Assembly: GCF_019802285.1 (NCBI RefSeq)
Contig: NZ_JAIEUJ010000002.1
Span: 248,001-312,000, forward strand
DNA: 64,000 nucleotides
Direction of reading: 5' to 3'
DNA from: Novilysobacter antarcticus
GTDB taxonomy: Bacteria > Pseudomonadota > Gammaproteobacteria > Xanthomonadales > Xanthomonadaceae
The stretch's first letter is position 1. The number at the start of each line of letters is the position of its first letter. Below the pieces are notes generated by a model, which saw only the letters and a program-made list of their open reading frames with translations, did not search any database and was not told the DNA's origin. Positions 1 to 64,000 of this stretch are shown here, piece by piece. The position numbers and the translations under genes are program-made.

Positions 1-120
1 GGCCGTGGGGTTGAACGGGTAGCACGCCAGCAGGTACGCCGTCGCTTGGCGCGTGCGCGCAGAGGGGTCGGTTAGACTGTCCGATTCACGGCAGTACGGC
101 TGCCCAAGCCCAGGCTACCC
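1..120. other. Upstream region of accA, no gene assigned
   Basis: This is the left edge of the window. All forward frames close within a few codons or lack a recognisable protein, so I cannot say whether it holds the tail of a preceding gene. An AT-richer TAGACT at 73-78 resembles a -10 hexamer, but no -35 sits at a normal distance, so I do not call a promoter. An AGG just before the accA ATG is the only Shine-Dalgarno-like sequence. Confidence 0.3.
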
Positions 121-1080
121 ATGAACCCGAACTACCTCGATTTCGAACAACCCATCGCCGACCTGGAAGCCAAGATCCAGGAGCTTCGCCAGGCCAGCCG
201 AGGGTCCGCGGTGGACGCCGACAGCGAAGTGCACACCTTGCAGGACAAGCTGCGCAAGCGCACCGCGCAGATCTTCCGCGACCTCAGCCCGTGGCAGGTA
301 TCGCAACTGGCCCGGCACCCGGCCCGTCCGCACACCAATGACTACATCCGGGTGATGTGCGACGAGTTCCAGGAGCTGGCCGGCGACCGGGCCTACAGCG
401 ACGATCCGGCCATCGTGGGCGGCCTGGGCCGCATCGGCGGGCGACCGGTGGTCATCATTGGCCACGAGAAGGGCCGCGACACCAAGAGCAAGGTGCGCCG
501 CAATTTCGGCATGCCACGGCCGGAGGGCTATCGCAAGGCGCTGCGCCTGATGAAGCTGGCCGAGCGTTTCCAGCTGCCGGTGCTGACCTTCATCGATACC
601 CCCGGCGCGTATCCGGGCATCGGCGCCGAAGAGCGCGGCCAGTCGGAAGCCATCGCCCGCAACCTGCTGGAAATGGCCGAGCTGAAGGTCCCGATCATCT
701 GCACGATCATCGGCGAGGGCGGCTCGGGCGGCGCGCTGGCGATCGGCGTCGGCGACTGCACCGTGATGCTGGAGCACAGCACCTACTCGGTGATTTCCCC
801 GGAAGGCTGCGCGTCGATCCTGTGGAAGGACCCGGCCAAGGCCAAGGACGCCGCCGAGCAGCTGGGCCTGACCGCCAAGCGCCTGCACGGCCTCGGTCTG
901 GTCGACAAGGTGGTGCGCGAGCCCACCGGCGGTGCGCATCGCAACCCGCGCCAGATCGCGACCCGGCTCAAGGCGGTATTGCTCAACGAGCTCGACATCC
1001 TGCAGGCCAAGCCGGTCGAGGAGTTGTTGCAGCAGCGCTATGAGCGGCTGCGCAACTACGGGGCCTACGAAGCAGCCTGA
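121..1080 (+). CDS. accA: Acetyl-CoA carboxylase carboxyltransferase subunit alpha
   Basis: This is the alpha half of the carboxyltransferase that moves the carboxyl group from biotin-BCCP to acetyl-CoA, giving malonyl-CoA for fatty acid synthesis. It acts in the cytoplasm with AccD. The 319-residue length matches the family. The N-terminus ([16 protein letters not shown]) is typical of AccA, and the crotonase-fold core carries the glycine-rich [15 protein letters not shown] segment that shapes the oxyanion hole. It begins at an ATG near the window edge and ends 15 nt before the convergent flavin reductase gene. Assignment is by family recognition over the full length. Confidence 0.97.
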
Positions 1081-1094
1081 GCCACGCCGCGCCG

Positions 1095-2189
<1,095 letters not shown>

Positions 2190-2271
2190 TTAACAAGCTG
2201 GCCGCCACGCTGGCGTAACGGCCCCGCCCTTCGTGCCGGCCGCGGCGATCACGCCGTGGCACCATTTGCCG

Positions 2272-3564
2272 ATGACAATCCCGGGCCACCCCTTTCACGA
2301 CCGACCCGACGCGCCCCTGCTGGTCGGATTCAGCGGTGGGCTCGATTCCACCGTGCTGCTGAATGCTCTCGCCCGGGACCCGGCCGTGCGCCGCAGGGGA
2401 CTGCGCGCCATCCATATCCACCACGGCATGCAGGCCGACGCCGACCGCTGGACCGTGCACTGCAACTCAGTCTGCGATTCGCTCGGCATCCCGCTGGACA
2501 CGATCCGGGTCACCGTCCGCGTTGATGGACGCGGCACCGAAGCGGCGGCCCGCGATGCCCGGCATGCCGCGTTCGCCGGACTGATGGAGCGCGGCGATGT
2601 GCTGGTACTTGGCCACCACCGTGACGACCAGGCGGAGACCTTCCTGTTGCGTGCCCTGCGCGGATCGGGCGTGGACGGCCTGGCCTCCATCCGGCGCTGG
2701 CGGGAGTTTGCCCCGGGACGGCTGTGGCGCCCCCTGCTGGACACCTCGCGCGAGACGCTCTTGGCGTATGCCACCGCGCACGGCCTGCGCTGGATCGAGG
2801 ACCCCAGCAATACCGATTCCAGTTTCGACCGCAATTTCCTGCGCCAGCAGGTCCTGCCGCTGCTGCGCTCGCGCTGGCCCGGCGCCGAGTCGGCGTTCGC
2901 ACGTTCCGCAGCCCTGTGTGGGGAAGCACAGCAACTGCTGGACGACGGCGACGCCTCCGCGCTGGCGGCCTGCACCGGCAGGAACCCGCGAGTGCTTTCA
3001 CGCGCAGCGCTACGCACCTTGCCCGCCGCTCGTCGAGCCCGCGTGCTGCGCCGATGGATCGCCGGACTGGGATTGCCAGCACTGCCGGCGCACGGCGTGG
3101 CGCGCATCGAATCGGACTTGTTACCTGCGCGTGCCGACGCCTTGGCGCGGTTCCAATGGAGCGGAGCGGTGATCCACGCCTGGCGCGACGGCCTGCACGC
3201 CGGGGCCATGCAGGACACCGTGCCCGAAGGCTGGAAGGCGACCTGGGACGGTCGCGAGCCCCTGAGTCTCCCAAACGGGAGCCGGTTGGCACTGGAAGGG
3301 GCGCCAGTATTGCCATGGACCTGCCATGTCACCACCCGCCGCGGAGGCGAGCGGATTACTCTTCCCGGGCGGACACACAGCCACTCGCTCAAGCATCTGC
3401 TTCAGGATCTGGATGTTCCGCCATGGCAACGACCCAACCTGCCGTTGCTCATGCGCACCGACGACAGTGTGCTGGCCGTAGCCGACCTGGTCTACGCAAA
3501 GGAGTTCGCAGACTGGCTCGACCTGCACGGCGCCACGCTGCGTTGGCTTCCACGCTCCGATTGA
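2272..3564 (+). CDS. tilS: tRNA(Ile)-lysidine synthetase
   Basis: TilS converts cytidine 34 of the CAU-anticodon tRNA-Ile to lysidine using ATP and lysine, which switches both its codon reading and its charging from Met to Ile. The PP-loop SGGLDST lies at residues 21-27. It is followed by the [13 protein letters not shown] motif, the DxNFLR region that marks the end of the N-terminal domain, and a C-terminal TilS domain. I chose the ATG at 2272 (MTIPGHPF), giving 430 residues, close to the E. coli length. A GTG at 2233 would add 13 residues. The gene is essential in most bacteria. Confidence 0.95.
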
Positions 3565-3600
3565 CCGTCATTGGCCGGGCCCGGCCTTGCATTGACCGTC
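3560..3600. repeat. Palindrome flanked by direct repeats between tilS and xseB
   Basis: A perfect 14-nt palindrome GGCCGGGCCCGGCC (3573-3586) is flanked by two identical copies of ATTGACCGTC (3560-3569 and 3591-3600). The direct repeats are 31 nt apart, about three helical turns. The first overlaps the tilS stop codon. The second contains TTGACC, which could act as a -35 for xseB (GACACT lies 17 nt further on). It could be a terminator stem, an operator or a small local duplication; there is no T-run after it. Confidence 0.5.
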
Positions 3601-3626
3601 CGCGCACACTGGCCGACACTGCACGG

Positions 3627-3899
3627 ATGCCCCGCAAACCCGATCCCGAAGAATCACCCGTCGCCCATTTCGAAACCTCGCTGGATGCACTCGAACAGCT
3701 GGTGGAAAAAATGGAAAAGGGCGACTTGAGCCTGGAAGAATCACTGGCCGCCTACGAACGCGGCGTCGGCCTGTACCGCAGTTGCCAGACCGCCCTGGAA
3801 CAGGCCGAGCTGCGCGTCCGCCTGCTCAGTGACCCGCAGGATCCCGACAGCGCGGAGGAATTCCACCCCTTGCCCGATCCCTCGGCTCCCGATGCCTGA
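3627..3899 (+). CDS. xseB: Exodeoxyribonuclease VII small subunit
   Basis: XseB is the small subunit that binds several-fold to XseA to form exonuclease VII, which degrades single-stranded DNA to acid-soluble oligonucleotides. The 90-residue product has the family core [32 protein letters not shown], given here only as a recognisable block (about residues 15-46), followed by a helical segment and an acidic, proline-rich tail. The ATG at 3627 begins MPRKPDPEE. The last 8 nt overlap the start of ispA, the usual xseB-ispA coupling. No xseA lies in the window. Confidence 0.94.
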
Positions 3900-4773
3900 G
3901 ACGCGTCTGGCGCAGTGGCGGGAGCGGATCGACCTGGCACTCGCCGCGGCACTGCCGAGCGCCGACAGCGGCCCCGGCCGGCTGCACGCGGCCATGCACC
4001 ACGCCGCCCTGCTGGGTGGCAAGCGTATGCGGCCCCTGCTGGTCTACGCCGCCGGCGACCTGTGTGGCGCCGATCCGACCGCCCTGGACGCCCCGGCGGT
4101 GGCCATCGAACTGGTCCACGCCTACTCGCTGGTGCACGACGACCTGCCGGCGATGGATGACGACGACCTGCGCCGCAACAAGCCAACGGTGCACATCGCC
4201 TTTGACGAGGCGACCGCGATCCTCGCCGGGGATGCGCTGCAGACCCAGGCCTTCAGCGTGCTCGCCGATGCGCCGGTGAGCGATGCCGTCCGGGTCGCGT
4301 TGATGCGCACCCTCGCCCACGCAACCGGCAGCACCGGTATGTGCGGCGGCCAGGCGCTGGACCTGGCTGCGACCGGCAACGGCGCCACCATCGGCATCGA
4401 CGCACTGGAACACCTGCACGCCCTGAAGACCGGTGCGCTGATCCGCGCGGCGGTACGCATGGGCGCCCTGTGCGCCAACGCGAGCGAAGGTGATCTCGCG
4501 CGACTGGATGCCTACGCCGACGCACTTGGCCTGGCGTTCCAGGTCCGCGACGACATCCTCGATGTCGAAGGCGACAGCGACACCCTGGGCAAGACCGCCG
4601 GCAAGGACGCGGCCCAGGACAAGGCGACCTTCCCCGCCCTGCTGGGGATGGAGGCCTCGCAAGCTCGCCTGCAGGAGCTCGCGGCGCGCATGAACGACGC
4701 CCTGGCACCGTTTGGTGAGCGCGCCGGCTTGCTCGCCGCCCTGGGACGTCAGGCGGTCGAACGCAGCTTCTGA
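3892..4773 (+). CDS. ispA: Farnesyl diphosphate synthase (polyprenyl synthetase)
   Basis: This enzyme condenses IPP with DMAPP and then GPP to give farnesyl diphosphate, the precursor of undecaprenyl-P, quinones and other isoprenoids. The first aspartate-rich motif DDLPAMD is at residues 83-89 and the second, DDILD, at 220-224. GGKRMRP near residue 42 binds diphosphate. With the ATG at 3892 the protein has 293 residues, as expected. It overlaps xseB by 8 nt, so translation is likely coupled. No dxs follows, unlike in some gammaproteobacteria. Confidence 0.94.
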
Positions 4774-4836
4774 CCGGTTTCGCCCCCAAGCCTCGTAAGT
4801 GGTGGGGACAGGAGTTCCGGCAAAGCAGGTAGCGCG

Positions 4837-6684
4837 ATGGGCAACGGCCCCGGCCATGCCTTACTGGCATGGCTACACACACGGATGGCAACGCTGGGCG
4901 TCCGCGCGATGGACGCCTGGACCGTCGTCCTGCGTGGCTATCGCCGACCACTGGCGTGGCTGACGCTGCAGCTGCGCTTCGCCTTCTTTCCGTTGCTGGC
5001 GGCGGCGGCGATTGGCTGGCTGGCGTGGGACTGGACCCATGAGCGTTCTCTGGATGCCGCCGAGGATGCAATCTTCGACCAGGTATTGCGGTGGCGGCCG
5101 ATCGAGCCGACGCCATCGGGCCGGGTGGTGGTGGTCGAGATCGACGACTGCTCGATCGAGTACTTCCGCAGTGTGGGGGAAGGTGGCTGGCCGTGGAGCC
5201 GCGCCCGCCACGCCGACCTGATCGACGGGCTCGACCGCGCCGGTGTACGCGGGATCGGATTCGATGTCCTGTTCGCCGATCGCTCCGCGCAGGACCCCCA
5301 GGGCGATGAGTTGCTGGAAGAAATGGCCAAGGCGGGCGACGGCCGGTTCCTGTTTGCCGCCTCGCGCCTGCACCGCGACTTTGACGCTCGCGCATTACTC
5401 ACCGCCGACCTCGCGCCCGCGGCGTATCCGCGCACGCGCGGCGCAGCGACGCCCGGGCCAACGGTCGCGCTGATGCTGCCCTACGGCCAAGCCATGGCGC
5501 GCCACAGCGCGCTGGTCAATGTCGCCCGGGCCGAGGACGGCGTGGTGCGCGACGTCCTGCTCTATCTGGACGCGGGCGACTGGAACATCCCCGCGCTGCC
5601 GATGCGCCTTGCAGCCCTGGCGGATGACGCCCCGGCAACGGTTCGGCATCCGCCAAGCCCATTGTTGCGGGTCAACTGGCGGGCCCGCTCGCAACTGCCC
5701 TATGCGAGCGCGGCAGACGTCATCGAGCAGCGCCCGATCTGTCACACCGAAGCGCACCCGATGCCATCCTTGACCGACACCGTGGCCCTGGTCGGGTTCA
5801 CCGCGGCGGGCATCAACGATATCAAGCCGACCCCGGTCAATCGCGCGATGCCCGGGGTGGAGGTCCTCGCCGAGGCGACCGAGGCCCTGGTGGCCGGAAG
5901 CGCGATCCGGATGCCACCAGGTTGGGTGAAGTACGTGCTCGCCGCGTTGGCGACCCTGCTCACCACCCTCGTGTTCTGGCGCGGACAGCCGCACAAGGAC
6001 GTGGATTCGGTGTTCGTGGCCATCAACGCGCTGCTGTTGTTGATCGCCTTCGCCGGGCTGACGTTGTTCGGGTTCTTCCTCGACATCTTTGCCTGCGTGG
6101 GCTTCATCAGCCTGTGTTTCGGTGCGTGCCGGATGTACTCGGGCGTGCAGCGCGGACGCGCGGACGGCAACAGCGACTACACCGTCGAGCATGATCCGGC
6201 CGCCGAGCCGTGGACGGCGGTGGTGCGACTGCGCCTGCTGCCAGACGCCACCTTGTCGGCGCGCACGTACAAGGTCCGGCGCCGCGAGTATCGGCGCGTC
6301 CTGCGCCGCTACGTCTATGCCGAGGACGGCATTGTCATGATCGACGGCGTGGTGGAGCGCAAGCACGTCATGACCGCGATGCTGGACGACATCGTCGTCC
6401 TGCTGTGGAACGGCAACAGCGAGGCCGCGCTGCGTGAGCGGGTCCGCAACGATCTGGATGCCCTGCAGGCGGAGCTGGTGCGCTATCCCGGCGCGCCGGC
6501 AGCCAGCGCGCAACTGGCGATCGCTTTTGCCATTTCCAAAACCGGTGGGGACAACCCGGACCAGCGCCGTCTGAAACTGCGCGGCCTGCTGGGCCAGGAC
6601 TTCAACCAACGCCCCGAGCGGCCACTGGCCGACGCCATCACCTTGACTCACACGGGCCCAACGCCCGATGGAGAAATTGCATGA
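4837..6684 (+). CDS. CHASE2-domain membrane protein with an uncharacterised C-terminal region
   Basis: The 615-residue product has one N-terminal membrane segment (about 49-66) and a large extracytoplasmic CHASE2 sensor domain (about 70-360) with the usual VVVVEIDD..S and W-P-W-SR pattern. A cluster of three hydrophobic helices follows (about 363-430), and the last 185 or so residues should be cytoplasmic. In most CHASE2 proteins this place is taken by a histidine kinase, GGDEF or adenylate cyclase domain. Here I recognise none of these, so the output is unknown. The stop overlaps the ATG of the M48 metalloprotease by ATGA, which implies coupled translation and a shared pathway. The ATG start at 4837 is plausible but has no strong Shine-Dalgarno. 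Confidence 0.85.
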   Translation: MGNGPGHALLAWLHTRMATLGVRAMDAWTVVLRGYRRPLAWLTLQLRFAFFPLLAAAAIGWLAWDWTHERSLDAAEDAIFDQVLRWRPIEPTPSGRVVVVEIDDCSIEYFRSVGEGGWPWSRARHADLIDGLDRAGVRGIGFDVLFADRSAQDPQGDELLEEMAKAGDGRFLFAASRLHRDFDARALLTADLAPAAYPRTRGAATPGPTVALMLPYGQAMARHSALVNVARAEDGVVRDVLLYLDAGDWNIPALPMRLAALADDAPATVRHPPSPLLRVNWRARSQLPYASAADVIEQRPICHTEAHPMPSLTDTVALVGFTAAGINDIKPTPVNRAMPGVEVLAEATEALVAGSAIRMPPGWVKYVLAALATLLTTLVFWRGQPHKDVDSVFVAINALLLLIAFAGLTLFGFFLDIFACVGFISLCFGACRMYSGVQRGRADGNSDYTVEHDPAAEPWTAVVRLRLLPDATLSARTYKVRRREYRRVLRRYVYAEDGIVMIDGVVERKHVMTAMLDDIVVLLWNGNSEAALRERVRNDLDALQAELVRYPGAPAASAQLAIAFAISKTGGDNPDQRRLKLRGLLGQDFNQRPERPLADAITLTHTGPTPDGEIA

Positions 6685-7997
6685 AGACCATCAGCAAACG
6701 CATCGGCGTGGCGATCCTGCCCGCGCTGCTCCTCACCGCCGGCGCCATTGCGGTGGCCGCCGAGATGCCAGCGATAGTGCACAAACCTTCGGTCGAGGTG
6801 CGCAGCGGGCCGGACTTCAACGCCGGGAAAATCGCCGTACTGCAGCGCAACGCGGCAGTGAAAATCATGGACCAGAACGGCCTGTGGTACCGGCTGCAGA
6901 TGGCCGACGGCGCCAGTGGATACGTGCGCATCAACGATGTGCGGGTGGCAAGCGCCGGTGCCGAGACGCCTGCGGCCAACAGTCAGGCCCTGTTCGGCGG
7001 CAATTCCGGCCAGGGCAGGAGTACCGAGACGGCGAGCGTGCGCGGCATCACCGAAAGCACGCTGCGGACGGCCCGCAACGATGCCGCTGGCCTGTCGCAG
7101 CTGCAGGCCTACAGCGTCAGTGCAGAGGCCGCCGCGACGTACGCGCGCAGCAAGGGCTGGCAGCCGGTGCGCATCGCCTGGGGACCGGATGCGGCGGCCG
7201 CGCGCGGGAGCGCTGGCCAGGCAACCCAGGCTGACAAGCGGGCGACGCTGTCAACGGCGCGCGGACTGCTCTCCCGCCTCGGCGGCGGCGCCATCGCCGA
7301 CAGCGCGATGCGGGTCGCCGACCGTGCGGTGGGCAAGTCGGAACAGGAGCTGGCCGCCGAGGAGGTGGAACTCGGGCCCGCGATTGCCGGCCGGGTGCTG
7401 GGCGCAGCGCCGCTGTGGGCCAACCCGGAAGCGCAGAAGCGGGTCAATCTGGTGGGACGTTGGGTGGCCTCGCAGACCTCGCGACCGCAGTTGCCATGGA
7501 CCTTCGGTGTCATCGAGGACGGCGAGATCAACGCCTACGCCGCTCCGGGCGGCTACATCCTGGTCACCCGCGGCATGTACGACCTGCTCGACGACGATGC
7601 CGAGCTCGCGGCAGTGATCGCCCACGAACTGGGTCACGTCGTCCAGCGCGACCACTATGAAGTGATCCGCAAGCAGGAAATCGCCAAGGTCGGCAAGGAC
7701 GTTGCCATGGCCCAGATCCGGCCGCAGGGCATCGCGGCGGATTTCGCCCGCGATTACGTCAACACGCACGGCGCGGCGGTGATGATGAGCAGTCTGGACC
7801 GCGACGCCGAGTACCGCGCCGACGAAGCCGCCGGGGTGTATCTGGCGCGCGCCGGGTTCGACCCGCTGTCGTTCTACGCGGTACTGCAAAAGATGGCCGC
7901 CTTGGGCACGCGTCCGGCGCGAATGTCGCAGCTCTACCGCACGCATCCACCGCTGCAGGCGCGCATGGATCGGCTCGACCAGCGCGTCCACCGCTGA
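6681..7997 (+). CDS. Secreted SH3-domain M48 family metalloprotease
   Basis: This 438-residue protein has a signal peptide (hydrophobic residues 7-27, cleavage probably after the AVAA near 27), a bacterial SH3 domain (about 32-88, VEVRSGPDFNAGKI...GYVRINDV), a spacer, and an M48 peptidase domain. The zinc site HELGH is at residues 315-319, with the third ligand likely the Glu of DRDAEYRADE near 377. It should act in the periplasm, perhaps on envelope proteins like BepA/LoiP, although the SH3 domain at the front is unlike those. Its ATG lies inside the CHASE2 gene's stop (ATGA). An earlier start is excluded by this coupling and by the good signal peptide. Confidence 0.92.
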   Translation: MKTISKRIGVAILPALLLTAGAIAVAAEMPAIVHKPSVEVRSGPDFNAGKIAVLQRNAAVKIMDQNGLWYRLQMADGASGYVRINDVRVASAGAETPAANSQALFGGNSGQGRSTETASVRGITESTLRTARNDAAGLSQLQAYSVSAEAAATYARSKGWQPVRIAWGPDAAAARGSAGQATQADKRATLSTARGLLSRLGGGAIADSAMRVADRAVGKSEQELAAEEVELGPAIAGRVLGAAPLWANPEAQKRVNLVGRWVASQTSRPQLPWTFGVIEDGEINAYAAPGGYILVTRGMYDLLDDDAELAAVIAHELGHVVQRDHYEVIRKQEIAKVGKDVAMAQIRPQGIAADFARDYVNTHGAAVMMSSLDRDAEYRADEAAGVYLARAGFDPLSFYAVLQKMAALGTRPARMSQLYRTHPPLQARMDRLDQRVHR

Positions 7998-8009
7998 TTG
8001 GAGAGCGCA

Positions 8010-8046
8010 AAATGCAAACGGGCCCGGGGAATCACGCTCCCGGGCC
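8010..8046 (-). terminator. Intrinsic terminator of the DUF4870 gene
   Basis: GGCCCGGG (8021-8028) pairs with CCCGGGCC (8039-8046) around a 10-nt loop. Read on the minus strand, the hairpin is followed by GTTTGCATTTT, the T-rich tract expected for a gene ending at 8088. It lies between two converging genes and may also slow readthrough from the metalloprotease gene. Confidence 0.75.
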
Positions 8047-8087
8047 AGTGGGTGCAAGTCGGCCGCAACAACGGGCCGATGCAGGAA

Positions 8088-8501
8088 TCAGCTGACCAGA
8101 CGCAGCGTCATCGGATAGCGGTAGGCGACGCCTTCGTTGCTCTTGATGGTGGCGATGATCGTCATCACCAGCCAGTAGATGCCCACGGCAAACGCGGCGA
8201 AGTAGAACAGGAAGCCGATCAGGATCACCAGCAGCACCGTTCCGACCGCCACCAGAGCCAGCGTGACAATGGCGATGGTGATGTTGAAGTTGAGCGCTTC
8301 CTTGGCCTGGTCGTCCACGAAGGGCATGGTGTCCTTCTGGATCAGCCAGATGATCAGTGGACCCAGGACGCAACCCAGTCCGCCGGTGAAAATGCCGGTG
8401 AGCGCGGACAGGTGGGCAAACATCGCCCATTGACGCTGCTGGACGGGAATTCCCTCGTCCTGCGGCGGGGTACCAAGTGGATCGTGTTCGTGAACGTTCA
8501 T
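8088..8501 (-). CDS. DUF4870 domain-containing small membrane protein
   Basis: A 137-residue integral membrane protein of the DUF4870 family, related to Tic20-like small membrane proteins. The family signature is visible as MFAHLSAL near residue 27, then GPLIIWLIQKD...DDQAKEALNFN, then two further hydrophobic segments. There are about three membrane helices, with the acidic N-terminus probably cytoplasmic. A strong AGGGGG lies about 7 nt before the ATG at 8501. A hairpin terminator follows the stop. Function is unknown across the family; I see no operon partner. Confidence 0.88.
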   Translation of the reverse strand: MNVHEHDPLGTPPQDEGIPVQQRQWAMFAHLSALTGIFTGGLGCVLGPLIIWLIQKDTMPFVDDQAKEALNFNITIAIVTLALVAVGTVLLVILIGFLFYFAAFAVGIYWLVMTIIATIKSNEGVAYRYPMTLRLVS

Positions 8502-8567
8502 GCGAAACCCCCTGAATAGATTCGTGAAAGCATGTGCCCTGCCCGTGGGCAGGTCAATCGACTTGGC

Positions 8568-9938
8568 TCAGCCTTCGCCGGCCACCGTCATGCGCCCGAC
8601 CAGAATCGATCCGGTCCGGATGTGCGAACGGTGATCGACGTCGCTGCCGACCGCCTCGATGGCGGCGAACATGTCTTTCAGGTTGCCGGCGATGGTGATG
8701 CCATCGACCGGATACTGGATCTGGCCGTCCTGAATCCAGAAGCCGCCCGCACCACGGGAGTAGTCGCCGGTAATCGTGTTCACGCCCTGCCCCATCAACT
8801 GGGTCACCAGCAGGCCGGTGCCCATGCCGGCCAGCATCGCCTGCAGGTCTCCGGCATTGCTGGCCACCTGCAGGTTGTGCACGCCACCAGCGTTGGCGGT
8901 GGTCTGCAGGCCCAGGCGCCGCGCCGAGTAGCTGCCAAGCACGTAGCGCTGCAGCACGCCGCCTTCGACCAGCGCGGACTCGCGGGTGGCGACCCCCTCC
9001 GCATCGAACGAGGACGAGCGGAATCCGCGCAGCAGGAACGGCTGCTCATGCAGGGCGAACCACTCGGGAAAAATCTGCGTGCCCACGCTGTCGAGCAGGA
9101 AGCTTGCGCGGCGATACAGGGCGCCGCCCGATACCGCGCCCAGCAGGTGCCCGACCAGTCCACGCGCAACTTCGGCGGCGAACAGCACCGGATACGCTCC
9201 CGTGGAAACCTGGCGCGGCGCCAGGCGCGAGATCGCCCGCTCGGCGGCCTTGCGACCGATTGCGCTGGCCGGTGCGAGGTCTTCGGGCGCCAGCGCAATG
9301 TCGTACCAGCCGTCGCGTTGCATCTGGTCGCCACGGCCGGCGATCAGCGCGCAGCCCAGGCTGTGGTGGGTGCCGCGCTCGCGGCCGACGAAGCCGTGCG
9401 AGTTGGCATACACCGAAACGGTGCTGCCACTGGTCGCCGAGGCGCCATCGGAGTTCTCCAGCCGTGAATCGGCATCGCGACCCGCCTGCTCGCAGGCCAG
9501 CGCCAGATCGATCGCCTCATCGGCCTGGATATCCCACGGGTGCCAGCTGTCGAACTCGCGCAGGTCGGTCGCCATCAGCTCCGCATCGGCCAGCCCGGCG
9601 GCCGGATCACGCTCGGTGTGGCGCGCGATCGCGCAGGCCTGGTCCACTGTTGTGGCCAGGCTCTCCTCGCGCAGGTCGGCGGTGGAAGCGCTGCCCTTGC
9701 GGCCGTCGAAGTAAACCGTGACCGCGATCGACCGGTCGCGGGTCGATTCCACTGTCTCCACCTCGCCCATGCGCACGCTGACGTTCAGGCCGGAATCCTC
9801 CGAACATGACACCTCCGCCTGGTCGGCGCCGTTGGCACGGGCCGCGTCGAGCAGCCGCCGGGACAGGCCGGCCAGCATGTCCAGCTGTTCCTCGCTGTTG
9901 GGAAGATTGGATGGAGGGGTCGGGCGCAGCTCGTTCAA
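8568..9938 (-). CDS. pmbA: Metalloprotease TldE/PmbA
   Basis: PmbA (TldE) is the partner of TldD in the TldD/TldE protease, which matures microcin B17, degrades CcdA and trims other peptides. TldE carries the fold but not the zinc ligands; TldD supplies catalysis. I place the start at the TTG at 9938 (product MNELRPTPP..., 456 residues) because AAGGA precedes it at a good distance and the length then matches E. coli (450). An upstream in-frame extension to 10151 reads as low-complexity Arg/Pro and overlaps darP. The conserved core [20 protein letters not shown] starts near residue 55. Unusually, tldD lies in the same neighbourhood. Confidence 0.93.
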
Positions 9939-10045
9939 TGTCTTATCCTTGCAGGCTGTGGTTCCGGGCGATCGCTCCGGAGTCTGTTCTTGATGCGGTG
10001 GCCGCGGGGCAAACCCGCGACGACCGGAATAGGTGGGGTGCGACG

Positions 10046-10675
10046 ATGCGTGGCATAGACGAGGAAACCGGCGAATTCCGTGGCGAGAGCCGCAGCCAGC
10101 AGCGGCGCGAAGCGCTGGAAGTGGCAGCCATCGCCGAGCAACTGGTTGCACTCAGCGAGGCGCAACTGGCACGCATGCCGGTCCCCGAAGAGCTGCTCCC
10201 CCACATCCGCGAGGCACGCCGGATCACCTCGCACATCGCGCACAAGCGCCAGCTGGCGTTCCTGGCCAAGCAGATGCGGCGCGAGGATGACGCGGTGATG
10301 GAAGCGATCCGCGACGCGCTCGATGAGAAAGGCGATACGGCGCGGCGCGAAACCGCGATCATGCATCGCATCGAGGCTTGGCGTGACCGCCTGCTGGCCG
10401 AGGGCGATGCCGCGCTGACCGAGCTGCTGGACCTGTACCCCGACGCCGACCGCCAGGGCCTGCGCCAGCTCGTCCGCAACAGCCTGGAGGAGCGCAAGCG
10501 CAACAAGCCGCCACGCGCCGCCCGGGAGCTGTTCCGGCAGTTGCGCGAACTGATCCTGCTGCCCGAGATGCCGATCGCCGGAACAGCAAGCTCCGCGACC
10601 GACGACGCCGAGGACCCGGCCGCTACCGGCCACGACGCACGCGACGACGACGCGGCCGAGCAAGACCAGCCGTAG
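10046..10675 (+). CDS. darP: Ribosome biogenesis factor DarP (YjgA, DUF615)
   Basis: DarP assists late maturation of the 50S subunit's peptidyl transferase centre. The 209-residue product is highly charged and mostly helical, with the family blocks [12 protein letters not shown] (about 17-28), [17 protein letters not shown] (about 52-68) and [28 protein letters not shown] (about 147-174, given here as a recognisable segment). The ATG at 10046 has AGGTGG 9 nt upstream. The C-terminal 30 residues are acidic and disordered. It is divergent from pmbA, the arrangement also seen in E. coli, and convergent with tldD, leaving only 13 nt between their ends. Confidence 0.93.
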
Positions 10676-10688
10676 ACGGCCTGCGGCG

Positions 10689-12131
10689 TCACGCCTGGGT
10701 GCCACCCACGGTAATCCCATCGATCAGCAGCGACGGCTGGCCGACCCCGACCGGCACGCTCTGGCCGTCCTTGCCGCACACGCCGACACCCTCGTCCAGG
10801 GCGAGGTCATGTCCAACCATGCGTACCTTCTGCATCGTCTCCGGCCCATTGCCGATCAGCGTGGCGCCCTTGACCGGCGCGGTAATCCGGCCGTCTTCGA
10901 TCAGGTAGGCCTCGGTGGCCGAGAACACGTACTTGCCGCTGGTGATGTCGACCTGGCCGCCGCCGAAATTGACCGCATACAGCCCGCGCTTCACCGAGCG
11001 GATCATCTCCTCCGGGTCGTGCTTGCCGGCGAGCATGTAGGTGTTGGTCATGCGCGGCATCGGCAGGTGGGCGAAGGATTCGCGGCGACCGTTGCCGGTC
11101 GGCGCCATGCCCATGAGGCGCGCGTTGAGGCTGTCCTGCATGTAGCCCACCAGCACGCCATCCTCGATCAGCGTCGTGCACTGGGTCTGTTCGCCCTCGT
11201 CGTCGATGTTGAGCGAACCGCGACGCCCGGGCAGGGTGCCGTCATCGACAATCGTCACGCCCGGCGCGGCGACCCGCTGGCCCATGCGGCCGGCGTAGGT
11301 GCTAGTGCCCTTGCGATTGAAATCGCCCTCCAGGCCATGGCCGACCGCCTCGTGCAGCAGCACGCCGGGCCAGCCGTTGCCGAGCACCACCGGCATGACG
11401 CCGGCAGGCGCGTCGACCGCCTCCAGGTTGACCAACGCCTGGCGCAAGGCCTCGCGGGCCCAGGCTTCCGGCTTGCCGTCGGCGAACAATTCGGCATACC
11501 CGTACCGGCCGCCGCCCCCGGTGTAACCCGATTCGCGCCGGCCGTTCTGCTCGACGATCACCTGCACGTTGAAGCGCACCAGCGGACGCACATCAGCGGC
11601 GAGGATGCCGTCACTGCGGGCCACCAGAATGGTATCCACGCCGCCCCCGAGGCTGACGATCACCTGTTGGACCCGCGGGTCGGCCGCACGCAGCAGCTTG
11701 TCGATGCGGCGCAACGCCTCGACCTTGTCCTCGTTGCCCAGCGAATCCACCGGATCGACCGGCGCGTACAACGCCTGCGCGTTGGCCCGCACCAGCGGCC
11801 GGGTGGTCATGCTGCCGCCGTCGCGTGCGATCGCCCGCGCCGAGGTGGACGCGGCGATCAGCGCCTGTGCATTGATCTCATCGGAGTAGGCGAAACCGGT
11901 CTTCTCGCCGCTGATCGCGCGAACGCCGACGCCCTGCTCGATCGAGTGCGCGCCGTCCTTGACGATGCCGTCCTCCACGCTCCAGCTCTCGCGCCGGGCG
12001 TGCTGGAAATACAGATCGCCAAAGTCGATCCCCGGACCCAGCAGCGTGCCGAAGGTTCGCTCAAGCCCCCCGGCATCGAGCCCGGAAGGCAGCAGGAGTC
12101 GGGATTCGGCAAGTTGCAGGGTTTGGGTCAT
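10689..12131 (-). CDS. tldD: Metalloprotease TldD
   Basis: TldD is the catalytic zinc subunit of the TldD/TldE heterodimer. The HExxxH site appears as HEAVGH at residues 260-265, within [14 protein letters not shown]. With the ATG at 12131 ([14 protein letters not shown]) the protein has 480 residues, equal to E. coli TldD. A longer open frame to 12269 is proline/arginine-rich and not family-like. The gene follows yhdP with a 134-nt gap, the E. coli order (rng-yhdP-tldD). Its partner pmbA lies 0.75 kb downstream, on the other side of darP. Confidence 0.95.
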
Positions 12132-12265
12132 GGGATCTTCTGGGGACGTAGGGACGGAACGGGCGGCCCACCTGACAGGGAGGCGGCTCACGGGGGACAT
12201 CGGCGGGACTCGGTAGCGCATACAGGCAAGGCCACCCGGACGATATGCGGGCGACTGGCGGGGCT

Positions 12266-15200
12266 TCAACCGGAGGGCGGCGCGGCGCCTTGTTCGACCG
12301 GCGGTTTGACCGGCGGCTTCACTGCAGGTTGGACCGGCGCCGGGCCGTTGCGCTCAGGCTCCCGGCTGACCACATCCACATGCGGGTCCTTCCAAGGGCC
12401 GCTGACCCGATAGGTTTTCGCGCCGATCTGGCCCAGCGGCTTGCGCAGCACCGCATTGGCCGCCGCGCCGATCGCCGCGCCCACCGGACCACCGGCCAGT
12501 GCCCCGGCCACGGTCAGCAGGTTGCCCGAACGCGGCAGCACTTCGATCGTCTGGTTGAAGGTCTCGGCCCGCAGGTCGGCTTCACCGCGGATGTTGATCC
12601 GAGCGGCCGGCCCCTCGATGCGCAGGTCGTCGCTGCTCGCCGTCCCGCCGCCAAAGCGGATGTCGCCGCTGGCCTGGTTGAACGCAAAACCCTTGGAAAA
12701 GAAGTCACGGAAGTCCAGCATCAGCCGGCGCGGCAACTCGGCGACGCTGAGCAGGCCCAATACGCGTCCCGCACCGGGTTCCACCTCCAGCAGGCGCCCG
12801 TCGCGCACCTCGCCCTTCAGGTTGCCGGACACCTTCACCAGATCGAACTGCATCGGGCCTCCCGCCCACTCGGCGGCCAGCGACATGCGGCCCTCGCCGC
12901 CGTCGAGGCGGCCGACATGGCCCAGACCCGTGAGCAGGCGGCCGAAGTCGGTGCTGGCCAGGTCCACTTCAAAACGTGTCCGCGCGGCCTTCCCACGCCC
13001 GGTCCAACTGCCCCGGGCATCAATCCGCTGGCCCGGCGTCGCGGCGCTGAAGTGCTCGATCTGCAGGCCCGTGCCCGTCGCCCTGGTACGCAACGATGCC
13101 CGCCCCAGCACCGCGTCGTCCAGGCGCAGGTCATCGATCTCCAGTGCCAACGGCGGGATGCGCGCCGGATCGATGTCGTCGTCGTCCGCTGCGGCGGCGA
13201 CAACGCGCGGCGCGGCTTTGGGTGCATCGGCTGCTTTTTTGGGCAGGCTCCAGTGGACACGTTCAAACCGGCCCGCTACGGCAGCGCTGGAGGACTCCGG
13301 CACCTGCAGCCGGCCCTGCAACCTGGGGCCATCCGTCTGTACCAGCAGCGCGCCGCGGGCCTCCGGCGATACGCGGACGCGCGCCTCGCCGAACTCTCCG
13401 CCCAACAACTGCAACCGATCGGTGCGGATGTCGATCCGGCCCAAGGGCACGCCGCCACCGCTCCCATCACCTGCCCCGGCCCGGGCCAGACCCACCCAGC
13501 CGATCGCATCCAGAATTCGCGCACGCCCGCTGGCGATCAGTCCCGAGGCCGGTGCCGGCGCCGGCAGCGATCCGCTGCCCAGCGCCACCCGGATCCCGGT
13601 GCGCTGGCCGCTGCTGCGTGCGCGCAGGGCCAGAACATCGCCAAGGACGACCTGCACCTCGCCCTGATCGAGCGGCAACGCCGTCTCGACGGTTGTCGCC
13701 AGTCGTTGGCCAGTCGGCTTCGCCAGCGGCGCGGGCAGCGTCAATGCCGTACCCACCAGGTCGGACTGGAGTTTCAGTCTTGCGGCATCCCCGCTGCGGT
13801 CGCCCGCTCCGGGCACGAGCAGGCCGAGCGTCCACGAGGAGCGACCCTGCATGTAGGGCGCAAGCCACCCCAGCTCGGGCGCACGCGCCAGAAGCGTGTC
13901 GGCACCGAACTGGGCCTGCAGGTCGGCCTCCAGCACGTTGCCCGCGTCGCGCACCGCGTCCTTGCCCGAGCGCAGGGACAATTTGCCCGGGCGACCGCCC
14001 ATCTGCACGTCCAGCCGGTCGGCGCGAAAGCCGTTGTGGGTGTAGCTCACCGGACCGCGGACCTGCTCGAACGCGAGTCCCCAACGCGGGTCGGACAAGC
14101 TGGCGCCGGCCAGGCGCACGTTGCCGTCGATCGCCAGCGAGCCATGCTCCACCATCGGCAGCGCCATCGCGAAAGCCACCTCGGCAGGACCGGAGCCCTT
14201 GACCGCGGCGAACGTCTCCGGATTCAGCTGCTGCAGGGGGCTGGCACGCAGCAAGCCCAGCAGTCGCGACACATCGCTGCTGCCCTTGGCCTCGACCGCC
14301 AGCGTCCCGTGGTCATAGTGGTCGACACTCGCCTTGATGGCGGGGATCGTGATTCCGGCCAGGGTGCCGTGACCGGTGATGTCCAGACCGTTGCCTATGA
14401 AACTGGTCTGGAGGTCGAGCCCGGTCGCCGCCGGCCAGTCCGGCTGGAACGCGACGGTGGCGTCGGTGATGTGAGCACGGGCCTCGAAGCGACCGGTGTG
14501 GTCGTCAAATGGCCAATCGTCCAGGTCGCCGGAAACAATCGCGCGGCCGTCGCGGACGACCCCGTCCACCAGAGCGGTGTCCAACCAGTGCAGCAACGCC
14601 TCAGGCATCAGGTGCCGCACCCAGAAGCCCTTGGCCACCGGCAGGCGGGTCTCGTCCACAGTCGCGGCCAAGTCGATCCGCGGACGGCCGCCCTCGCCGG
14701 TCCAGCCCAGCCCGCCACGGATCTGGGCACCGAAATCCGGACCCTTGATGCGCAGCGCGGACGTGCCCACCTGCCAGCCGTCCAGACCGCGCCAGCCGGC
14801 CACGTTTCCGTTCAGGTGAACCACATGCGCAACCCCGAAGCCGCGCGGCCAGTCGAAGCTCATCGCCGCAGCCGGATCCAGCTGCGCGCTGAAGCCCTCC
14901 GCGTCGCCGCGTACGTCGGCCGCCAGCCCGTTGATGCCCGGCGCATTGCCAACCGTCGCAAACCCCAGACCATCGATGCGCACACCGCCCTGCATTCCGC
15001 CGTCGCGGCTTCCGTGCAGGTCGACCGCCGACAGCGAGGCGTGGGGACGCGCGTGCAGCAGCCAGTGCCGCAGCGGACCGGGCAGCTGATTGCTGAGCAC
15101 GGCCAGCGATGCCAATGGCTGCAAATCGATATGGCCTGTCACGAGGCCGTACTCGCGGCCGGCGGCGAGCGTGAGCGGATCGAAACGGTAGTCCTCGCCC

Positions 15201-16201
15201 TGAATCTGCAGATGCAGCAAGGGCGCGTCCAGCTGCCACCCGCCATCGGTACGCTGCCAGTGCAGCCGGCTCTCGAGCAGGTCGATCACCTGCAGCGGGA
15301 TCTGCCCGGCGGCGCCAGGCACGGGAGCGATGGTGGAACCTGCCAGAACCACCCGTTCAAGGCTTGTCTCCAGCTGTAACCCGACCAGGCGCTTGTCCTC
15401 CAGATCGGCCCAGGCCCTCGCCCGCCCTTCCCCCGTCTGCAGGGCGATGCCGTGCAGGTCGAGCACCGACGCGAGCGGCTGCAACTCCGCGCGATCGATG
15501 TTGACGTACGCACGACCGGCGCCGGCGCTGCGATCAAAGTCCAGCATCGCCACCACGGGCGCCGTGGGATCTTCGGTGCCGCGGCCGGTGGCGGAGGACA
15601 ATTCCTCCGGCCAGGCGCGTAGCCCCGCGCGGACGCGATTGCCCTGCACGCGCAAGCGCAGGTCAATCCGTGGCACGTTCAGATCCAGTCCCAGATCGGG
15701 CGCCAGCACCGTCAATGCTCCATCACTGACCTGAAGCTCGCCCAGTCCTTCCAGGGCGTGGAACGGATCGCCGTCCGCCTCGCGCTGGCCCGGAAGTCCG
15801 CGCACCTGCCAGCGACCGTCGGGGGATCTCTCCAGGATCAGCTCCAGGCCGCGCAGCCGCAGCTCCGACAGGGGCACCCCCGGCCACAGCCCGGCGTAGA
15901 TGGACACCAGCATCTCGGCGTCGCCGACATCGAACACCTCGGCGCCCTCGCCAAGGCGCAGGTTGTGCAACTGCAGCAATGGCCCTCTGCGGGTCCAGCC
16001 GGTTTCGAGATGATCAAATGCCACCGGACGCCCGACCCGCTCGCCCAGCCAGGCGGCGACGCGGTCGGGATGGCGCTCCACCAGCGGCAGCAACTGACTG
16101 GCCACCGCGATCACCAGTGCCAGCAGCACCAGCACGATCCCCACGGTGTAGCCCACGCCCCGGCGGGCCAGTCGCAATCGGCGGCGCAGCGGCGTCGGCA
16201 T
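12266..16201 (-). CDS. yhdP: AsmA-like envelope protein YhdP
   Basis: YhdP is a very long inner-membrane-anchored protein that spans the periplasm and takes part in phospholipid transport to the outer membrane, together with TamB and YdbH. The 1311-residue product (E. coli 1266) has a cytoplasmic basic N-terminus, one membrane helix (about 17-38), then a repeating beta-rich periplasmic body typical of the AsmA/DUF3971 superfamily, and a C-terminal AsmA-like domain. The tail is rich in Pro and Val. The ATG at 16201 follows rng by 20 nt, so the two are probably co-transcribed. A second family member, YdbH, is encoded at 46.7-48.8 kb. Confidence 0.94.
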
Positions 16202-16221
16202 CTCAGTCGCGGCGGGAGGCG

Positions 16222-17733
16222 TCAGAGCAGGACGACATCAAACTGTTCCTGCGCGTACTGGTCATCGGCCTGGAAACGGATCGACTTGCCGAGGAATTCT
16301 TCCAGCTCGGCCACCGCCGCCGATTCCTCATCAGTGATACGTGCGACCGCCTTGGGTGAGGCGATCACCAGCAGGCGGTCGGCGTCGAACTGGCGCACCT
16401 GGCGCACGATCTCGCGAAAGATCTCGTAGGTGACCGTCTCCGGCGTCTTCAGCGTGCCGCGCCCGTTGCACTCGTGGCATGCCTCGGTGAGCTGGCGCTG
16501 CAGGCTCTCGGTGGTGCGCTTGCGCGTCATTTCCACCAATCCCAGCGGCGAGAAGTCGTACACAGTGGTCTTGGCGTGGTCTTTGGCCAGCGCCTTCTCC
16601 AGAGTGCGCAGGACCTGGCGCTTGTGCTCGGGATCGTGCATGTCGATGAAGTCGATGATGATGATCCCGCCCAGGTTGCGCAGGCGCAGCTGGCGGGCGA
16701 CCGATTGCGCCGCCTCCAGATTGGTGCGGTAGACGGTTTCCTCCAGGTTGCGCTGGCCCAGGAACGAGCCGGTATTGATGTCCACCGTGGTCATCGCCTC
16801 GGTCTGGTCGATCACCAGGTAACCACCGGATTTCAGGGGCACCTGCTTGTCGAGCGCGCGCTGGATCTCGTCCTCGACCCCGTACAGATCGAAGATCGGC
16901 CGCTCGCCGGCGTAGTGCTCGACCTTCTGCGCCAGCTCCGGCGTTCCCGCGGCACCGGCGGAGGTCATGAACTGCGCGGCAAACGTACGCAAGCGTTCGA
17001 AGGTCTCGCGCGAATCCACCCTGACCTTGTCCACGTCACGGCGGATCAGGTCGCGGACCGCGCGCAGCGGCAGCGTCAGGTCCTCATAGATGCACTCGCC
17101 CACGCGTGCGCTGGCCGAACGCTCGCCGATCAGGCTCCATACCCGCGCGAGGTAGGCCACATCATCGGCCAGCGCCGCCTCGGGCTGGCCTTCAGCGTTG
17201 GTACGGACGATGTAGCCGTGGCTGTCGCCTTCCGCGGTCAGTCCGGTGACGATGCCCTTGAGCCGGGCGCGCTCGGCTTCATCCTCGATCCGAGCCGAGA
17301 CGCCGATCACGCGGGTGTGCGGCAGCAGCACCAGGTAGCGGGACGGAATGCTGGTCAGGGTGGTCAGCCGGGCGCCCTTCCCGCCGATCGGGTCCTTGAC
17401 CACCTGGACGATGATTTCCTGGCCATCGCGCAGCAACTCGCTGATCGGGCGGGTCGGCGGCGGTGGCGCGTTCGGGTCCTCGTCGCCGGCCAGCGCGGGT
17501 GCAGGCGGCCGGACGATATCGGCAGCGTGCAGAAACGCCGCGCGCTCGAGTCCGATCTCCACGAAGGCCGCCTGCATCCCGGGCATCACCCGTTGCACCT
17601 TGCCCTTGTAGACATTGCCGACCACGCCCCGGGCCCAGCCACGCTCGATGTGGAGTTCCTGCAACATGCCGTTCTCGACCACGGCCACCCGCGTCTCGCG
17701 CGGGGTGACGTTGACCAGGATTTCCTCGCTCAT
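16222..17733 (-). CDS. rng: Ribonuclease G
   Basis: RNase G is an endoribonuclease that matures the 5' end of 16S rRNA and cleaves some mRNAs. The 503-residue product starts [17 protein letters not shown], has the S1 RNA-binding domain early ([23 protein letters not shown], about 40-62), and carries the magnesium ligands in VDINTGSF and [11 protein letters not shown]. The zinc-link region reads CHECNGRG. It lacks the long C-terminal scaffold of RNase E, which separates the two. The start overlaps the maf stop by 4 nt (ATGA), so the pair is translationally coupled. Confidence 0.95.
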
Positions 17734-18338
17734 GGCGCCTCCGTTGCGCAGGTGGTCAGGCCGGCGGCCAGCGGGCCGAGACCGAATTTCGCCAGCAGTT
17801 GCGCGCTCTGGTGCAGCGGCAAACCCATGACGCCGGAATAGCTGCCGTCCAGGCGCTCCACGAACGCCTCGGCAAGCCCCTGGATCGCGTAGCCACCCGC
17901 CTTGCCAAAGGGCTCGCCACTGGCGACATAGGCGTGGATAACGGCGTCCGGCAACCGTCCGAAGCGCACCGAGGACACCGACACGGCCGCTTCCTGGCGG
18001 GACGCTGAGACCAGCGAGAGCGCCGAAATCACCGTGTGCCCGACACCCGACAGCCGGCGCAGCATCGCCACCGCGTCAGCCTCGTCTTGCGGCTTGCCGA
18101 ACACCGTCTCGTCCAGCACCACCTCGGTATCGCAACCGAGCACCAGTGCATCGGGCTCGCCTGCCACACGCGCCAGCCCGGCCAGGGCCTTGTCCCGGGC
18201 GACCCGGGAGACATAGGCGAGCGCGGTCTCGTCCACTTCGCGCTGTTCGGGAACATCCAGTTCGAGCACGGAAAACCCGAGCCCGAGGCGGGTCAGCAGT
18301 TCGCGTCGACGCGGAGAGCGGGAAGCAAGATAAAGCAT
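17730..18338 (-). CDS. maf: Maf-like nucleoside triphosphate pyrophosphatase
   Basis: Maf proteins hydrolyse dTTP/UTP and modified nucleotides to monophosphates and are thought to keep the nucleotide pool clean. The 202-residue product has the signature [10 protein letters not shown] at residues 7-16, the catalytic-region block VLGCDTEV, and the family [10 protein letters not shown]. This matches the YhdE-type (dTTP/UTP) subgroup, which is also found next to rng in E. coli. An AT-rich TTATGCTTT about 45 nt upstream could be a -10 region. The 3' end overlaps the rng start by 4 nt. Confidence 0.94.
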
Positions 18339-18416
18339 GGGTCTCCAGGGACGACCGGTCGCCGTAGCGAATGGCGGAAAGCATAACCCGCGGTGCCTGA
18401 GCGCCAGCCACCTCGA

Positions 18417-18435
18417 GCCGGCGAGAGTCGCCGGC
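18417..18435 (-). terminator. Hairpin after rlmH, possible terminator
   Basis: GCCGGCGA (18417-18424) and TCGCCGGC (18428-18435) form a perfect 8-bp stem with a 3-nt loop, starting 6 nt past the rlmH stop. No T-run follows on the minus strand, so termination would have to be weak or Rho-assisted. It separates the rlmH group from maf-rng. Confidence 0.4.
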
Positions 18436-18441
18436 CCGCGA

Positions 18442-18912
18442 TCAGGCCCGGTGGTAGGGGTGGTTGGCCAGCATCGCCGCGGCGCGGTAGAGCTGCTCGG
18501 CAGCGACCAGCCGCACCAGCATGTGCGGCAGGGTCATCGGCCCCAGCGACCAGGATTCGTCGGCGCGTGCCAGCACGTCGTCGGCGTGGCCTTCCGGCCC
18601 GCCGATCAACAACGTCAGGTCCCGGCCCTGGCCGCGCCAATGCTCGAGGCGCTGGGCGAGTTGCTCCGAACTCCACGGCTTGCCCCGGCCGTCCAGCGTG
18701 ACCACCAGAGGCGAACGCGGCAGCGCGGCAAGTACGCGGGCGCCTTCTTCTGCGGTGGCACGCGGGATGTCGCGGTTCTTGCCGCGCACGCCCGGCTCGA
18801 TCTCCACCAGTTCCAGTGGCAACCAGTGGGACAGACGCTTGCGGTAGTCCTCGAAGCCCTCGGCGACCCAGCGTGGGGCGCGCTCGCCGACGGCAATCAG
18901 CTTGGCCTTCAT
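18442..18912 (-). CDS. rlmH: 23S rRNA (pseudouridine1915-N3)-methyltransferase RlmH
   Basis: RlmH methylates N3 of pseudouridine 1915 in helix 69 of 23S rRNA, using S-adenosylmethionine. This is a small SPOUT enzyme; 156 residues is the usual length. The trefoil-knot SAM site is visible as [18 protein letters not shown] (about 101-118) and the C-terminal block [23 protein letters not shown] is diagnostic, ending in the conserved NHPYHR. It sits 23 nt after rsfS, the standard rsfS-rlmH order. Confidence 0.97.
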
Positions 18913-18935
18913 TGCCAGACCGACAGTCGCCGCAA

Positions 18936-19391
18936 CTAGAGGTCGTCCTCGGCGCGGGTTTCAAGCTCGCCGGAACCGATATCCGGCTCACCATCCTCGT
19001 CCACCGACGCGGGAGGCTGGTCGCCCACGGTCCACAGGCGCTCGAGTGCGTAGAACTCGCGCACCCGCGGCAGCATGATGTGGACAACGACGTCGCCCAG
19101 ATCGACGAGGACCCACTCGGCCTCGCGTTCGCCCTCGACGCCCAGCGGCATGATGTCGAGCTTCTTGGCGAACTTGACCACCTCATCGGCGATCGACTTC
19201 ACGTGGCGCGAGGACGTGCCCGACGCCACCACCATGTAGTCGGTGACGCTGCTTTTGCCGCGCACGTCGATTTCCACCGGATCCTTGGCCTTCAGCTCCG
19301 CGATGGCACTGCGCACAGTGTCCAGCAGTTTGTCGACGCTGGGCGGCGGGCTCGGGAGACGGGTCTTGATGACTTGGGCTTCGGTGGACAT
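18936..19391 (-). CDS. rsfS: Ribosome silencing factor RsfS
   Basis: RsfS binds uL14 on the 50S subunit and blocks joining with 30S during nutrient limitation. It is part of the Iojap family. With the ATG at 19391 (MSTEAQVIKTRLP) it has 151 residues, including a core of about 105 (KAKDPVEIDVRGKSSVTDYMVVASG, then EWVLVDLGDVVVHIM) and an acidic C-terminal extension of about 30 residues. A perfect TATAAT lies about 30 nt upstream, overlapping the nadD stop. The order nadD-rsfS-rlmH is conserved in gammaproteobacteria. Confidence 0.95.
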   Translation of the reverse strand: MSTEAQVIKTRLPSPPPSVDKLLDTVRSAIAELKAKDPVEIDVRGKSSVTDYMVVASGTSSRHVKSIADEVVKFAKKLDIMPLGVEGEREAEWVLVDLGDVVVHIMLPRVREFYALERLWTVGDQPPASVDEDGEPDIGSGELETRAEDDL

Positions 19392-19419
19392 GCAGGCTCT
19401 GGGGTTGGGTGCGGCCTTG

Positions 19420-19425
19420 ATTATA
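19420..19425 (-). promoter_or_regulatory. Candidate -10 element for rsfS
   Basis: A perfect TATAAT on the minus strand overlaps the nadD stop codon and ends 28 nt before the rsfS ATG. In such GC-rich sequence an exact hexamer in this place is suggestive. I see no matching -35 at 16-18 nt. Confidence 0.4.
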
Positions 19426-20101
19426 GCGAAGCCGGGCTGCCGGGCCGCTTCACGTACAGCTGATTCTGAACGATGTACTCCGCCACCGGTGCCGGAACCA
19501 GCTGCTGCCACGACGCGCCGGTCGTGATGCGCTCGCGGATATCGGTGGCCGATCCAGGGTGCAGGCGGTTTGGCAGGCACAGCACCCGGCCGGCCGGTGC
19601 CGACGCCAGGTCAGCCACCGTGTCGGTCCAGCGGCCGTGCAGCGCCGCCTTCAGTGGCCCGGAAAGGTGGCGGTCAAGATCTACGCCCGGACGGGCGGCA
19701 ACAACAAAGTGGGCCATTTCGAACAGCGTCTGCCAGTCTTTCCACTGCGGCAGCCCGGCGACGCTGTCGGCGCCAATCAGCAGGGCGACCGAAGCCGCCA
19801 CGCCGTACTCGGCGCGGATGCCGCGCAGGGTGTCGACCGAATAGGACGGCGTGTCGCGCAGCAGCTCGCGCCGATCGACCAGCAGGTCCCGCTCGCCGGC
19901 CACTGCCAGGTCCAGCATCCGGGCACGGTGCTCGGCGCTCGCCCCGGGCGCAGCTCGATGCGGCGGGTCAGCCGCCGGCATGAGCCTGATGACGGCCGCC
20001 AGATGGTCGCGTGCGTTTCGCGCAATGTGCAGATGGCCGCAGTGGACGGGGTCGAACGTGCCACCGTAGAAGACGCGCAGCGTTTGGTCCGCGGGGTTCA
20101 T
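19421..20101 (-). CDS. nadD: Nicotinate-nucleotide adenylyltransferase
   Basis: NadD adenylylates nicotinate mononucleotide to deamido-NAD, an essential step of NAD synthesis. The 226-residue product shows the nucleotidyltransferase signature GGTFDPVHCGHLHIAR (about 13-28) and the C-terminal SATDIRERI ((S/T)xxxxR-type) motif near 193. The ATG at 20101 is well placed. It follows holA by 18 nt, part of the leuS-lptE-holA-nadD run. Confidence 0.96.
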   Translation of the reverse strand: MNPADQTLRVFYGGTFDPVHCGHLHIARNARDHLAAVIRLMPAADPPHRAAPGASAEHRARMLDLAVAGERDLLVDRRELLRDTPSYSVDTLRGIRAEYGVAASVALLIGADSVAGLPQWKDWQTLFEMAHFVVAARPGVDLDRHLSGPLKAALHGRWTDTVADLASAPAGRVLCLPNRLHPGSATDIRERITTGASWQQLVPAPVAEYIVQNQLYVKRPGSPASL

Positions 20102-20119
20102 CGCCGGGTTCCGCCGTAC

Positions 20120-21163
20120 TCAGGCATCCACGTGGACCAGCAGCCGGACCGCGGCCGGATCGGCGACCGCCAGCAGGACCCGCTCCAGCATCAGCCACGG
20201 ATCGCCGGGCTCACGGCCCTTGGCCATCCGGTCGACTGCACCAATGCGCGAGACGAATGCGTCCCAACGCGCCGGCGGATGCCGCTCCAGGGCGCGGTGG
20301 TACATCGGCTGTTTGGAATCCCAGATGCGTTGCGCCTTGAACTCGGCCGAGAGGTTGCCGCCGCGAGCCTTGATCCGCGACAGCGCGGCGGTGCGCTGCA
20401 ACTCGACCACCACCATGCCCAGCAGTGCGGGTACCGCCTCGCCTTCGGCGCGCAGACCGGCCAACATCCGCGAGACCTGCAGCGACTGGCCATTCATCGC
20501 CGCATCGATCAGGCGGAACACGTCGTAGCGCGCCGCATCGGCGACCAGCGACTCCATCCGTGCCAGATCCAGGCTGCCCCCGTCGGCGAGCAGGGCCAAC
20601 TTGTCGATCTCCTGCGCGGCGGCCAGCAGGTTGCCGTCAATGCGTTCCACCAGCCGCTGCACGGCATCGGCGTCGGCGCGCACGCCGCGCGAGCGCAGGC
20701 GATGCTCGATCCAGCCGGGCAGTTCATGGGGTTTGATCGGCCAGGCGATGGCGATTTTACCGATGCCGCCGATCGCCGTGCTCCACTTTGCGGGATGCTT
20801 GCGACTCCATTCACCGGCGGTGACCAGCAAGACCACGTCGGCGGGAGGATCGGCGCAGAAGCGGCAGATCAGCTCGCTCCCGACCTTTCCTGGCTTGCCG
20901 GTGGGCAGGCGCAACTCCAGCAAACGCCGGCTGGAAAACAGTCCCGGCGAGCCGAAGCTGGCCTCCATCGCGTCCCAGTCGGGCTCGCGGCTGCCTTCGC
21001 TGTCAAATACTTCGCGCTCCGCAATGCCCTGCGCGCGGGCGGCGGTGCGCACCGCATCGGCGGCCTCCAGCACCCGCAAGGGCTCCGCACCGGCGATCAG
21101 GTAGGCCGGTGCCAGGGGTCCCGATCCGAGCTGGGCGGCCAGCTGTTCGGGTTTGAGCTCCAT
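20120..21163 (-). CDS. holA: DNA polymerase III subunit delta
   Basis: HolA is the delta subunit of the clamp loader; it opens the beta clamp ring. The 347-residue length fits. Diagnostic parts are the N-terminal LAPAYLIAGAEPLRVLEAADAVR region (about 17-39), the clamp-contacting SPGLFSSRRLLELRLP (about 72-87), and the delta C-terminal block YDVFRLIDAAMNG. The stop is 2 nt or so from the lptE end region: holA starts 3 nt after the lptE stop, the conserved lptE-holA pairing. The window also encodes delta-prime (holB). Confidence 0.95.
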   Translation of the reverse strand: MELKPEQLAAQLGSGPLAPAYLIAGAEPLRVLEAADAVRTAARAQGIAEREVFDSEGSREPDWDAMEASFGSPGLFSSRRLLELRLPTGKPGKVGSELICRFCADPPADVVLLVTAGEWSRKHPAKWSTAIGGIGKIAIAWPIKPHELPGWIEHRLRSRGVRADADAVQRLVERIDGNLLAAAQEIDKLALLADGGSLDLARMESLVADAARYDVFRLIDAAMNGQSLQVSRMLAGLRAEGEAVPALLGMVVVELQRTAALSRIKARGGNLSAEFKAQRIWDSKQPMYHRALERHPPARWDAFVSRIGAVDRMAKGREPGDPWLMLERVLLAVADPAAVRLLVHVDA

Positions 21164-21165
21164 GC

Positions 21166-21810
21166 TCAGGGCTGGGAGCCGGGCTTCGGCTCGGTGCCGT
21201 CATCGGTGGGAACCGGCGGCGGTGGCGGCGGAGGCGGCATTGCTTCGGCGGCTTCCATCGCGGCCTTGGCTGCGTCAGTGGTTTTCTGGAACACCTTGGA
21301 GGCATCTTCGGAGGCGGTATCCACGCTGCCGGCGGCGTCGATCCGGCGCAGGATAGCGGCCGCCATCTCGCGCTGCATTTCACGCACCAGGATCTCGCGC
21401 TCGCCTTCGGTGCCGATCGAATTGTTCGGTACCGAGATGTAGTCGCGCGACAGCTCGATGTTCTGCTGCGGCACCAGCACGGTGCCATCGCCATTGCGCA
21501 TCTCGAAGACGACCGCGTAGCGCAGGCTGAACTCCTGCGCACGGCCGCGCGCATCGACGCTCAACGGGGTGTCACCCCAGCGCTCGGCCTTGATCTCCAG
21601 CACCGCCGGATTGCGTTCCGCCGAGCTTGCCGGCGTGGCGCCAGCGCGGGTGAGCGATTGCTGCAGACGGTCCGCAAGCGGGCTGTAGCGGCTCTTGGAG
21701 ACCACCTTTACCGGGTCAAGGTCGGCCGGCAGCGTCAATGCGTCGCGCAACTGGAAACCACAGGCGGACACGGTCAGCACGAGGGCGAGAGGCAGCAGGC
21801 GTCGGATCAT
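21166..21810 (-). CDS. lptE: LPS-assembly lipoprotein LptE
   Basis: LptE is the outer-membrane lipoprotein that plugs LptD in the LPS translocon. The ATG at 21810 gives MIRRLLPLALVLTVSACGF, a lipoprotein signal with Cys17 in VSAC. Total length is 214 residues, longer than E. coli (193). The core (PVKVVSKSRYSPLADRLQQSL, then RRIDAAG) is family-like. The C-terminus is unusual: an alanine-rich helix ending in eight consecutive prolines and a PTDDG..PKPG tail. An alternative start at 21849 is upstream of a good signal peptide and is not preferred. It is followed immediately by holA. Confidence 0.92.
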   Translation of the reverse strand: MIRRLLPLALVLTVSACGFQLRDALTLPADLDPVKVVSKSRYSPLADRLQQSLTRAGATPASSAERNPAVLEIKAERWGDTPLSVDARGRAQEFSLRYAVVFEMRNGDGTVLVPQQNIELSRDYISVPNNSIGTEGEREILVREMQREMAAAILRRIDAAGSVDTASEDASKVFQKTTDAAKAAMEAAEAMPPPPPPPPVPTDDGTEPKPGSQP

Positions 21811-21884
21811 CGAGGCAGTCTGAAGGAGGCGGATGGGTGCAGCAAGCATAATGCGCGGCTGCGCAACGGCGTGGGGGACGGGGT

Positions 21885-24665
21885 TCAGCCGGCAACGATG
21901 TTGACGATCTTGCCCGGCACCACGATCACCTTGCGTACCGTCAGGCCACTCAGGAAGTGCGCCACGTTCGGCTCGGCCAGGGCCAATTTCTCGACCTCAG
22001 CGTTACCCATGCCGACGGGTGCCTCGATCTTGCCGCGCAGCTTGCCGTTGACCTGCACCGCCATGACCACGGCATCGCGTGCCAGCGCGGCCTCGTCGAC
22101 CTGCGGGAACGGCACATCCTCGAGCAGCGTTTCCGGATGGCCCAGCGCCTGCCACAACGCATGGCTGGTGTGCGGGGTGACCGGGTTCAGCAACAGCACC
22201 ATCCCCTGCAGCGCCTCGTGGCGCACGGCCCGGCCCTGGTCGCTCATGTCCTTGAATTTACTGACATGGTTGAGCAGCTCCATCAGCGCGGCGATCGCGG
22301 TGTTGAAGGCGTGGCGGCGGCCGTAGTCGTCGCCAACCTTCTGGACGGTCTGGTGCAGCTGCCGGCGTAGTGTCTTCTGGCCGGCGTCCAGCGCGGCCGG
22401 ATCCACCTGCGGGTGGTCTGGCTGCGAGGCGTGGGTGACCACCTCGCGCCAGAACCGCCGGAGGAAACGGGCCATGCCTTCCACGCCGGCCTCGTTCCAC
22501 TCCAGCGACAGTTCGGGCGGGGCGGCGAACATCGAGAACAGGCGCACGGTGTCGGCGCCGTACTTGTCCACCATGGTGCGCGGATCGACGCCGTTGTTCT
22601 TGGACTTGGACATCTTTTCGATGCCACCGATCACCACCGGCTGGCCGTCGGCCTTCAGCGTCGCGCCGGTGATGCGGCCGCGCTCGTCGCGGACGATCTC
22701 CACTTCGGCGGGGTTGATCCAGTCGCGCGAGCCGTTTTCGCCTTCGCGGTAGAAGGTCTCGGCAATCACCATGCCCTGGGTCAACAGGTTGGTCGCCGGC
22801 TCGTTGCTGTCCACCAGCCCCTGATCGCGCAGCAGGCGGTGGTAGAAGCGGAAATACAGCAGGTGCAGGATCGCGTGCTCGACGCCGCCGATGTACTGGT
22901 CCACCGGCAGCCAGTGGTTGGCCCGGGCATCCACCTGCTCGGGCGCACCGGGCGAGGTGTAGCGCGCGTAGTACCAGCTGGACTCCATGAACGTATCGAA
23001 GGTGTCAGTCTCACGCTCGGCCGCGCCACCGCAGCTGGGACAGGTGGTCTTGCGCCACTCCGGATCGGCCTTGATCGGCGAGGCGGTTCCCATGAACTCG
23101 ACGTCCTCGGGCAGCACCACCGGCAACTGGTCTTCCGGCACCGGCACCGCGCCGCAGCCGTCGCAATAGATGACCGGGATCGGGCAGCCCCAGTAGCGCT
23201 GGCGGCTGACGCCCCAGTCGCGCAGGCGGAAATTGACCCGGCGCGCGCCACGGCCCTCCGCTTCCAGGCGGCTCGCCAGCGCATCGAAGGCCTGTTGGAA
23301 GTCCATGCCGTCGTACTCGCCCGAGTTCACCAGCCAGCCGCGATCGGTGTAGGCGCCCTGCTCGGCGATGCCCTGCTCGAACTGGCTGACCACCTGCACC
23401 GCCGCGCCGGTGTCGTAGGCGTCGGTCGAGCCCTGCCGGCCCAGTGCGCTGGACATGGGATCGGCGTGCCGGCCCAGGTCCTGGCCAATCTCGCGCACGG
23501 CATCGCGCACCGAATCGGGCACGACGACCATCTTGATCGGCAGCTGGTAGCGACCGGCGAACTCCCAGTCACGCTGGTCGTGGCCAGGCACCGCCATGAC
23601 GGCACCGGTGCCGTAGCTCATCAGCACGAAGTTGGCGACGAACACCGGCAACGCTTCGCCGCTGATCGGGTGGATGGCGCGCAGCCCGGTGTCCATGCCG
23701 CGCTTTTCCTGGGTCTCCAGTTCCGCCTCGGTCGCCCCGCCCTTGCGCAGGTCGGCGACGAAGTCGGCCAGATCGCTGTCGCTGGCAGCGGCATGTGCGG
23801 CCAGTGGATGCTCGGCGGCGATGGAGAGGAAGGTCACGCCCATCAAGGTGTCCGGGCGGGTGGTGTAGACAGTGAGTGGATCGAGGTCGACGCCAGCGGC
23901 ATCGCGCACGGCGAAGGTGATGTCCAGGCCCTCGCTGCGCCCGATCCAGTTGCGCTGCATGGTCTTGACCGCGTCCGGCCAGCCCGGCAGGTGGTCCAGA
24001 CCGTCCAGCAGCTCCTGGGCGTAGTCGGTGATCTTCAGGAACCACTGCGGGATCTCGCGCTTTTCCACCAGCGCGCCGGTGCGCCAGCCGCGGCCGTCGA
24101 TCACCTGCTCGTTGGCCAGCACGGTCTGGTCAACCGGATCCCAGTTGACCACCGAGTTCTTGCGGTAGGCGAGGCCCTGTTTCATCAGGCGCACGAACAT
24201 GCGCTGCTCGTGCACGTAGTACGACGGCTCGCAGGTGGCGAACTCGCGCGACCAGTCGATCGCGTAGCCCATCTGGCGCAGCTGCGCCTTCATGTGGCCG
24301 ATGTTGGCGTAGGTCCACTGCGCCGGCGCGGTGTGGTGCTTGATCGCGGCGTTCTCCGCGGGCAGGCCGAAAGCGTCCCAGCCCATCGGCTGCAGGACGT
24401 TGTGGCCGGTCATGCGCTTGTAGCGGCTGATCACGTCGCTGATCGTGTAATTGCGCACGTGGCCCATGTGCAGTGCGCCGGAGGGATACGGCAGCATCGA
24501 CAGGCAATAGAACTTCGGCTTCGGCGAGCTCTCATCGACCTCGAACGCGCGGGTGTCGTCCCAGTAGCGCTGGGCAGCGGTCTCCAGCGCATGCGGCTCG
24601 AAACCGGACCCGCCGGCGCTGCCAGGGTCGTTGCTGCGGGGGTCGGTGGAGGCTTCGATGGGCAC
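21885..24665 (-). CDS. leuS: Leucyl-tRNA synthetase
   Basis: LeuRS charges tRNA-Leu and edits mischarged tRNA. Visible parts: the HIGH-type motif HMGH in [10 protein letters not shown], the CP1 editing domain with its T-rich [11 protein letters not shown], the zinc-like CDGC and CPSCGG pairs, and KMSKSKNNG. No ATG lies upstream of the conserved start ([14 protein letters not shown]). I chose the GTG at 24665 (product MPIEASTDP..., 926 residues), the nearest start codon that keeps a short leader; it lacks a clear Shine-Dalgarno, so this start is uncertain. The protein is longer than E. coli's 860 residues, partly through extra sequence after GHDQRDWEF. Divergent from the amidohydrolase gene. 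Confidence 0.93.
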
Positions 24666-24862
24666 GGGCGTGGAACCGGAGACAGATGGACCGGAAAGCC
24701 TAACCCAGCGACTCTCCCGCCGCCATGCGGTCCGGGGCGGAGACGCGTGTGCTACGTCATCCAAGAGACCCCGGGACCCGGTGTCACCTGGGTCTTTCGC
24801 GCCACGCGCGTCGTGCATGCGTGTGCTTCAATCGATCCAACCTCCGCCAACGGGATACCGCC

Positions 24863-26164
24863 GTGCCGATTCGCATTTCCTGCGCCCTGCTCGCCATTGC
24901 CTTGCTGCCCTTGACCACCCACGCCGCCGATGGCGCCAGCGCCCTGCACTGCGGAAAACTGTTCGACAGCCGCGCCGGCAAGGTCCTGGGTCCCCACACG
25001 GTGCTCGTGCGGGATGGCCGCGTTGAGCGGATCGTCAGCGGCGGCAATGCCAGTGTCGTCGGCGTCACCGACGTCGATCTGTCCGGCCACACCTGCATGC
25101 CCGGCTGGACCGACCTGCACGTGCATCTGGGCAGCCAGTCCAGCCCGGACAGCTACTCTGAAGGCTTCCGGCTGGACGATGTCGACTACGCTTTCCGCGC
25201 GGTCGGCTACGCACGGCAGACGTTGCTGGCCGGCTTCACCAGCGTCCGCGATCTGGGCGGCGAGGTCTCCCCGCACCTGCGCGATGCGATCAACCAGGGA
25301 CTGGTGGACGGCCCGCGGATCTGGGCGGCGGGAAAGTCGATTGCGACCACCGGCGGCCACGCCGACCCCACCAACGGGTACAACTCCGCGCTGTCGCACC
25401 TGATCGGACCACCCGGTCCGACGCAGGGCGTGATCAACTCGGTCGACGATGCGCGCCAGGCGGTGCGCCAGCATTACAAGGACGGCAGCGACGTGATCAA
25501 GATCACCGCCACCGGTGGCGTGCTGTCCTACGCCAAGTCCGGTGACGCGCCACAGTTCCGGGTCGACGAGATCCAGGCCATCGTCGACACCGCCAGGGAC
25601 TACGGCTATCGGGTGGCCGCCCACGCCCATGGCGAGGAAGGGATGCGCCGCGCGGTCGAGGCCGGCGTCACCAGCATCGAGCACGGCACGTACATGAGCG
25701 ACGAGGTGATGGCGCTGATGAAGCGCAAGGGGACCTGGTACATCCCGACGATCTACGCAGGCCGGTTCGTGGCCGACAAGGCGAAGATCGACGGCTACTT
25801 CCCCGCGGTGGTCCGGCCAAAGGCGGAGAAGATCGGCGCGTTGATCCAGGCGACTGCCGGCAAGGCGTACCGGTCCGGCGTGAAAATGGCCTTCGGCACC
25901 GACATGGGCGTTGGCCCGCACGGCGACAACGCGCGAGAGTTCGTTTACCTGACCGAAGCCGGCGTGCCTGCCGCGGTGGCCCTGCAGATGGCCACGATCC
26001 GCGCCGCCGAGGTGCTCGGCGTCGACGACCAAGGCGTGATCGAAAGCGGCAAGCGGGCCGACATCATCGCCGTGCAAGGCGACCCGGTTGACGACATCAC
26101 CCGGGTGCTGGATGTCAGCTTCGTGATGAAGGACGGCGTGATCTACAAGCAGCCGGATGCCTAG
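24863..26164 (+). CDS. Secreted metal-dependent amidohydrolase
   Basis: This is an imidazolonepropionase/prolidase-like member of the amidohydrolase superfamily. The GTG at 24863 gives a signal peptide (PIRISCALLAIALLPLTTHAAD, cleavage near residue 22-23), so the enzyme should act outside the cytoplasm. Binuclear-metal features are present: HVHLG after CMPGWTD, the carboxylated-Lys region VIKITATGG, AAHAHGEEG, SIEHGTYM and GTDMGVGPHG. Length is 433 residues. Related enzymes of this type hydrolyse Xaa-Pro or Xaa-Arg/Lys dipeptides, but the substrate cannot be read from sequence. A longer frame from 24725 is Arg-rich and lacks a signal. Confidence 0.9.
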   Translation: MPIRISCALLAIALLPLTTHAADGASALHCGKLFDSRAGKVLGPHTVLVRDGRVERIVSGGNASVVGVTDVDLSGHTCMPGWTDLHVHLGSQSSPDSYSEGFRLDDVDYAFRAVGYARQTLLAGFTSVRDLGGEVSPHLRDAINQGLVDGPRIWAAGKSIATTGGHADPTNGYNSALSHLIGPPGPTQGVINSVDDARQAVRQHYKDGSDVIKITATGGVLSYAKSGDAPQFRVDEIQAIVDTARDYGYRVAAHAHGEEGMRRAVEAGVTSIEHGTYMSDEVMALMKRKGTWYIPTIYAGRFVADKAKIDGYFPAVVRPKAEKIGALIQATAGKAYRSGVKMAFGTDMGVGPHGDNAREFVYLTEAGVPAAVALQMATIRAAEVLGVDDQGVIESGKRADIIAVQGDPVDDITRVLDVSFVMKDGVIYKQPDA

Positions 26165-26213
26165 AGACGCGGAGCGCCGCTGCGTTCGCATCCCATGGCA
26201 CGTGGCGCAACTC

Positions 26214-26432
26214 TCACGGGTTGCGCGGCCACTGGAAAACCTCGTCGATGCCGACATCGAACGCGTGCGCGATCCGGAACGCGAGTTCCAGCGACGGAGC
26301 GTACTTCCCCGCCTCCAGCGCGATGATTGTCTGCCGGGTCACGCCGCATGCTTCGGCCAAAGCCTGCTGCGTCATCTCGCCGCGGGCGAACCGCAGCGCG
26401 CGGATGGTGTTCCGGACCGGGGTGGACGCCAT
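26214..26432 (-). CDS. Small XRE-family transcriptional regulator
   Basis: A 72-residue single-domain HTH_3 regulator. The helix-turn-helix reads [27 protein letters not shown] (about residues 18-44) and the C-terminal motif is the common [11 protein letters not shown]. These compact regulators (YgzD/YozG type) are often encoded with a small membrane protein and repress their shared operon. Here the gene follows a six-helix membrane protein by 11 nt. The symmetric site upstream of that protein (27104-27149) is the natural candidate operator. Confidence 0.9.
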
Positions 26433-26443
26433 GCTGCCGCGCC

Positions 26444-27073
26444 TCAGTGCCGGTCGCGCCAGTAGTAGATTGCCGTCCCGAAGTACTCCAACAGGCAGCT
26501 GAGCATCAGGCCGAGGATCAACAGGTTAGCCACCGCCAAGTGACTGGCCCACTGCAGACGGTCCTGGGGCGACAGCCCAAGTACACCCGCCACACCGACG
26601 CAGAATGCGAACAGACCGAAGCGCGCCCATGCCACAGCCTTGGACGCGATCTCGCGGTCACGCTCGTCTTCGGCCACCGCCTCGCTCCATCGCCTCGCCA
26701 GGACCCCGCGCAGCACGCTCCAGGCGATCAGCAACGCGACCAGATTGCGCACGACCCGGCCCGTCACGGGATCGTTCCAGACGGTTGCCGCCCTGAAGGC
26801 GTCAACGTTCGAGACCAGATAGGCAACCGCGGCGGCCATGAACACGGTGCCGATCCACGCGTTCCACTCGCCCGGCGAGGCGGCCTCGGCCACCGCGTCT
26901 CGCGGCAGGCGGCTGACGGCGAACAGCGAGACCCATGCGGTGGTGATCAGGAGAACCATGCCGACGTGGCCGGTATCCAGCCCCAGCAGCGACTGCGGGC
27001 CGGCGAGCAACAACCACAGCGCGAACATTGCCAACAACAGCAAGCCGAGGCCGCTCCAACGATTCAGGATCAT
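26444..27073 (-). CDS. Hypothetical six-helix membrane protein, operon with XRE regulator
   Basis: A 209-residue polytopic protein that I do not recognise as a named family. Hydrophobic segments lie at about residues 9-25, 36-53, 73-90, 107-125, 149-166 and 180-202. The cytoplasmic loops are charged ([20 protein letters not shown] between helices 4 and 5). No catalytic motif is visible. GGCGGA lies upstream of the ATG at 27073. The gene is transcribed with the XRE regulator that follows it. Such membrane partners are common for YgzD/YozG-type regulators, but a role here is unknown. Confidence 0.8.
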
Positions 27074-27103
27074 GATGTCTTTTCCGCCTGACTAAATGTA
27101 CGG

Positions 27104-27149
27104 TTGACATTACATCCAGACCGCGCAATGTCAACTATGTTTTACATCC
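27104..27149. promoter_or_regulatory. Dyad and direct repeats, probable operator/promoter of the membrane protein-XRE operon
   Basis: TTGACATT (27104-27111) and AATGTCAA (27127-27134) form an inverted repeat, and TTACATCC occurs twice (27110-27117 and 27142-27149). Read on the minus strand, the second arm supplies TTGACA as a perfect -35, with TAATGT 16 nt further on as a weak -10. The symmetry overlapping a promoter is what autoregulation by the XRE protein would look like. Confidence 0.55.
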
Positions 27150-27209
27150 GGTTGGAATCCGCTGCGCCGCACCCATCTAGGCCTGTGAACTTCATCTGCG
27201 AGTAGCCCG

Positions 27210-28088
27210 ATGCCTGTACTGCCCGACGCCCTGCCCGCCCGTCACGTGTTCGACGCCACCACAGCCGGTTTTGAAGCCGAAGTCCTGCAGAAGTCGATGC
27301 AGACCCCGGTTCTGGTCGACTTCTGGGCGCCGTGGTGCGAGCCGTGCAAGCAGTTGGGTCCGGTGCTGGAAAAGCTGGCCGCCGAGTACCACGGCAGCTT
27401 CGACCTGGCCAAGGTCGAGGTCGACCAGGAACCGCAGCTGGCCGAGGCGTTCCAGGTGCGCTCAATTCCTACCGTGTTCCTGGTCAAGGGCGGCCAGATC
27501 GCCGACGGCTTTCCAGGCGTACTGCCGGAAGGGCAGATCCGCGAGTTCCTCAAACAGCACGGCGTCGAGCCCGCCGAAGCGCCCGTGGCCGCCGACGAGG
27601 CCGCGCCGGCGCCGGTCGATCCGCAGGCCGAGGTTAGCCGGCTGCGCGCAGCCGTCGCTGATTCACCCGACAACGCGGAACTGAGGCTGGACCTGGCGCT
27701 CGCCCTGCTCAAGACCGACCAGGCCGAGGAAGCCGCCGGGCTGCTGGAGGGGCTGCCGGCCAACCTGGCCACCGACGATCGCACCGTCGATGCGCGTGCC
27801 CGGCTCGCCTTCATCGCCCTGGCCAACGCCGCGCCTGCCCTGGAGGAGCTGCAGCGCTCAGTGGCAGAGAATCCCGATGACCTGCGCGCGCGCCACCTGC
27901 TGGGCGCGCGGCACATCGTGGCCGGCAATCCGGAGGCGGCGATGGAGCAGTTCATCGAGATGCTGGCGCGCGACCGCAACTTCGACGGCGGCCTGCCCCG
28001 CACCGCCCTGATCGATGCCTTCCGCATCACCGACGATACCGCGCTGGTGGGCCGCTACCGCCGGCGCATGTCGTCGCTGCTGTTCTAG
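27210..28088 (+). CDS. cnoX: Thioredoxin-fold co-chaperone CnoX (YbbN)
   Basis: A 292-residue fusion of an N-terminal thioredoxin domain (about 12-118) and a C-terminal TPR-like helical region (about 138-285). The active site reads WCEPC (Cys43, Cys46), unlike E. coli CnoX, which has SQHC and no disulphide reductase activity. CnoX proteins hold unfolded clients and pass them to GroEL/DnaK under oxidative stress; forms with WCxPC can also reduce disulphides. Start at the ATG 27210. The linker is Ala/Pro-rich. Confidence 0.9.
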   Translation: MPVLPDALPARHVFDATTAGFEAEVLQKSMQTPVLVDFWAPWCEPCKQLGPVLEKLAAEYHGSFDLAKVEVDQEPQLAEAFQVRSIPTVFLVKGGQIADGFPGVLPEGQIREFLKQHGVEPAEAPVAADEAAPAPVDPQAEVSRLRAAVADSPDNAELRLDLALALLKTDQAEEAAGLLEGLPANLATDDRTVDARARLAFIALANAAPALEELQRSVAENPDDLRARHLLGARHIVAGNPEAAMEQFIEMLARDRNFDGGLPRTALIDAFRITDDTALVGRYRRRMSSLLF

Positions 28089-28152
28089 GCGACACCAACG
28101 CACGACCCTGCCTTAACCGGGCATGGGCGATGCTTCCGCTCTGGAGGTGCCC

Positions 28153-29589
28153 ATGCCCACGCTGAAAAAGTCCTATCCCTATTACCTTGCCGGCAAGCCG
28201 GTCGCTGCCAACACCGATCTGGTGGTGCTCGACAAGTACACCGGTAAACCGGCCACCCGGGTCGCCCTTGCCGATGCCGCCGCGATCGAACAGGCCATCG
28301 ACTCGGCGTTCAAGGCGCGGACGGCCATGGCCACGTTTACGCCGGATGCCCGCCGCGACGTGCTCGAGCACTGCGTGAAGCGGTTCCGGGAGCGCGATGA
28401 GGAACTCGCGCAGGTGCTGTGCATCGAGGCCGGCAAACCGATCCGGGATGCGCGCGGTGAAGTCACCCGCCTGATCGAGACTTTCCGTGTCGCCGCCGAA
28501 GAAGCCACCCGCATCGGCGGCGAAGTGATCGAGTTGCAGCTCTCCGAGCGCACCCGCGGCTATCGCGGCATGAGCAAGCAGGTTCCGGTCGGGGTGTGCA
28601 GCTTCATCACGCCGTTCAACTTCCCCCTGAATCTGGTCGCCCACAAGGTGGCCCCGGCGATCGCCGCGGGTTGCCCGTTCGTGCTCAAGCCCACCGCCAA
28701 GACCCCGATCGGCGCGCTGATCATCGCCGAGGTCCTGGCCGAGACGGACCTGCCGCCTGGCGCGTTTTCGGTCATGCCCTGCTCCAACGACGACGCCGCG
28801 CCGCTGGTCGAGGACGACCGCATAGCGCTGCTCAGCTTTACCGGCGGCCTGATCGGATGGGACATGAAGGCCCGGGCGGGCCGAAAGAAGGTGGTGCTGG
28901 AACTGGGTGGCAACGCCGCCTGCATCGTCGACGCGGAACCAGGCCGGGATCTGGATTCCATCGTCGAGCGGCTGGTGTCGGGCGCCTATTACCAGTCCGG
29001 GCAGAGCTGCATCAGCGTGCAGAGGATCCACGCCCACTCCTCGATCTACGGCGCGCTGCGCCGGAAGCTCAAGACAGCCATTGGCAAGCTGCCGGCCGGC
29101 GACCCGCGCGACGAGAACACCTTCATCGGACCGATGATCGACGAGGACGCGGCCAAGCGGGTGGAGGAGTGGATTGCCGCCGCGCGCAAGGCGGGGGCGA
29201 AAAAGCTCGTCGGTGGAAAGCGCGAGGGAAACCTCATGCCGGCGTGGTTGCTCGAAGGCGTGGCCCGCGATGCCGATCTGTACCGCCGCGAGGCCTTCGG
29301 GCCGGTCGCGTTGATGGAGCCGTTCGAAGACTTCGACGACGCCCTGGCGGCGGTCAATGAAAGCGATTTCGGCCTGCAGGCCGGCGTGTTCACAGGCCGG
29401 CTGGACCACGCAATGCGCGCTTGGGACCGGCTGGACGTCGGCGGCGTCATTGTTGGCGACATCCCCAGCTTTCGCGTCGACAACATGCCCTATGGAGGCG
29501 TCAAGCAGTCCGGGATCGGCCGCGAGGGCGTGCGCTACGCGATCCAGGACATGACCGAGACCCGCCTGCTGGTGATCCGCGACTCCTGA
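28153..29589 (+). CDS. Aldehyde dehydrogenase family protein
   Basis: An NAD(P)-dependent oxidoreductase of the ALDH superfamily that oxidises an aldehyde to a carboxylate. I chose the ATG at 28153 (MPTLKKSYPYY, 478 residues) because GGAGGT sits just before it; the ATG at 28123 adds ten residues without support. Visible features: PFNFPLNLVAHK, VLKPTAKTP (cofactor), ELGGN with the general-base Glu, and the catalytic Cys in GQSCIS. The usual FTGS cofactor loop reads FTGG. Substrate is not predictable; relatives include lactaldehyde and glyceraldehyde-3-phosphate (NADP) dehydrogenases. Confidence 0.92.
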   Translation: MPTLKKSYPYYLAGKPVAANTDLVVLDKYTGKPATRVALADAAAIEQAIDSAFKARTAMATFTPDARRDVLEHCVKRFRERDEELAQVLCIEAGKPIRDARGEVTRLIETFRVAAEEATRIGGEVIELQLSERTRGYRGMSKQVPVGVCSFITPFNFPLNLVAHKVAPAIAAGCPFVLKPTAKTPIGALIIAEVLAETDLPPGAFSVMPCSNDDAAPLVEDDRIALLSFTGGLIGWDMKARAGRKKVVLELGGNAACIVDAEPGRDLDSIVERLVSGAYYQSGQSCISVQRIHAHSSIYGALRRKLKTAIGKLPAGDPRDENTFIGPMIDEDAAKRVEEWIAAARKAGAKKLVGGKREGNLMPAWLLEGVARDADLYRREAFGPVALMEPFEDFDDALAAVNESDFGLQAGVFTGRLDHAMRAWDRLDVGGVIVGDIPSFRVDNMPYGGVKQSGIGREGVRYAIQDMTETRLLVIRDS

Positions 29590-29625
29590 GCGCCGCGCAC
29601 GGCGCGTTGCCAGTCGCCGCCTCGG

Positions 29626-32508
29626 TTAAGCCGGGTCGGCAATCGCCGCCAGCCGCATCTGCGGCGCGGGACGTCCGAGCAGATAGCCCTGCCCCCGCTC
29701 GCAGCCCAACTCGAAAAGGATGTCGCGCTGCGCCTCGGTCTCGATGCCTTCGCCGATGGTGTGGATCCCGAGCGTGCCTGCAAGCGCCTGGATCGCGCGC
29801 ACCACGGCGATGCTCTCGGCCTGCTTCTCGCCGGTCAACCCGGCGACGAAGCTGCGGTCGATCTTCAGGCATTCGATCGGGAAGCGGTGCAGGCACGAGA
29901 GTGCGGAATAGCCGGTACCGAAGTCGTCCAGCTGGGCCAGCACGCCGTGGCTGCGCAGCGTGTGCAGGGTACTCAGGGTCCGCCCGATATCGTCGAACAG
30001 GGCCACCTCGGTGATCTCGATGCGCAACTGGTTCGGGTTCGCGCCGGCGTTGTGGATCAGCCGCATCAGGCGTTCGGCAAAATCCGCCGAGCGGAAGTGG
30101 CGCGGCGAGACGTTGACCGACACATAGCCCTCCACACCCCGCGACAGCCGGGTGATCACCTGCGCGTACATCAGCCAGTCGACTTCCTCGATCAGGCCAT
30201 TGTCTTCGCCCAGGCCGATGAACTCGCCGGGAGCGAGCAGGCCGCGGGTCGGGTGGCGCCAACGCAGCAACGCCTCGTGGCCGACGATGCGCAGGCCGTC
30301 CAGACTCATGATCGGCTGGTAGTAGGGAATGAAGTTGTCGCCGTTGATGGCCCGGCGCAGGTCGGCCTCCAGGTCGAGGATGCGCGATGCCTCCTCGCGC
30401 ATGTCCTCGTCGAACACGGCCCAACGATCACGGCCACTGGCCTTGGCGCGGTACATCGCCGCATCGGCATCGCGCAGCAGGTCGGTACCGCTCAGGTAAC
30501 GCGGCTGCCACATCACGATGCCGACGCTGGCGGACGGGAACACCTCACGTCCGGCGATCCAGTAGGCCTGGCCGAGCAAGTGGAGGATGCGCTGGGCGAG
30601 GCTCTTGGCGACGTGCACCCCCTCGATGTCGTTGACCAGCACGGCGAACTCGTCGCCTCCCAGGCGGGCCACCAGATCGTGGTCGCGAACGGCGCTGACG
30701 ATGCGCCTGCCGGCCTCGACAAGCAGGTCGTCGCCGGCGGAATGGCCGACGCTGTCGTTGATCAGCTTGAACCGGTCCAGGTCCAGGAACAGCACGGCAA
30801 ATCCGCACGGGTCTTCCAACGCCGGCCTGTGGCGCGCGCTGGCATGCGCCTTGGTGACCGCCACGGCCAGGTGATCGAGCAACTGGCTGCGGTTGGGCAG
30901 TCCGGTGAGCTCGTCGTGGCGCGCCTGGTGGGTCAGTTGCTGCTCCGCACGCATGCGCTCGCCGATCTGCTCCAGCAGCTCCGCGTTGGCCATCGCCAGT
31001 TCACGCGTGCGCGAATGGATCCGCTGCTCCAGCTCGGCGTGCGCCAACACCAGGCGCTCCTGCTCCTGCTTGCGGGTCAGCCCGATGCTGATGTGGTTGG
31101 CGACGAAGTTGAGCAGGTCCTGGTCGCGGGTGGTGAACGTGACCTCCGGCGAGTAACTCTGCACCGCGATCACGCCAACCACGGTGTTGTCGCGGTACAG
31201 CGGCACCCCCAGCCAGCAATGGGCGACTGTGCCATGGCCGCGGAAGCCAGCCATGCGGTGCGGGTCGGTCAGCAACGCCCGCCCGGTTTCGAGGACGTGC
31301 TCGGTCATCCCCGAGTCCAGCAGTCGGCTCGCCCGGTGGGCATCGTGCTCGTCGATCGAGTAGGGAAACTCCAGCCGCGTCCCGTCCTCGGAAAGCAGGG
31401 CGATGTAGAAGTTGCGCGCATCGAGCAGTTCGTTCACCACCGCGTGCACCTGCGCGTAGAAGATCTCCAGCGTCTCGGCGGTGATGGACAGCTCGGCGAT
31501 GCGGTACAGGGCGCGCTGGAGTCTTTCAGCGCGCTGGCGCTCAAGGATCTCCGAGTGCAGGTCGCGGTTGCTCAGCTGCAACGCCTTGGTCCGCTCCTCG
31601 ACGCGCCGTTCCAGCTCCTCGCGCGCCTGGTGGCGGTCCAGTGCAGTCAGGATGTGCTGGGCGACGAACACCAGCAGCGCCTGCTCCTCGGTCCCGTAAC
31701 AGTCGGGCCGGTCGTAGCTCTGCACCACGATCGCGCCGCATACGCTGTCGTCGCGGCGCATCGTCACGCCCAGCCAGTCCGCGCTGTCGGGGCCGTGCTT
31801 GGGGTCATGGGGCACCCCCAGCCGCCGCCGCACCAGCTCGGAGGACCCGAAGACCGCATCGCCGTGACGGATCAACGCCATGGTCAGGCTGTTGGGAGCA
31901 CTGTCCACCGGAATCTCGACCGCCGGGTCCGGCCGGAACGTGTCCATCTGGTCAGCGAAGTACAGGAACCGGTAGGTCTGGGCAGCTTCGTCGTACAGGA
32001 CGATGTAGAAGTTTTCCGCGTACATGAGCCGGGCGACCACGCCATGGATCCGCTGCAGCATGTCGGCCAGCTCCAGGGTCGAGCCGGCGAGATCGGCGAT
32101 CTCGTACAGCGCCTGCTGCAACTGCTCCGACTTCTCCAGCTCCTTGACCCGGGCGCGCGCGCGCACTGCGGTCAGGTGCAACTCGATGGTGCGCGTGGCC
32201 AGCACCATCCAGGCTGTGCGCTGCGCGGCGGTCATGGCCTGCGGCAGCTCAACCACCAGTACCGACTCGCCCTGTTCGCCGTCCCAGTCCAGTTCAATGC
32301 GGTGGGCGCCGCCGGCGTCTTCCTCCCACTCGGATGCACTTGAACGCAGGGATCCACCGCGTATGGAATCGCCGCGCGCGCGCAGATGCAGGCGCGAGCC
32401 GGGGGGCAGGGTCGCGTCGATCATCGGCAGCAACTCGCCGCCGCCCTCGCGATGCAACGCGGCGGGATCGGCTGGGGCGTGCGCAATGGACGTGGTGTGG
32501 TGGCGCAC
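29626..32508 (-). CDS. GAF-GAF-GGDEF-EAL cyclic-di-GMP signalling protein
   Basis: A soluble 960-residue protein with no membrane helix. Order: an N-terminal region of about 145 residues ending in a coiled coil (RARVKELEKSEQLQQALYEIADL), a GAF domain (about 150-290), a second coiled coil and GAF (about 300-490), GGDEF and EAL. Both catalytic motifs look intact: GGDEF at 617-621 with an inhibitory RxxD (RDHD) five residues upstream, and EAL at 745-747 with DDFGTGYS further on. It could both make and degrade c-di-GMP; which activity dominates cannot be told. The start is a GTG at 32508 with AGGAG 7 nt upstream. Confidence 0.94.
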   Translation of the reverse strand: MRHHTTSIAHAPADPAALHREGGGELLPMIDATLPPGSRLHLRARGDSIRGGSLRSSASEWEEDAGGAHRIELDWDGEQGESVLVVELPQAMTAAQRTAWMVLATRTIELHLTAVRARARVKELEKSEQLQQALYEIADLAGSTLELADMLQRIHGVVARLMYAENFYIVLYDEAAQTYRFLYFADQMDTFRPDPAVEIPVDSAPNSLTMALIRHGDAVFGSSELVRRRLGVPHDPKHGPDSADWLGVTMRRDDSVCGAIVVQSYDRPDCYGTEEQALLVFVAQHILTALDRHQAREELERRVEERTKALQLSNRDLHSEILERQRAERLQRALYRIAELSITAETLEIFYAQVHAVVNELLDARNFYIALLSEDGTRLEFPYSIDEHDAHRASRLLDSGMTEHVLETGRALLTDPHRMAGFRGHGTVAHCWLGVPLYRDNTVVGVIAVQSYSPEVTFTTRDQDLLNFVANHISIGLTRKQEQERLVLAHAELEQRIHSRTRELAMANAELLEQIGERMRAEQQLTHQARHDELTGLPNRSQLLDHLAVAVTKAHASARHRPALEDPCGFAVLFLDLDRFKLINDSVGHSAGDDLLVEAGRRIVSAVRDHDLVARLGGDEFAVLVNDIEGVHVAKSLAQRILHLLGQAYWIAGREVFPSASVGIVMWQPRYLSGTDLLRDADAAMYRAKASGRDRWAVFDEDMREEASRILDLEADLRRAINGDNFIPYYQPIMSLDGLRIVGHEALLRWRHPTRGLLAPGEFIGLGEDNGLIEEVDWLMYAQVITRLSRGVEGYVSVNVSPRHFRSADFAERLMRLIHNAGANPNQLRIEITEVALFDDIGRTLSTLHTLRSHGVLAQLDDFGTGYSALSCLHRFPIECLKIDRSFVAGLTGEKQAESIAVVRAIQALAGTLGIHTIGEGIETEAQRDILFELGCERGQGYLLGRPAPQMRLAAIADPA

Positions 32509-32723
32509 TGTCAGCTCCTCCCCGGTTGACGCAGGGAGAATAGCGCGACGTGGGCCCGGGTGCCGGATCGGCGACGCCTACAACGTGTGGGGTGCTCTTT
32601 GCCGCGCGGGCGGACCCGCCTTACCCTGAACGCCATGCAGCACATGCGCCGCCAGATCCATCCCTGTATCCGCCCCGAGGGGACCCCGCCGTACGTCCGG
32701 GGCTCCCGGCGAGGCCGCCTGTA

Positions 32724-33335
32724 GTGTGCGGCTACACCCTGGCTGGCCGTGCCAGCCACGAGATCGAGGTCAAGCACAGCCGCTTCCTCGCGCTTGCGGC
32801 GCCGGTGGACTCGCCCGAGGCGGCGCTGGCCTTCGTGGCCGAGGTTCGCGATCCGGCCGCCACCCACAACTGCTGGGCCTATCGAATCGGCGAGTTGTAC
32901 CGGTCCAGTGATGACGGCGAGCCGGCCGGCACGGCCGGGCGCCCCATCCTTTCGGCCATCGACGGCCAGGGCCTCGACCAGACCGTGGTGGTGGTGACGC
33001 GCTGGTACGGTGGCATCAACCTGGGCGCCGGCGGACTGGTCAGGGCCTACGGCGGCTGCGCGGCGGAGTGCCTGCGCACCGCACGGCGACGGCCGCTCAT
33101 CGAGTATGTGGAGTGCACGCTCCAGTTCGGTTTCGCCGATACCGGCGTGGTCCACGCCGCGCTGGCCGCGCACGGGGTCGACAAGCTGGACGAGCAGTTC
33201 ACCGCCTCCGGCGTGCACCTGAGGTTGCGGCTGCCAGCCAGCGAGCTGGACGAGCTGGGCGCCCAGCTGCGCGATGCGACGCGGGACCGCGCGCGACTGG
33301 CGACCAAGGATCCAGATACGGACCCGACGCGATGA
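32724..33335 (+). CDS. yigZ: YigZ/IMPACT family protein
   Basis: A 203-residue member of the UPF0029/IMPACT family (E. coli YigZ is 204). The IMPACT signature is present: SRFLALAAPV, HNCWAYRIG, SDDGEPAGTAGRPIL and the highly conserved VTRWYGGINLGAGGLVRAYG. The C-terminal ferredoxin-like DUF1949 part follows. I chose the GTG at 32724, preceded by GAGG, as it puts the conserved SRF block at the right distance; the longer frame from 32550 is Pro/Arg-rich. The bacterial function is unclear; eukaryotic IMPACT inhibits GCN2. Confidence 0.92.
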   Translation: MCGYTLAGRASHEIEVKHSRFLALAAPVDSPEAALAFVAEVRDPAATHNCWAYRIGELYRSSDDGEPAGTAGRPILSAIDGQGLDQTVVVVTRWYGGINLGAGGLVRAYGGCAAECLRTARRRPLIEYVECTLQFGFADTGVVHAALAAHGVDKLDEQFTASGVHLRLRLPASELDELGAQLRDATRDRARLATKDPDTDPTR

Positions 33336-33375
33336 TTCCGCGACGCACCTGCCGTGATAGCGGACAATACCGCCC

Positions 33376-35166
33376 ATGAGTGACACTTCCGCAGCACCCG
33401 CGCCACCCTCCGATACAGCGACGGCGAAGCCCGCCGTCGGCAACCTCAAGGCACTCTGGCCGTTCGTCAGCCGCCACCGCGGGCTGTTTGCGGGCTGGCT
33501 GATCGCCCTTGCATGCTCGTCGGCCGCAACGCTGAGCCTGCCGGTGGCTTTCAAGACCATGATCGACCGCGGCTTCGCCCAGGGCGGCGGCAGCGCGATC
33601 GACCGGGCGTTCATGCTGCTTTTCGCGGTGGCGGTCGCATTGGCGCTGGCCACGGCGGCACGCTTCTTCTTCGTGTCGCTGCTCGGGGAGCGGGTGGTGG
33701 CCGACCTGCGTGGCCGGCTCTACTCGCACCTGATCGGCCTGGACGCCGGCTTCCACGACCGCAGCCGCAGCGGCGAACTGGTGTCCCGCCTGACCGCGGA
33801 CGCGGAACTGCTACGCGGCGTGATCGCCACCAGCATGTCGGTCGCCCTGCGCAGCGTGGTGACCTTCCTGGGCAGCATCGTGATGCTGTTCGTCAGCAGC
33901 CCGCAGCTGGCGGCGTATGCGCTGGTGGGGATCCCGCTGGCGGTATTGCCGATCGTGATCGGCGGACGTCGCCTGAAGAAAATCTCGCGCGACAGCCAGG
34001 ACCGGGTCGCCGATGCGAACACCCTGGCCAACGAGACCCTGGGCGCGGTCTCCACGGTGCAGGCGCATGCGCGCGAGCCCTACGAGCTGGGGCGTTTCAG
34101 CGACGCCCTGAAGGTGGCCGTGGCTACGGCGCGGCGCCGAATCCAGGCCCAGGCCTGGGTCACCGCGATCGCAATCGTGCTGATCTTCGGCGCGATCACT
34201 CTGGTGCTGTGGTCGGGGGCCCACGATGTCGCCGAAGGCCGGATGAGCGCCGGCACGCTGGGCCAGTTCGTCCTGTACGCCATGATCGGAGGCGGCTCGG
34301 TGGGCTCGCTGGCAGAGGTCTGGAACGAAGTGCAGCGTGCCGCCGGCGGCATGGGCCGGATCGGCGAGCTGCTCGCCGAGAAGTCCAGCATTACTGCGCC
34401 GGCGCATCCGGAGCCACTGCCCGCGCCGCTGCGTGGCGACATCGTGCTGGAGGGGGTCACTTTCCACTATCCGATGCGACCCGACCACCCGGCGCTGGAG
34501 GATTTCAGCCTGCATGTGCATCCCGGAGAAACGGTGGCGCTGGTGGGGCCGTCCGGAGCAGGCAAGAGCACCGTGCTGTCGATGCTGCTGCGCTTCCACG
34601 ATCCGGCCCACGGCAGCATCACCGTGGACGGCATCGACATCCGTCGGTTCGACCCGGCAGACCTGCGCGGCGCCATCGCACTGGTGCCGCAGCAACCCAG
34701 CATCTTCGCCACCACCGCGCGCGACAACATCCGCTACGGCCGCCTGGAAGCCAGCGACGCGGAGGTCGCCGCCGCCGTCCAGGCAGCCCACGCCAGCGAC
34801 TTCATCAGCGCCCTGCCCGAAGGTCTGGACACCGAGCTGGGCGAGCGCGGCGCACGCCTGTCGGGGGGCCAGCAACAGCGCATCGCGATCGCCCGCGCCC
34901 TGCTCAAGGATGCGCCGATCCTGCTTCTGGACGAGGCCACCAGCGCGCTGGACGCCCAGAGCGAGCGTGCCGTGCAGCAGGCCCTGGACACGCTCATGGA
35001 GGGTCGCACGACGCTGGTGATCGCGCACCGGCTGGCAACGGTGCTCAAGGCGGACCGGATCGTGGTGATGGACCGCGGCCGCATCGTCGCAGAGGGCACC
35101 CACGACCAGCTGCTGGCCGAAGACGGGCTCTACGCCGAGCTGGCCAAGCTGCAGTTCCTGGATTGA
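33376..35166 (+). CDS. ABC exporter, fused membrane and ATPase domains (MsbA/LmrA type)
   Basis: A 596-residue half-transporter that should work as a homodimer. Six membrane helices fall within about residues 38-310 (the typical ABC_membrane fold with the ELVSRLTADAELLR coupling helix), followed by the nucleotide-binding domain: Walker A GPSGAGKST, Q-loop VPQQPSIF, signature LSGGQQQR, Walker B ILLLDEATSALD and the switch His in VIAHRL. Substrate is unknown; lipid A, lipids and drugs are all handled by this family. The ATG lies 7 nt after GACAAT, so the mRNA might be leaderless. A MATE pump gene follows by 82 nt. Confidence 0.93.
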   Translation: MSDTSAAPAPPSDTATAKPAVGNLKALWPFVSRHRGLFAGWLIALACSSAATLSLPVAFKTMIDRGFAQGGGSAIDRAFMLLFAVAVALALATAARFFFVSLLGERVVADLRGRLYSHLIGLDAGFHDRSRSGELVSRLTADAELLRGVIATSMSVALRSVVTFLGSIVMLFVSSPQLAAYALVGIPLAVLPIVIGGRRLKKISRDSQDRVADANTLANETLGAVSTVQAHAREPYELGRFSDALKVAVATARRRIQAQAWVTAIAIVLIFGAITLVLWSGAHDVAEGRMSAGTLGQFVLYAMIGGGSVGSLAEVWNEVQRAAGGMGRIGELLAEKSSITAPAHPEPLPAPLRGDIVLEGVTFHYPMRPDHPALEDFSLHVHPGETVALVGPSGAGKSTVLSMLLRFHDPAHGSITVDGIDIRRFDPADLRGAIALVPQQPSIFATTARDNIRYGRLEASDAEVAAAVQAAHASDFISALPEGLDTELGERGARLSGGQQQRIAIARALLKDAPILLLDEATSALDAQSERAVQQALDTLMEGRTTLVIAHRLATVLKADRIVVMDRGRIVAEGTHDQLLAEDGLYAELAKLQFLD

Positions 35167-35248
35167 ATTCGGTGGACGGCGGGCGGATGGCGTATCGCGG
35201 CGGGTTCACGCTTCACCCGGCAGGCTGCCCACTGATCCGGGAGCAGGC

Positions 35249-36754
35249 ATGAGCAAAAAACAGGGCAAGAGTGTGCGCCTGCTGACAGAAGGTCCGGTCG
35301 GCCGAACAATGATCATGTTCGCGCTGCCGATCATGGCCGGCAACGCGGCGCAATCACTGAATGGTTCGATCAACGCGATCTGGGTCGGCCGCTTCCTCGG
35401 CGAGGCGGCGCTCACCGCGACGGCCAACGCCAACAACGTGATGTTCTTCCTGATCGGCGCGGTGTTCGGCATCGGAATGGCCGCCACGATCCTCATCGGC
35501 CAGGCCACCGGCGCCCACGACAACGCGCAGGCGCGCCGGGTGATGGGCACCAGCGCGACCTTCTTCATCAGCCTGTCGGTGCTGTTGGCGGTGGCGGGAT
35601 GGTTCGTCACCGAGCCACTGCTACGGCTGATGGACACGCCGGCGGCGGCGCTGCCGCTGGCGGAGAGCTACCTGAAGGTGATCTTCCTGGCGATGCCGTT
35701 CATCTACGCGTTCGCGTTCGTGTCCGCGGCGCTGCGCGGTGTCGGCGACTCGCGAACCCCCTTCCGCTTCCTGCTGCTGTCGGTCGTGCTGGACGTGGTG
35801 TTCAACCCGCTGCTGATCTTCGGTATCGGCCCGTTCCCTGAGATGGGGATCTCCGGTTCGGCCACGGCGACGGTCGTTGGCCAGGGCATCAGCCTGCTGG
35901 CGATGCTCTTGCACCTTCGCCGCCAGCGCCATCCGTTGTGGCTCGGCCGAGCCGACGCCCACCTGTTTCGCGTTGACCTGACCATCCTGCGCGCGCTGGT
36001 CGTCAAAGGCGTGCCGATGGGCCTGCAGATGGTGCTGATCTCGCTGGCGATGATCGCGATGATGACGATGGTCAACGCCTACGGCATCGCCACCGCGGCG
36101 GCGTACGGGGCGGCGCTGCAACTGTGGACCTACGTTCAGATGCCGGCGATGGCGATCGGCGCCGCCTGCTCCTCCATCGCCGCCCAGAGCGTCGGTGCCG
36201 GCGACTGGAAGCGCGTGGATTCCACCGCGCACACCGGCATCGGCTACAACTTCCTCCTGACCGGGGCCCTGATCGCGCCGCTGATCCTGCTGGACCGCTA
36301 CAGCTTCGCGCTGTTCCTGCCCGACGGCAGCGACTCGATGGAAGTCGCCCGCCACCTGAACCACATCGGCGTGTGGTCGTTCCTGTTCTTCGGCGTGACG
36401 TTCGTGGTGTCAGGCGTGGTCCGTGCCACCGGTGCGGTGATTCCGCCGCTGGTGATCCTCGCCATCGCCCTGTGGGGCATCCGTGTTCCTTTCGCGGAAG
36501 TGCTGCAGCCGTCGATGGGCGTGGACGCCGTGTGGTGGAGCTTCCCGGTCAGCGCCGCCTCGGCCATGGTCATGTCACTGGCCTACTACCGCTGGGGCCG
36601 CTGGCGCAGCGCGAAGATGCTGCCGACCGACCCGCGCGAGGTGGCCATTCCCTCCGAGGTTCCCGCCTGCGCGCCGTCACCGATCGCCGATCCCGCTCCC
36701 GATCAGGAAACGGACGACGTCGAGGTCGTCGCGCTGGCAGACCGGGCGACGTGA
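35249..36754 (+). CDS. MATE family efflux transporter
   Basis: A 501-residue multidrug and toxic-compound extrusion protein with about 12 membrane helices. The two-fold repeat is visible: MIMFALPIMAGNAAQSLNGSINAIWVGRFLG near the start and a matching region at about 250-300 beginning GVPMGLQMVLISLAM. These pumps exchange Na+ or H+ for cationic drugs. The C-terminal 55 residues are cytoplasmic, acidic and proline-rich. It probably shares transcription with the ABC exporter upstream. NorM-like, but the substrate is unpredictable. Confidence 0.92.
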   Translation: MSKKQGKSVRLLTEGPVGRTMIMFALPIMAGNAAQSLNGSINAIWVGRFLGEAALTATANANNVMFFLIGAVFGIGMAATILIGQATGAHDNAQARRVMGTSATFFISLSVLLAVAGWFVTEPLLRLMDTPAAALPLAESYLKVIFLAMPFIYAFAFVSAALRGVGDSRTPFRFLLLSVVLDVVFNPLLIFGIGPFPEMGISGSATATVVGQGISLLAMLLHLRRQRHPLWLGRADAHLFRVDLTILRALVVKGVPMGLQMVLISLAMIAMMTMVNAYGIATAAAYGAALQLWTYVQMPAMAIGAACSSIAAQSVGAGDWKRVDSTAHTGIGYNFLLTGALIAPLILLDRYSFALFLPDGSDSMEVARHLNHIGVWSFLFFGVTFVVSGVVRATGAVIPPLVILAIALWGIRVPFAEVLQPSMGVDAVWWSFPVSAASAMVMSLAYYRWGRWRSAKMLPTDPREVAIPSEVPACAPSPIADPAPDQETDDVEVVALADRAT

Positions 36755-36902
36755 TTTGCTTGTTGCCGTCCCTCCGGGAGCCCGCCACCACTTGCCAGGA
36801 CAACGCCGGCTGTCGCGGATCCTGCGCGACCATACGGCCTAGCATGGTCCGACTTGACCTGGATCAGCACGGTGTCGCGCGCGTGGCTGACAATAGCGGC
36901 AC

Positions 36903-37385
36903 ATGAACCGCCGCCTGTTCCACCGCTGGATGACTCACTGGGCGCTCGCCGCCACCCTGGCGTTGACCCTGGTGCCCAGCGTTGGGCGCCTGGCGGGCCA
37001 ATCGGCAATGCCGATGCACGTGATGCCAGCCGGGGCGTTGACCGGCGGCGACAGCGCCAACAGCGGCGACATGAGCCATGGCGCGCACACCGACAGGACG
37101 GGCGCCGAGGCCTCCGCCATCGCGAGGGCGCACGAGCAAGAGCACGCGCACACCACCCGCGATACGAACGACGTGCCGCCGGCTGCCGGCAACGGTCATC
37201 ACGGTTCCGACGATGATTGCGCGTACTGCCCCTTGCTGTCCGGGACGACCGCCCTGCCGGTTCCCGGCCTCCCGGCTGCGTTGCCTGTCCAAGGCACCGC
37301 CGTGCGGCTGCCGGCGACCCGGACCCCCGCATTGGACCGGCACCCGACCGGTCTGGGATCGCGCGGACCGCCGATAACGGCCTGA
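36903..37385 (+). CDS. DUF2946 protein, likely secreted and metal-linked
   Basis: A 160-residue protein with a hydrophobic N-terminal signal or anchor (ALAATLALTLVPSVG, about 14-28). A His/Met-rich middle follows (MPMHVM, SHGAHTD, HEQEHAHTT, GNGHHGSDD), then the DUF2946 hallmark DDDCAYCPLL near residue 107 and the C-terminal RGPP. Proteins of this family very often sit next to TonB-dependent copper receptors, as here (83 nt upstream of one). The family function is not established; the Cys/His/Met pattern suggests copper binding. GACAAT lies 8 nt before the ATG, so this mRNA too may be leaderless. Confidence 0.85.
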   Translation: MNRRLFHRWMTHWALAATLALTLVPSVGRLAGQSAMPMHVMPAGALTGGDSANSGDMSHGAHTDRTGAEASAIARAHEQEHAHTTRDTNDVPPAAGNGHHGSDDDCAYCPLLSGTTALPVPGLPAALPVQGTAVRLPATRTPALDRHPTGLGSRGPPITA

Positions 37386-37468
37386 GCTCCGCCCCCCCTT
37401 TGTTTCTCCGTTCTCGACCCCGCATCCGCGGCAATGGCCGCGCGCACCCCGGTGCCAGGAGTTTGACC

Positions 37469-39568
37469 ATGTTCCGCATTTCCCCTTTCCGCTCCCGCGT
37501 GCTGCGGGCCCCTTCCTCCTGCCTGTCGCTGGCCATCATGGCGGCAATTGCCTGCCTGCCTGCCCACGCGGATGTGCTCGCCGACGCGGCCACGGACGCA
37601 CGCGATCCGTTTGATTTCCAGCAGGTGGTGGTCACCTCCGCGCGGCCGGTGTCGGCGCTCACCTTTGAGACCGACCCGCGACTCCCGCGGCAGCCGGTTC
37701 CGGCCAGCGACGGCGCCGACTACCTGAAGACCATTCCCGGCTTCACCGCGATCCGCAACGGCGGCACCAATGGCGATCCCGTGCTGCGCGGCATGTTCGG
37801 ATCACGCCTGAACCTGCTCAGCAACGATGGCGCCATGCCGGGTGCCTGCCCCTCCCGCATGGACAATCCGATGTCCTACGTGTCCCCGGAAACCTACGAC
37901 AGTCTGGTCGTGGTCAAGGGTCCGCAGACCGTCCTGTGGGGACCGGGCGCATCGGCCGGTACCGTGCGCTTCTCGCGCGACCGCGAGCAGTTCGACGAGC
38001 CGACGGTAAAGCTCGCCGGCAGCCTGCTGGGCGGGTCGTTCGGGCGCAACGACCAGGTACTCGATGCCACCTTCGGCGCGCAACCCGGCTACGCGCGCAT
38101 CAGTGCCAACCGCTCCGACTCCAATGATTACCGCGACGGCGACGGCAACGCGGTGGCCTCGGAATGGAACAAGTGGAACGCCGACCTTGCTTTGGGCTGG
38201 ACCCCGGACGCCGACACGGTGCTGGAAGCGACGGCAGGCGTCGGCGATGGCGAGGCACGTTATGCCGGTCGCGGCATGGACGGCTCGCAGTTCAAGCGCG
38301 ACAGCTACGGCCTGCGCCTGGAGAAGAAGAACCTCTCCGGCGCGCTGGACTCGATCGAGGCCAACGTGTTCTACAACCGCGCCGACCACGTCATGGACAA
38401 CTACAGCCTGCGTCAGCCCAACCCGGATGGCGCGATGCCGATGCCGATGGCGTCCAACGTCGAGCGCACCACCATGGGCGGCCGCGCCGCCGCCACCTGG
38501 CTGGGCGAAAGCGTCGATGTCACCGCTGGCGTGGATGCGCAGGACAGCCGCCACCGGCGCCGCTCCGGCCACGGCCGGAATACCTACCAGCTTCAGCCGT
38601 GGACGGTGGATGCGCGCTTCCGCAACCTGGGCGTTTTTGCCGAGGGCACTTGGCGTGCCGACGAGGGCAAGCGCGTCATTGCCGGCCTGCGCGCCGACCG
38701 CGCGCGGGCGACTGACGAACGCACCACCTTGGGCGCGATGGGTCGGCCCAATCCCACCGCCGGCAGCAGCCGTACCGAAACCCTCTCCGCCGGCTTCATC
38801 CGCTTCGAGCAGGACCTGACCGATCACCCGGTCACCTGGTACGCCGGCCTGGGCCATACCGAACGCATGCCCGATTACTGGGAGCTGTTCTCACCGGACA
38901 TGGGCCCCGCCGGCACGCCCAACGCCTTCGCTGGGGTGGAGACGGAAAAGACCACCCAGCTGGACGTCGGCGTGCAATACCGCAGCAAAACCTGGGATGC
39001 CTGGGTGTCCGCCTACGCCGGCCGGGTCGACGACTTCATCCTGTTCCGCTACGGCGGCGCCGGAATGATGGGACCGATGTCTTCGGTGTCCAACATTGAC
39101 GCGCGCATCCACGGCGGCGAACTGGGCGTGGAATACCGGCCGTCCGCACAGTGGACCCTGGGCGGTACGCTTGCCCATTCCTGGGGCAAGAACCGCGATG
39201 CGGGTACCGCGCTGCCGCAGATGCCGCCGCTGGAAGCGCGCTTGTCGCTGGGCTGGGAGGACACCCGATGGTCGTTCGGAGCACTGGTGCGAGCGGTCTC
39301 ATCGCAGGAACGGATCGCCTTGGCCCAGGGCAGCGTGGTCGGCCAGGACCTGGGACCGAGCGCAGGGTTTGCGACGTTCGCGGTTAATGGTGGATACCGC
39401 TTCAACAGCCTGGCCCAGCTGACGGTCGGCGTGGACAACGTTTTTGACCGCACCTACAGCGAACATCTGAACCTGGCCGGCAACGCCGACTTCGGCTACC
39501 CGGCCGATCCGGTCCGGATCAACGAGCCGGGCCGCACCGCCTGGGTCAAGCTCAACCTGAAGTACTGA
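37469..39568 (+). CDS. TonB-dependent copper receptor (OprC/NosA-like)
   Basis: A 699-residue outer-membrane beta-barrel. AGGAG lies 8 nt before the ATG at 37469, followed by a signal peptide ending near PAHAD. The plug domain has VVVTSARP, GADYLKTIPGFTAIRNGG and VVVKGPQTVLWGPGASAGTVRF (about 155-175). The family TonB-copper is suggested by the FGSRLNLLSNDGAMPGACPSRMD segment and by methionine-rich loops (MPMPMASN, GGAGMMGPMSSV). The barrel ends on the expected aromatic-terminal strand (NLKY). The gene overlaps the convergent acyl-CoA dehydrogenase by 17 nt. Confidence 0.92.
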   Translation: MFRISPFRSRVLRAPSSCLSLAIMAAIACLPAHADVLADAATDARDPFDFQQVVVTSARPVSALTFETDPRLPRQPVPASDGADYLKTIPGFTAIRNGGTNGDPVLRGMFGSRLNLLSNDGAMPGACPSRMDNPMSYVSPETYDSLVVVKGPQTVLWGPGASAGTVRFSRDREQFDEPTVKLAGSLLGGSFGRNDQVLDATFGAQPGYARISANRSDSNDYRDGDGNAVASEWNKWNADLALGWTPDADTVLEATAGVGDGEARYAGRGMDGSQFKRDSYGLRLEKKNLSGALDSIEANVFYNRADHVMDNYSLRQPNPDGAMPMPMASNVERTTMGGRAAATWLGESVDVTAGVDAQDSRHRRRSGHGRNTYQLQPWTVDARFRNLGVFAEGTWRADEGKRVIAGLRADRARATDERTTLGAMGRPNPTAGSSRTETLSAGFIRFEQDLTDHPVTWYAGLGHTERMPDYWELFSPDMGPAGTPNAFAGVETEKTTQLDVGVQYRSKTWDAWVSAYAGRVDDFILFRYGGAGMMGPMSSVSNIDARIHGGELGVEYRPSAQWTLGGTLAHSWGKNRDAGTALPQMPPLEARLSLGWEDTRWSFGALVRAVSSQERIALAQGSVVGQDLGPSAGFATFAVNGGYRFNSLAQLTVGVDNVFDRTYSEHLNLAGNADFGYPADPVRINEPGRTAWVKLNLKY

Positions 39569-41264
39569 TCCGGGCCGGGAGCGCCCGCTCGATCAGCGCG
39601 TCCATGGGCACCCCGGTCGGCAGGGTGCCCATGGCCAGGCCGTGCTCGCCGCCCAGCCGGCTGCGGCAAAAGGCCTGTGCGGCGGGGCTGCCGGCGCGCA
39701 ACAACAGGGCGGCCTGCAACGCCAGGGCGAGACGCTCCACGAACCGGCGCGCCTGGGCAGGCTCCACCGCCGCCCCGTGGGTGAGCGTGGCACGCAGGCT
39801 TTCCACGGTGTCGCGATACGCGCCGTCGCCATCGCCCGCCTCCACGAGTTCGGCCCACACCGCCGCGCCAGTGGCGGGCTCGCGCTGCAACGCGCGCAGC
39901 ACGTCCAGACACTGGATGTTGCCGCTGCCCTCCCAGATCGAGTTCAACGGCGCCTGCCGATACAGGCGCGGCATGAGCGACTCCTCGATATAGCCGTTGC
40001 CACCCAGGCATTCCTGGGCCTCGTTGACGAATGGCGGCGCGCGCCGGCACACCCAGTACTTGCCAACGGCGGTACCGATCCGCGCCAGCGCCGCCTCGGC
40101 CGGGTCGCGCGGAGCGGCATCGACCGCACGTGCGATGCGCATCGCCAGCACCAGCGCCGCCTCGGCCTCCACCGCCAGGTCCGCCAGTACGTTCGCCATC
40201 AAGGGCTGCTCCACCAGGCGCTTGCCGAACGCGCGCCGGTGGCGGCAGTGGTGGATCGCGCGGGCCAGCGCCATGCGCATCTGCGCGGCGCCGCCGAGCA
40301 GGCAGTCCAGCCGGGTCAGCATCACCATCTCCAGGATGGTCGCAACGCCCCGCCCTTCCGCGCCAACCGGGAATGCCAGCGCGCCGCACAACTCGATTTC
40401 CGAGGAGGCATTGGACCAGTCGCCCAGCTTGTCCTTCAGCCGGATCAGCCGGAACGCGTTCTTGCTGCCGTCATCCAGCACTCGCGGCATGAGGAAGCAG
40501 CCCAGCCCGCCCGGCGCCTGCGCCAGCATCAGGAAGCCGTCGCTCATCGGTGCCGACAGGAACCACTTGTGGCCGACCAGGCGGTAGCCGCTGCCGTCTG
40601 CCAGCGGCGTTGCCGCGGTGGTGTTGGCGCGCACGTCGCTGCCGCCCTGTTTCTCGGTCATGCCCATGCCGATGGTGACGCCGGCCTTGTCGGCGACCGG
40701 AACCTCGCGCGGATCGTACGCCGGGGCCGCGGCCTTGTCGGCCCACTGCGCGAGTGCGGGCTCGCGTCGCAGCACCGGCACCCCCGCGTGCGTCATCGTC
40801 AGCGGACAACTCGTGCCCGGTTCGACCTGGTGGTGCAGGTAGCTCAACGCGGCACGCACCACATGTCCCCCTGGCTGATCGTGCCGCCAGGACCAGCCGG
40901 CGACGCCGTGCCGGATCGCCGCATCCATCAGCGAGTGGTAGGACGGATGGAAGGCGACGCGGTCGATCCGGTGGCCGAAGCGGTCATGGCTGATCAGCCG
41001 CGGGCGGTCGCGGTGCGCGTCGTTGGCCCACTCCAGCGCCGGACCACCCGCGAGCGCAGCGTAGCTGGCGACGGCGTGCGGGCCCTCCTGGGCGGACTCG
41101 GGTCCGGAGGGCGGCTGCGTGAGGGCCAGTTCCCGTGCCAACGCATCGCGCAGCACGACGTCATCGCGCCACAAATCGCGCGGGCCGAATGGCGGCGGCT
41201 GGTTTTCCACCCGGTGGGTTTCAAACGGAGGATCGGGCTCGTACGCCTGCGGCAACGGCTCCAT
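39552..41264 (-). CDS. AidB-like acyl-CoA dehydrogenase
   Basis: A FAD-binding acyl-CoA dehydrogenase family protein of the AidB/isovaleryl-CoA dehydrogenase-related subgroup. Family blocks are THAGVP, GMGMTEKQGGSDVRANTT (about 213-230), LVGHKWFLSAPMSDGFL, and the C-terminal CLGGNGYIEES..RLYRQAPLNSIWEGSGN. E. coli AidB protects DNA from alkylation by an unsettled route. The ATG at 41264 (MEPLPQAYEPD) gives 570 residues, slightly longer than AidB. Whether this one is an enzyme or a protectant cannot be told. Divergence: it is preceded by the cspA terminator. Confidence 0.9.
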   Translation of the reverse strand: MEPLPQAYEPDPPFETHRVENQPPPFGPRDLWRDDVVLRDALARELALTQPPSGPESAQEGPHAVASYAALAGGPALEWANDAHRDRPRLISHDRFGHRIDRVAFHPSYHSLMDAAIRHGVAGWSWRHDQPGGHVVRAALSYLHHQVEPGTSCPLTMTHAGVPVLRREPALAQWADKAAAPAYDPREVPVADKAGVTIGMGMTEKQGGSDVRANTTAATPLADGSGYRLVGHKWFLSAPMSDGFLMLAQAPGGLGCFLMPRVLDDGSKNAFRLIRLKDKLGDWSNASSEIELCGALAFPVGAEGRGVATILEMVMLTRLDCLLGGAAQMRMALARAIHHCRHRRAFGKRLVEQPLMANVLADLAVEAEAALVLAMRIARAVDAAPRDPAEAALARIGTAVGKYWVCRRAPPFVNEAQECLGGNGYIEESLMPRLYRQAPLNSIWEGSGNIQCLDVLRALQREPATGAAVWAELVEAGDGDGAYRDTVESLRATLTHGAAVEPAQARRFVERLALALQAALLLRAGSPAAQAFCRSRLGGEHGLAMGTLPTGVPMDALIERALPARISTSG

Positions 41265-41342
41265 GTCTGTCTCCGGTAGCGACCTGCCGACCAATCTAGC
41301 GCACCCCCGGCTTGCATCGCCGAAGTCCGGTGACGCCAACAA

Positions 41343-41366
41343 AAAACCCCGCCTAAGCGGGGTTTT
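41343..41366 (-). terminator. Intrinsic terminator of cspA
   Basis: AAAACCCCGC (41343-41352), loop CTAA, GCGGGGTTTT (41357-41366): a perfect 10-bp stem. Read on the minus strand it ends in TTTTTTGTT. It lies 17 nt after the cspA stop and before the acyl-CoA dehydrogenase start. It is the clearest terminator in the window, and symmetric enough to work both ways. Confidence 0.88.
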
Positions 41367-41383
41367 CGACTCACGTGGCGCGG

Positions 41384-41590
41384 CTATTCGGCCGGGGTGA
41401 TGTCGGACGCCTGCGCGCCCTTCGGTCCCTGGGTCAGCTCGTAGCTGACGCGTTGGCCTTCCTGAAGGCTACGGAAGCCCTTCGCGTTGATTGCGGAGAA
41501 GTGTGCGAACACGTCCGCGCTTCCATCTTCAGGGGAAATGAAGCCAAATCCCTTGGCGTCGTTGAACCATTTCACAGTGCCGTACTGCAT
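41384..41590 (-). CDS. cspA: Cold shock protein
   Basis: A 68-residue single cold-shock domain that binds single-stranded RNA/DNA and melts mRNA structure. RNP1 reads KGFGFI and RNP2 VFAHF (product begins [17 protein letters not shown]). AAGGAT precedes the ATG at 41590; the in-frame extension to 41638 is not family-like. A promoter candidate is upstream and a strong terminator downstream, so the gene forms its own unit. Paralogue type (CspA, CspD) cannot be told from sequence alone. Confidence 0.96.
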
Positions 41591-41652
41591 ATCCTTGATG
41601 ACCTCGTGGCTGGGTGGTGACCCGCGCTGCGAGCGCAATCGCGGGTAGCCCG

Positions 41653-41681
41653 AGTATGCAAACTGAACGTCCGCTTTACAA
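41653..41681 (-). promoter_or_regulatory. Candidate sigma-70 promoter of cspA
   Basis: On the minus strand TTGTAA (41681-41676) and CATACT (41658-41653) are separated by 17 nt. The start site would fall near 41646, giving a leader of about 55 nt before the cspA ATG. The long leader fits a cold-shock gene, but no cold-box was verified. Confidence 0.5.
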
Positions 41682-41692
41682 CATCCGGGCCG

Positions 41693-42469
41693 TCAGCGCG
41701 CGTTTTCCCCTGCCAACTGGACCATCACCGCCTCCAGCAGGGCCGGCAAGCCCGCCGATGCGCTGGCGACATTGTCCAGCACGTCCTGCAGGGTGATCAC
41801 TTCGCTGACATCAGGACCGGCGCCGGCCGCCCAGTTGGCGACGATGGCCAGGCACGCGTAGTCCAGGCCCATCTCCCGCGCCAGTCCGGCTTCGGGCATG
41901 CCGGTCATGCCGACCAGGTCGCAGCCGTCGCGGCGCATGCGGCTGATCTCGGCGCGGGTTTCCAGTCGCGGGCCCTGGGTGGCGCCGTAACAACCGCCGT
42001 CCACCAGGGCGACGCCAGCCTGCCGCGCCGCAGCGAGCACGCTCTGACGCAACTGCGGCGTATAGGGCTCACCGAAGTCCACGTGCAGGACCTCGCTCCC
42101 GGGCTCCTCGCACAGGGTCGAGACCCGTCCCCAGGTGTAGTCGATCAACTGGTCCGGACAGCCCAGCACGCCGGGACCGAAATCGGCAGTGATACCGCCA
42201 ACGGTGTTCAGGGCGAGCACGCGCTTGGCCCCCAGCGACTTCAACGCCGACAGGTTTGCGCGGTAGTTGATCAGGTGCGGCGGAACGGAATGCCCTTCGC
42301 CATGGCGGGCCAGGAAGGCAACGCGATGACCGCCGAGGCGGCCCACCCGCACCGGACCGGAGGGCTGGCCATACGGCGTCACCCGCGAGTGGGCTTCCAT
42401 TCCACGCAATTCGGCCAGCGCATAGACGCCCGTGCCGCCGATAACCGCCAGTTCAATCGATTCGCTCAT
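41693..42469 (-). CDS. S-methyl-5'-thioinosine/MTA phosphorylase family
   Basis: A 258-residue nucleoside phosphorylase of the MTAP/MTIP family, the branch that in Pseudomonas cleaves 5'-methylthioinosine to hypoxanthine in polyamine-derived salvage. The family blocks are visible: IGGTGVY near the N-terminus (phosphate), RHGEGHSVPPHLINYRAN, GGCYGATQGPRLETRAEI, MTGMPEAGLAREM, and NWAAG. Its neighbour hpt could take the hypoxanthine released, which supports the MTIP reading over MTA phosphorylase. The start is the ATG at 42469, directly after the hpt stop. Confidence 0.88.
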   Translation of the reverse strand: MSESIELAVIGGTGVYALAELRGMEAHSRVTPYGQPSGPVRVGRLGGHRVAFLARHGEGHSVPPHLINYRANLSALKSLGAKRVLALNTVGGITADFGPGVLGCPDQLIDYTWGRVSTLCEEPGSEVLHVDFGEPYTPQLRQSVLAAARQAGVALVDGGCYGATQGPRLETRAEISRMRRDGCDLVGMTGMPEAGLAREMGLDYACLAIVANWAAGAGPDVSEVITLQDVLDNVASASAGLPALLEAVMVQLAGENAR

Positions 42470-42472
42470 CAC

Positions 42473-43033
42473 TCAATCCTTCATCGCGTAGATCGCCGGC
42501 AGGTTGCGACCCTGCTCCTGATAGTCCATGCCGTAGCCGAAAACGTAACGGTCAGGCACCTGAAGTCCAACGTAATCCACCTGCAGATGCGTGATCGCGC
42601 GCTCGTGGCGTTTGACCGCGAGGGCCGCGATGCGGACGTCAACGGCGCCTTCGGCCAGGCACCATTCCACGATCGCCGCCATGGTCAGGCCTTCGTCGAA
42701 GATGTCGTCCACAAGCAGCACCCGGCGGCCGCGCAGCGGGGTAGCCGGGCGATGCTTCCACACCAGCTCGCCGCCGGAGGTCGCGCCGCGATAGCGCGTG
42801 GCGTGCAGGTAGTCGAACTCCAGATCCAGACCACGAACGCCGAGCTCCATGGCCAGTTGGGAGGCAAACGGCATACCTCCGTGCATCACGGTGAGGTACA
42901 CCGGCCGGGTATCCACGCCATCGGTGTAGTCGACGCGAATGGCATCGGCCATCGCGCCGATCGCGTGCTCCACCGCCGCGCGGTCGTACAGCACATCCGC
43001 GTTGGCGAGGACCTGTCGCAGTGTCGCGCTCAC
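42473..43033 (-). CDS. hpt: Hypoxanthine-guanine phosphoribosyltransferase
   Basis: Salvages hypoxanthine or guanine to IMP/GMP using PRPP. The 186-residue product has the PRPP motif VLLVDDIFDEGLTM (about 105-118) and the flexible-loop region LDLEFDYLHATRYRG. The ending DYQEQGRNLPAIYAM is typical. It starts with GTG at 43033 overlapping the nagZ stop (GTGA), and is followed at once by the thioinosine phosphorylase, so the three genes are a tight operon. Family members are often called hypoxanthine-specific; I cannot decide. Confidence 0.93.
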   Translation of the reverse strand: MSATLRQVLANADVLYDRAAVEHAIGAMADAIRVDYTDGVDTRPVYLTVMHGGMPFASQLAMELGVRGLDLEFDYLHATRYRGATSGGELVWKHRPATPLRGRRVLLVDDIFDEGLTMAAIVEWCLAEGAVDVRIAALAVKRHERAITHLQVDYVGLQVPDRYVFGYGMDYQEQGRNLPAIYAMKD

Positions 43034-44025
43034 GCCACGCCTCCAAGACGGTCACGGCGGTCCCGATAGTGCTGGTCGGCCAACAGGTTGTCCCAGCCCA
43101 TCGCGCCGCCGCCGATGAGGCCGGTCAGCGCCATGGTGTTGAGCTTGCGGCCTTCCACGGCCTTGAGCGCCTCATCCACCAGCTCGGGGTGGCACACCAG
43201 CACCACGTCGCACCCGGCATCCAGGTGCAGGTCGACGCGCTCCTTGACGCCGCCGGCGGAGAACGCCGCCGCCATGCCGATGTCGTCGGAGAACACCACG
43301 CCGCGGAAGCCCATCTCCTTGCGCAGGATGTCCTCGATCCAGCGCCGCGAGTAACCCGCAGGCTCGGGAGCCACCTGCGGATAGACGACGTGCGCCATCA
43401 TCACCGCGTCCGCGCGGGCCTTGATGCCGGCCGCGAATGGAACCAGGTCGAGCGCACGCATCTCCTCCAGCGAGCGCGGATCCACCGCGTCGTCGAAGTG
43501 GGTGTCTTCCAGCACCGAGCCGTGGCCGGGGAAGTGTTTCAGCGTGGCGGCCATGCCGGCCTGATGCATGCCTTCCACGTAGGCGACAGTGAGCGCGGCG
43601 ACCACTTCAGGGTCGGCGTCGAACGCGCGGTTGCCAATAGCCCGGTTGCCGCGACCCAGGTCCACCACCGGAGCGAAGCTCAGGTCGATGCCGCTGGCCT
43701 TGATCTCGCTGGCCATCAGCCACGCGTGCTCGCGTGCGCGTACCAGCGCGGCGGCCGGATCGGCCGCGTAGTCGCGACCCAGACCATCCAGCGAAGGCAG
43801 TGCGCTGTAGCCCTGGCGGAAACGCTGGACGCGTCCGCCTTCCTGATCGACACAGATCAGTTGCGGTCGCGGCGCCGCTTCGCGGATCGCCCGGGCCAGT
43901 TCATCCACCTGCTCGCGCGAGGCAAAGTTGCGGGTGAACAGGATCACGCCGGCGCAGCCATCGTGCTGCAGCCAGTCGCGCTCCTGCGCGGTAAGTTCAG
44001 TGCCGGCAACGCCGATTACGAGCAT
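43030..44025 (-). CDS. nagZ: Beta-N-acetylhexosaminidase NagZ
   Basis: A cytoplasmic GH3 enzyme that removes N-acetylglucosamine from anhydro-muropeptides during cell-wall recycling; in some bacteria its products induce AmpC. The 331-residue product starts at the ATG 44025 with AGGAG about 7 nt upstream. GH3 features: VDQEGGRVQR, KHFPGHGSVLEDTHFD (the catalytic His/Asp loop) and VVFSDDIGM with the nucleophile Asp. The first of the coupled nagZ-hpt-thioinosine phosphorylase genes. Confidence 0.95.
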   Translation of the reverse strand: MLVIGVAGTELTAQERDWLQHDGCAGVILFTRNFASREQVDELARAIREAAPRPQLICVDQEGGRVQRFRQGYSALPSLDGLGRDYAADPAAALVRAREHAWLMASEIKASGIDLSFAPVVDLGRGNRAIGNRAFDADPEVVAALTVAYVEGMHQAGMAATLKHFPGHGSVLEDTHFDDAVDPRSLEEMRALDLVPFAAGIKARADAVMMAHVVYPQVAPEPAGYSRRWIEDILRKEMGFRGVVFSDDIGMAAAFSAGGVKERVDLHLDAGCDVVLVCHPELVDEALKAVEGRKLNTMALTGLIGGGAMGWDNLLADQHYRDRRDRLGGVA

Positions 44026-44077
44026 GGACAACTCCTGGGAAATATCGGTAGGCGGCAGGTGCCGGGTGTCACGCGGA

Positions 44078-44596
44078 TCATGGCGCGGCCGGCGCGATGC
44101 GATGCGCCGCCGACCACTGCGAATAAGGATGCGATGCCAGGGCAAGGTTGTAGTAGCGCGACTCGTCGGTGACCTCGACCCCCAGCCAGTCGGGTCGCTG
44201 GAAGGCCTCGCCAGGGTCTGCCAGTTCGATCTCGGCGACCACCAGACCGGCGTTTTCGCCGAGGAACTCATCCACTTCCCACAAATGCCCGCCGACCCGG
44301 ACAAGATGGCGACGTTTGTCGACCAGGCCGCCAACCGACAGTGCCAGCAGCGCGCGCGCGTCGGCCACCGGGATCGGGTATTCGAACTCCTGACGCGTAT
44401 GACCAAGCTCGCGCGACTTCAGATTGAGGTGCGCGGCATCGCCAGCGATGCGCACCCGCACCGAGGCCTTCATCGCGCCGGTATCCATCGCCGCCAGATC
44501 ATTCAGGTAGCCCTGCGCCATCGGTACCACCGCATGCGCCGCCGCACGCCAGCCATCGCCGGTGACCAGGAACTTGCGTTCGATCTCGATCGCCAT
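44078..44596 (-). CDS. CYTH domain protein (triphosphate tunnel metalloenzyme)
   Basis: A 172-residue protein consisting of one CYTH domain. The signature EIERKFLV lies at residues 4-11, with the basic and acidic strand residues of the tunnel following (SVRVRIAG, RQEFEYPIP, EVDEFLGENAGLVVAEIEL). This family hydrolyses inorganic triphosphate or makes cAMP/thiamine-type products in some members; single-domain bacterial forms are usually called inorganic triphosphatases. It starts 3 nt after the rlmD stop. Confidence 0.9.
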   Translation of the reverse strand: MAIEIERKFLVTGDGWRAAAHAVVPMAQGYLNDLAAMDTGAMKASVRVRIAGDAAHLNLKSRELGHTRQEFEYPIPVADARALLALSVGGLVDKRRHLVRVGGHLWEVDEFLGENAGLVVAEIELADPGEAFQRPDWLGVEVTDESRYYNLALASHPYSQWSAAHRIAPAAP

Positions 44597-44599
44597 GGC

Positions 44600-45928
44600 T
44601 CAGTCCTTCTCGAACATGGCAATGGATTCCACATGGGCGGTTTGCGGGAACATATCCATCACTCCGGCCGACTTCAGCTTCCAGCCGCGCTCCGCCAGCA
44701 GCGCGGTGTCGCGTGCCAATGAGGCGGGATGGCAGCTGACGTAGACAATGCGCTGGAACTGGTCCAGCGGCAGGTGTTCCAGCACGAACGCCGCACCCGA
44801 GCGCGGCGGATCCAGCAGCAGCTTGTCAAAGCGCTGCTCCATCCACGACTGGCCGGACAGATCCATCGACAGGTCGGCGGAGTGGAAACGGGCATTGTCC
44901 ATGCCATTGCGCTGCGCGTTTTCCCGCGCGCGCTCGACCAGGCCCGCATCGCCCTCCACACCAACCACCTCGCGCACCGTTCGCGCCAGCGGCAGGGTGA
45001 AGTTGCCCAGACCGCAGAACAGGTCGAGCACGCGGTCACCAGGCTGCACGTCCAGCAGCTCCATCGCCCGCTGGATCATGCGTTCGTTCAGCCCTGCGTT
45101 GACCTGGATGAAGTCCAGCGGACGGAACGAGAACTCGATATCCCAGCGCGGCATACGGAACGACAACGCCGGATCGGCCGGCCACAGCGGATGCACGCTG
45201 TCCACTCCACCGGGCTGGAGGAAGATCGCAAAGCCATGCTGCTGGCCGAAGGCGATCAGTGAGTCGTGATCAGCGTGAGACAACGGCAGCATGTGGCGAA
45301 ACACCAGCGCGACGCCATTGAACTGCGCCGTGGCATCACCGGCGATGAACTCGATCTGGGGAATGTCGCTGCGCGCCTGCAGGCTGTCGACCAGCTCGGC
45401 AAGGGCCGCGACCTTCTCGCCCACCTCGGCAATGACCGTATGGCAACGGTGGATCTCGGCGACAAAGCGGGGATCGGTCTCGCGGAAGCCGACCAGGGTC
45501 TTGCCCTTCTTCTCCACCCGCCGCACCGAGAACCGGCCCTTGCGCCGGTAGCCCCACGCGGCATCCACCAAGGGTTCGAGCAGCTGGGGAGGCGCGATGC
45601 CCGCCGCGTCACGCAGGTGGTCCAGCAGGACAGCCTGCTTGGCAAGGATCTGGCTGGTGCCGTCAAGGTGTTGCAACGCGCACCCACCGCAGGTGCCGAA
45701 GTGCTCGCAGCGCGGTGTCACCCGATCGGGTGACGCGCGGAGCACATCCACCGTGCGCGCCTCGTGGACGCCACGACGGCGACCGGTGCGAGTGGCAAGA
45801 ACGCGCTCGCCGGGCAGTGCGCCGGCGACCAGCATGGTCACATCGTCGTCAAGACGGGCCACGCCGCGACCGTCGGGAGACAGGGCGTGGATGTCCACTT
45901 CAAACGGGGTTTTGTCGAGACGGGCCAC
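44600..45928 (-). CDS. rlmD: 23S rRNA (uracil1939-C5)-methyltransferase RlmD
   Basis: RlmD (RumA) methylates U1939 of 23S rRNA with SAM and holds a [4Fe-4S] cluster. The cluster cysteines appear in CEHFGTCGGC (about residues 73-82) and a later Cys (RCHTV). The Rossmann block is VLDLFCGLGNFTLPLA, and the catalytic Cys lies in SCHP. The start is unclear: I chose GTG 45928 (product MARLDKTPFEV, 442 residues), since the homologous N-termini begin at this TRAM domain. TTG 45934 and GTG 46000 are alternatives. Confidence 0.92.
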   Translation of the reverse strand: MARLDKTPFEVDIHALSPDGRGVARLDDDVTMLVAGALPGERVLATRTGRRRGVHEARTVDVLRASPDRVTPRCEHFGTCGGCALQHLDGTSQILAKQAVLLDHLRDAAGIAPPQLLEPLVDAAWGYRRKGRFSVRRVEKKGKTLVGFRETDPRFVAEIHRCHTVIAEVGEKVAALAELVDSLQARSDIPQIEFIAGDATAQFNGVALVFRHMLPLSHADHDSLIAFGQQHGFAIFLQPGGVDSVHPLWPADPALSFRMPRWDIEFSFRPLDFIQVNAGLNERMIQRAMELLDVQPGDRVLDLFCGLGNFTLPLARTVREVVGVEGDAGLVERARENAQRNGMDNARFHSADLSMDLSGQSWMEQRFDKLLLDPPRSGAAFVLEHLPLDQFQRIVYVSCHPASLARDTALLAERGWKLKSAGVMDMFPQTAHVESIAMFEKD

Positions 45929-46045
45929 TAGCAATGAGGTCAGCCGGGGGCCGCCTATTGTCGCAGATGCCGCGGCGGCCACGTCGACCCCGGCTTGCAC
46001 TGGCGACGGCAGGCCCTGCGGCCTGCCGTTCTGCCCCGCGGAAGG

Positions 46046-46681
46046 CTACTTCTGCTTCCAGCTGCCGCCGCTCTGGTACCACCAGCCGCTGCGGGCACTT
46101 TCCGCCCACTGCTTGGCGAACACCTCGCGGATCTGGCTTTCCCATTCCGGATGCCCATTGGCCACGGCCACCTCGCGATAGACCGCGTTGCGGTCGCGAT
46201 TGTCCTCGGCCACCGCCTGCTGGATGCTGGCGCGATCCTTCAGCGGCAGCTTGGCCGCGTCGCGGACCACGATGGTGCCGTCGCTGGCGAAGCCCAATGC
46301 ACCGGCGTCAAAGCCGGCCCGCAGGCTATTGTTGAAACGCGCGGTCATCCTGGCCTGGATCGCCTGGATCGCCGGGGTCTTGATGCTGATGTCCGGGGAT
46401 TGGGCGCGGGCGCTGCCGATCCCCACGACTGCATACAGGTCGACCCGCGACGCCAGTTGGCGCAGGGACGAGGTGGTCCCATCGATCATCGCGGACGGAC
46501 CGCCTTCCTTCTTATCGCCGGCCTCTTCCACGGGCGGGGTCGAGGTGGCTTCATCTCCGATCACCTTGTCGACGAACTCCCGCGCCGCTTCGCGAGCTTC
46601 CGCAGCGGGAAAATAGACATTGATGGTTACGCAGGCCGTGACCAACACGGCGGCAACCGGAATTCCCATCAAACGGCGCAT
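46046..46681 (-). CDS. ydbL: YdbL family lipoprotein (DUF1318)
   Basis: A 211-residue predicted lipoprotein. The ATG at 46681 has AGGAG 7 nt upstream and gives MRRLMGIPVAAVLVTACVT with Cys17 in the VTAC lipobox. The DUF1318 block (about 120-180, QAIQARMTARFNNSLRAGFDAGALGFASDGTIVVR region) matches YdbL, including the conserved GHPEWESQIREVFAKQW at the end. An acidic region and GDKKEGG linker are present. In E. coli ydbL follows ydbH and ynbE; here it follows ydbH too. Role: part of the AsmA-like lipid-transport system in the envelope. Confidence 0.9.
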   Translation of the reverse strand: MRRLMGIPVAAVLVTACVTINVYFPAAEAREAAREFVDKVIGDEATSTPPVEEAGDKKEGGPSAMIDGTTSSLRQLASRVDLYAVVGIGSARAQSPDISIKTPAIQAIQARMTARFNNSLRAGFDAGALGFASDGTIVVRDAAKLPLKDRASIQQAVAEDNRDRNAVYREVAVANGHPEWESQIREVFAKQWAESARSGWWYQSGGSWKQK

Positions 46682-46707
46682 GCTTTGTCTCCTGGGGGGC
46701 ACCCGAA

Positions 46708-46713
46708 ATTATG
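46708..46713 (-). promoter_or_regulatory. Candidate -10 element before ydbL
   Basis: CATAAT (five of six positions of TATAAT) on the minus strand, 26 nt upstream of the ydbL ATG, inside the 45-nt gap after ydbH. No good -35 is visible, so ydbL may equally be read through from ydbH. Confidence 0.3.
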
Positions 46714-46726
46714 ACCCGACGGTACG

Positions 46727-48820
46727 CTAGTCGACCACCGCTTTCACCTCTCCCTTGCCCACAGCGGCAAGTCGCTCGACCAGCGTCGGCCAGTCCACCC
46801 GGCGGTTGAAACCCAGCACGGTCAAGCGTGGCACGCCCGCGCCCTCGACGAGCACGAAGCCCTCGCCCGCGGGCGCAAGGCCCTCCATCGTGCAGACCTC
46901 GTTGACCAGTTTGCAGCCGATGCCCAGCCGGGAGTAACCGAAGTCGTCGAAAAAGCCGATCAGTTGCGATTGCAGCGAGTTCACGAATGACGCGTTGCCC
47001 ACGCTGGTCAGGTCCTGGACCGCGCGCTGGCTGATGCGCTGGCGCACGCCGCGGTGACGGTCGGTGACCAAACGCGCGTCGAAGGCCACCGCTTCCCAGC
47101 CGACCAGCCGCAGGTCGGCGATGCTGCCATCGAGCTTGCCGCTGATGCTGCCAAAATCGAACGCGCCGGTGAGCGCCGTCAGGTCGATATCGTCGAATTG
47201 AATATCGGCGGACAGGGTCGGGAGAACGCCGAAGGGACGCTCCATCGACAGCGCCGATACGCCGACCCGGCCACCAAACAGCTGCATCTCCAGACCGCCG
47301 TCGAGGATCAGTTGCTCGGCCTGGTAGCGGGCATCCGGGATGCTGCCGCTGAGGGTGCCGGTGAAGGCGGGCCAGTCCAGCGCTTTCGACAGCTGGGCGA
47401 CGTCCAGGTCCTCCAGCGCCACGCCAAAGCGCAACGCGGCCCCATCGGCATCGAGTGGCGGACGCAGCAGCAGGTGGTTGAGCAGCACATTTCCGCCGAG
47501 CAGGGTCGCTGCCACGGCCTCACGCAGTCGCACATTTCCCGCCTCGCTGCGGAAGGGAAGACGAGCGGGCCCCAGCGCCATGCCGTGCAACGTGCCGCCC
47601 CTCCATTGCAGGGCGCTGTCGATCGGACCGCTGGACGACAGCGCCACGTCACCTTCCAGCCCGGCGAACGAGAATCGATCATCGGCGTCCTTGAGATCCA
47701 CGCCGGACAGACGCAGATCGGCGTCGGCGAGCTGGCCGCCTCGCATTCGCAGGGAGCCATTGGCGGCACCGGCGAACGTCATTTCCCCCAGCCCGGCCAT
47801 GCCCAGCCAACCGCTGAGATAGCCGTCGCGCAGTGGCCCCAGATCCGGCGCGCGCACGTGCAACTCCATCGCGTCAACGTCGTTGTCCGCATCCAGTCCG
47901 GCGCTGCCTTCCACGGTAAGGATGCCCGGGTCGTTCCAGTACAACTCGGGCAGCTTCCAGCCCTCTCCCTCGTGGTGCTCGGCCCCGACCCGCAGATCGA
48001 TCCGACGTTGCTCCAGCGCGAGGTAGGTGGTGCCCCACAACAGTTCGCCGCCATCCAGTCGGCCTTCCACCCGGATCAGATCGGACTCGCCGAGGCGCGC
48101 ATCGACGTCGATGCTGGTATCAAGATCGGCCGCGGCGATGCTGCCGTCTTCGGTATCCAGACCGGCGCCGCGAAGGACCACCGGGCCGCTGATCCGCAGC
48201 GGCTGGTCATCGACGGCGCGCACGACGAGGCGCGCATCGCCCTCCCCCGCCGCAATCACTGCAGCCGGCCAGGCCTGCGCCAGAAGTGCCTGGGTCCAGA
48301 CCAGCGGAACGCGTGTCAGGTCGATCCGGGTCGCATCCGGGACCGCCGCCTCGCGATGCACGCCGATCCGGCTGGCACCGCTCGCCAGTTCCGCATCGAT
48401 ATCCATCGCGTCCACCGCAATCGACAGTTGCATCGGCGCAGCATTGCCGCTGCGGATCTCGCCGGCACACACCCAGACTTGCGAATCCTCCCGCTGCAGC
48501 CGGCAGCGCCAGTCCAGATCGTCAAAGCGATAGCCCAGTGAGGGCGAATCAATGCGCTTGGCCCGTAGCCGTAATTCGCCGTGCGGTGCGCTGGCAGGCC
48601 AGAACAATCGCACGCTCACCTCGTTGAGGTCGGCGACCGCCGATTCGATTCGGTCGATCTTCACGCTCAGCGTTCGGGCCTGGGTCGGGCCACAGACAAG
48701 CAAGGCCATTAACACCAGCAGCCACAGCGCCCGCGCAGCTGGCCCGCGGTCGCGCGCGCGTCGTCTCAACACGCCGTTCGACAGGCGCGATGGCGGCGGC
48801 GATAGTAGCGGGCCAAGCAT
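46727..48820 (-). CDS. ydbH: AsmA-like YdbH family envelope protein
   Basis: A 697-residue protein of the YdbH (PF11739-type) family: a basic N-terminus, one membrane helix (about 32-48, LWLLVLMALLVCG), and a repeating beta-rich periplasmic body, as in AsmA-like lipid-transport bridges. The C-terminal YdbH block reads SRLGIGCKLVNEVCTMEGLAPAGEGFVLVEGAGVPRLTVLGFNR. The two Cys there may form a disulphide. It is shorter than E. coli's 879 residues. The ATG at 48820 leaves 34 nt to the divergent regulator; a GTG at 48772 is an alternative. Followed by ydbL, which supports the assignment. Confidence 0.87.
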   Translation of the reverse strand: MLGPLLSPPPSRLSNGVLRRRARDRGPAARALWLLVLMALLVCGPTQARTLSVKIDRIESAVADLNEVSVRLFWPASAPHGELRLRAKRIDSPSLGYRFDDLDWRCRLQREDSQVWVCAGEIRSGNAAPMQLSIAVDAMDIDAELASGASRIGVHREAAVPDATRIDLTRVPLVWTQALLAQAWPAAVIAAGEGDARLVVRAVDDQPLRISGPVVLRGAGLDTEDGSIAAADLDTSIDVDARLGESDLIRVEGRLDGGELLWGTTYLALEQRRIDLRVGAEHHEGEGWKLPELYWNDPGILTVEGSAGLDADNDVDAMELHVRAPDLGPLRDGYLSGWLGMAGLGEMTFAGAANGSLRMRGGQLADADLRLSGVDLKDADDRFSFAGLEGDVALSSSGPIDSALQWRGGTLHGMALGPARLPFRSEAGNVRLREAVAATLLGGNVLLNHLLLRPPLDADGAALRFGVALEDLDVAQLSKALDWPAFTGTLSGSIPDARYQAEQLILDGGLEMQLFGGRVGVSALSMERPFGVLPTLSADIQFDDIDLTALTGAFDFGSISGKLDGSIADLRLVGWEAVAFDARLVTDRHRGVRQRISQRAVQDLTSVGNASFVNSLQSQLIGFFDDFGYSRLGIGCKLVNEVCTMEGLAPAGEGFVLVEGAGVPRLTVLGFNRRVDWPTLVERLAAVGKGEVKAVVD

Positions 48821-48854
48821 CGTTGCAGCATACCCAGCGGAGCCAGTGATTCCG

Positions 48855-49601
48855 ATGAACGATCCACACGGACTGCCACGAATCCTGCTGGTGGAGGACG
48901 AGCCCACCAGCGCCGCTTTCCTCGCCGCCGCCGCGCGGGAGACCCCGGCGCATGTCGACATCGCCCCGGATGTGGCAACGGCGATGACCCTGGCCCGACA
49001 ACACACCTACGCGCTCTGGATGTTCGACGCCACCCTGCCGGATGGCAGCGGTAGTGAACTCCTGCGACGGCTGCGGGAGGACTCTCCGGGTATTCCGGCG
49101 ATTGCGCACACCGCCGGCGATGATCCCTCGCAACTGGCCGCGCTGGCCGATGCCGGTTTCACCAAGGTGTTGCGCAAGCCGCTGCCGACCGCCGAGGTGC
49201 AGGCCGCTGTGCGACGAGCCCTGGGCTTGCCAGTGCCCACTGCCACCAGCGAGCCTGGCACCGCACACGCAGCGGTGCCGGTATGGGACGATCGCGCCGC
49301 CGCAGCGGCACTGAACGGCAACGACGAGCATGTCGCAACCTTGCGCGGCTTGTTTCTCGACGAGTTGCCGCAGGCCTGCGAGCGCATTGCGGCGGCCGTA
49401 CACGCCGGCAATTTCGACACGGTAGGCGCGGAGCTGCACAGGCTGCGCGCCAGTTGTGGCTTCGTGGGCGCGGCCAAGCTGGTCATGTTGGTGAAGCTGT
49501 TGCAAGCCGAGCCATCCAATCGCCAGCTGATGGAACGATTCGAAGCGGCAGCGCGCGAGACCTTGGTGCGAACGCCGGCCGCGACCGGACAGAGCAGCTA
49601 G
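48855..49601 (+). CDS. Response regulator with C-terminal Hpt domain
   Basis: A 248-residue protein with an N-terminal receiver domain (about 8-125) and an Hpt-like helical domain (about 150-235). The receiver has LLVEDEP (acidic pocket), the phosphoacceptor Asp in MFDATLP, AHTAG (Thr/Ser) and VLRKPL (the conserved Lys). In the Hpt part the expected phospho-His is in [12 protein letters not shown]. No DNA-binding or catalytic output domain is present and no kinase is encoded nearby. Such proteins work as phosphorelay intermediates. Start at the ATG 48855; it is divergent from ydbH and overlaps recO by 4 nt at its 3' end. Confidence 0.88.
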
Positions 49602-50332
49602 CCGGGCGTCGATCCGCGCCTGGGCATGCTCGCGAGCATTTCCCAGGACTTGAGGCCGCGCGGCCCCAGATGGTGGGCAAGCACCGTGCGCAACACCCGG
49701 CGCAGAGCGGGCAGGTCCTCCGGATCGGGCACGCCGTCGCTCGCCAGGCACAACAATCCCCGACCGGACGCCGCCCGGCTGCGATCCCCATGGCCCCGGT
49801 CGCTCAACAACCGCTGCGGCCCCTGCTCCGGATCGACCCGATAGCGCGCGGCCGGATCGATCGGATCACCGTCGCCGTCCTGGCTCCAGTCGAACCCGAC
49901 ACCCAGCCCTTCCAGAAGGTCGCGCTCGAAGCGGCGCAGCGTCCAGGCCAGCGGCGCCTCGGCACGCAGGCGCTCACGGGTCACTGCGTAGGCAACAAAC
50001 AGCTCCGGCTGAGGCTCACCACGCGGCGTCAGCCGCATCGTCAGCTCGTTGATGTAGAAGCCCGCCAGCATGGCGTCGCCAACCAACCGAGGCGCCGCAT
50101 CCAGCGCCTCGGCCGATCGCAACTGCGCCAGCTCGCCCTGTTGCACGGCGTCCAGACGGATTGACTGCAAGGGCTGCAGGGCAGCACGCAGGGGATGCCG
50201 CTTCGCCCCGCGCACGCCGCGGGCGACCAGGCCGATGCGGCCGTGATTGGCGCTCAGCACCTCCACCAGCAGGCTGGTTTCCCGCCAGGCCCTGGCATGG
50301 AGCACGAACGCGGGCTCGTCACTCAGCCGCAC
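49598..50332 (-). CDS. recO: DNA repair protein RecO
   Basis: RecO works with RecR to load RecA on SSB-coated gaps. The 244-residue product has the N-terminal OB-fold opening [22 protein letters not shown] and [12 protein letters not shown], then an alpha-helical C-terminal domain ([20 protein letters not shown]). The start is a GTG at 50332 with GGGAG 8 nt upstream; there is no nearby ATG. It ends on CTAG, which is also the stop of the convergent receiver-Hpt gene. It follows era by 36 nt. Confidence 0.94.
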
Positions 50333-50368
50333 GCGGGCAACTCCCGCGCCGCCTGCGCGGCACGCAGG

Positions 50369-51274
50369 CTACTCGTGGTACCCGAAGGCGCGCAGCGCGG
50401 CTTCATCGTCCGACCAACCCTCGCGGACCTTGACCCAGGTTTCCAGGAACACCTTGGAACCGAACAGCTGCTCCATCTGGATCCGCGCGCGCGCGCCGAT
50501 CTCGCGCAGGCGCTCACCGCCCTTGCCGATCACAATCGCCTTCTGGCCGTCACGCTCGACCCAGATCACCGCGCCGATCCGCAACAACTTGCCGTCGACG
50601 ATGAAGCGCTCGATCTCGACCGTGGTCGCGTACGGGAGCTCATCACCCAATTGACGCATCAGTTGCTCACGAACCATTTCGCCTGCCAGGAAACGCTGGC
50701 TCTTGTCGGTGATCTCGTCTTCTTCGTAAAGCGCGGGCTGCTCGGGCATCAGGCCCAGCAGCTGCTTGACCAGCGCCTCCAGCCCCTTGCGCTTGAGCGC
50801 TGAGACCGGGTGGACGCCGGCGAAGTCGCGGCCCTCGGAGACCTGGGCCAGGTATGGCAGCAGCTCGGTCTTGTCCTTCAGGCGATCGACCTGGTTGACC
50901 ACCAGGATCACCGGCACCCCCGCGTGGTGCAGCGCCTGATAGGCAAACGTGTCGGCGTCCTCCCACTTGCCGGCGCGGACGACCAGCATCGCCGCGTCCA
51001 CGCCTTCCAGCGCGCCGCGCGCGGCCCGGTTCATCCAGCGGTGCATGGCGGTGGCGGTGGACTTGCCCTGGTCCTGGTGCAGTCCGGGAGTATCGACCAG
51101 CAGCAACTGCCCGTCGGGGAAGGAGGCGATGCCGAGCAGCCGGTGGCGGGTCGTCTGCGGCCGCGACGAGACGATGCTCACCTTGGCGCCGACCAGCGCG
51201 TTGGTCAGGGTGGATTTGCCGACGTTGGGCCGGCCGATGACGGCGACGTGGCCGCTGCGGTGCGTAGGGTTCAT
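50369..51274 (-). CDS. era: GTPase Era
   Basis: Era is an essential GTPase that binds 16S rRNA near its 3' end and guides 30S maturation. 301 residues. G1 GRPNVGKST at 14-22, G2 region RPQTTRHR, G3 DTPG, G4 NQVD and G5 SALK; the C-terminal KH domain carries [13 protein letters not shown]. Located after rnc by 45 nt, the standard lepB-rnc-era-recO cluster. No obvious Shine-Dalgarno precedes the ATG. Confidence 0.97.
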
Positions 51275-51319
51275 CGGGTGATTGTAGTGGCTGGTGACAC
51301 TACCGCGGGCAACTGGCGT

Positions 51320-51985
51320 CTATTGGACCCCGATCCCAGCCAGCGCCGACTCCGCCGCCGCCTGCTCGGCAGCGCGGCGCGAGTGGCCTTCACCTTCGGT
51401 CGCCAGCGCGGGGCTGCTCAGGGTGCAGGTGACCCGGAATACCTTGGCGTGCTCCTCACCCGTCTCGGCCACCAGTTCGTATACCGGCAACGGCTTCTGG
51501 CGGCCCTGCAGCCATTCCTGCAGGCGGGTCTTGGCGTCCTTTCCCACCTTGTGCGGTGGCGGCAGCGCCGCCATGGCGTCAGCGAACCACGGCACCACCA
51601 CGCTACGGCAGGCTTCGAATCCGGCGTCCAGATAGATCGCCGCGATTACCGCCTCCAGCGCATCGGCAAGAATCGAGTCGCGACGGTGACCGCCGGTCTT
51701 CATCTCGCCCGGTCCCATGGTCAGCCGCTCGCCCAACGCGAGCGCGCGGGCAACGGTCGCCAACGAGGACTCGCGCACCAGCTCGGCACGGCCGCGGGTC
51801 AGTGCGCCTTCGTCCGCCCCCGGCCAGTGCCGATAAAGCGCCTCGGCGATGAACAGGTTGACCAGCCCGTCGCCGAGGAATTCCAGGCGTTCGTTGTGCG
51901 GGGAACCCGCACTGCGGTGCGTCAGTGCCTGGGCCAGCAGCGCCGGCTCGGCAAACGCGTGGCCGATGAGGTCAGTCACCGGCAT
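51320..51985 (-). CDS. rnc: Ribonuclease III
   Basis: RNase III cuts double-stranded RNA and processes rRNA precursors. With the ATG at 51985 ([12 protein letters not shown]) it has 221 residues. The signature is [21 protein letters not shown] (about 32-52), the second acidic cluster is [18 protein letters not shown], and the dsRNA-binding domain follows ([12 protein letters not shown]). It lies 7 nt after the DUF4845 stop and feeds into era. Confidence 0.97.
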
Positions 51986-51992
51986 GCGGCGG

Positions 51993-52373
51993 TCAGTTAC
52001 CGGCCGCACCACGTCGCAGTTCCTTCTCGGTGCTGAAATTGCCGACCACATCGAGGTTGGCGATCAGCGGCTTGCGCACCTCGTAATCGACAGTGATCAG
52101 ATAGCCCGCATCCTTGCGAACCACCTTGATGTCGGCCGGCTTGACGTTCTCGGAGTAGTTGATGTTCATTCGGCGGAAAAACATGTCCTTGATCCGCGCG
52201 GGCGTCTCGTCCACCACACCCGGCTCCTTGGCGATCCCTTCCAGGGACTGCTTGACGGCGTAGTACTCCGTGTACATCGGGATGACCTTCATGCCCATGT
52301 AGATGAACACCCCGGCCACGCCGAGCACGATAATGAAACCGACCAACGTGATGCCGCTTTGCGTACGCTTCAT
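51993..52373 (-). CDS. DUF4845 pilin-like small membrane protein
   Basis: A 126-residue protein with a short basic N-terminus and one hydrophobic helix ([24 protein letters not shown], residues 1-24), which looks like a prepilin or a simple anchor. The rest (about 30-120) is a small domain of the DUF4845 family, always found between lepB and rnc in Xanthomonadaceae and Pseudomonadaceae. The ATG at 52373 has GGAG 9 nt upstream; the longer frame to 52646 overlaps lepB and is unlikely. Function unknown. Confidence 0.9.
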
Positions 52374-52471
52374 ATCGAATTGCTCCCCAGTGGTTTGTCC
52401 AACGCGCACCGTCAATGGCACGCGCAAATCCGCTTCATGCAGCCGCACGCCCCCAGCTGCATGTCCCCTTG

Positions 52472-53257
52472 CTAGCGAATCCGCTCGCCGACCCGGGAGA
52501 AATCCACCCCGCCGTCGAAATTCATCCAGATCAGGAACGCCTTGCCGCGCAGGTTCTCCTCCGGCAGGTAGCCCCAATAGCGGCTGTCTTCGCTGTTGTC
52601 GCGATTGTCCCCCATCACGAAATACTGGCCTTCCGGCACCGTCCACTCGCCCTCGGCGGGATCGCGGAAGGGCAGCCCGGTTCGCTCCAGCACCAGGTGG
52701 GTGCGATTGCCCACGTGCTCGCGCAACTCGGTGGCACCGGTCATCTCCGAGCCGTTGCCACGCCCCTCGTACGGCCCGATCTCTTCATACACCATCGGCG
52801 TGCCGTTGACGAAAACCTGGTTGTCGCGATAGCCGATGCGATCGCCGGGCAGCCCCATCACGCGCTTGATCCAGTCCTGGTCGGGATGGTGCGGTGGCCG
52901 GAACACGACCACATCACCACGCTGTGGCTCGCCGAGGCCCACCACCTTCTTGTTGGTGATCGGCAGGCGCAGGCCGTAGGCGAACTTGTTGACCAGGATG
53001 AAGTCGCCGGTCAACAGGGTCGGCATCATCGAGTTGGACGGAATCCGGAACGGTTCGGCGATGAAGCTGCGTAGCACCAGCACCGCCAGCAGTACGGGAA
53101 AGAACGCCTTGGCGTAGTCCACGTACCAGGGCTCGCTGCCGTCATCGAGCAGGCCGCGATAGTCGGCGCGGCGTCTGGCCAGCACCAGTTTGTCCAGCAG
53201 CCAGATCAGCCCGGAGGCGAGGGTAAGCGCCACCAGGGCAATTTCGAACCAACGCAT
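52472..53257 (-). CDS. lepB: Signal peptidase I
   Basis: Cleaves signal peptides from secreted proteins on the periplasmic face of the inner membrane. Two N-terminal membrane helices (about 4-22 and 52-66) are followed by the S26 catalytic domain: Ser in IPSNSMMPTL (near residue 76) and Lys in WIKRVMGLPGD (near 132), then GDNRDNSEDSRYWG. 261 residues, normal length. AAGGAA precedes the ATG at 53257. It follows lepA by 46 nt, as in E. coli. Confidence 0.96.
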   Translation of the reverse strand: MRWFEIALVALTLASGLIWLLDKLVLARRRADYRGLLDDGSEPWYVDYAKAFFPVLLAVLVLRSFIAEPFRIPSNSMMPTLLTGDFILVNKFAYGLRLPITNKKVVGLGEPQRGDVVVFRPPHHPDQDWIKRVMGLPGDRIGYRDNQVFVNGTPMVYEEIGPYEGRGNGSEMTGATELREHVGNRTHLVLERTGLPFRDPAEGEWTVPEGQYFVMGDNRDNSEDSRYWGYLPEENLRGKAFLIWMNFDGGVDFSRVGERIR

Positions 53258-53303
53258 GCTGTTTCCTTATTGTGCTTTGTTGACGACTGCCGAGGGCTGC
53301 CGC

Positions 53304-55097
53304 CTACTTGTTGTCCTGCTGCAGCACCGCCAGGAACGCTTCCTGCGGGATTTCCACGTTACCGACCTGTTTCATGCGTTTCTTGCCGGCCTTCTGTTTC
53401 TCGAGCAGCTTCTTCTTGCGCGAAATGTCGCCACCGTAGCACTTGGCCAGCACGTTCTTGCGCATCGCCTTGACGGTGCTGCGCGAGATGATCTGCGAGC
53501 CCACCGCGGCCTGGATGGCCACATCAAACATCTGCCGCGGAATGAGTTCGCGCATCTTCTCGCAGATCTCCCTGCCCCGGCGGTCGGCATGCGCGCGGTG
53601 GGTGATGATGCTCAGCGCATCCACCTTGTCGCCATTGATCAGGGTGTCCACACGTACGAACGGACCGGCCTCGAAGCGCTCGAACTGGTAGTCCAGCGAC
53701 GCGTACCCGCGCGAGACCGACTTCAGGCGGTCGAAGAAATCCAGCACCACCTCGCTCATCGGCAGCTCGTAGCTGATCTGGACTTGGCTGCCCATGTAGG
53801 TGATGCCGAGCTGGTTGCCGCGCTTTTCCTCGCAAAGGGTGATCACGTTGCCGACGTAATCGGGCGGGGTGAGGATATTGGCGCGGATGATCGGCTCGCG
53901 GATCTCTTCGGTCAGGTTCGGCGGGGGCAGCTTGGCCGGGTTGTCCAGCGAGAGGATCGTGCCATCGGTCTTGAGCACCTCATAGACCACGGTCGGGGCG
54001 GTGCTGATCAGGTTGAGGTTGTACTCGCGCTCAAGCCGCTCCTGCACGATTTCCATGTGTAGCATGCCCAGGAACCCGCAACGGAAGCCGAAGCCCATCG
54101 CCTCGGAGGACTCGGGCTCGAAGCGCAGCGCCGCATCATTCAGGCGCAGCTTGTCCAGCGCCTCGCGCAGGTCGGGGTAGTCGTCGGCATCGACCGGGAA
54201 CAGGCCGGCGAACACGCGCGGCTGCATTTCCTGGAAACCCGGCAGCGGCGACGGCGCGGGGTCGGCCAGCAGCGTCAGCGTGTCGCCGACCGGCGCACCA
54301 TGGACATCCTTGATGCTGGCGTTGATCCAGCCCACTTCGCCGGCGCGCAGGCTCGGCATGTCCTTGCGCTTGGGCGTGAACACGCCAACCTTGTCGACCA
54401 GATGCCAGCGTCCCGTCGACATCACCAGAATCTTGTCGCCCGGCTTGATCTCGCCCTGCATCACCCGCACCAGCGAGACGACACCCAGGTAATTGTCGAA
54501 CCACGAATCGATGATCAGCGCCTGCAGCTTGTCGGTGTCGCGCGGCTTGGGCGGCGGGATGCGGGTAACGATCGCCTCCAGCACTTCCTCCACGTTGAGG
54601 CCGGTCTTGGCGCTGATGGCCACCGCGTCGCTGGCATCGATGCCGATGACCGCTTCGATCTCTTCCTTGGCCCGGTCCACATCAGCCGTCGGCAGGTCGA
54701 TCTTGTTGATCACCGGAATCACTTCCAGGCCCTGCTCGACCGCCGTGTAGCAGTTGGCTACCGACTGCGCCTCAACGCCCTGGGCGGCGTCCACCACCAG
54801 CAGCGCGCCCTCGCAGGCGGCCAGCGAGCGGCTGACCTCGTAGCTGAAGTCTACGTGGCCCGGAGTGTCGATGAAGTTGAGGTGGTAGGTCTTGCCGTCA
54901 CGCGCGGTGTAGGGAACCGACACCGACTGCGACTTGATGGTGATGCCGCGCTCGCGCTCGATCGGATTGTTGTCGAGGACCTGGGACTCCATCTCGCGCG
55001 CCGTCAGGCCACCGCACATCTGGATCAGGCGGTCGGCCAGGGTCGACTTGCCGTGGTCGACGTGGGCAATGATGGAGAAGTTACGGATCTGCTGCAT
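53304..55097 (-). CDS. lepA: Elongation factor 4 (LepA)
   Basis: A translational GTPase proposed to back-translocate ribosomes or help 30S biogenesis. The 597-residue product shows G1 AHVDHGKST (11-19), GITI, G3 DTPGHVDF, G4 NKID and the LepA-specific C-terminal domain ([25 protein letters not shown]). Start at the ATG 55097. An extended -10 and a hairpin lie upstream, so it may have a promoter of its own apart from mucD. Confidence 0.97.
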
Positions 55098-55138
55098 GCG
55101 GTCGGCGATGGGCCCGGGGCCAGTTGAGTCAACACGCG

Positions 55139-55147
55139 ATTATCGCA
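55139..55147 (-). promoter_or_regulatory. Extended -10 promoter candidate of lepA
   Basis: TGCGATAAT on the minus strand: a TGN extension and a five-of-six -10 hexamer. It lies within the small palindrome GCGATTATCGC (55136-55146). Its start site would fall some 35 nt before the lepA ATG. No -35 is evident, as is usual for extended -10 promoters. Confidence 0.5.
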
Positions 55148-55154
55148 TAAGCGC

Positions 55155-55191
55155 TCCCGCCCTCCCCGGCCATGACGCCGGAGGGGCGGGA
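55155..55191 (-). terminator. Hairpin between mucD and lepA
   Basis: The left arm at 55155-55170 and right arm at 55177-55191 pair with one bulged base around a 6-nt loop (CATGAC). The stem is very GC-rich. On the minus strand it lies 23 nt past the mucD stop, with only a short AT stretch after it, so attenuation or partial termination is more likely than full termination. Confidence 0.5.
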
Positions 55192-55213
55192 AGCGGAGGG
55201 CAGCGGCCGGGAC

Positions 55214-56728
55214 TCAGCGCTTGGGTACGGTCACCGCGATGAACTGGGTCGTGCCGCCGCGCTGCACCAGCAGCATCAGGGTGTCGCCGGCCTTGGCCGC
55301 GGACAGCCGACGGTTCAGTTCCGCGGGGCTGCCGACACTGTCCCTGCCGATCGCCACCACCACGTCGCCCGGGCGCAAGCCGGCCTCGCGCGCGGCGTCC
55401 GAATCGACCTGCGCCAACAGGACGCCTTCATCGTCGCCCAGACCCAGCTGCTTGCGCTGTGCCGGTGCCAGGTCACGGCCGGTCAGGCCCAGCGCATTGG
55501 AACCCGGAGCCTGCTCGGCAGGTGCGCCCGGGCTGCTGCGGCGCTGCGCGGTGGCGGCCGCTGACTCGTCGCCGCCAATGACCACATTGACCGTGCGCAC
55601 CTTGCCAGCGCGGAACACTTCCAGCTTCGCCTTGGTCCCCGGAGCCAGCGCGCCAACGATCGGCGGCAGGTCGCTGACATCCTTGATAACCGTGCCATTG
55701 AACGAGCGGATCACGTCCATGCGCTCGATACCCGCCTTTTCCGCGGCGCTGTCAGGCTGGACATTGGCCACCATCGCGCCCTGGTTGTCGGGCAGGCTGA
55801 TCGCCTTGGCGGTTTCACTGGTGACCGGCTGCAGGATCACGCCCAGCATCCCGCGGCTGACCTTGCCGGTGTTTTTTATCTGGTCCACCGCGCTCATCGC
55901 CAGATCGATGGGAATCGCGAAGCTGACCCCCATGAAGCCGCCGGAGTTGGAGAAGATCTGCGAGTTGATGCCGACCACCTCACCGGAGGTATTGAGCAGC
56001 GGACCACCGGAGTTGCCGCGGTTGATCGCCACGTCGGTCTGGATGAACGGCACGTACTGCTGGCCGGAATACGGATTGGAGCGACCGACAGCGCTGACGA
56101 TGCCGGCGGTGACTGAATGATCCAGGCCAAAGGGCGAACCGATGGCGACCACCCACTGCCCCGGCTCCACCGACTTGGAATTGCCCGGGCGCAACCAGCG
56201 CAGGCCATCGGCCTTGATCTTGAGCACCGCCACATCGTACTGCTCGTCGCTACCGATGACTTCGGCCTCGAATTCGCGCCGGTCCGAGAGGGTGACGGTG
56301 ACCTTGTCGGCGCCGTCGATGACGTGGAAGTTGGTCAGCACATAGCCGTCATCGGAGATCACGAACCCGCTGCCCAAGGAGGTACCCCCGCGCTGCGGAC
56401 CCGAACCGCCGGGCGCGCCGGGCATAGGCATGCCGAAGTGGCGGAACAGCTCCTCGAAGCCGTCCGGGATCTGAGGTCCCGCGGAGCGGCTCCTCCGCGG
56501 CGTCGTCTCGGCACTGATGTTGACCACCGCGGGGCCGACCTGCTTCACCAGCTGGCTGAAGTCCGGCAGGCCGGTGACGATGGGCGTCGCGGCCGGCGGG
56601 GTCACCGCCTGGGCGGCTACGGGAACCGAGGCAGGCGCCGGAGCCGGACTCTGTTGCGCGGTGCACGCAAGCGGCAGCGCTGCGGCGAGTGCGCCAAGCA
56701 GGAAAATCGAGCGGAGCGAATAGGGCAT
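55214..56728 (-). CDS. mucD: Periplasmic serine protease MucD/DegP family
   Basis: A 504-residue HtrA protease for envelope quality control. The ATG at 56728 has GAGG 9 nt upstream and gives a signal sequence (PYSLRSIFLLGALAAALPLACTAQQ). Catalytic triad: His in TNFHVIDG, Asp in YDVAVLKI, Ser in RGNSGGPL. Two PDZ domains follow (about 275-365 and 400-500). The LPLAC site could be a lipobox, but the -3 proline is not ideal. It closes the rpoE-rseA-mucD operon, and degrades misfolded proteins that would otherwise induce the sigma-E response. Confidence 0.94.
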   Translation of the reverse strand: MPYSLRSIFLLGALAAALPLACTAQQSPAPAPASVPVAAQAVTPPAATPIVTGLPDFSQLVKQVGPAVVNISAETTPRRSRSAGPQIPDGFEELFRHFGMPMPGAPGGSGPQRGGTSLGSGFVISDDGYVLTNFHVIDGADKVTVTLSDRREFEAEVIGSDEQYDVAVLKIKADGLRWLRPGNSKSVEPGQWVVAIGSPFGLDHSVTAGIVSAVGRSNPYSGQQYVPFIQTDVAINRGNSGGPLLNTSGEVVGINSQIFSNSGGFMGVSFAIPIDLAMSAVDQIKNTGKVSRGMLGVILQPVTSETAKAISLPDNQGAMVANVQPDSAAEKAGIERMDVIRSFNGTVIKDVSDLPPIVGALAPGTKAKLEVFRAGKVRTVNVVIGGDESAAATAQRRSSPGAPAEQAPGSNALGLTGRDLAPAQRKQLGLGDDEGVLLAQVDSDAAREAGLRPGDVVVAIGRDSVGSPAELNRRLSAAKAGDTLMLLVQRGGTTQFIAVTVPKR

Positions 56729-56757
56729 GGGTCGGCCTCGTAGTTCGGAAGCAGGGA

Positions 56758-57735
56758 TCAATGGCGGATGGGGCCGCCGGCAGACGGCTCGGGCAGCATC
56801 TGCGGGGTGGGTGAAGGGATGCGCTCGACGGCGCTGGGTACCGAGTCGCCGCGCAGGATGGCGGGTTCGAACGGGTAGAAGGAGATCGGAACCGAACCCT
56901 GATCACCACCGCTGAAGCCGACGGTCATGCCAGCGTTGGCCGGGTATCCCGGTACAGCCGCTCGCGGCCAGGGCCTGGATGCGATCGCATCGGCGGTGAA
57001 GGGATGTCCGCGGCCTGCGTCGCTGGATGCAGATGACGACGCGACCTGATCGCTTCCTCTGCGCTCTACCGCGGCCAACGCCGCCTCCGGCGCCGACTGC
57101 GCGCGGCCGCTCACCGCCGATCGCGCAACGGACGGCCGCTGCTGGCGCTCGCTACGCCTGCGCGCACCCTCCGCAGACGCGACGGCCGTGGCCGCCACGC
57201 CGGCAACCGCAGCGCCCGAATCGGTGGAGCCAGCGCCGGTGGGAACGCTTCCTTCAGCGGCAAACGCGCGTTCGGGTGCCGTTGGCGCGGTGGCGGATGC
57301 GGGTGTGGTTGCGACGATTTCCCGTCCCACCGGCGCGTCCAGCGCCGGGGCTTCGCCATCCAGCATTGGGCGGGCGACAAACAATGCGGCGATGGCGACC
57401 GACGCCGCCAGTGCGCCGCCCACCCAGCGCGGCTTGTAGCGGACCGGGCCCCGTTTGACCCGGAGCTCCGTCAATGCCGCGTGCTGCTGCTCCCGTTCAA
57501 CCGCCGCCATGACGCGATCGGCAAATCCCGACGGCGCCGGGGCAACGCCATTGCCGCGCAGCGCATCGCCGGCCAATTGCCAGCGGCCGCATGCCTCGCG
57601 CCAACCCGCGTCCTGGCCGAGCCGCTTCAACGCGAAGCGCGTCTCGTCGGGTCCGAGCTGGCCGTCAAAAAGGGCGCTCAGGTCCCCGGCCTCGGATCCG
57701 TCACTGTAGTTGTTTGACATCAGCGTGTTCGACAT
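56758..57735 (-). CDS. rseA: Anti-sigma-E factor RseA (MucA-like)
   Basis: A single-pass inner-membrane protein that sequesters RpoE. The N-terminal RseA domain includes LSALFDGQLGPDE (about 19-31) and GRWQLAGDALRG (about 50-61). The membrane helix is at about 104-121. The periplasmic part (about 200 residues) is long and rich in Ala, Ser and Pro, unlike the compact MucA, and contains no recognisable RseB-binding motif. The ATG at 57735 shares a base with the rpoE stop (TGATG), a coupled start, and GGAG lies 11 nt upstream of it. No rseB/mucB gene follows. 325 residues. Confidence 0.9.
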   Translation of the reverse strand: MSNTLMSNNYSDGSEAGDLSALFDGQLGPDETRFALKRLGQDAGWREACGRWQLAGDALRGNGVAPAPSGFADRVMAAVEREQQHAALTELRVKRGPVRYKPRWVGGALAASVAIAALFVARPMLDGEAPALDAPVGREIVATTPASATAPTAPERAFAAEGSVPTGAGSTDSGAAVAGVAATAVASAEGARRRSERQQRPSVARSAVSGRAQSAPEAALAAVERRGSDQVASSSASSDAGRGHPFTADAIASRPWPRAAVPGYPANAGMTVGFSGGDQGSVPISFYPFEPAILRGDSVPSAVERIPSPTPQMLPEPSAGGPIRH

Positions 57736-58340
57736 CAGTGTTTCCGCTCCTGGGAATCGGGTACGGCGTCAAGCAAGGGGCGCAGCTCCTGATCGATTGC
57801 ATCGCGTGCGCGGAAGATCCGCGAACGCACGGTGCCGATGGGGCACCCCATTTTTTCGGCAATCTCGTCATAGCTCAGCCCGTCGACCTCGCGCAGGGAA
57901 ATCGCTTCCTTCAGCTCGGCCGGCAAACCTTCGACCACTCGAAGCACCAGTTGTTCCACTTGCTGGCGCATCAGTTCACGTTCGGGAGTGTCGTTGTCGC
58001 GCAGGCGGATCGCGGAGTCGAACTGCTCGGCGTCGTCGACATCGATGTCAGCGCCCGGTGGGCGGCGCTTCTGTGCGACAAGGTGGTTCTTGGCGGTATT
58101 CACTGCAATCCGGTGCAACCATGTATAGAACTGCGCATCACCACGGAAGTTCGGCAACGCCCGGTACGCGCGCATAAACGCGTCCTGTGCCACGTCCTGG
58201 CATTCGCTCCAGTCGGCGATGTAGCGACCGATCAACGCAAGGATGCGGTGCTGGTACTTGCGTACCAACGCATCGAATGCGGTGCTGTCGCCCTGCTGCA
58301 CTCGCCTGACCAGCTCCTGGTCCAAATCATTCTCGGCCAT
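57735..58340 (-). CDS. rpoE: RNA polymerase ECF sigma factor RpoE
   Basis: The extracytoplasmic-stress sigma factor (AlgU-like). The 201-residue product starts at the ATG 58340 (MAENDLDQELVRRVQQGD). Region 2 has YIADWSECQDVAQDAFMRAYRAL and FYTWLHRIAVNTAKNHLV; region 4 has GLSYDEIAEKMGCPIGTVRSRIFRARD. It should direct transcription of envelope-stress genes including its own operon. A GGAACTT promoter precedes it. It is followed at once by its anti-sigma gene. Confidence 0.96.
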   Translation of the reverse strand: MAENDLDQELVRRVQQGDSTAFDALVRKYQHRILALIGRYIADWSECQDVAQDAFMRAYRALPNFRGDAQFYTWLHRIAVNTAKNHLVAQKRRPPGADIDVDDAEQFDSAIRLRDNDTPERELMRQQVEQLVLRVVEGLPAELKEAISLREVDGLSYDEIAEKMGCPIGTVRSRIFRARDAIDQELRPLLDAVPDSQERKH

Positions 58341-58384
58341 ACCGCGCGCCGGCACTCCTGGTCAGCTCGGCCTTGGCCGAACAA

Positions 58385-58413
58385 TGGGACAACCCTTTCG
58401 GGAAGAAAGTTCC
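58385..58413 (-). promoter_or_regulatory. Sigma-E-type promoter of rpoE (autoregulation)
   Basis: On the minus strand GGAACTT (58413-58407) is followed after 16 nt by GTCCCA (58390-58385). The -35 is an exact sigma-E match and the spacing is right; the -10 (GTC-type) is a partial one. It lies 45 nt upstream of the rpoE ATG. Confidence 0.7.
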
Positions 58414-58572
58414 TGTGACTACCGTTGGGGCGCCGATGCCCGCCTGCAACCGCACACCCTCGCCGTCTGTTGCCCGCGTGCCGGGACGCGGCCTTCGTAC
58501 CGCCCATTTGACGCCGGTGAAACAACCTCGGGATGATAGCTGCTTGTTCCATACTTCAATGGATGGTGCCTG

Positions 58573-60642
58573 ATGGCTCCCCCGACCACTCCCCTGCCCG
58601 GCTTCGACGGGTTACGCAGCCAGCACTGGCTTGCGCAGATGCGCGATGACGGCGTCCTCGTCCTGTCCATGGATCGCGCCGGGGAGAGCGTCAATACCCT
58701 GTCCCAGGATGTCCTGATCGAACTGGACGCCTTGGTGGAACGCATCCAGATCGATCCGCCCAAAGGCGTCGTGTTCCGCTCGGCCAAGGACAGCGGATTC
58801 ATCGCCGGCGCCGACATCAAGGAGTTCCAGAGTTTTGACCAGAAGGGCACGGTCGGCGGCGCCCTGCAGCGCGGACAGCAGGTATTCCAGCGCGTGGCCG
58901 AGCTGCCCTGCCCAACAGTTGCGGCCATCCACGGCTTCTGCATGGGCGGCGGCACCGAGCTCGCGCTGGCCTGCGACTATCGCGTCGCCAGCAACGATGC
59001 GTCGACCCGGATCGGCCTGCCGGAAGTCCAGCTGGGCATCTATCCGGGCTGGGGCGGCAGCGTGCGCCTGCCGCGCCTGATCGGTGCGCCGGCCGCGATG
59101 GACATGATGCTGACCGGTCGCGCGCTGCGTGCGTCGGCGGCGCGGGCCAGCGGGCTGGTCGACAAGACCGTCGACAAGGCCATGCTGGTGGATGCGGCGG
59201 CAGCGATGGCACTCAAAGGCCACCAGCGCGCGTTGCGCCAGCGCTTTCTCGGCTGGGCAACCAACACCTGGCCAGCGCGCCAGGTGATCGCGCCGATGAC
59301 GCTCAAGCAGGTCGCGCGCAAGGCGCCCAAGGACCATTACCCCGCGCCCTACGCGCTGGTGGCGACGTGGAAGGGCACCGGCGGCAGCCTGGACCGGCAA
59401 CTGGCCGCTGAGCGCAAGTCGGTGTCAAAGCTTGCCTCGACCCCGACGGCGCGCAACCTGATCCGGGTGTTCTTCCTCCAGGAGCGCCTGAAGAACACCG
59501 GCGGCAAGGACCACGGCATCAGCCACGTGCACGTGATCGGCGCAGGTGTGATGGGCGGCGACATTGCCGCGTGGTCGGCCTACAAGGGTTTCCAGGTCAC
59601 CTTGAACGATCGCGAGCAGCGCTACATCGACGCCGCGATGACCCGCGCAGGCGCCCTGTTCGCCAAGCGCGTGCGCGAGGACGCCAAACGGCCGGAGGTC
59701 GCGGCGCGACTGAAGGGCGATCTCGCCGGCGAAGGAGCCGCACAGGCCGACCTGGTCATCGAGGCGATCATCGAGGACGCCGACGCGAAACGCGCACTGT
59801 ATGCGGACATCGAGCCGCGGATGAAGGCCGACGCGCTGCTGACCAGCAACACCTCGTCCATCCCGCTGGACGAACTGCGCCACGGACTTGCGCACCAATC
59901 GCGCTTTGCCGGCCTGCACTATTTCAACCCGGTCGCCGCCATGCCGCTGGTGGAAATCGTCCAGCATGACGGAATCGACGAGACCACCCGCCAGCGACTG
60001 GCCGCGTTCTGCAAGGCAATCGGCAAGCTGCCGGTGCCGGTGGCCGGCACCCCGGGATTCCTGGTCAACCGGGTGTTGTTCCCCTACATGCTCGAAGCGG
60101 TGACCGCGTTCTCGGAAGGCATTCCGGGCGTGGCCATCGACAAGGCGGCGGTGCGCTTCGGCATGCCGATGGGCCCGATCGAACTGGTCGACACGGTCGG
60201 TCTGGATGTCGCCGCTGGCGTGGGTGCCGAGTTGTCACCGTTCCTGGGTCTTACCGTGCCGGCAGCGCTGGCCGAACAGGCCGAGCCGGGAAAGCGCGGC
60301 AAGAAGGACGGCCAGGGCCTGTACAAGTGGGAAGAAGGCAAGGCAGTCAAGCCCGATGCGCCCGAGAACTACAAGGCCCCCGAAGATCTGGCCGACCGCC
60401 TGATCCTGCCAATGCTCAACGAGGCAGTCGCCTGCCTGCACGACGGCGTGGTGGTGGATGCCGACCTGCTGGATGCGGGGGTGATCTTCGGCACCGGTTT
60501 CGCCCCTTTCCGCGGCGGTCCGATCCAGTACATCCGCGAAACCGGAGTGGAATCGGTGCTCGAGCGGCTGCGCCAACTGCAGTCACGCTACGGCGAGCGC
60601 TTCGCGCCGCGGCCGGGCTGGGACGCCGCCGCGCTTCGCTAG
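58573..60642 (+). CDS. fadB: Fatty acid oxidation multifunctional enzyme (FadB/FadJ-like)
   Basis: A 689-residue fusion of enoyl-CoA hydratase/isomerase (about 1-280) and 3-hydroxyacyl-CoA dehydrogenase (about 315-670). Hydratase: GADIKEF, MGGGTELALACDYR and GLPEVQLGIYPGWGG carry the catalytic Glu pair. Dehydrogenase: VIGAGVMGGDIA for NAD, then HYFNPVAAMPLVEI with the catalytic His, and GTPGFLVNRVLFPYMLEA. It acts in fatty acid beta-oxidation with a thiolase (FadA), which is not in this window. The ATG 58573 is divergent from rpoE across 232 nt. I cannot separate FadB from FadJ. Confidence 0.92.
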   Translation: MAPPTTPLPGFDGLRSQHWLAQMRDDGVLVLSMDRAGESVNTLSQDVLIELDALVERIQIDPPKGVVFRSAKDSGFIAGADIKEFQSFDQKGTVGGALQRGQQVFQRVAELPCPTVAAIHGFCMGGGTELALACDYRVASNDASTRIGLPEVQLGIYPGWGGSVRLPRLIGAPAAMDMMLTGRALRASAARASGLVDKTVDKAMLVDAAAAMALKGHQRALRQRFLGWATNTWPARQVIAPMTLKQVARKAPKDHYPAPYALVATWKGTGGSLDRQLAAERKSVSKLASTPTARNLIRVFFLQERLKNTGGKDHGISHVHVIGAGVMGGDIAAWSAYKGFQVTLNDREQRYIDAAMTRAGALFAKRVREDAKRPEVAARLKGDLAGEGAAQADLVIEAIIEDADAKRALYADIEPRMKADALLTSNTSSIPLDELRHGLAHQSRFAGLHYFNPVAAMPLVEIVQHDGIDETTRQRLAAFCKAIGKLPVPVAGTPGFLVNRVLFPYMLEAVTAFSEGIPGVAIDKAAVRFGMPMGPIELVDTVGLDVAAGVGAELSPFLGLTVPAALAEQAEPGKRGKKDGQGLYKWEEGKAVKPDAPENYKAPEDLADRLILPMLNEAVACLHDGVVVDADLLDAGVIFGTGFAPFRGGPIQYIRETGVESVLERLRQLQSRYGERFAPRPGWDAAALR

Positions 60643-60702
60643 GACTCACGGGACGCCATGCATCGGGGCCACGCGCAGTGCCCGCGGGCCGCATGCGGGA
60701 AG

Positions 60703-61059
60703 CTACATCGTGTGGGTGGCGCGCTCGGCGTCGAGCGTGCCGGCGAGCAGCGCCTCGATCTTGCCCTTGACGGTCTCGCCCTCGGCCCCTTCGCTGAACT
60801 GGATGCCGATCCCGGCCGGGCGGCTTCCCTGTGCGCCGGCCGGTGTCACCCAGATGACCTTACCCGCGACCGGCATTCGCTCGCCCGATTCGGGCAGGGT
60901 CAGCAGCAGGAACACCTCGTCGCCGAGGAAGTAGCGGTTGGGCGTGGCCACAAATATCCCGCCGTGGCGGATGTAGGGCATGTAGGCGTTGTAGAGCCCT
61001 GCCTTGTCTTTCAAGGCCAACGAAACAATGCCCTGGCGGGCTCCCGATGCTGCACTCAT
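60703..61059 (-). CDS. pilZ: PilZ domain protein, type IV pilus type
   Basis: A 118-residue single PilZ domain. It lacks the RxxxR and (D/N)xSxxG c-di-GMP-binding motifs; the corresponding strand reads IRHGGIFVATPN. This is the non-binding PilZ type (Pseudomonas PilZ, Xanthomonas XC1028) needed for type IV pilus assembly with PilB and FimX. Its place directly after holB (4-nt gap) is the classic holB-pilZ order. Convergent with the fad gene. Confidence 0.92.
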   Translation of the reverse strand: MSAASGARQGIVSLALKDKAGLYNAYMPYIRHGGIFVATPNRYFLGDEVFLLLTLPESGERMPVAGKVIWVTPAGAQGSRPAGIGIQFSEGAEGETVKGKIEALLAGTLDAERATHTM

Positions 61060-61063
61060 ACTG

Positions 61064-62104
61064 CTAACCCCTTGATTGTCCGGCGGTCCGGCGTGACTCG
61101 CCGGCGCGCCATGCCCGCAACAGCTCCACCAGCACCAGGTCCGAGCGGACCGTGGTGCGCATCAGTTCGCGTGCGCGATTGGCCCGATCAAACCAATCGG
61201 TGAGACTGCGCGTACGCGCCGGGTCGGTCAAGTCGCTGCCTGTTAGCGCCACCGCGAGATCCGCGGCGAACTGCAGGCGCAGATCGGCATTGGCGTCTGC
61301 GGCCCAGCGCTGTGCTGTCTCCACCACGCCAGCCTCGCCGGTGGCCACGCGATCAAGGTCCGTCGCGACCTGCCGGCGAAGCGCCAACGCACCGCTCTGC
61401 AGCCATTCGGCGGCCAGTCCCGGATGCCCGCGTGCCGCATCCAGGGCCTCCGCCGCCAGCGCGGCCGCGTGTCCCGAATCCCGCAGCCAGGCCAGTGCCT
61501 CCGCGCGCGGTGGCAGGCGGAATTCGATGCGCTGGCAGCGGCTCCGGATAGTGGCGGACAGGCGCGCCGGATGGGCGCTGACCAACCACAGGTAGCGACC
61601 CGGAACCGGCTCCTCCAGCGTCTTCAGCAGGGCGTTGGCGCTGGCGTAGTTGATCGCATCGGCCGGATCGATGATTGCAATCTTGGTCTGGCCGTACTGT
61701 GCGCTGAGCGTCATCTGCTCGGAAAGGCGGCGGATCTGCTCGATCACGATTTCCGTGCGCGGCTTCGGCGGGCGCGCCTTCTCGTTGATCGCAAAGCTGA
61801 CCTGCAGCAGATCCGGGTGCCCACTGCGCCCTTGCGGAAACGCAAGCGAGCCGTCCGGGCGTGTCTCGACCGGGTCAGCCTGGCTTCGGGAAGCGAACAT
61901 CCGGCAACTGCGGCAGACCCCGCACGGCTCACCTTCCGCCTTCCGCTCGGTGCACAGCAGACGGTTGGCCAAGCGCTCGGCCACGGCCAGCTTGCCCAGC
62001 CGCGCCGGACCGCAGAACAACAGCGCGTGCCCAAGCCGCCCGCTGTCCAGTGCCAGCGCGGTGCGGTCATGCACGCGCTGCTGCCAGGGCGCGAGGCCGT
62101 TCAC
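61064..62104 (-). CDS. holB: DNA polymerase III subunit delta-prime
   Basis: The delta-prime stator subunit of the clamp loader. The 346-residue product has a degenerate P-loop (GPARLGKLA), the zinc-type pair CGVCRSC, and the sensor-like NYASANALLKTLEEP and STIRSRCQRIEF blocks, typical of HolB. It starts with GTG at 62104 overlapping the tmk stop by 4 nt (GTGA), so it is coupled with tmk as in E. coli (tmk-holB). The residues at the P-loop suggest it does not hydrolyse ATP itself. Confidence 0.95.
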   Translation of the reverse strand: MNGLAPWQQRVHDRTALALDSGRLGHALLFCGPARLGKLAVAERLANRLLCTERKAEGEPCGVCRSCRMFASRSQADPVETRPDGSLAFPQGRSGHPDLLQVSFAINEKARPPKPRTEIVIEQIRRLSEQMTLSAQYGQTKIAIIDPADAINYASANALLKTLEEPVPGRYLWLVSAHPARLSATIRSRCQRIEFRLPPRAEALAWLRDSGHAAALAAEALDAARGHPGLAAEWLQSGALALRRQVATDLDRVATGEAGVVETAQRWAADANADLRLQFAADLAVALTGSDLTDPARTRSLTDWFDRANRARELMRTTVRSDLVLVELLRAWRAGESRRTAGQSRG

Positions 62105-62739
62105 CGGAGGGCCCCGCGATAGGCCTGCAGATGGGCCACCGCCTCGCCCGCCACGACCGTCGCCGGCCGGCTGGCGTCGATCACCCGGAACCGCGAGTGC
62201 TCGGCTTCGGCACGCGCCAGATAGGCACGGCGCACGGTATCGAAAAACCCGTGGTCCTCGGACTCGATCCGGTCCGCCGTGCCGCGTCCGCGCACACGCT
62301 GCAGGCCAGTCTCCACCGGCACATCCAGCAACAGGGTCAGGCCCGGCACGATGCCGACCACGCGGCGTTCCAGCTCGGCGATGAAGTCGCTGTCACCCCC
62401 GCGCGCTGCGCCCTGGTAGGCGTAGCTGGCGTCGGTAAAACGATCGCTGATCACCCAGCTGCCGGCGGCCAGCGCGGGCAGAATGGTCTCGCTCACGTGC
62501 TGGGCACGGCCGGCAAACATCAGCAGCAACTCGGTTTCAGGCGTGGGCGGCTCATGGCCGGGTGCCAACAGCAGGTCGCGGATCTGCTCGGCCAGCGGCG
62601 TGCCGCCCGGTTCACGGGTGCACACGACCGACTCCCCGGCCGCCTCCAGCGTCTCGCGCAATTGCGCCAATACGGTGGACTTGCCCGCGCCTTCGCCGCC
62701 TTCCAGAGTCACCAGGCGGGGCTGCACCTGCAGACTCAC
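62101..62739 (-). CDS. tmk: Thymidylate kinase
   Basis: Phosphorylates dTMP to dTDP. 212 residues. P-loop LEGGEGAGKST at 13-23, REPGGTPL and the DRFTDASYAYQGAARG segment are diagnostic, and the LID-type Arg motif (RGRGTADRIE) is at about 149-158. It starts with GTG at 62739 within the mltG stop (GTGA overlap), forming the usual pabC-mltG-tmk-holB-pilZ run. Confidence 0.97.
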   Translation of the reverse strand: MSLQVQPRLVTLEGGEGAGKSTVLAQLRETLEAAGESVVCTREPGGTPLAEQIRDLLLAPGHEPPTPETELLLMFAGRAQHVSETILPALAAGSWVISDRFTDASYAYQGAARGGDSDFIAELERRVVGIVPGLTLLLDVPVETGLQRVRGRGTADRIESEDHGFFDTVRRAYLARAEAEHSRFRVIDASRPATVVAGEAVAHLQAYRGALR

Positions 62740-63818
62740 CTGGACTCCCCGGCACGATCCATTTCGCTCACCCGCTGCCGGTAGTTCTGCAGGTACTTGC
62801 GCACATTGGCTTGATGCTCGGCTAGGGTCCGGGCGAACAGGTGGCGCCCGCTGCCATCACCGACGGCGACGAAATACAGCGCGTCGCCCGGAGCCGGATT
62901 AGCGACCGCCTGCAGCGCACCCACACCCGGCATCGCAATCGGCGTGGGTGGCAGGCCGTCGCGGGTGTAGGTGTTGTATGGGGTATCGGTAGTCAGATGC
63001 ACGCGGCGGATGTTGCCGTCGTAGTCCTCACCGATGCCGTAGATGACGGTGGGGTCGGTCTGCAGCCGCATGCCGATTTTCAACCGGCGCTCGAACAGCC
63101 CGGCGATCTGCGGACGCTCTTCGGCGACGGCGGATTCCTTCTCCACGATCGACGCCATCACCAGCATCTCGTAGGGCGTTTTCAGCGCTGTGCCCGGATC
63201 GCGCGCCTCCCAGGCCGCGGCCAGCGCGCGCTCCATGTCGGCGTAGGCGCGGCGCAGCACGTCCAGATCACTGTCGCCGCGGCCGTAGACGTACGTTTCC
63301 GGAAGGAAGCGCCCCTCCGGGTGTTCGCCGGCATGGCCCAGCGCCTCCATCAATTCTTCGGGGGACATCTCTGCGGTCTTCTGCAGCAGCGGCGTCGCAC
63401 GCGCCAGCGCCGCACGCATCTCGCGGATGTTCCAGCCTTCCACGAGAGTGAAGCGGTAGCGGATGGTGTCACCCTGACGCATCGCCACCAGCAGCTGGCG
63501 CGGAGTGGTCCCCGGCTCCATCGCGTATTCGCCCACATGCAGGCGCGACGCGGCATCCAGCTGGCGACCGAGCAGCTGCCACTCGTAGGTCTCGCCACCC
63601 GTCACGCCCGCGGCGCGCAGGCGCTCGATCACCCGCGGCAGCGAATCACCACGCTCCACCATGATGCTGCCCCCCGTCTCCAGTCCGCCCAGCGGGCCGT
63701 CCGCGAAAGCCTGGTACCGCTGCCACCCCAAGGCTCCCACGGCGAGGGCGGCCACCAGCGCAGCCAGCAACAGGAACAGCACCAGTACGCCGGAACGGCG
63801 CTTGCGGGGATGACTCAC
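62736..63818 (-). CDS. mltG: Endolytic murein transglycosylase MltG
   Basis: An inner-membrane transglycosylase that cuts growing glycan strands and may set their length. 360 residues: cytoplasmic basic tail, membrane helix (about 10-32), then the periplasmic YceG domain. A LysM-like subdomain leads (GDSLPRVIERLRAAGV), and the catalytic Glu lies in ASIVEKESAV. The family block TPYNTYTRDGLPPTPI is present. It starts with GTG at 63818 overlapping the pabC stop by GTGA. Confidence 0.95.
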   Translation of the reverse strand: MSHPRKRRSGVLVLFLLLAALVAALAVGALGWQRYQAFADGPLGGLETGGSIMVERGDSLPRVIERLRAAGVTGGETYEWQLLGRQLDAASRLHVGEYAMEPGTTPRQLLVAMRQGDTIRYRFTLVEGWNIREMRAALARATPLLQKTAEMSPEELMEALGHAGEHPEGRFLPETYVYGRGDSDLDVLRRAYADMERALAAAWEARDPGTALKTPYEMLVMASIVEKESAVAEERPQIAGLFERRLKIGMRLQTDPTVIYGIGEDYDGNIRRVHLTTDTPYNTYTRDGLPPTPIAMPGVGALQAVANPAPGDALYFVAVGDGSGRHLFARTLAEHQANVRKYLQNYRQRVSEMDRAGESR

Positions 63819-64000
63819 GACAACTCCATCGGACCGGGTCCGCTTGGCGGCAGGGGAAACGCGGGGTGCGCGGTGGACAGCCTGCGGCGCAGTGCCGACA
63901 CGGCCGGGTGCGGTGCCCAGACTCGATCGCCCAGGCGGCCGACCTGAAGGATACCGCGCACCGCATTGACAAGGACCAGCGCGTCGGCGGATTCGACGTC
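63815..64000 (-). CDS. pabC: Aminodeoxychorismate lyase, C-terminal part (window edge)
   Basis: The last 61 residues of a protein that continues beyond the right edge. The readable end has ADALVLVNAVRGILQVGRLG and finishes MELS; the VN(A/S)VRG(I/L)xPV-type block is the C-terminal signature of PabC, a class IV PLP enzyme that makes p-aminobenzoate for folate. The position directly before mltG is the standard pabC-mltG order. The PLP lysine lies outside the window, so the assignment rests on the ending and the context. Confidence 0.8.
   Translation of the reverse strand, partial: DVESADALVLVNAVRGILQVGRLGDRVWAPHPAVSALRRRLSTAHPAFPLPPSGPGPMELS

Follow-up and report, generated by a model that had tools for sequence, protein, structure and literature searches.

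Why is a membrane receptor with a CHASE2 sensor domain and no recognised output domain encoded together with a secreted protease? The question is raised by two genes of Novilysobacter antarcticus located in the window, the whole 64,000-nucleotide stretch of DNA analysed here. A preliminary description had proposed that a periplasmic sensor and a cell-wall-binding protease could form one envelope-response unit. The factors recognised by CHASE2 receptors were not known as of 2016, according to the available part of PMC5192318. The features of both genes are collected in Table 1; the overlap of the receptor stop codon with the ATG of the protease, pointed out previously, was confirmed and the coordinates were exact.

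Table 1. Features of the CHASE2 receptor and SH3-M48 protease genes (positions are those of the window)
Feature	Residues	Positions	Strand	Basis
CHASE2 membrane receptor gene	615 aa	4837..6684	+	ORF, Pfam
First membrane segment	about 46-64	4972..5028	+	hydropathy
CHASE2 domain, predicted periplasmic	68-375	5038..5961	+	Pfam PF05226 E 3.8e-44
Three membrane segments	within 362-435	5920..6141	+	hydropathy
C-terminal region, predicted cytoplasmic	432-615	6130..6681	+	alignment, Pfam, AF2
ATGA stop/start overlap of both genes		6681..6684	+	sequence
SH3-M48 protease gene	438 aa	6681..7997	+	ORF, Pfam
Sec-type signal peptide, cleavage site by eye	about 1-27	6681..6761	+	hydropathy, sequence
Bacterial SH3 domain	37-82	6789..6926	+	Pfam SH3_3 E 8.8e-8
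Peptidase M48 domain	251-435	7431..7985	+	Pfam PF01435 E 6.3e-30
HELGH zinc motif	315-319	7623..7637	+	sequence

The first protein scored 151.6 bits against PF05226 (cut-off 26.3) and its CHASE2 domain is flanked by predicted membrane segments, one before and three after, which identifies it as a CHASE2 receptor; no NCBIfam model matched it at E up to 1. Its partner scored 104.8 bits against PF01435 (cut-off 20.3), as expected of an M48 metallopeptidase, and the signal peptide (a hydrophobic N-terminus), SH3 domain and HELGH motif noted earlier were all recovered. The HEXXH motif was retained in all 31 protease members, the window's included, and its HELGH form was found in only four of them. 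The M48 catalytic domain is shared with BepA and LoiP, whose NCBIfam models matched at E 2.9e-21 and 5.6e-13 with scores well short of the curated cut-offs in both cases. Unlike these proteins, the window protease carries an SH3 domain and has no TPR match in Pfam, and with 75.8 bits against the curated cut-off of 570 for NF052400, it is not a BepA equivalog.

The two genes are inherited together. Both orthologues were present in the identical 29 of 149 genomes of the family, and receptor and protease were adjacent on one strand in all 31 fetched loci, so the pair is not found apart in most relatives. In four genomes of the same genus both genes were missing jointly, with ispA adjoining DUF4870 in each. 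A candidate protease ATG fell exactly at the ATGA position in eight of the 31 members, the window's pair counted; in 15 a different candidate start coincided with the CHASE2 stop or preceded it, in seven the nearest candidate lay 22-156 nt past it, and L018 was the one left unplaced. One genome (G099) contained an extra protease copy (L040) with no CHASE2 gene in 9 kb. When further CHASE2 loci were fetched from the family, 14 in all from 14 of 31 such genomes, none gave an M48 match. Together with the related operons described below, co-occurrence, adjacency and joint absence make the view of receptor and protease as one unit well supported; wall binding by the SH3 domain and a role of the pair in an envelope response are putative.

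The C-terminal region of the receptor was searched for an output domain. Its 184 residues had no Pfam match in the window receptor. With the C-termini of 31 members of the family, models of cyclases, GGDEF domains and kinases were all absent at a setting of E up to 10, at which the HMMER filters still discard most matches above about E 0.1; seven unrelated families were hit weakly (best E 0.0075). Neither PF00211 (class III nucleotidyl cyclase) nor PF00990 (GGDEF diguanylate cyclase) matched the output domain of any of the 31 members. Class III cyclases carry a metal-binding Asp motif of the DIRGF type and an Asn/Arg motif of the GDxVN..R type; both, as well as the GGDEF motif, were absent from the orthologue alignment, and the two cyclase motifs were present in relatives from another genus of the family (g42). 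A profile of the C-terminus found no PDB sequence at E up to 10 and, among 369 genomes of the class that include no other known pair-bearing genome, matched only the window's own. Comparison by hhalign with cyclases and GGDEF domains gave E 0.26 and 0.36 across 18 and 15 columns, and with the single CHASE2 proteins L064, L101 and L102 E 0.24, 0.093 and 0.13, respectively. The top local segment shared with cyclases lay on the 'GDAIMAFW' strand, at the position expected from a palm alignment, but was not significant and is given no weight here. The region thus matches no known enzyme by sequence, in agreement with the preliminary description, which had recognised no kinase, GGDEF or cyclase there.

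The AF2 model of the C-terminus showed a beta-alpha-beta-beta-alpha-beta-alpha core at about residues 459-586, a palm-like order, with modest confidence (pLDDT 58, pTM 0.57; four input sequences). GGDEF, PelD or class III cyclase chains made up 44 of its 50 VIA rows, including the first 43, at Z of 7.6-9.1, where the tool's typical range for unmatched models is 7-8. In Foldseek the model had no match at E below 0.001; the list was headed by an amidase and small ferredoxin-like proteins, with the first GGDEF domain at rank 10. A model of the full-length receptor was discarded (pLDDT 37). For sequence comparison the earlier statement of 'no known output domain' holds; taken together, position, ancestry and the moderate-confidence model tentatively point to a palm of the cyclase/GGDEF type that has lost catalysis, in preference to a domain of other origin.

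The ancestry was indicated by related operons. In each of the five g42 genomes the CHASE2 ORF also encodes a class III cyclase with intact motifs (Guanylate_cyc E 1.5e-29 to 9.1e-31) and is adjoined by separate SH3 and M48 ORFs. Among 30 CHASE2-cyclase loci fetched from Gammaproteobacteria, an M48 gene was located within 1.5 kb in 18 and an SH3 ORF in 17 (two weak). These operons share with the window related CHASE2 and M48 domains, SH3/M48 partners and usually the gene order; they differ in the intact cyclase and in having SH3 and M48 as separate genes, which are fused in the window type. A full-length receptor profile (E up to 1e-30) matched six of 200 genomes of the order, all from the same family, two with window-type receptors and four from g42. 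In profile comparison, the full-length match (E 9.3e-46) spans all membrane segments and ends at the output domain. In the CHASE2 tree, a branch with SH-aLRT 99 set the window type and 12 M48-linked cyclase receptors apart from 10 CHASE2-GGDEF rows; ten further M48-linked cyclase receptors lay on the opposite side, and the window-type rows were carried by a long branch. The M48 domains of the window and the operons were grouped separately from 20 other M48s with support of 94/93, slightly below the tool's star threshold and subject to its warning of long branches. As a source, the family's CHASE2 proteins of GGDEF type were rejected because of their separate clade and the lack of M48 matches in the loci fetched.

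On these data the receptor is best read as one whose cyclase domain is non-catalytic and probably degenerate, and which cooperates with its protease or controls it. More specifically, we give a probability of roughly one half to the pair being a descendant of a CHASE2-cyclase/SH3/M48 module, with a now non-catalytic, palm-like receptor that works by contact with the protease. The ancestor would have been a three-gene signalling module of the envelope, made up of a CHASE2-class III cyclase receptor, a secreted SH3 protein and a secreted M48 metalloprotease. In the window lineage, SH3 and M48 would have been fused and the cytoplasmic cyclase converted to a non-catalytic palm-like domain. The periplasmic CHASE2 domain may engage the co-encoded SH3-M48 protease and gate or position it, and the cytoplasmic domain could relay conformation in or out, possibly with ligand binding, without making cAMP. 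Class III cyclases had no match anywhere in the window's genome and were absent from 24 of the 29 pair-bearing genomes, and no class I cyclase was found in 38 genomes searched. The five g25 genomes encode class III cyclases elsewhere and their receptors are still of the non-catalytic type, so general loss of cAMP, as judged from class III and class I cyclases, is not the full explanation.

Signalling may also run outside-in: SH3-M48 would bind or process an envelope ligand, CHASE2 would read the outcome, and the catalytically dead domain would signal to a cytoplasmic partner through protein contact. This is a genuine possibility, less probable than the contact reading. The retention of intact cyclases in related operons makes outside-in cAMP signalling a likely ancestral direction, and known CHASE2 cyclases act as sensors: CyaD1, CyaD2 and CyaK of S. 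meliloti increase cAMP synthesis on sensing the plant protein uL2 via NsrA, as described in the available part of PMC13001267. However, the conserved partner is a protease, and the 18 loci (of 31) examined for neighbours, mostly with 1.5-kb flanks, showed no gene for a cytoplasmic partner linked to the pair. Somewhat less probable is that a small ferredoxin-like domain of other origin, having a ligand or partner of its own, has taken the place of the cyclase. The undetectable homology in hhalign and the leaders of the Foldseek list fit it, as does a predicted stretch of about 15 residues between strands 2 and 3, which is generally shorter in cyclases. Against this, the domain occupies the position of the palm with a similar order of elements, the VIA rows were dominated by cyclase, GGDEF and PelD chains, and L064 illustrates motif loss within a retained cyclase domain.

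Selection bears on two further alternatives. Among the pairs closest to that of the window, dN/dS was lowest in the M48 domain (0.025-0.042), the most constrained part; it was 0.09-0.12 in CHASE2 and 0.27-0.41 in the C-terminus (0.6-2.0 in the final 25 residues). In 20 other distinct pairs the C-terminus had 0.03-0.26. Purifying selection thus acts on the C-terminus in most lineages but is weaker in the window's genus, where the region may be losing importance. That the receptor is decaying and the protease alone matters would agree with this relaxation and with the lone protease copy of G099, but it is very improbable given the constraint still acting on CHASE2, the values in the other pairs and the joint absence of both genes. 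If the C-terminus were an enzyme performing a nucleotide reaction of unfamiliar type, this could account for purifying selection across most lineages and for the invariant charged residues R35, E53, R56, R59, E76 and K78 (domain numbering); the absence of both cyclase motifs and the faster evolution near the window make such an enzyme very improbable.

The contact reading can be compared with known systems. Like the window receptor, the S. meliloti proteins have a CHASE2 domain and an output domain after membrane segments; the window type differs from what is described of them in having no cyclase motif or Pfam match and in its pairing with a protease. The likeness to LapD-LapG is taken as an analogy of function: there the protease, LapG, is of the cysteine type and the receptor, LapD, contains HAMP and EAL parts, whereas the window encodes an M48 protease and a CHASE2 receptor. 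In that system, a c-di-GMP-binding cytoplasmic module sequesters the protease. By the available part of PMC3032553, the membrane receptor controls the periplasmic protease inside-out, and the window pair may work similarly in combining a non-catalytic cyclase-type domain with a partner periplasmic protease. It is conceivable, though unlikely, that the pair represents a second, independently evolved principle of this kind: the CHASE2 receptor would sense a nucleotide or partner in the cytoplasm through its dead cyclase domain and, acting inside-out, gate an M48 metalloprotease associated with the wall, a cAMP-producing CHASE2/SH3/M48 operon having been turned round after cyclase loss. In Burkholderia, the BiofilmReg operon combines a CHASE2 histidine kinase with a LysM/FecR protein, a similar co-encoding of a CHASE2 receptor with a secreted, possibly wall-binding protein; it differs in its kinase output and response regulator, and the available text of PMC5192318 nowhere contains the term 'protease'. 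In the mtxA operon of magnetotactic bacteria, a CHASE2-cyclase gene likewise adjoins a gene for a signal-peptide protein, MtxA, which unlike the window's protease is not SH3 or M48 by its description in the available part of PMC4439547.

CHASE2 receptors are widespread, and the conserved SH3/M48 partner is a concrete candidate for their connection with the envelope. As this partner is common to the versions with intact and with apparently dead cyclases, the two offer a natural comparison of protease control with cAMP output.

The two ORFs and their ATGA overlap were recovered as in the preliminary description. Pfam detected CHASE2 in the receptor and SH3_3 with Peptidase_M48 in the protease, and no further domains were found above the cut-off in either protein, in line with the earlier statement that the receptor carries no known output domain. 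Hydropathy analysis revealed one membrane segment ahead of CHASE2 and three behind it, so that the residues from about 436 onward should be cytoplasmic; the protease N-terminus resembled a signal peptide. The exact ATGA position held an ATG in 8 of 31 distinct members, the window included. Just downstream of the pair, two minus-strand ORFs, presumably PmbA/TldD-type metalloprotease genes, were located with a yjgA-like ORF between them.

Positions of the pair and of related or neighboring features
Feature	Genome, locus	Position	Strand
CHASE2 receptor ORF	window	4837-6684	
SH3-M48 protease ORF	window	6681-7997	
Two ORFs downstream of the pair	window	8568-12269	-
Lone SH3-M48 paralogue	G099, L040	4509-5927	+
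CHASE2 protein without cyclase motif patterns	G155, L064	1408-3228	+
CHASE2 protein with a different C-terminus	G229, L101	3235-5046	+
M48 upstream of CHASE2 cyclase gene	G226, L104	66-3125	
M48 upstream of CHASE2 cyclase gene	G226, L075	52-3558	
CHASE2 and cyclase halves as two ORFs	G181, L063	432-2556	

Orthologues of the CHASE2 gene (E at most 3.7e-96) and of the protease gene (E at most 3.6e-89) occurred in the identical 29 of 149 family genomes, the window's included, with far weaker next best matches (1.4e-37 and 3.0e-48, respectively), both from g42, a genus of the same family. For the two genes, suggested previously to form one envelope-response unit, the survey of relatives revealed the protease gene adjacent to and after the CHASE2 gene on the same strand in 31/31 fetched loci (L003-L030 and L032-L034, L034 being a duplicate of L005). 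Among the 18 of these loci checked for neighbors (the same duplicate applying), ispA was located upstream of the pair in 16, the exceptions being L010 and L026. Four genomes of the window's genus (G003, G055, G083 and G109) lacked both orthologues, and there ispA directly adjoined DUF4870; thus, the pair seems to have been gained or lost as one block. As an exception, G023 carried a second copy of the pair at a contig end. An extra lone SH3-M48 paralogue, with 52% identity to the window's protease and no CHASE2 match in 9 kb, was detected in G099 besides a normal pair.

In five g42 genomes, a Guanylate_cyc match (E 1.5e-29 to 9.1e-31; L035 and L036 among the Pfam-scanned loci) revealed a class III cyclase within the CHASE2 ORF itself, with motifs intact in 5/5 receptors and with separate SH3 and M48 ORFs following it. 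For a profile of these five receptors, matches at E 1e-40 or better, many of which covered mainly the cyclase half, were detected in 110 of 303 class genomes. Within 1.5-kb flanks of the 30 best-scoring class loci fetched, an M48 ORF was present in 18 (17 of the best-scoring 20) and an SH3 ORF in 17 (weak in L074 and L075); L067, a short fetched stretch, showed SH3 alone, and L064 and L070 neither. Sampling across the phylum added four loci: six of 299 genomes scored better than E 1e-70, and two of these were already in the set. SH3 and M48 accompanied the receptor at L120 and L121, and did not do so within the flanks of L122 and L123. The gene order was reversed at two G226 loci, with a weak SH3 match ahead of M48. 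In G181, the receptor halves formed two ORFs before the SH3 and M48 ORFs, representing a split gene or a frameshift.

The CHASE2 tree (63 rows; quick method, midpoint root) grouped 17 receptors of the window type, which sat on a long branch, with 12 M48-linked cyclase receptors, L064 and L101, and a branch with SH-aLRT of 99 parted this group from 10 GGDEF rows. Ten more M48-linked cyclase receptors were placed on the far side, so M48 linkage is not limited to a single CHASE2 clade. No M48 match was detected at a further 14 CHASE2 loci in this family, sampled from 14 of the 31 genomes with such loci; the six Pfam-scanned ones (L041-L044, L047 and L049) were all CHASE2-GGDEF. In the M48 tree (70 rows), 27 window-type and 22 operon rows and L040 grouped together (support 94/93), apart from 20 other family M48s, under a tool warning that long branches meet there. 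The profile-profile alignment (E 9.3e-46) ran without a break over residues 53-441 of the window's receptor, starting at the first membrane segment and ending right after the last one. From its wider spread, we infer that the form with a cyclase came first. L101, which the tree placed among cyclase receptors linked to M48, had a different and unrecognised C-terminus and gave no M48 match within 8.5 kb.

In the C-terminal region (residues 432-615), R35, E53, Y54, R56, R59, E76 and K78 (numbered within the domain) were invariant in 31 members, and no cyclase or GGDEF motif was seen in the orthologue alignment. The AF2 model from four sequences (pLDDT 58, pTM 0.57) had the order strand-helix-strand-strand-helix-strand-helix. 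Foldseek gave nothing below E 0.001, with the first GGDEF at rank 10. When its list was re-ranked (VIA), 44 of 50 rows, counted by eye from titles and including the first 43, were GGDEF, PelD or class III cyclase chains; two of the remaining six were CRISPR Csm complexes. The best Z scores were 9.1 (ImcA), 8.7 (cyclase Rv1625c), 8.6 (LapD) and 8.3 (PelD), values of 7-8 being typical of unmatched models according to the tool's warning. As sequence comparison with cyclases and GGDEF gave no support, a palm-like fold is weakly suggested by position, element order and a faint, one-sided structural signal. A cyclase domain retained with its motifs lost occurs outside the window type: L064 aligned nearly full length with a g42 CHASE2 class III cyclase (37% identity), three cyclase motif patterns were not found in it, nor M48 in 7 kb, and it is apparently an independent dead cyclase.

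The three pairs formed by the window, its congener L003 and Lysobacter sp. A03 (L032) gave simple Nei-Gojobori dN/dS values of 0.09-0.12 in CHASE2, 0.27-0.41 in the core of the C-terminus (residues 170 to 25 from the end), 0.6-2.0 in its final 25 residues and 0.025-0.042 in the M48 domain. Between the window and the more distant L033, the corresponding values were 0.21, 0.58, 0.72 and 0.13. In 23 other pairs of 75-97% identity (20 distinct, given the L034 duplicate), the C-terminus showed 0.03-0.26 and CHASE2 0.08-0.34, either one being higher. The C-terminus is thus constrained in most lineages, whereas it is relaxed around the window.

Clp, the CRP-like protein of Lysobacter enzymogenes, is a c-di-GMP effector (PMC11139211). 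No class I cyclase was detected in 38 genomes (29 with the pair, five g42 and four same-genus genomes lacking it). Class III cyclases were present in ten, five from g42 and five from another family genus, g25, leaving 24 of 29 pair-bearing genomes with none. In g25, they were encoded elsewhere in the genome and the receptor was still of the non-catalytic type, which weakens a simple account of the receptor change by loss of cAMP.

In the listed titles and abstract openings of literature on CHASE2 with M48, metalloprotease or adenylate cyclase, and on adenylate cyclase with M48 and SH3, the operon did not appear, and it may be mentioned elsewhere in those or in other papers; the sources on CHASE2 were PMC5192318, PMC13001267 and PMC4439547, and that on BepA was PMC7950410. 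The closest case in working is LapD, with inside-out control of a periplasmic protease (PMC3032553). As no cyclase motifs are left in the receptor, the only enzyme that can be recognised in the unit is the protease, which is also the part under the strongest constraint around the window. On these grounds we favor a receptor that would engage its co-encoded protease and gate or position it.
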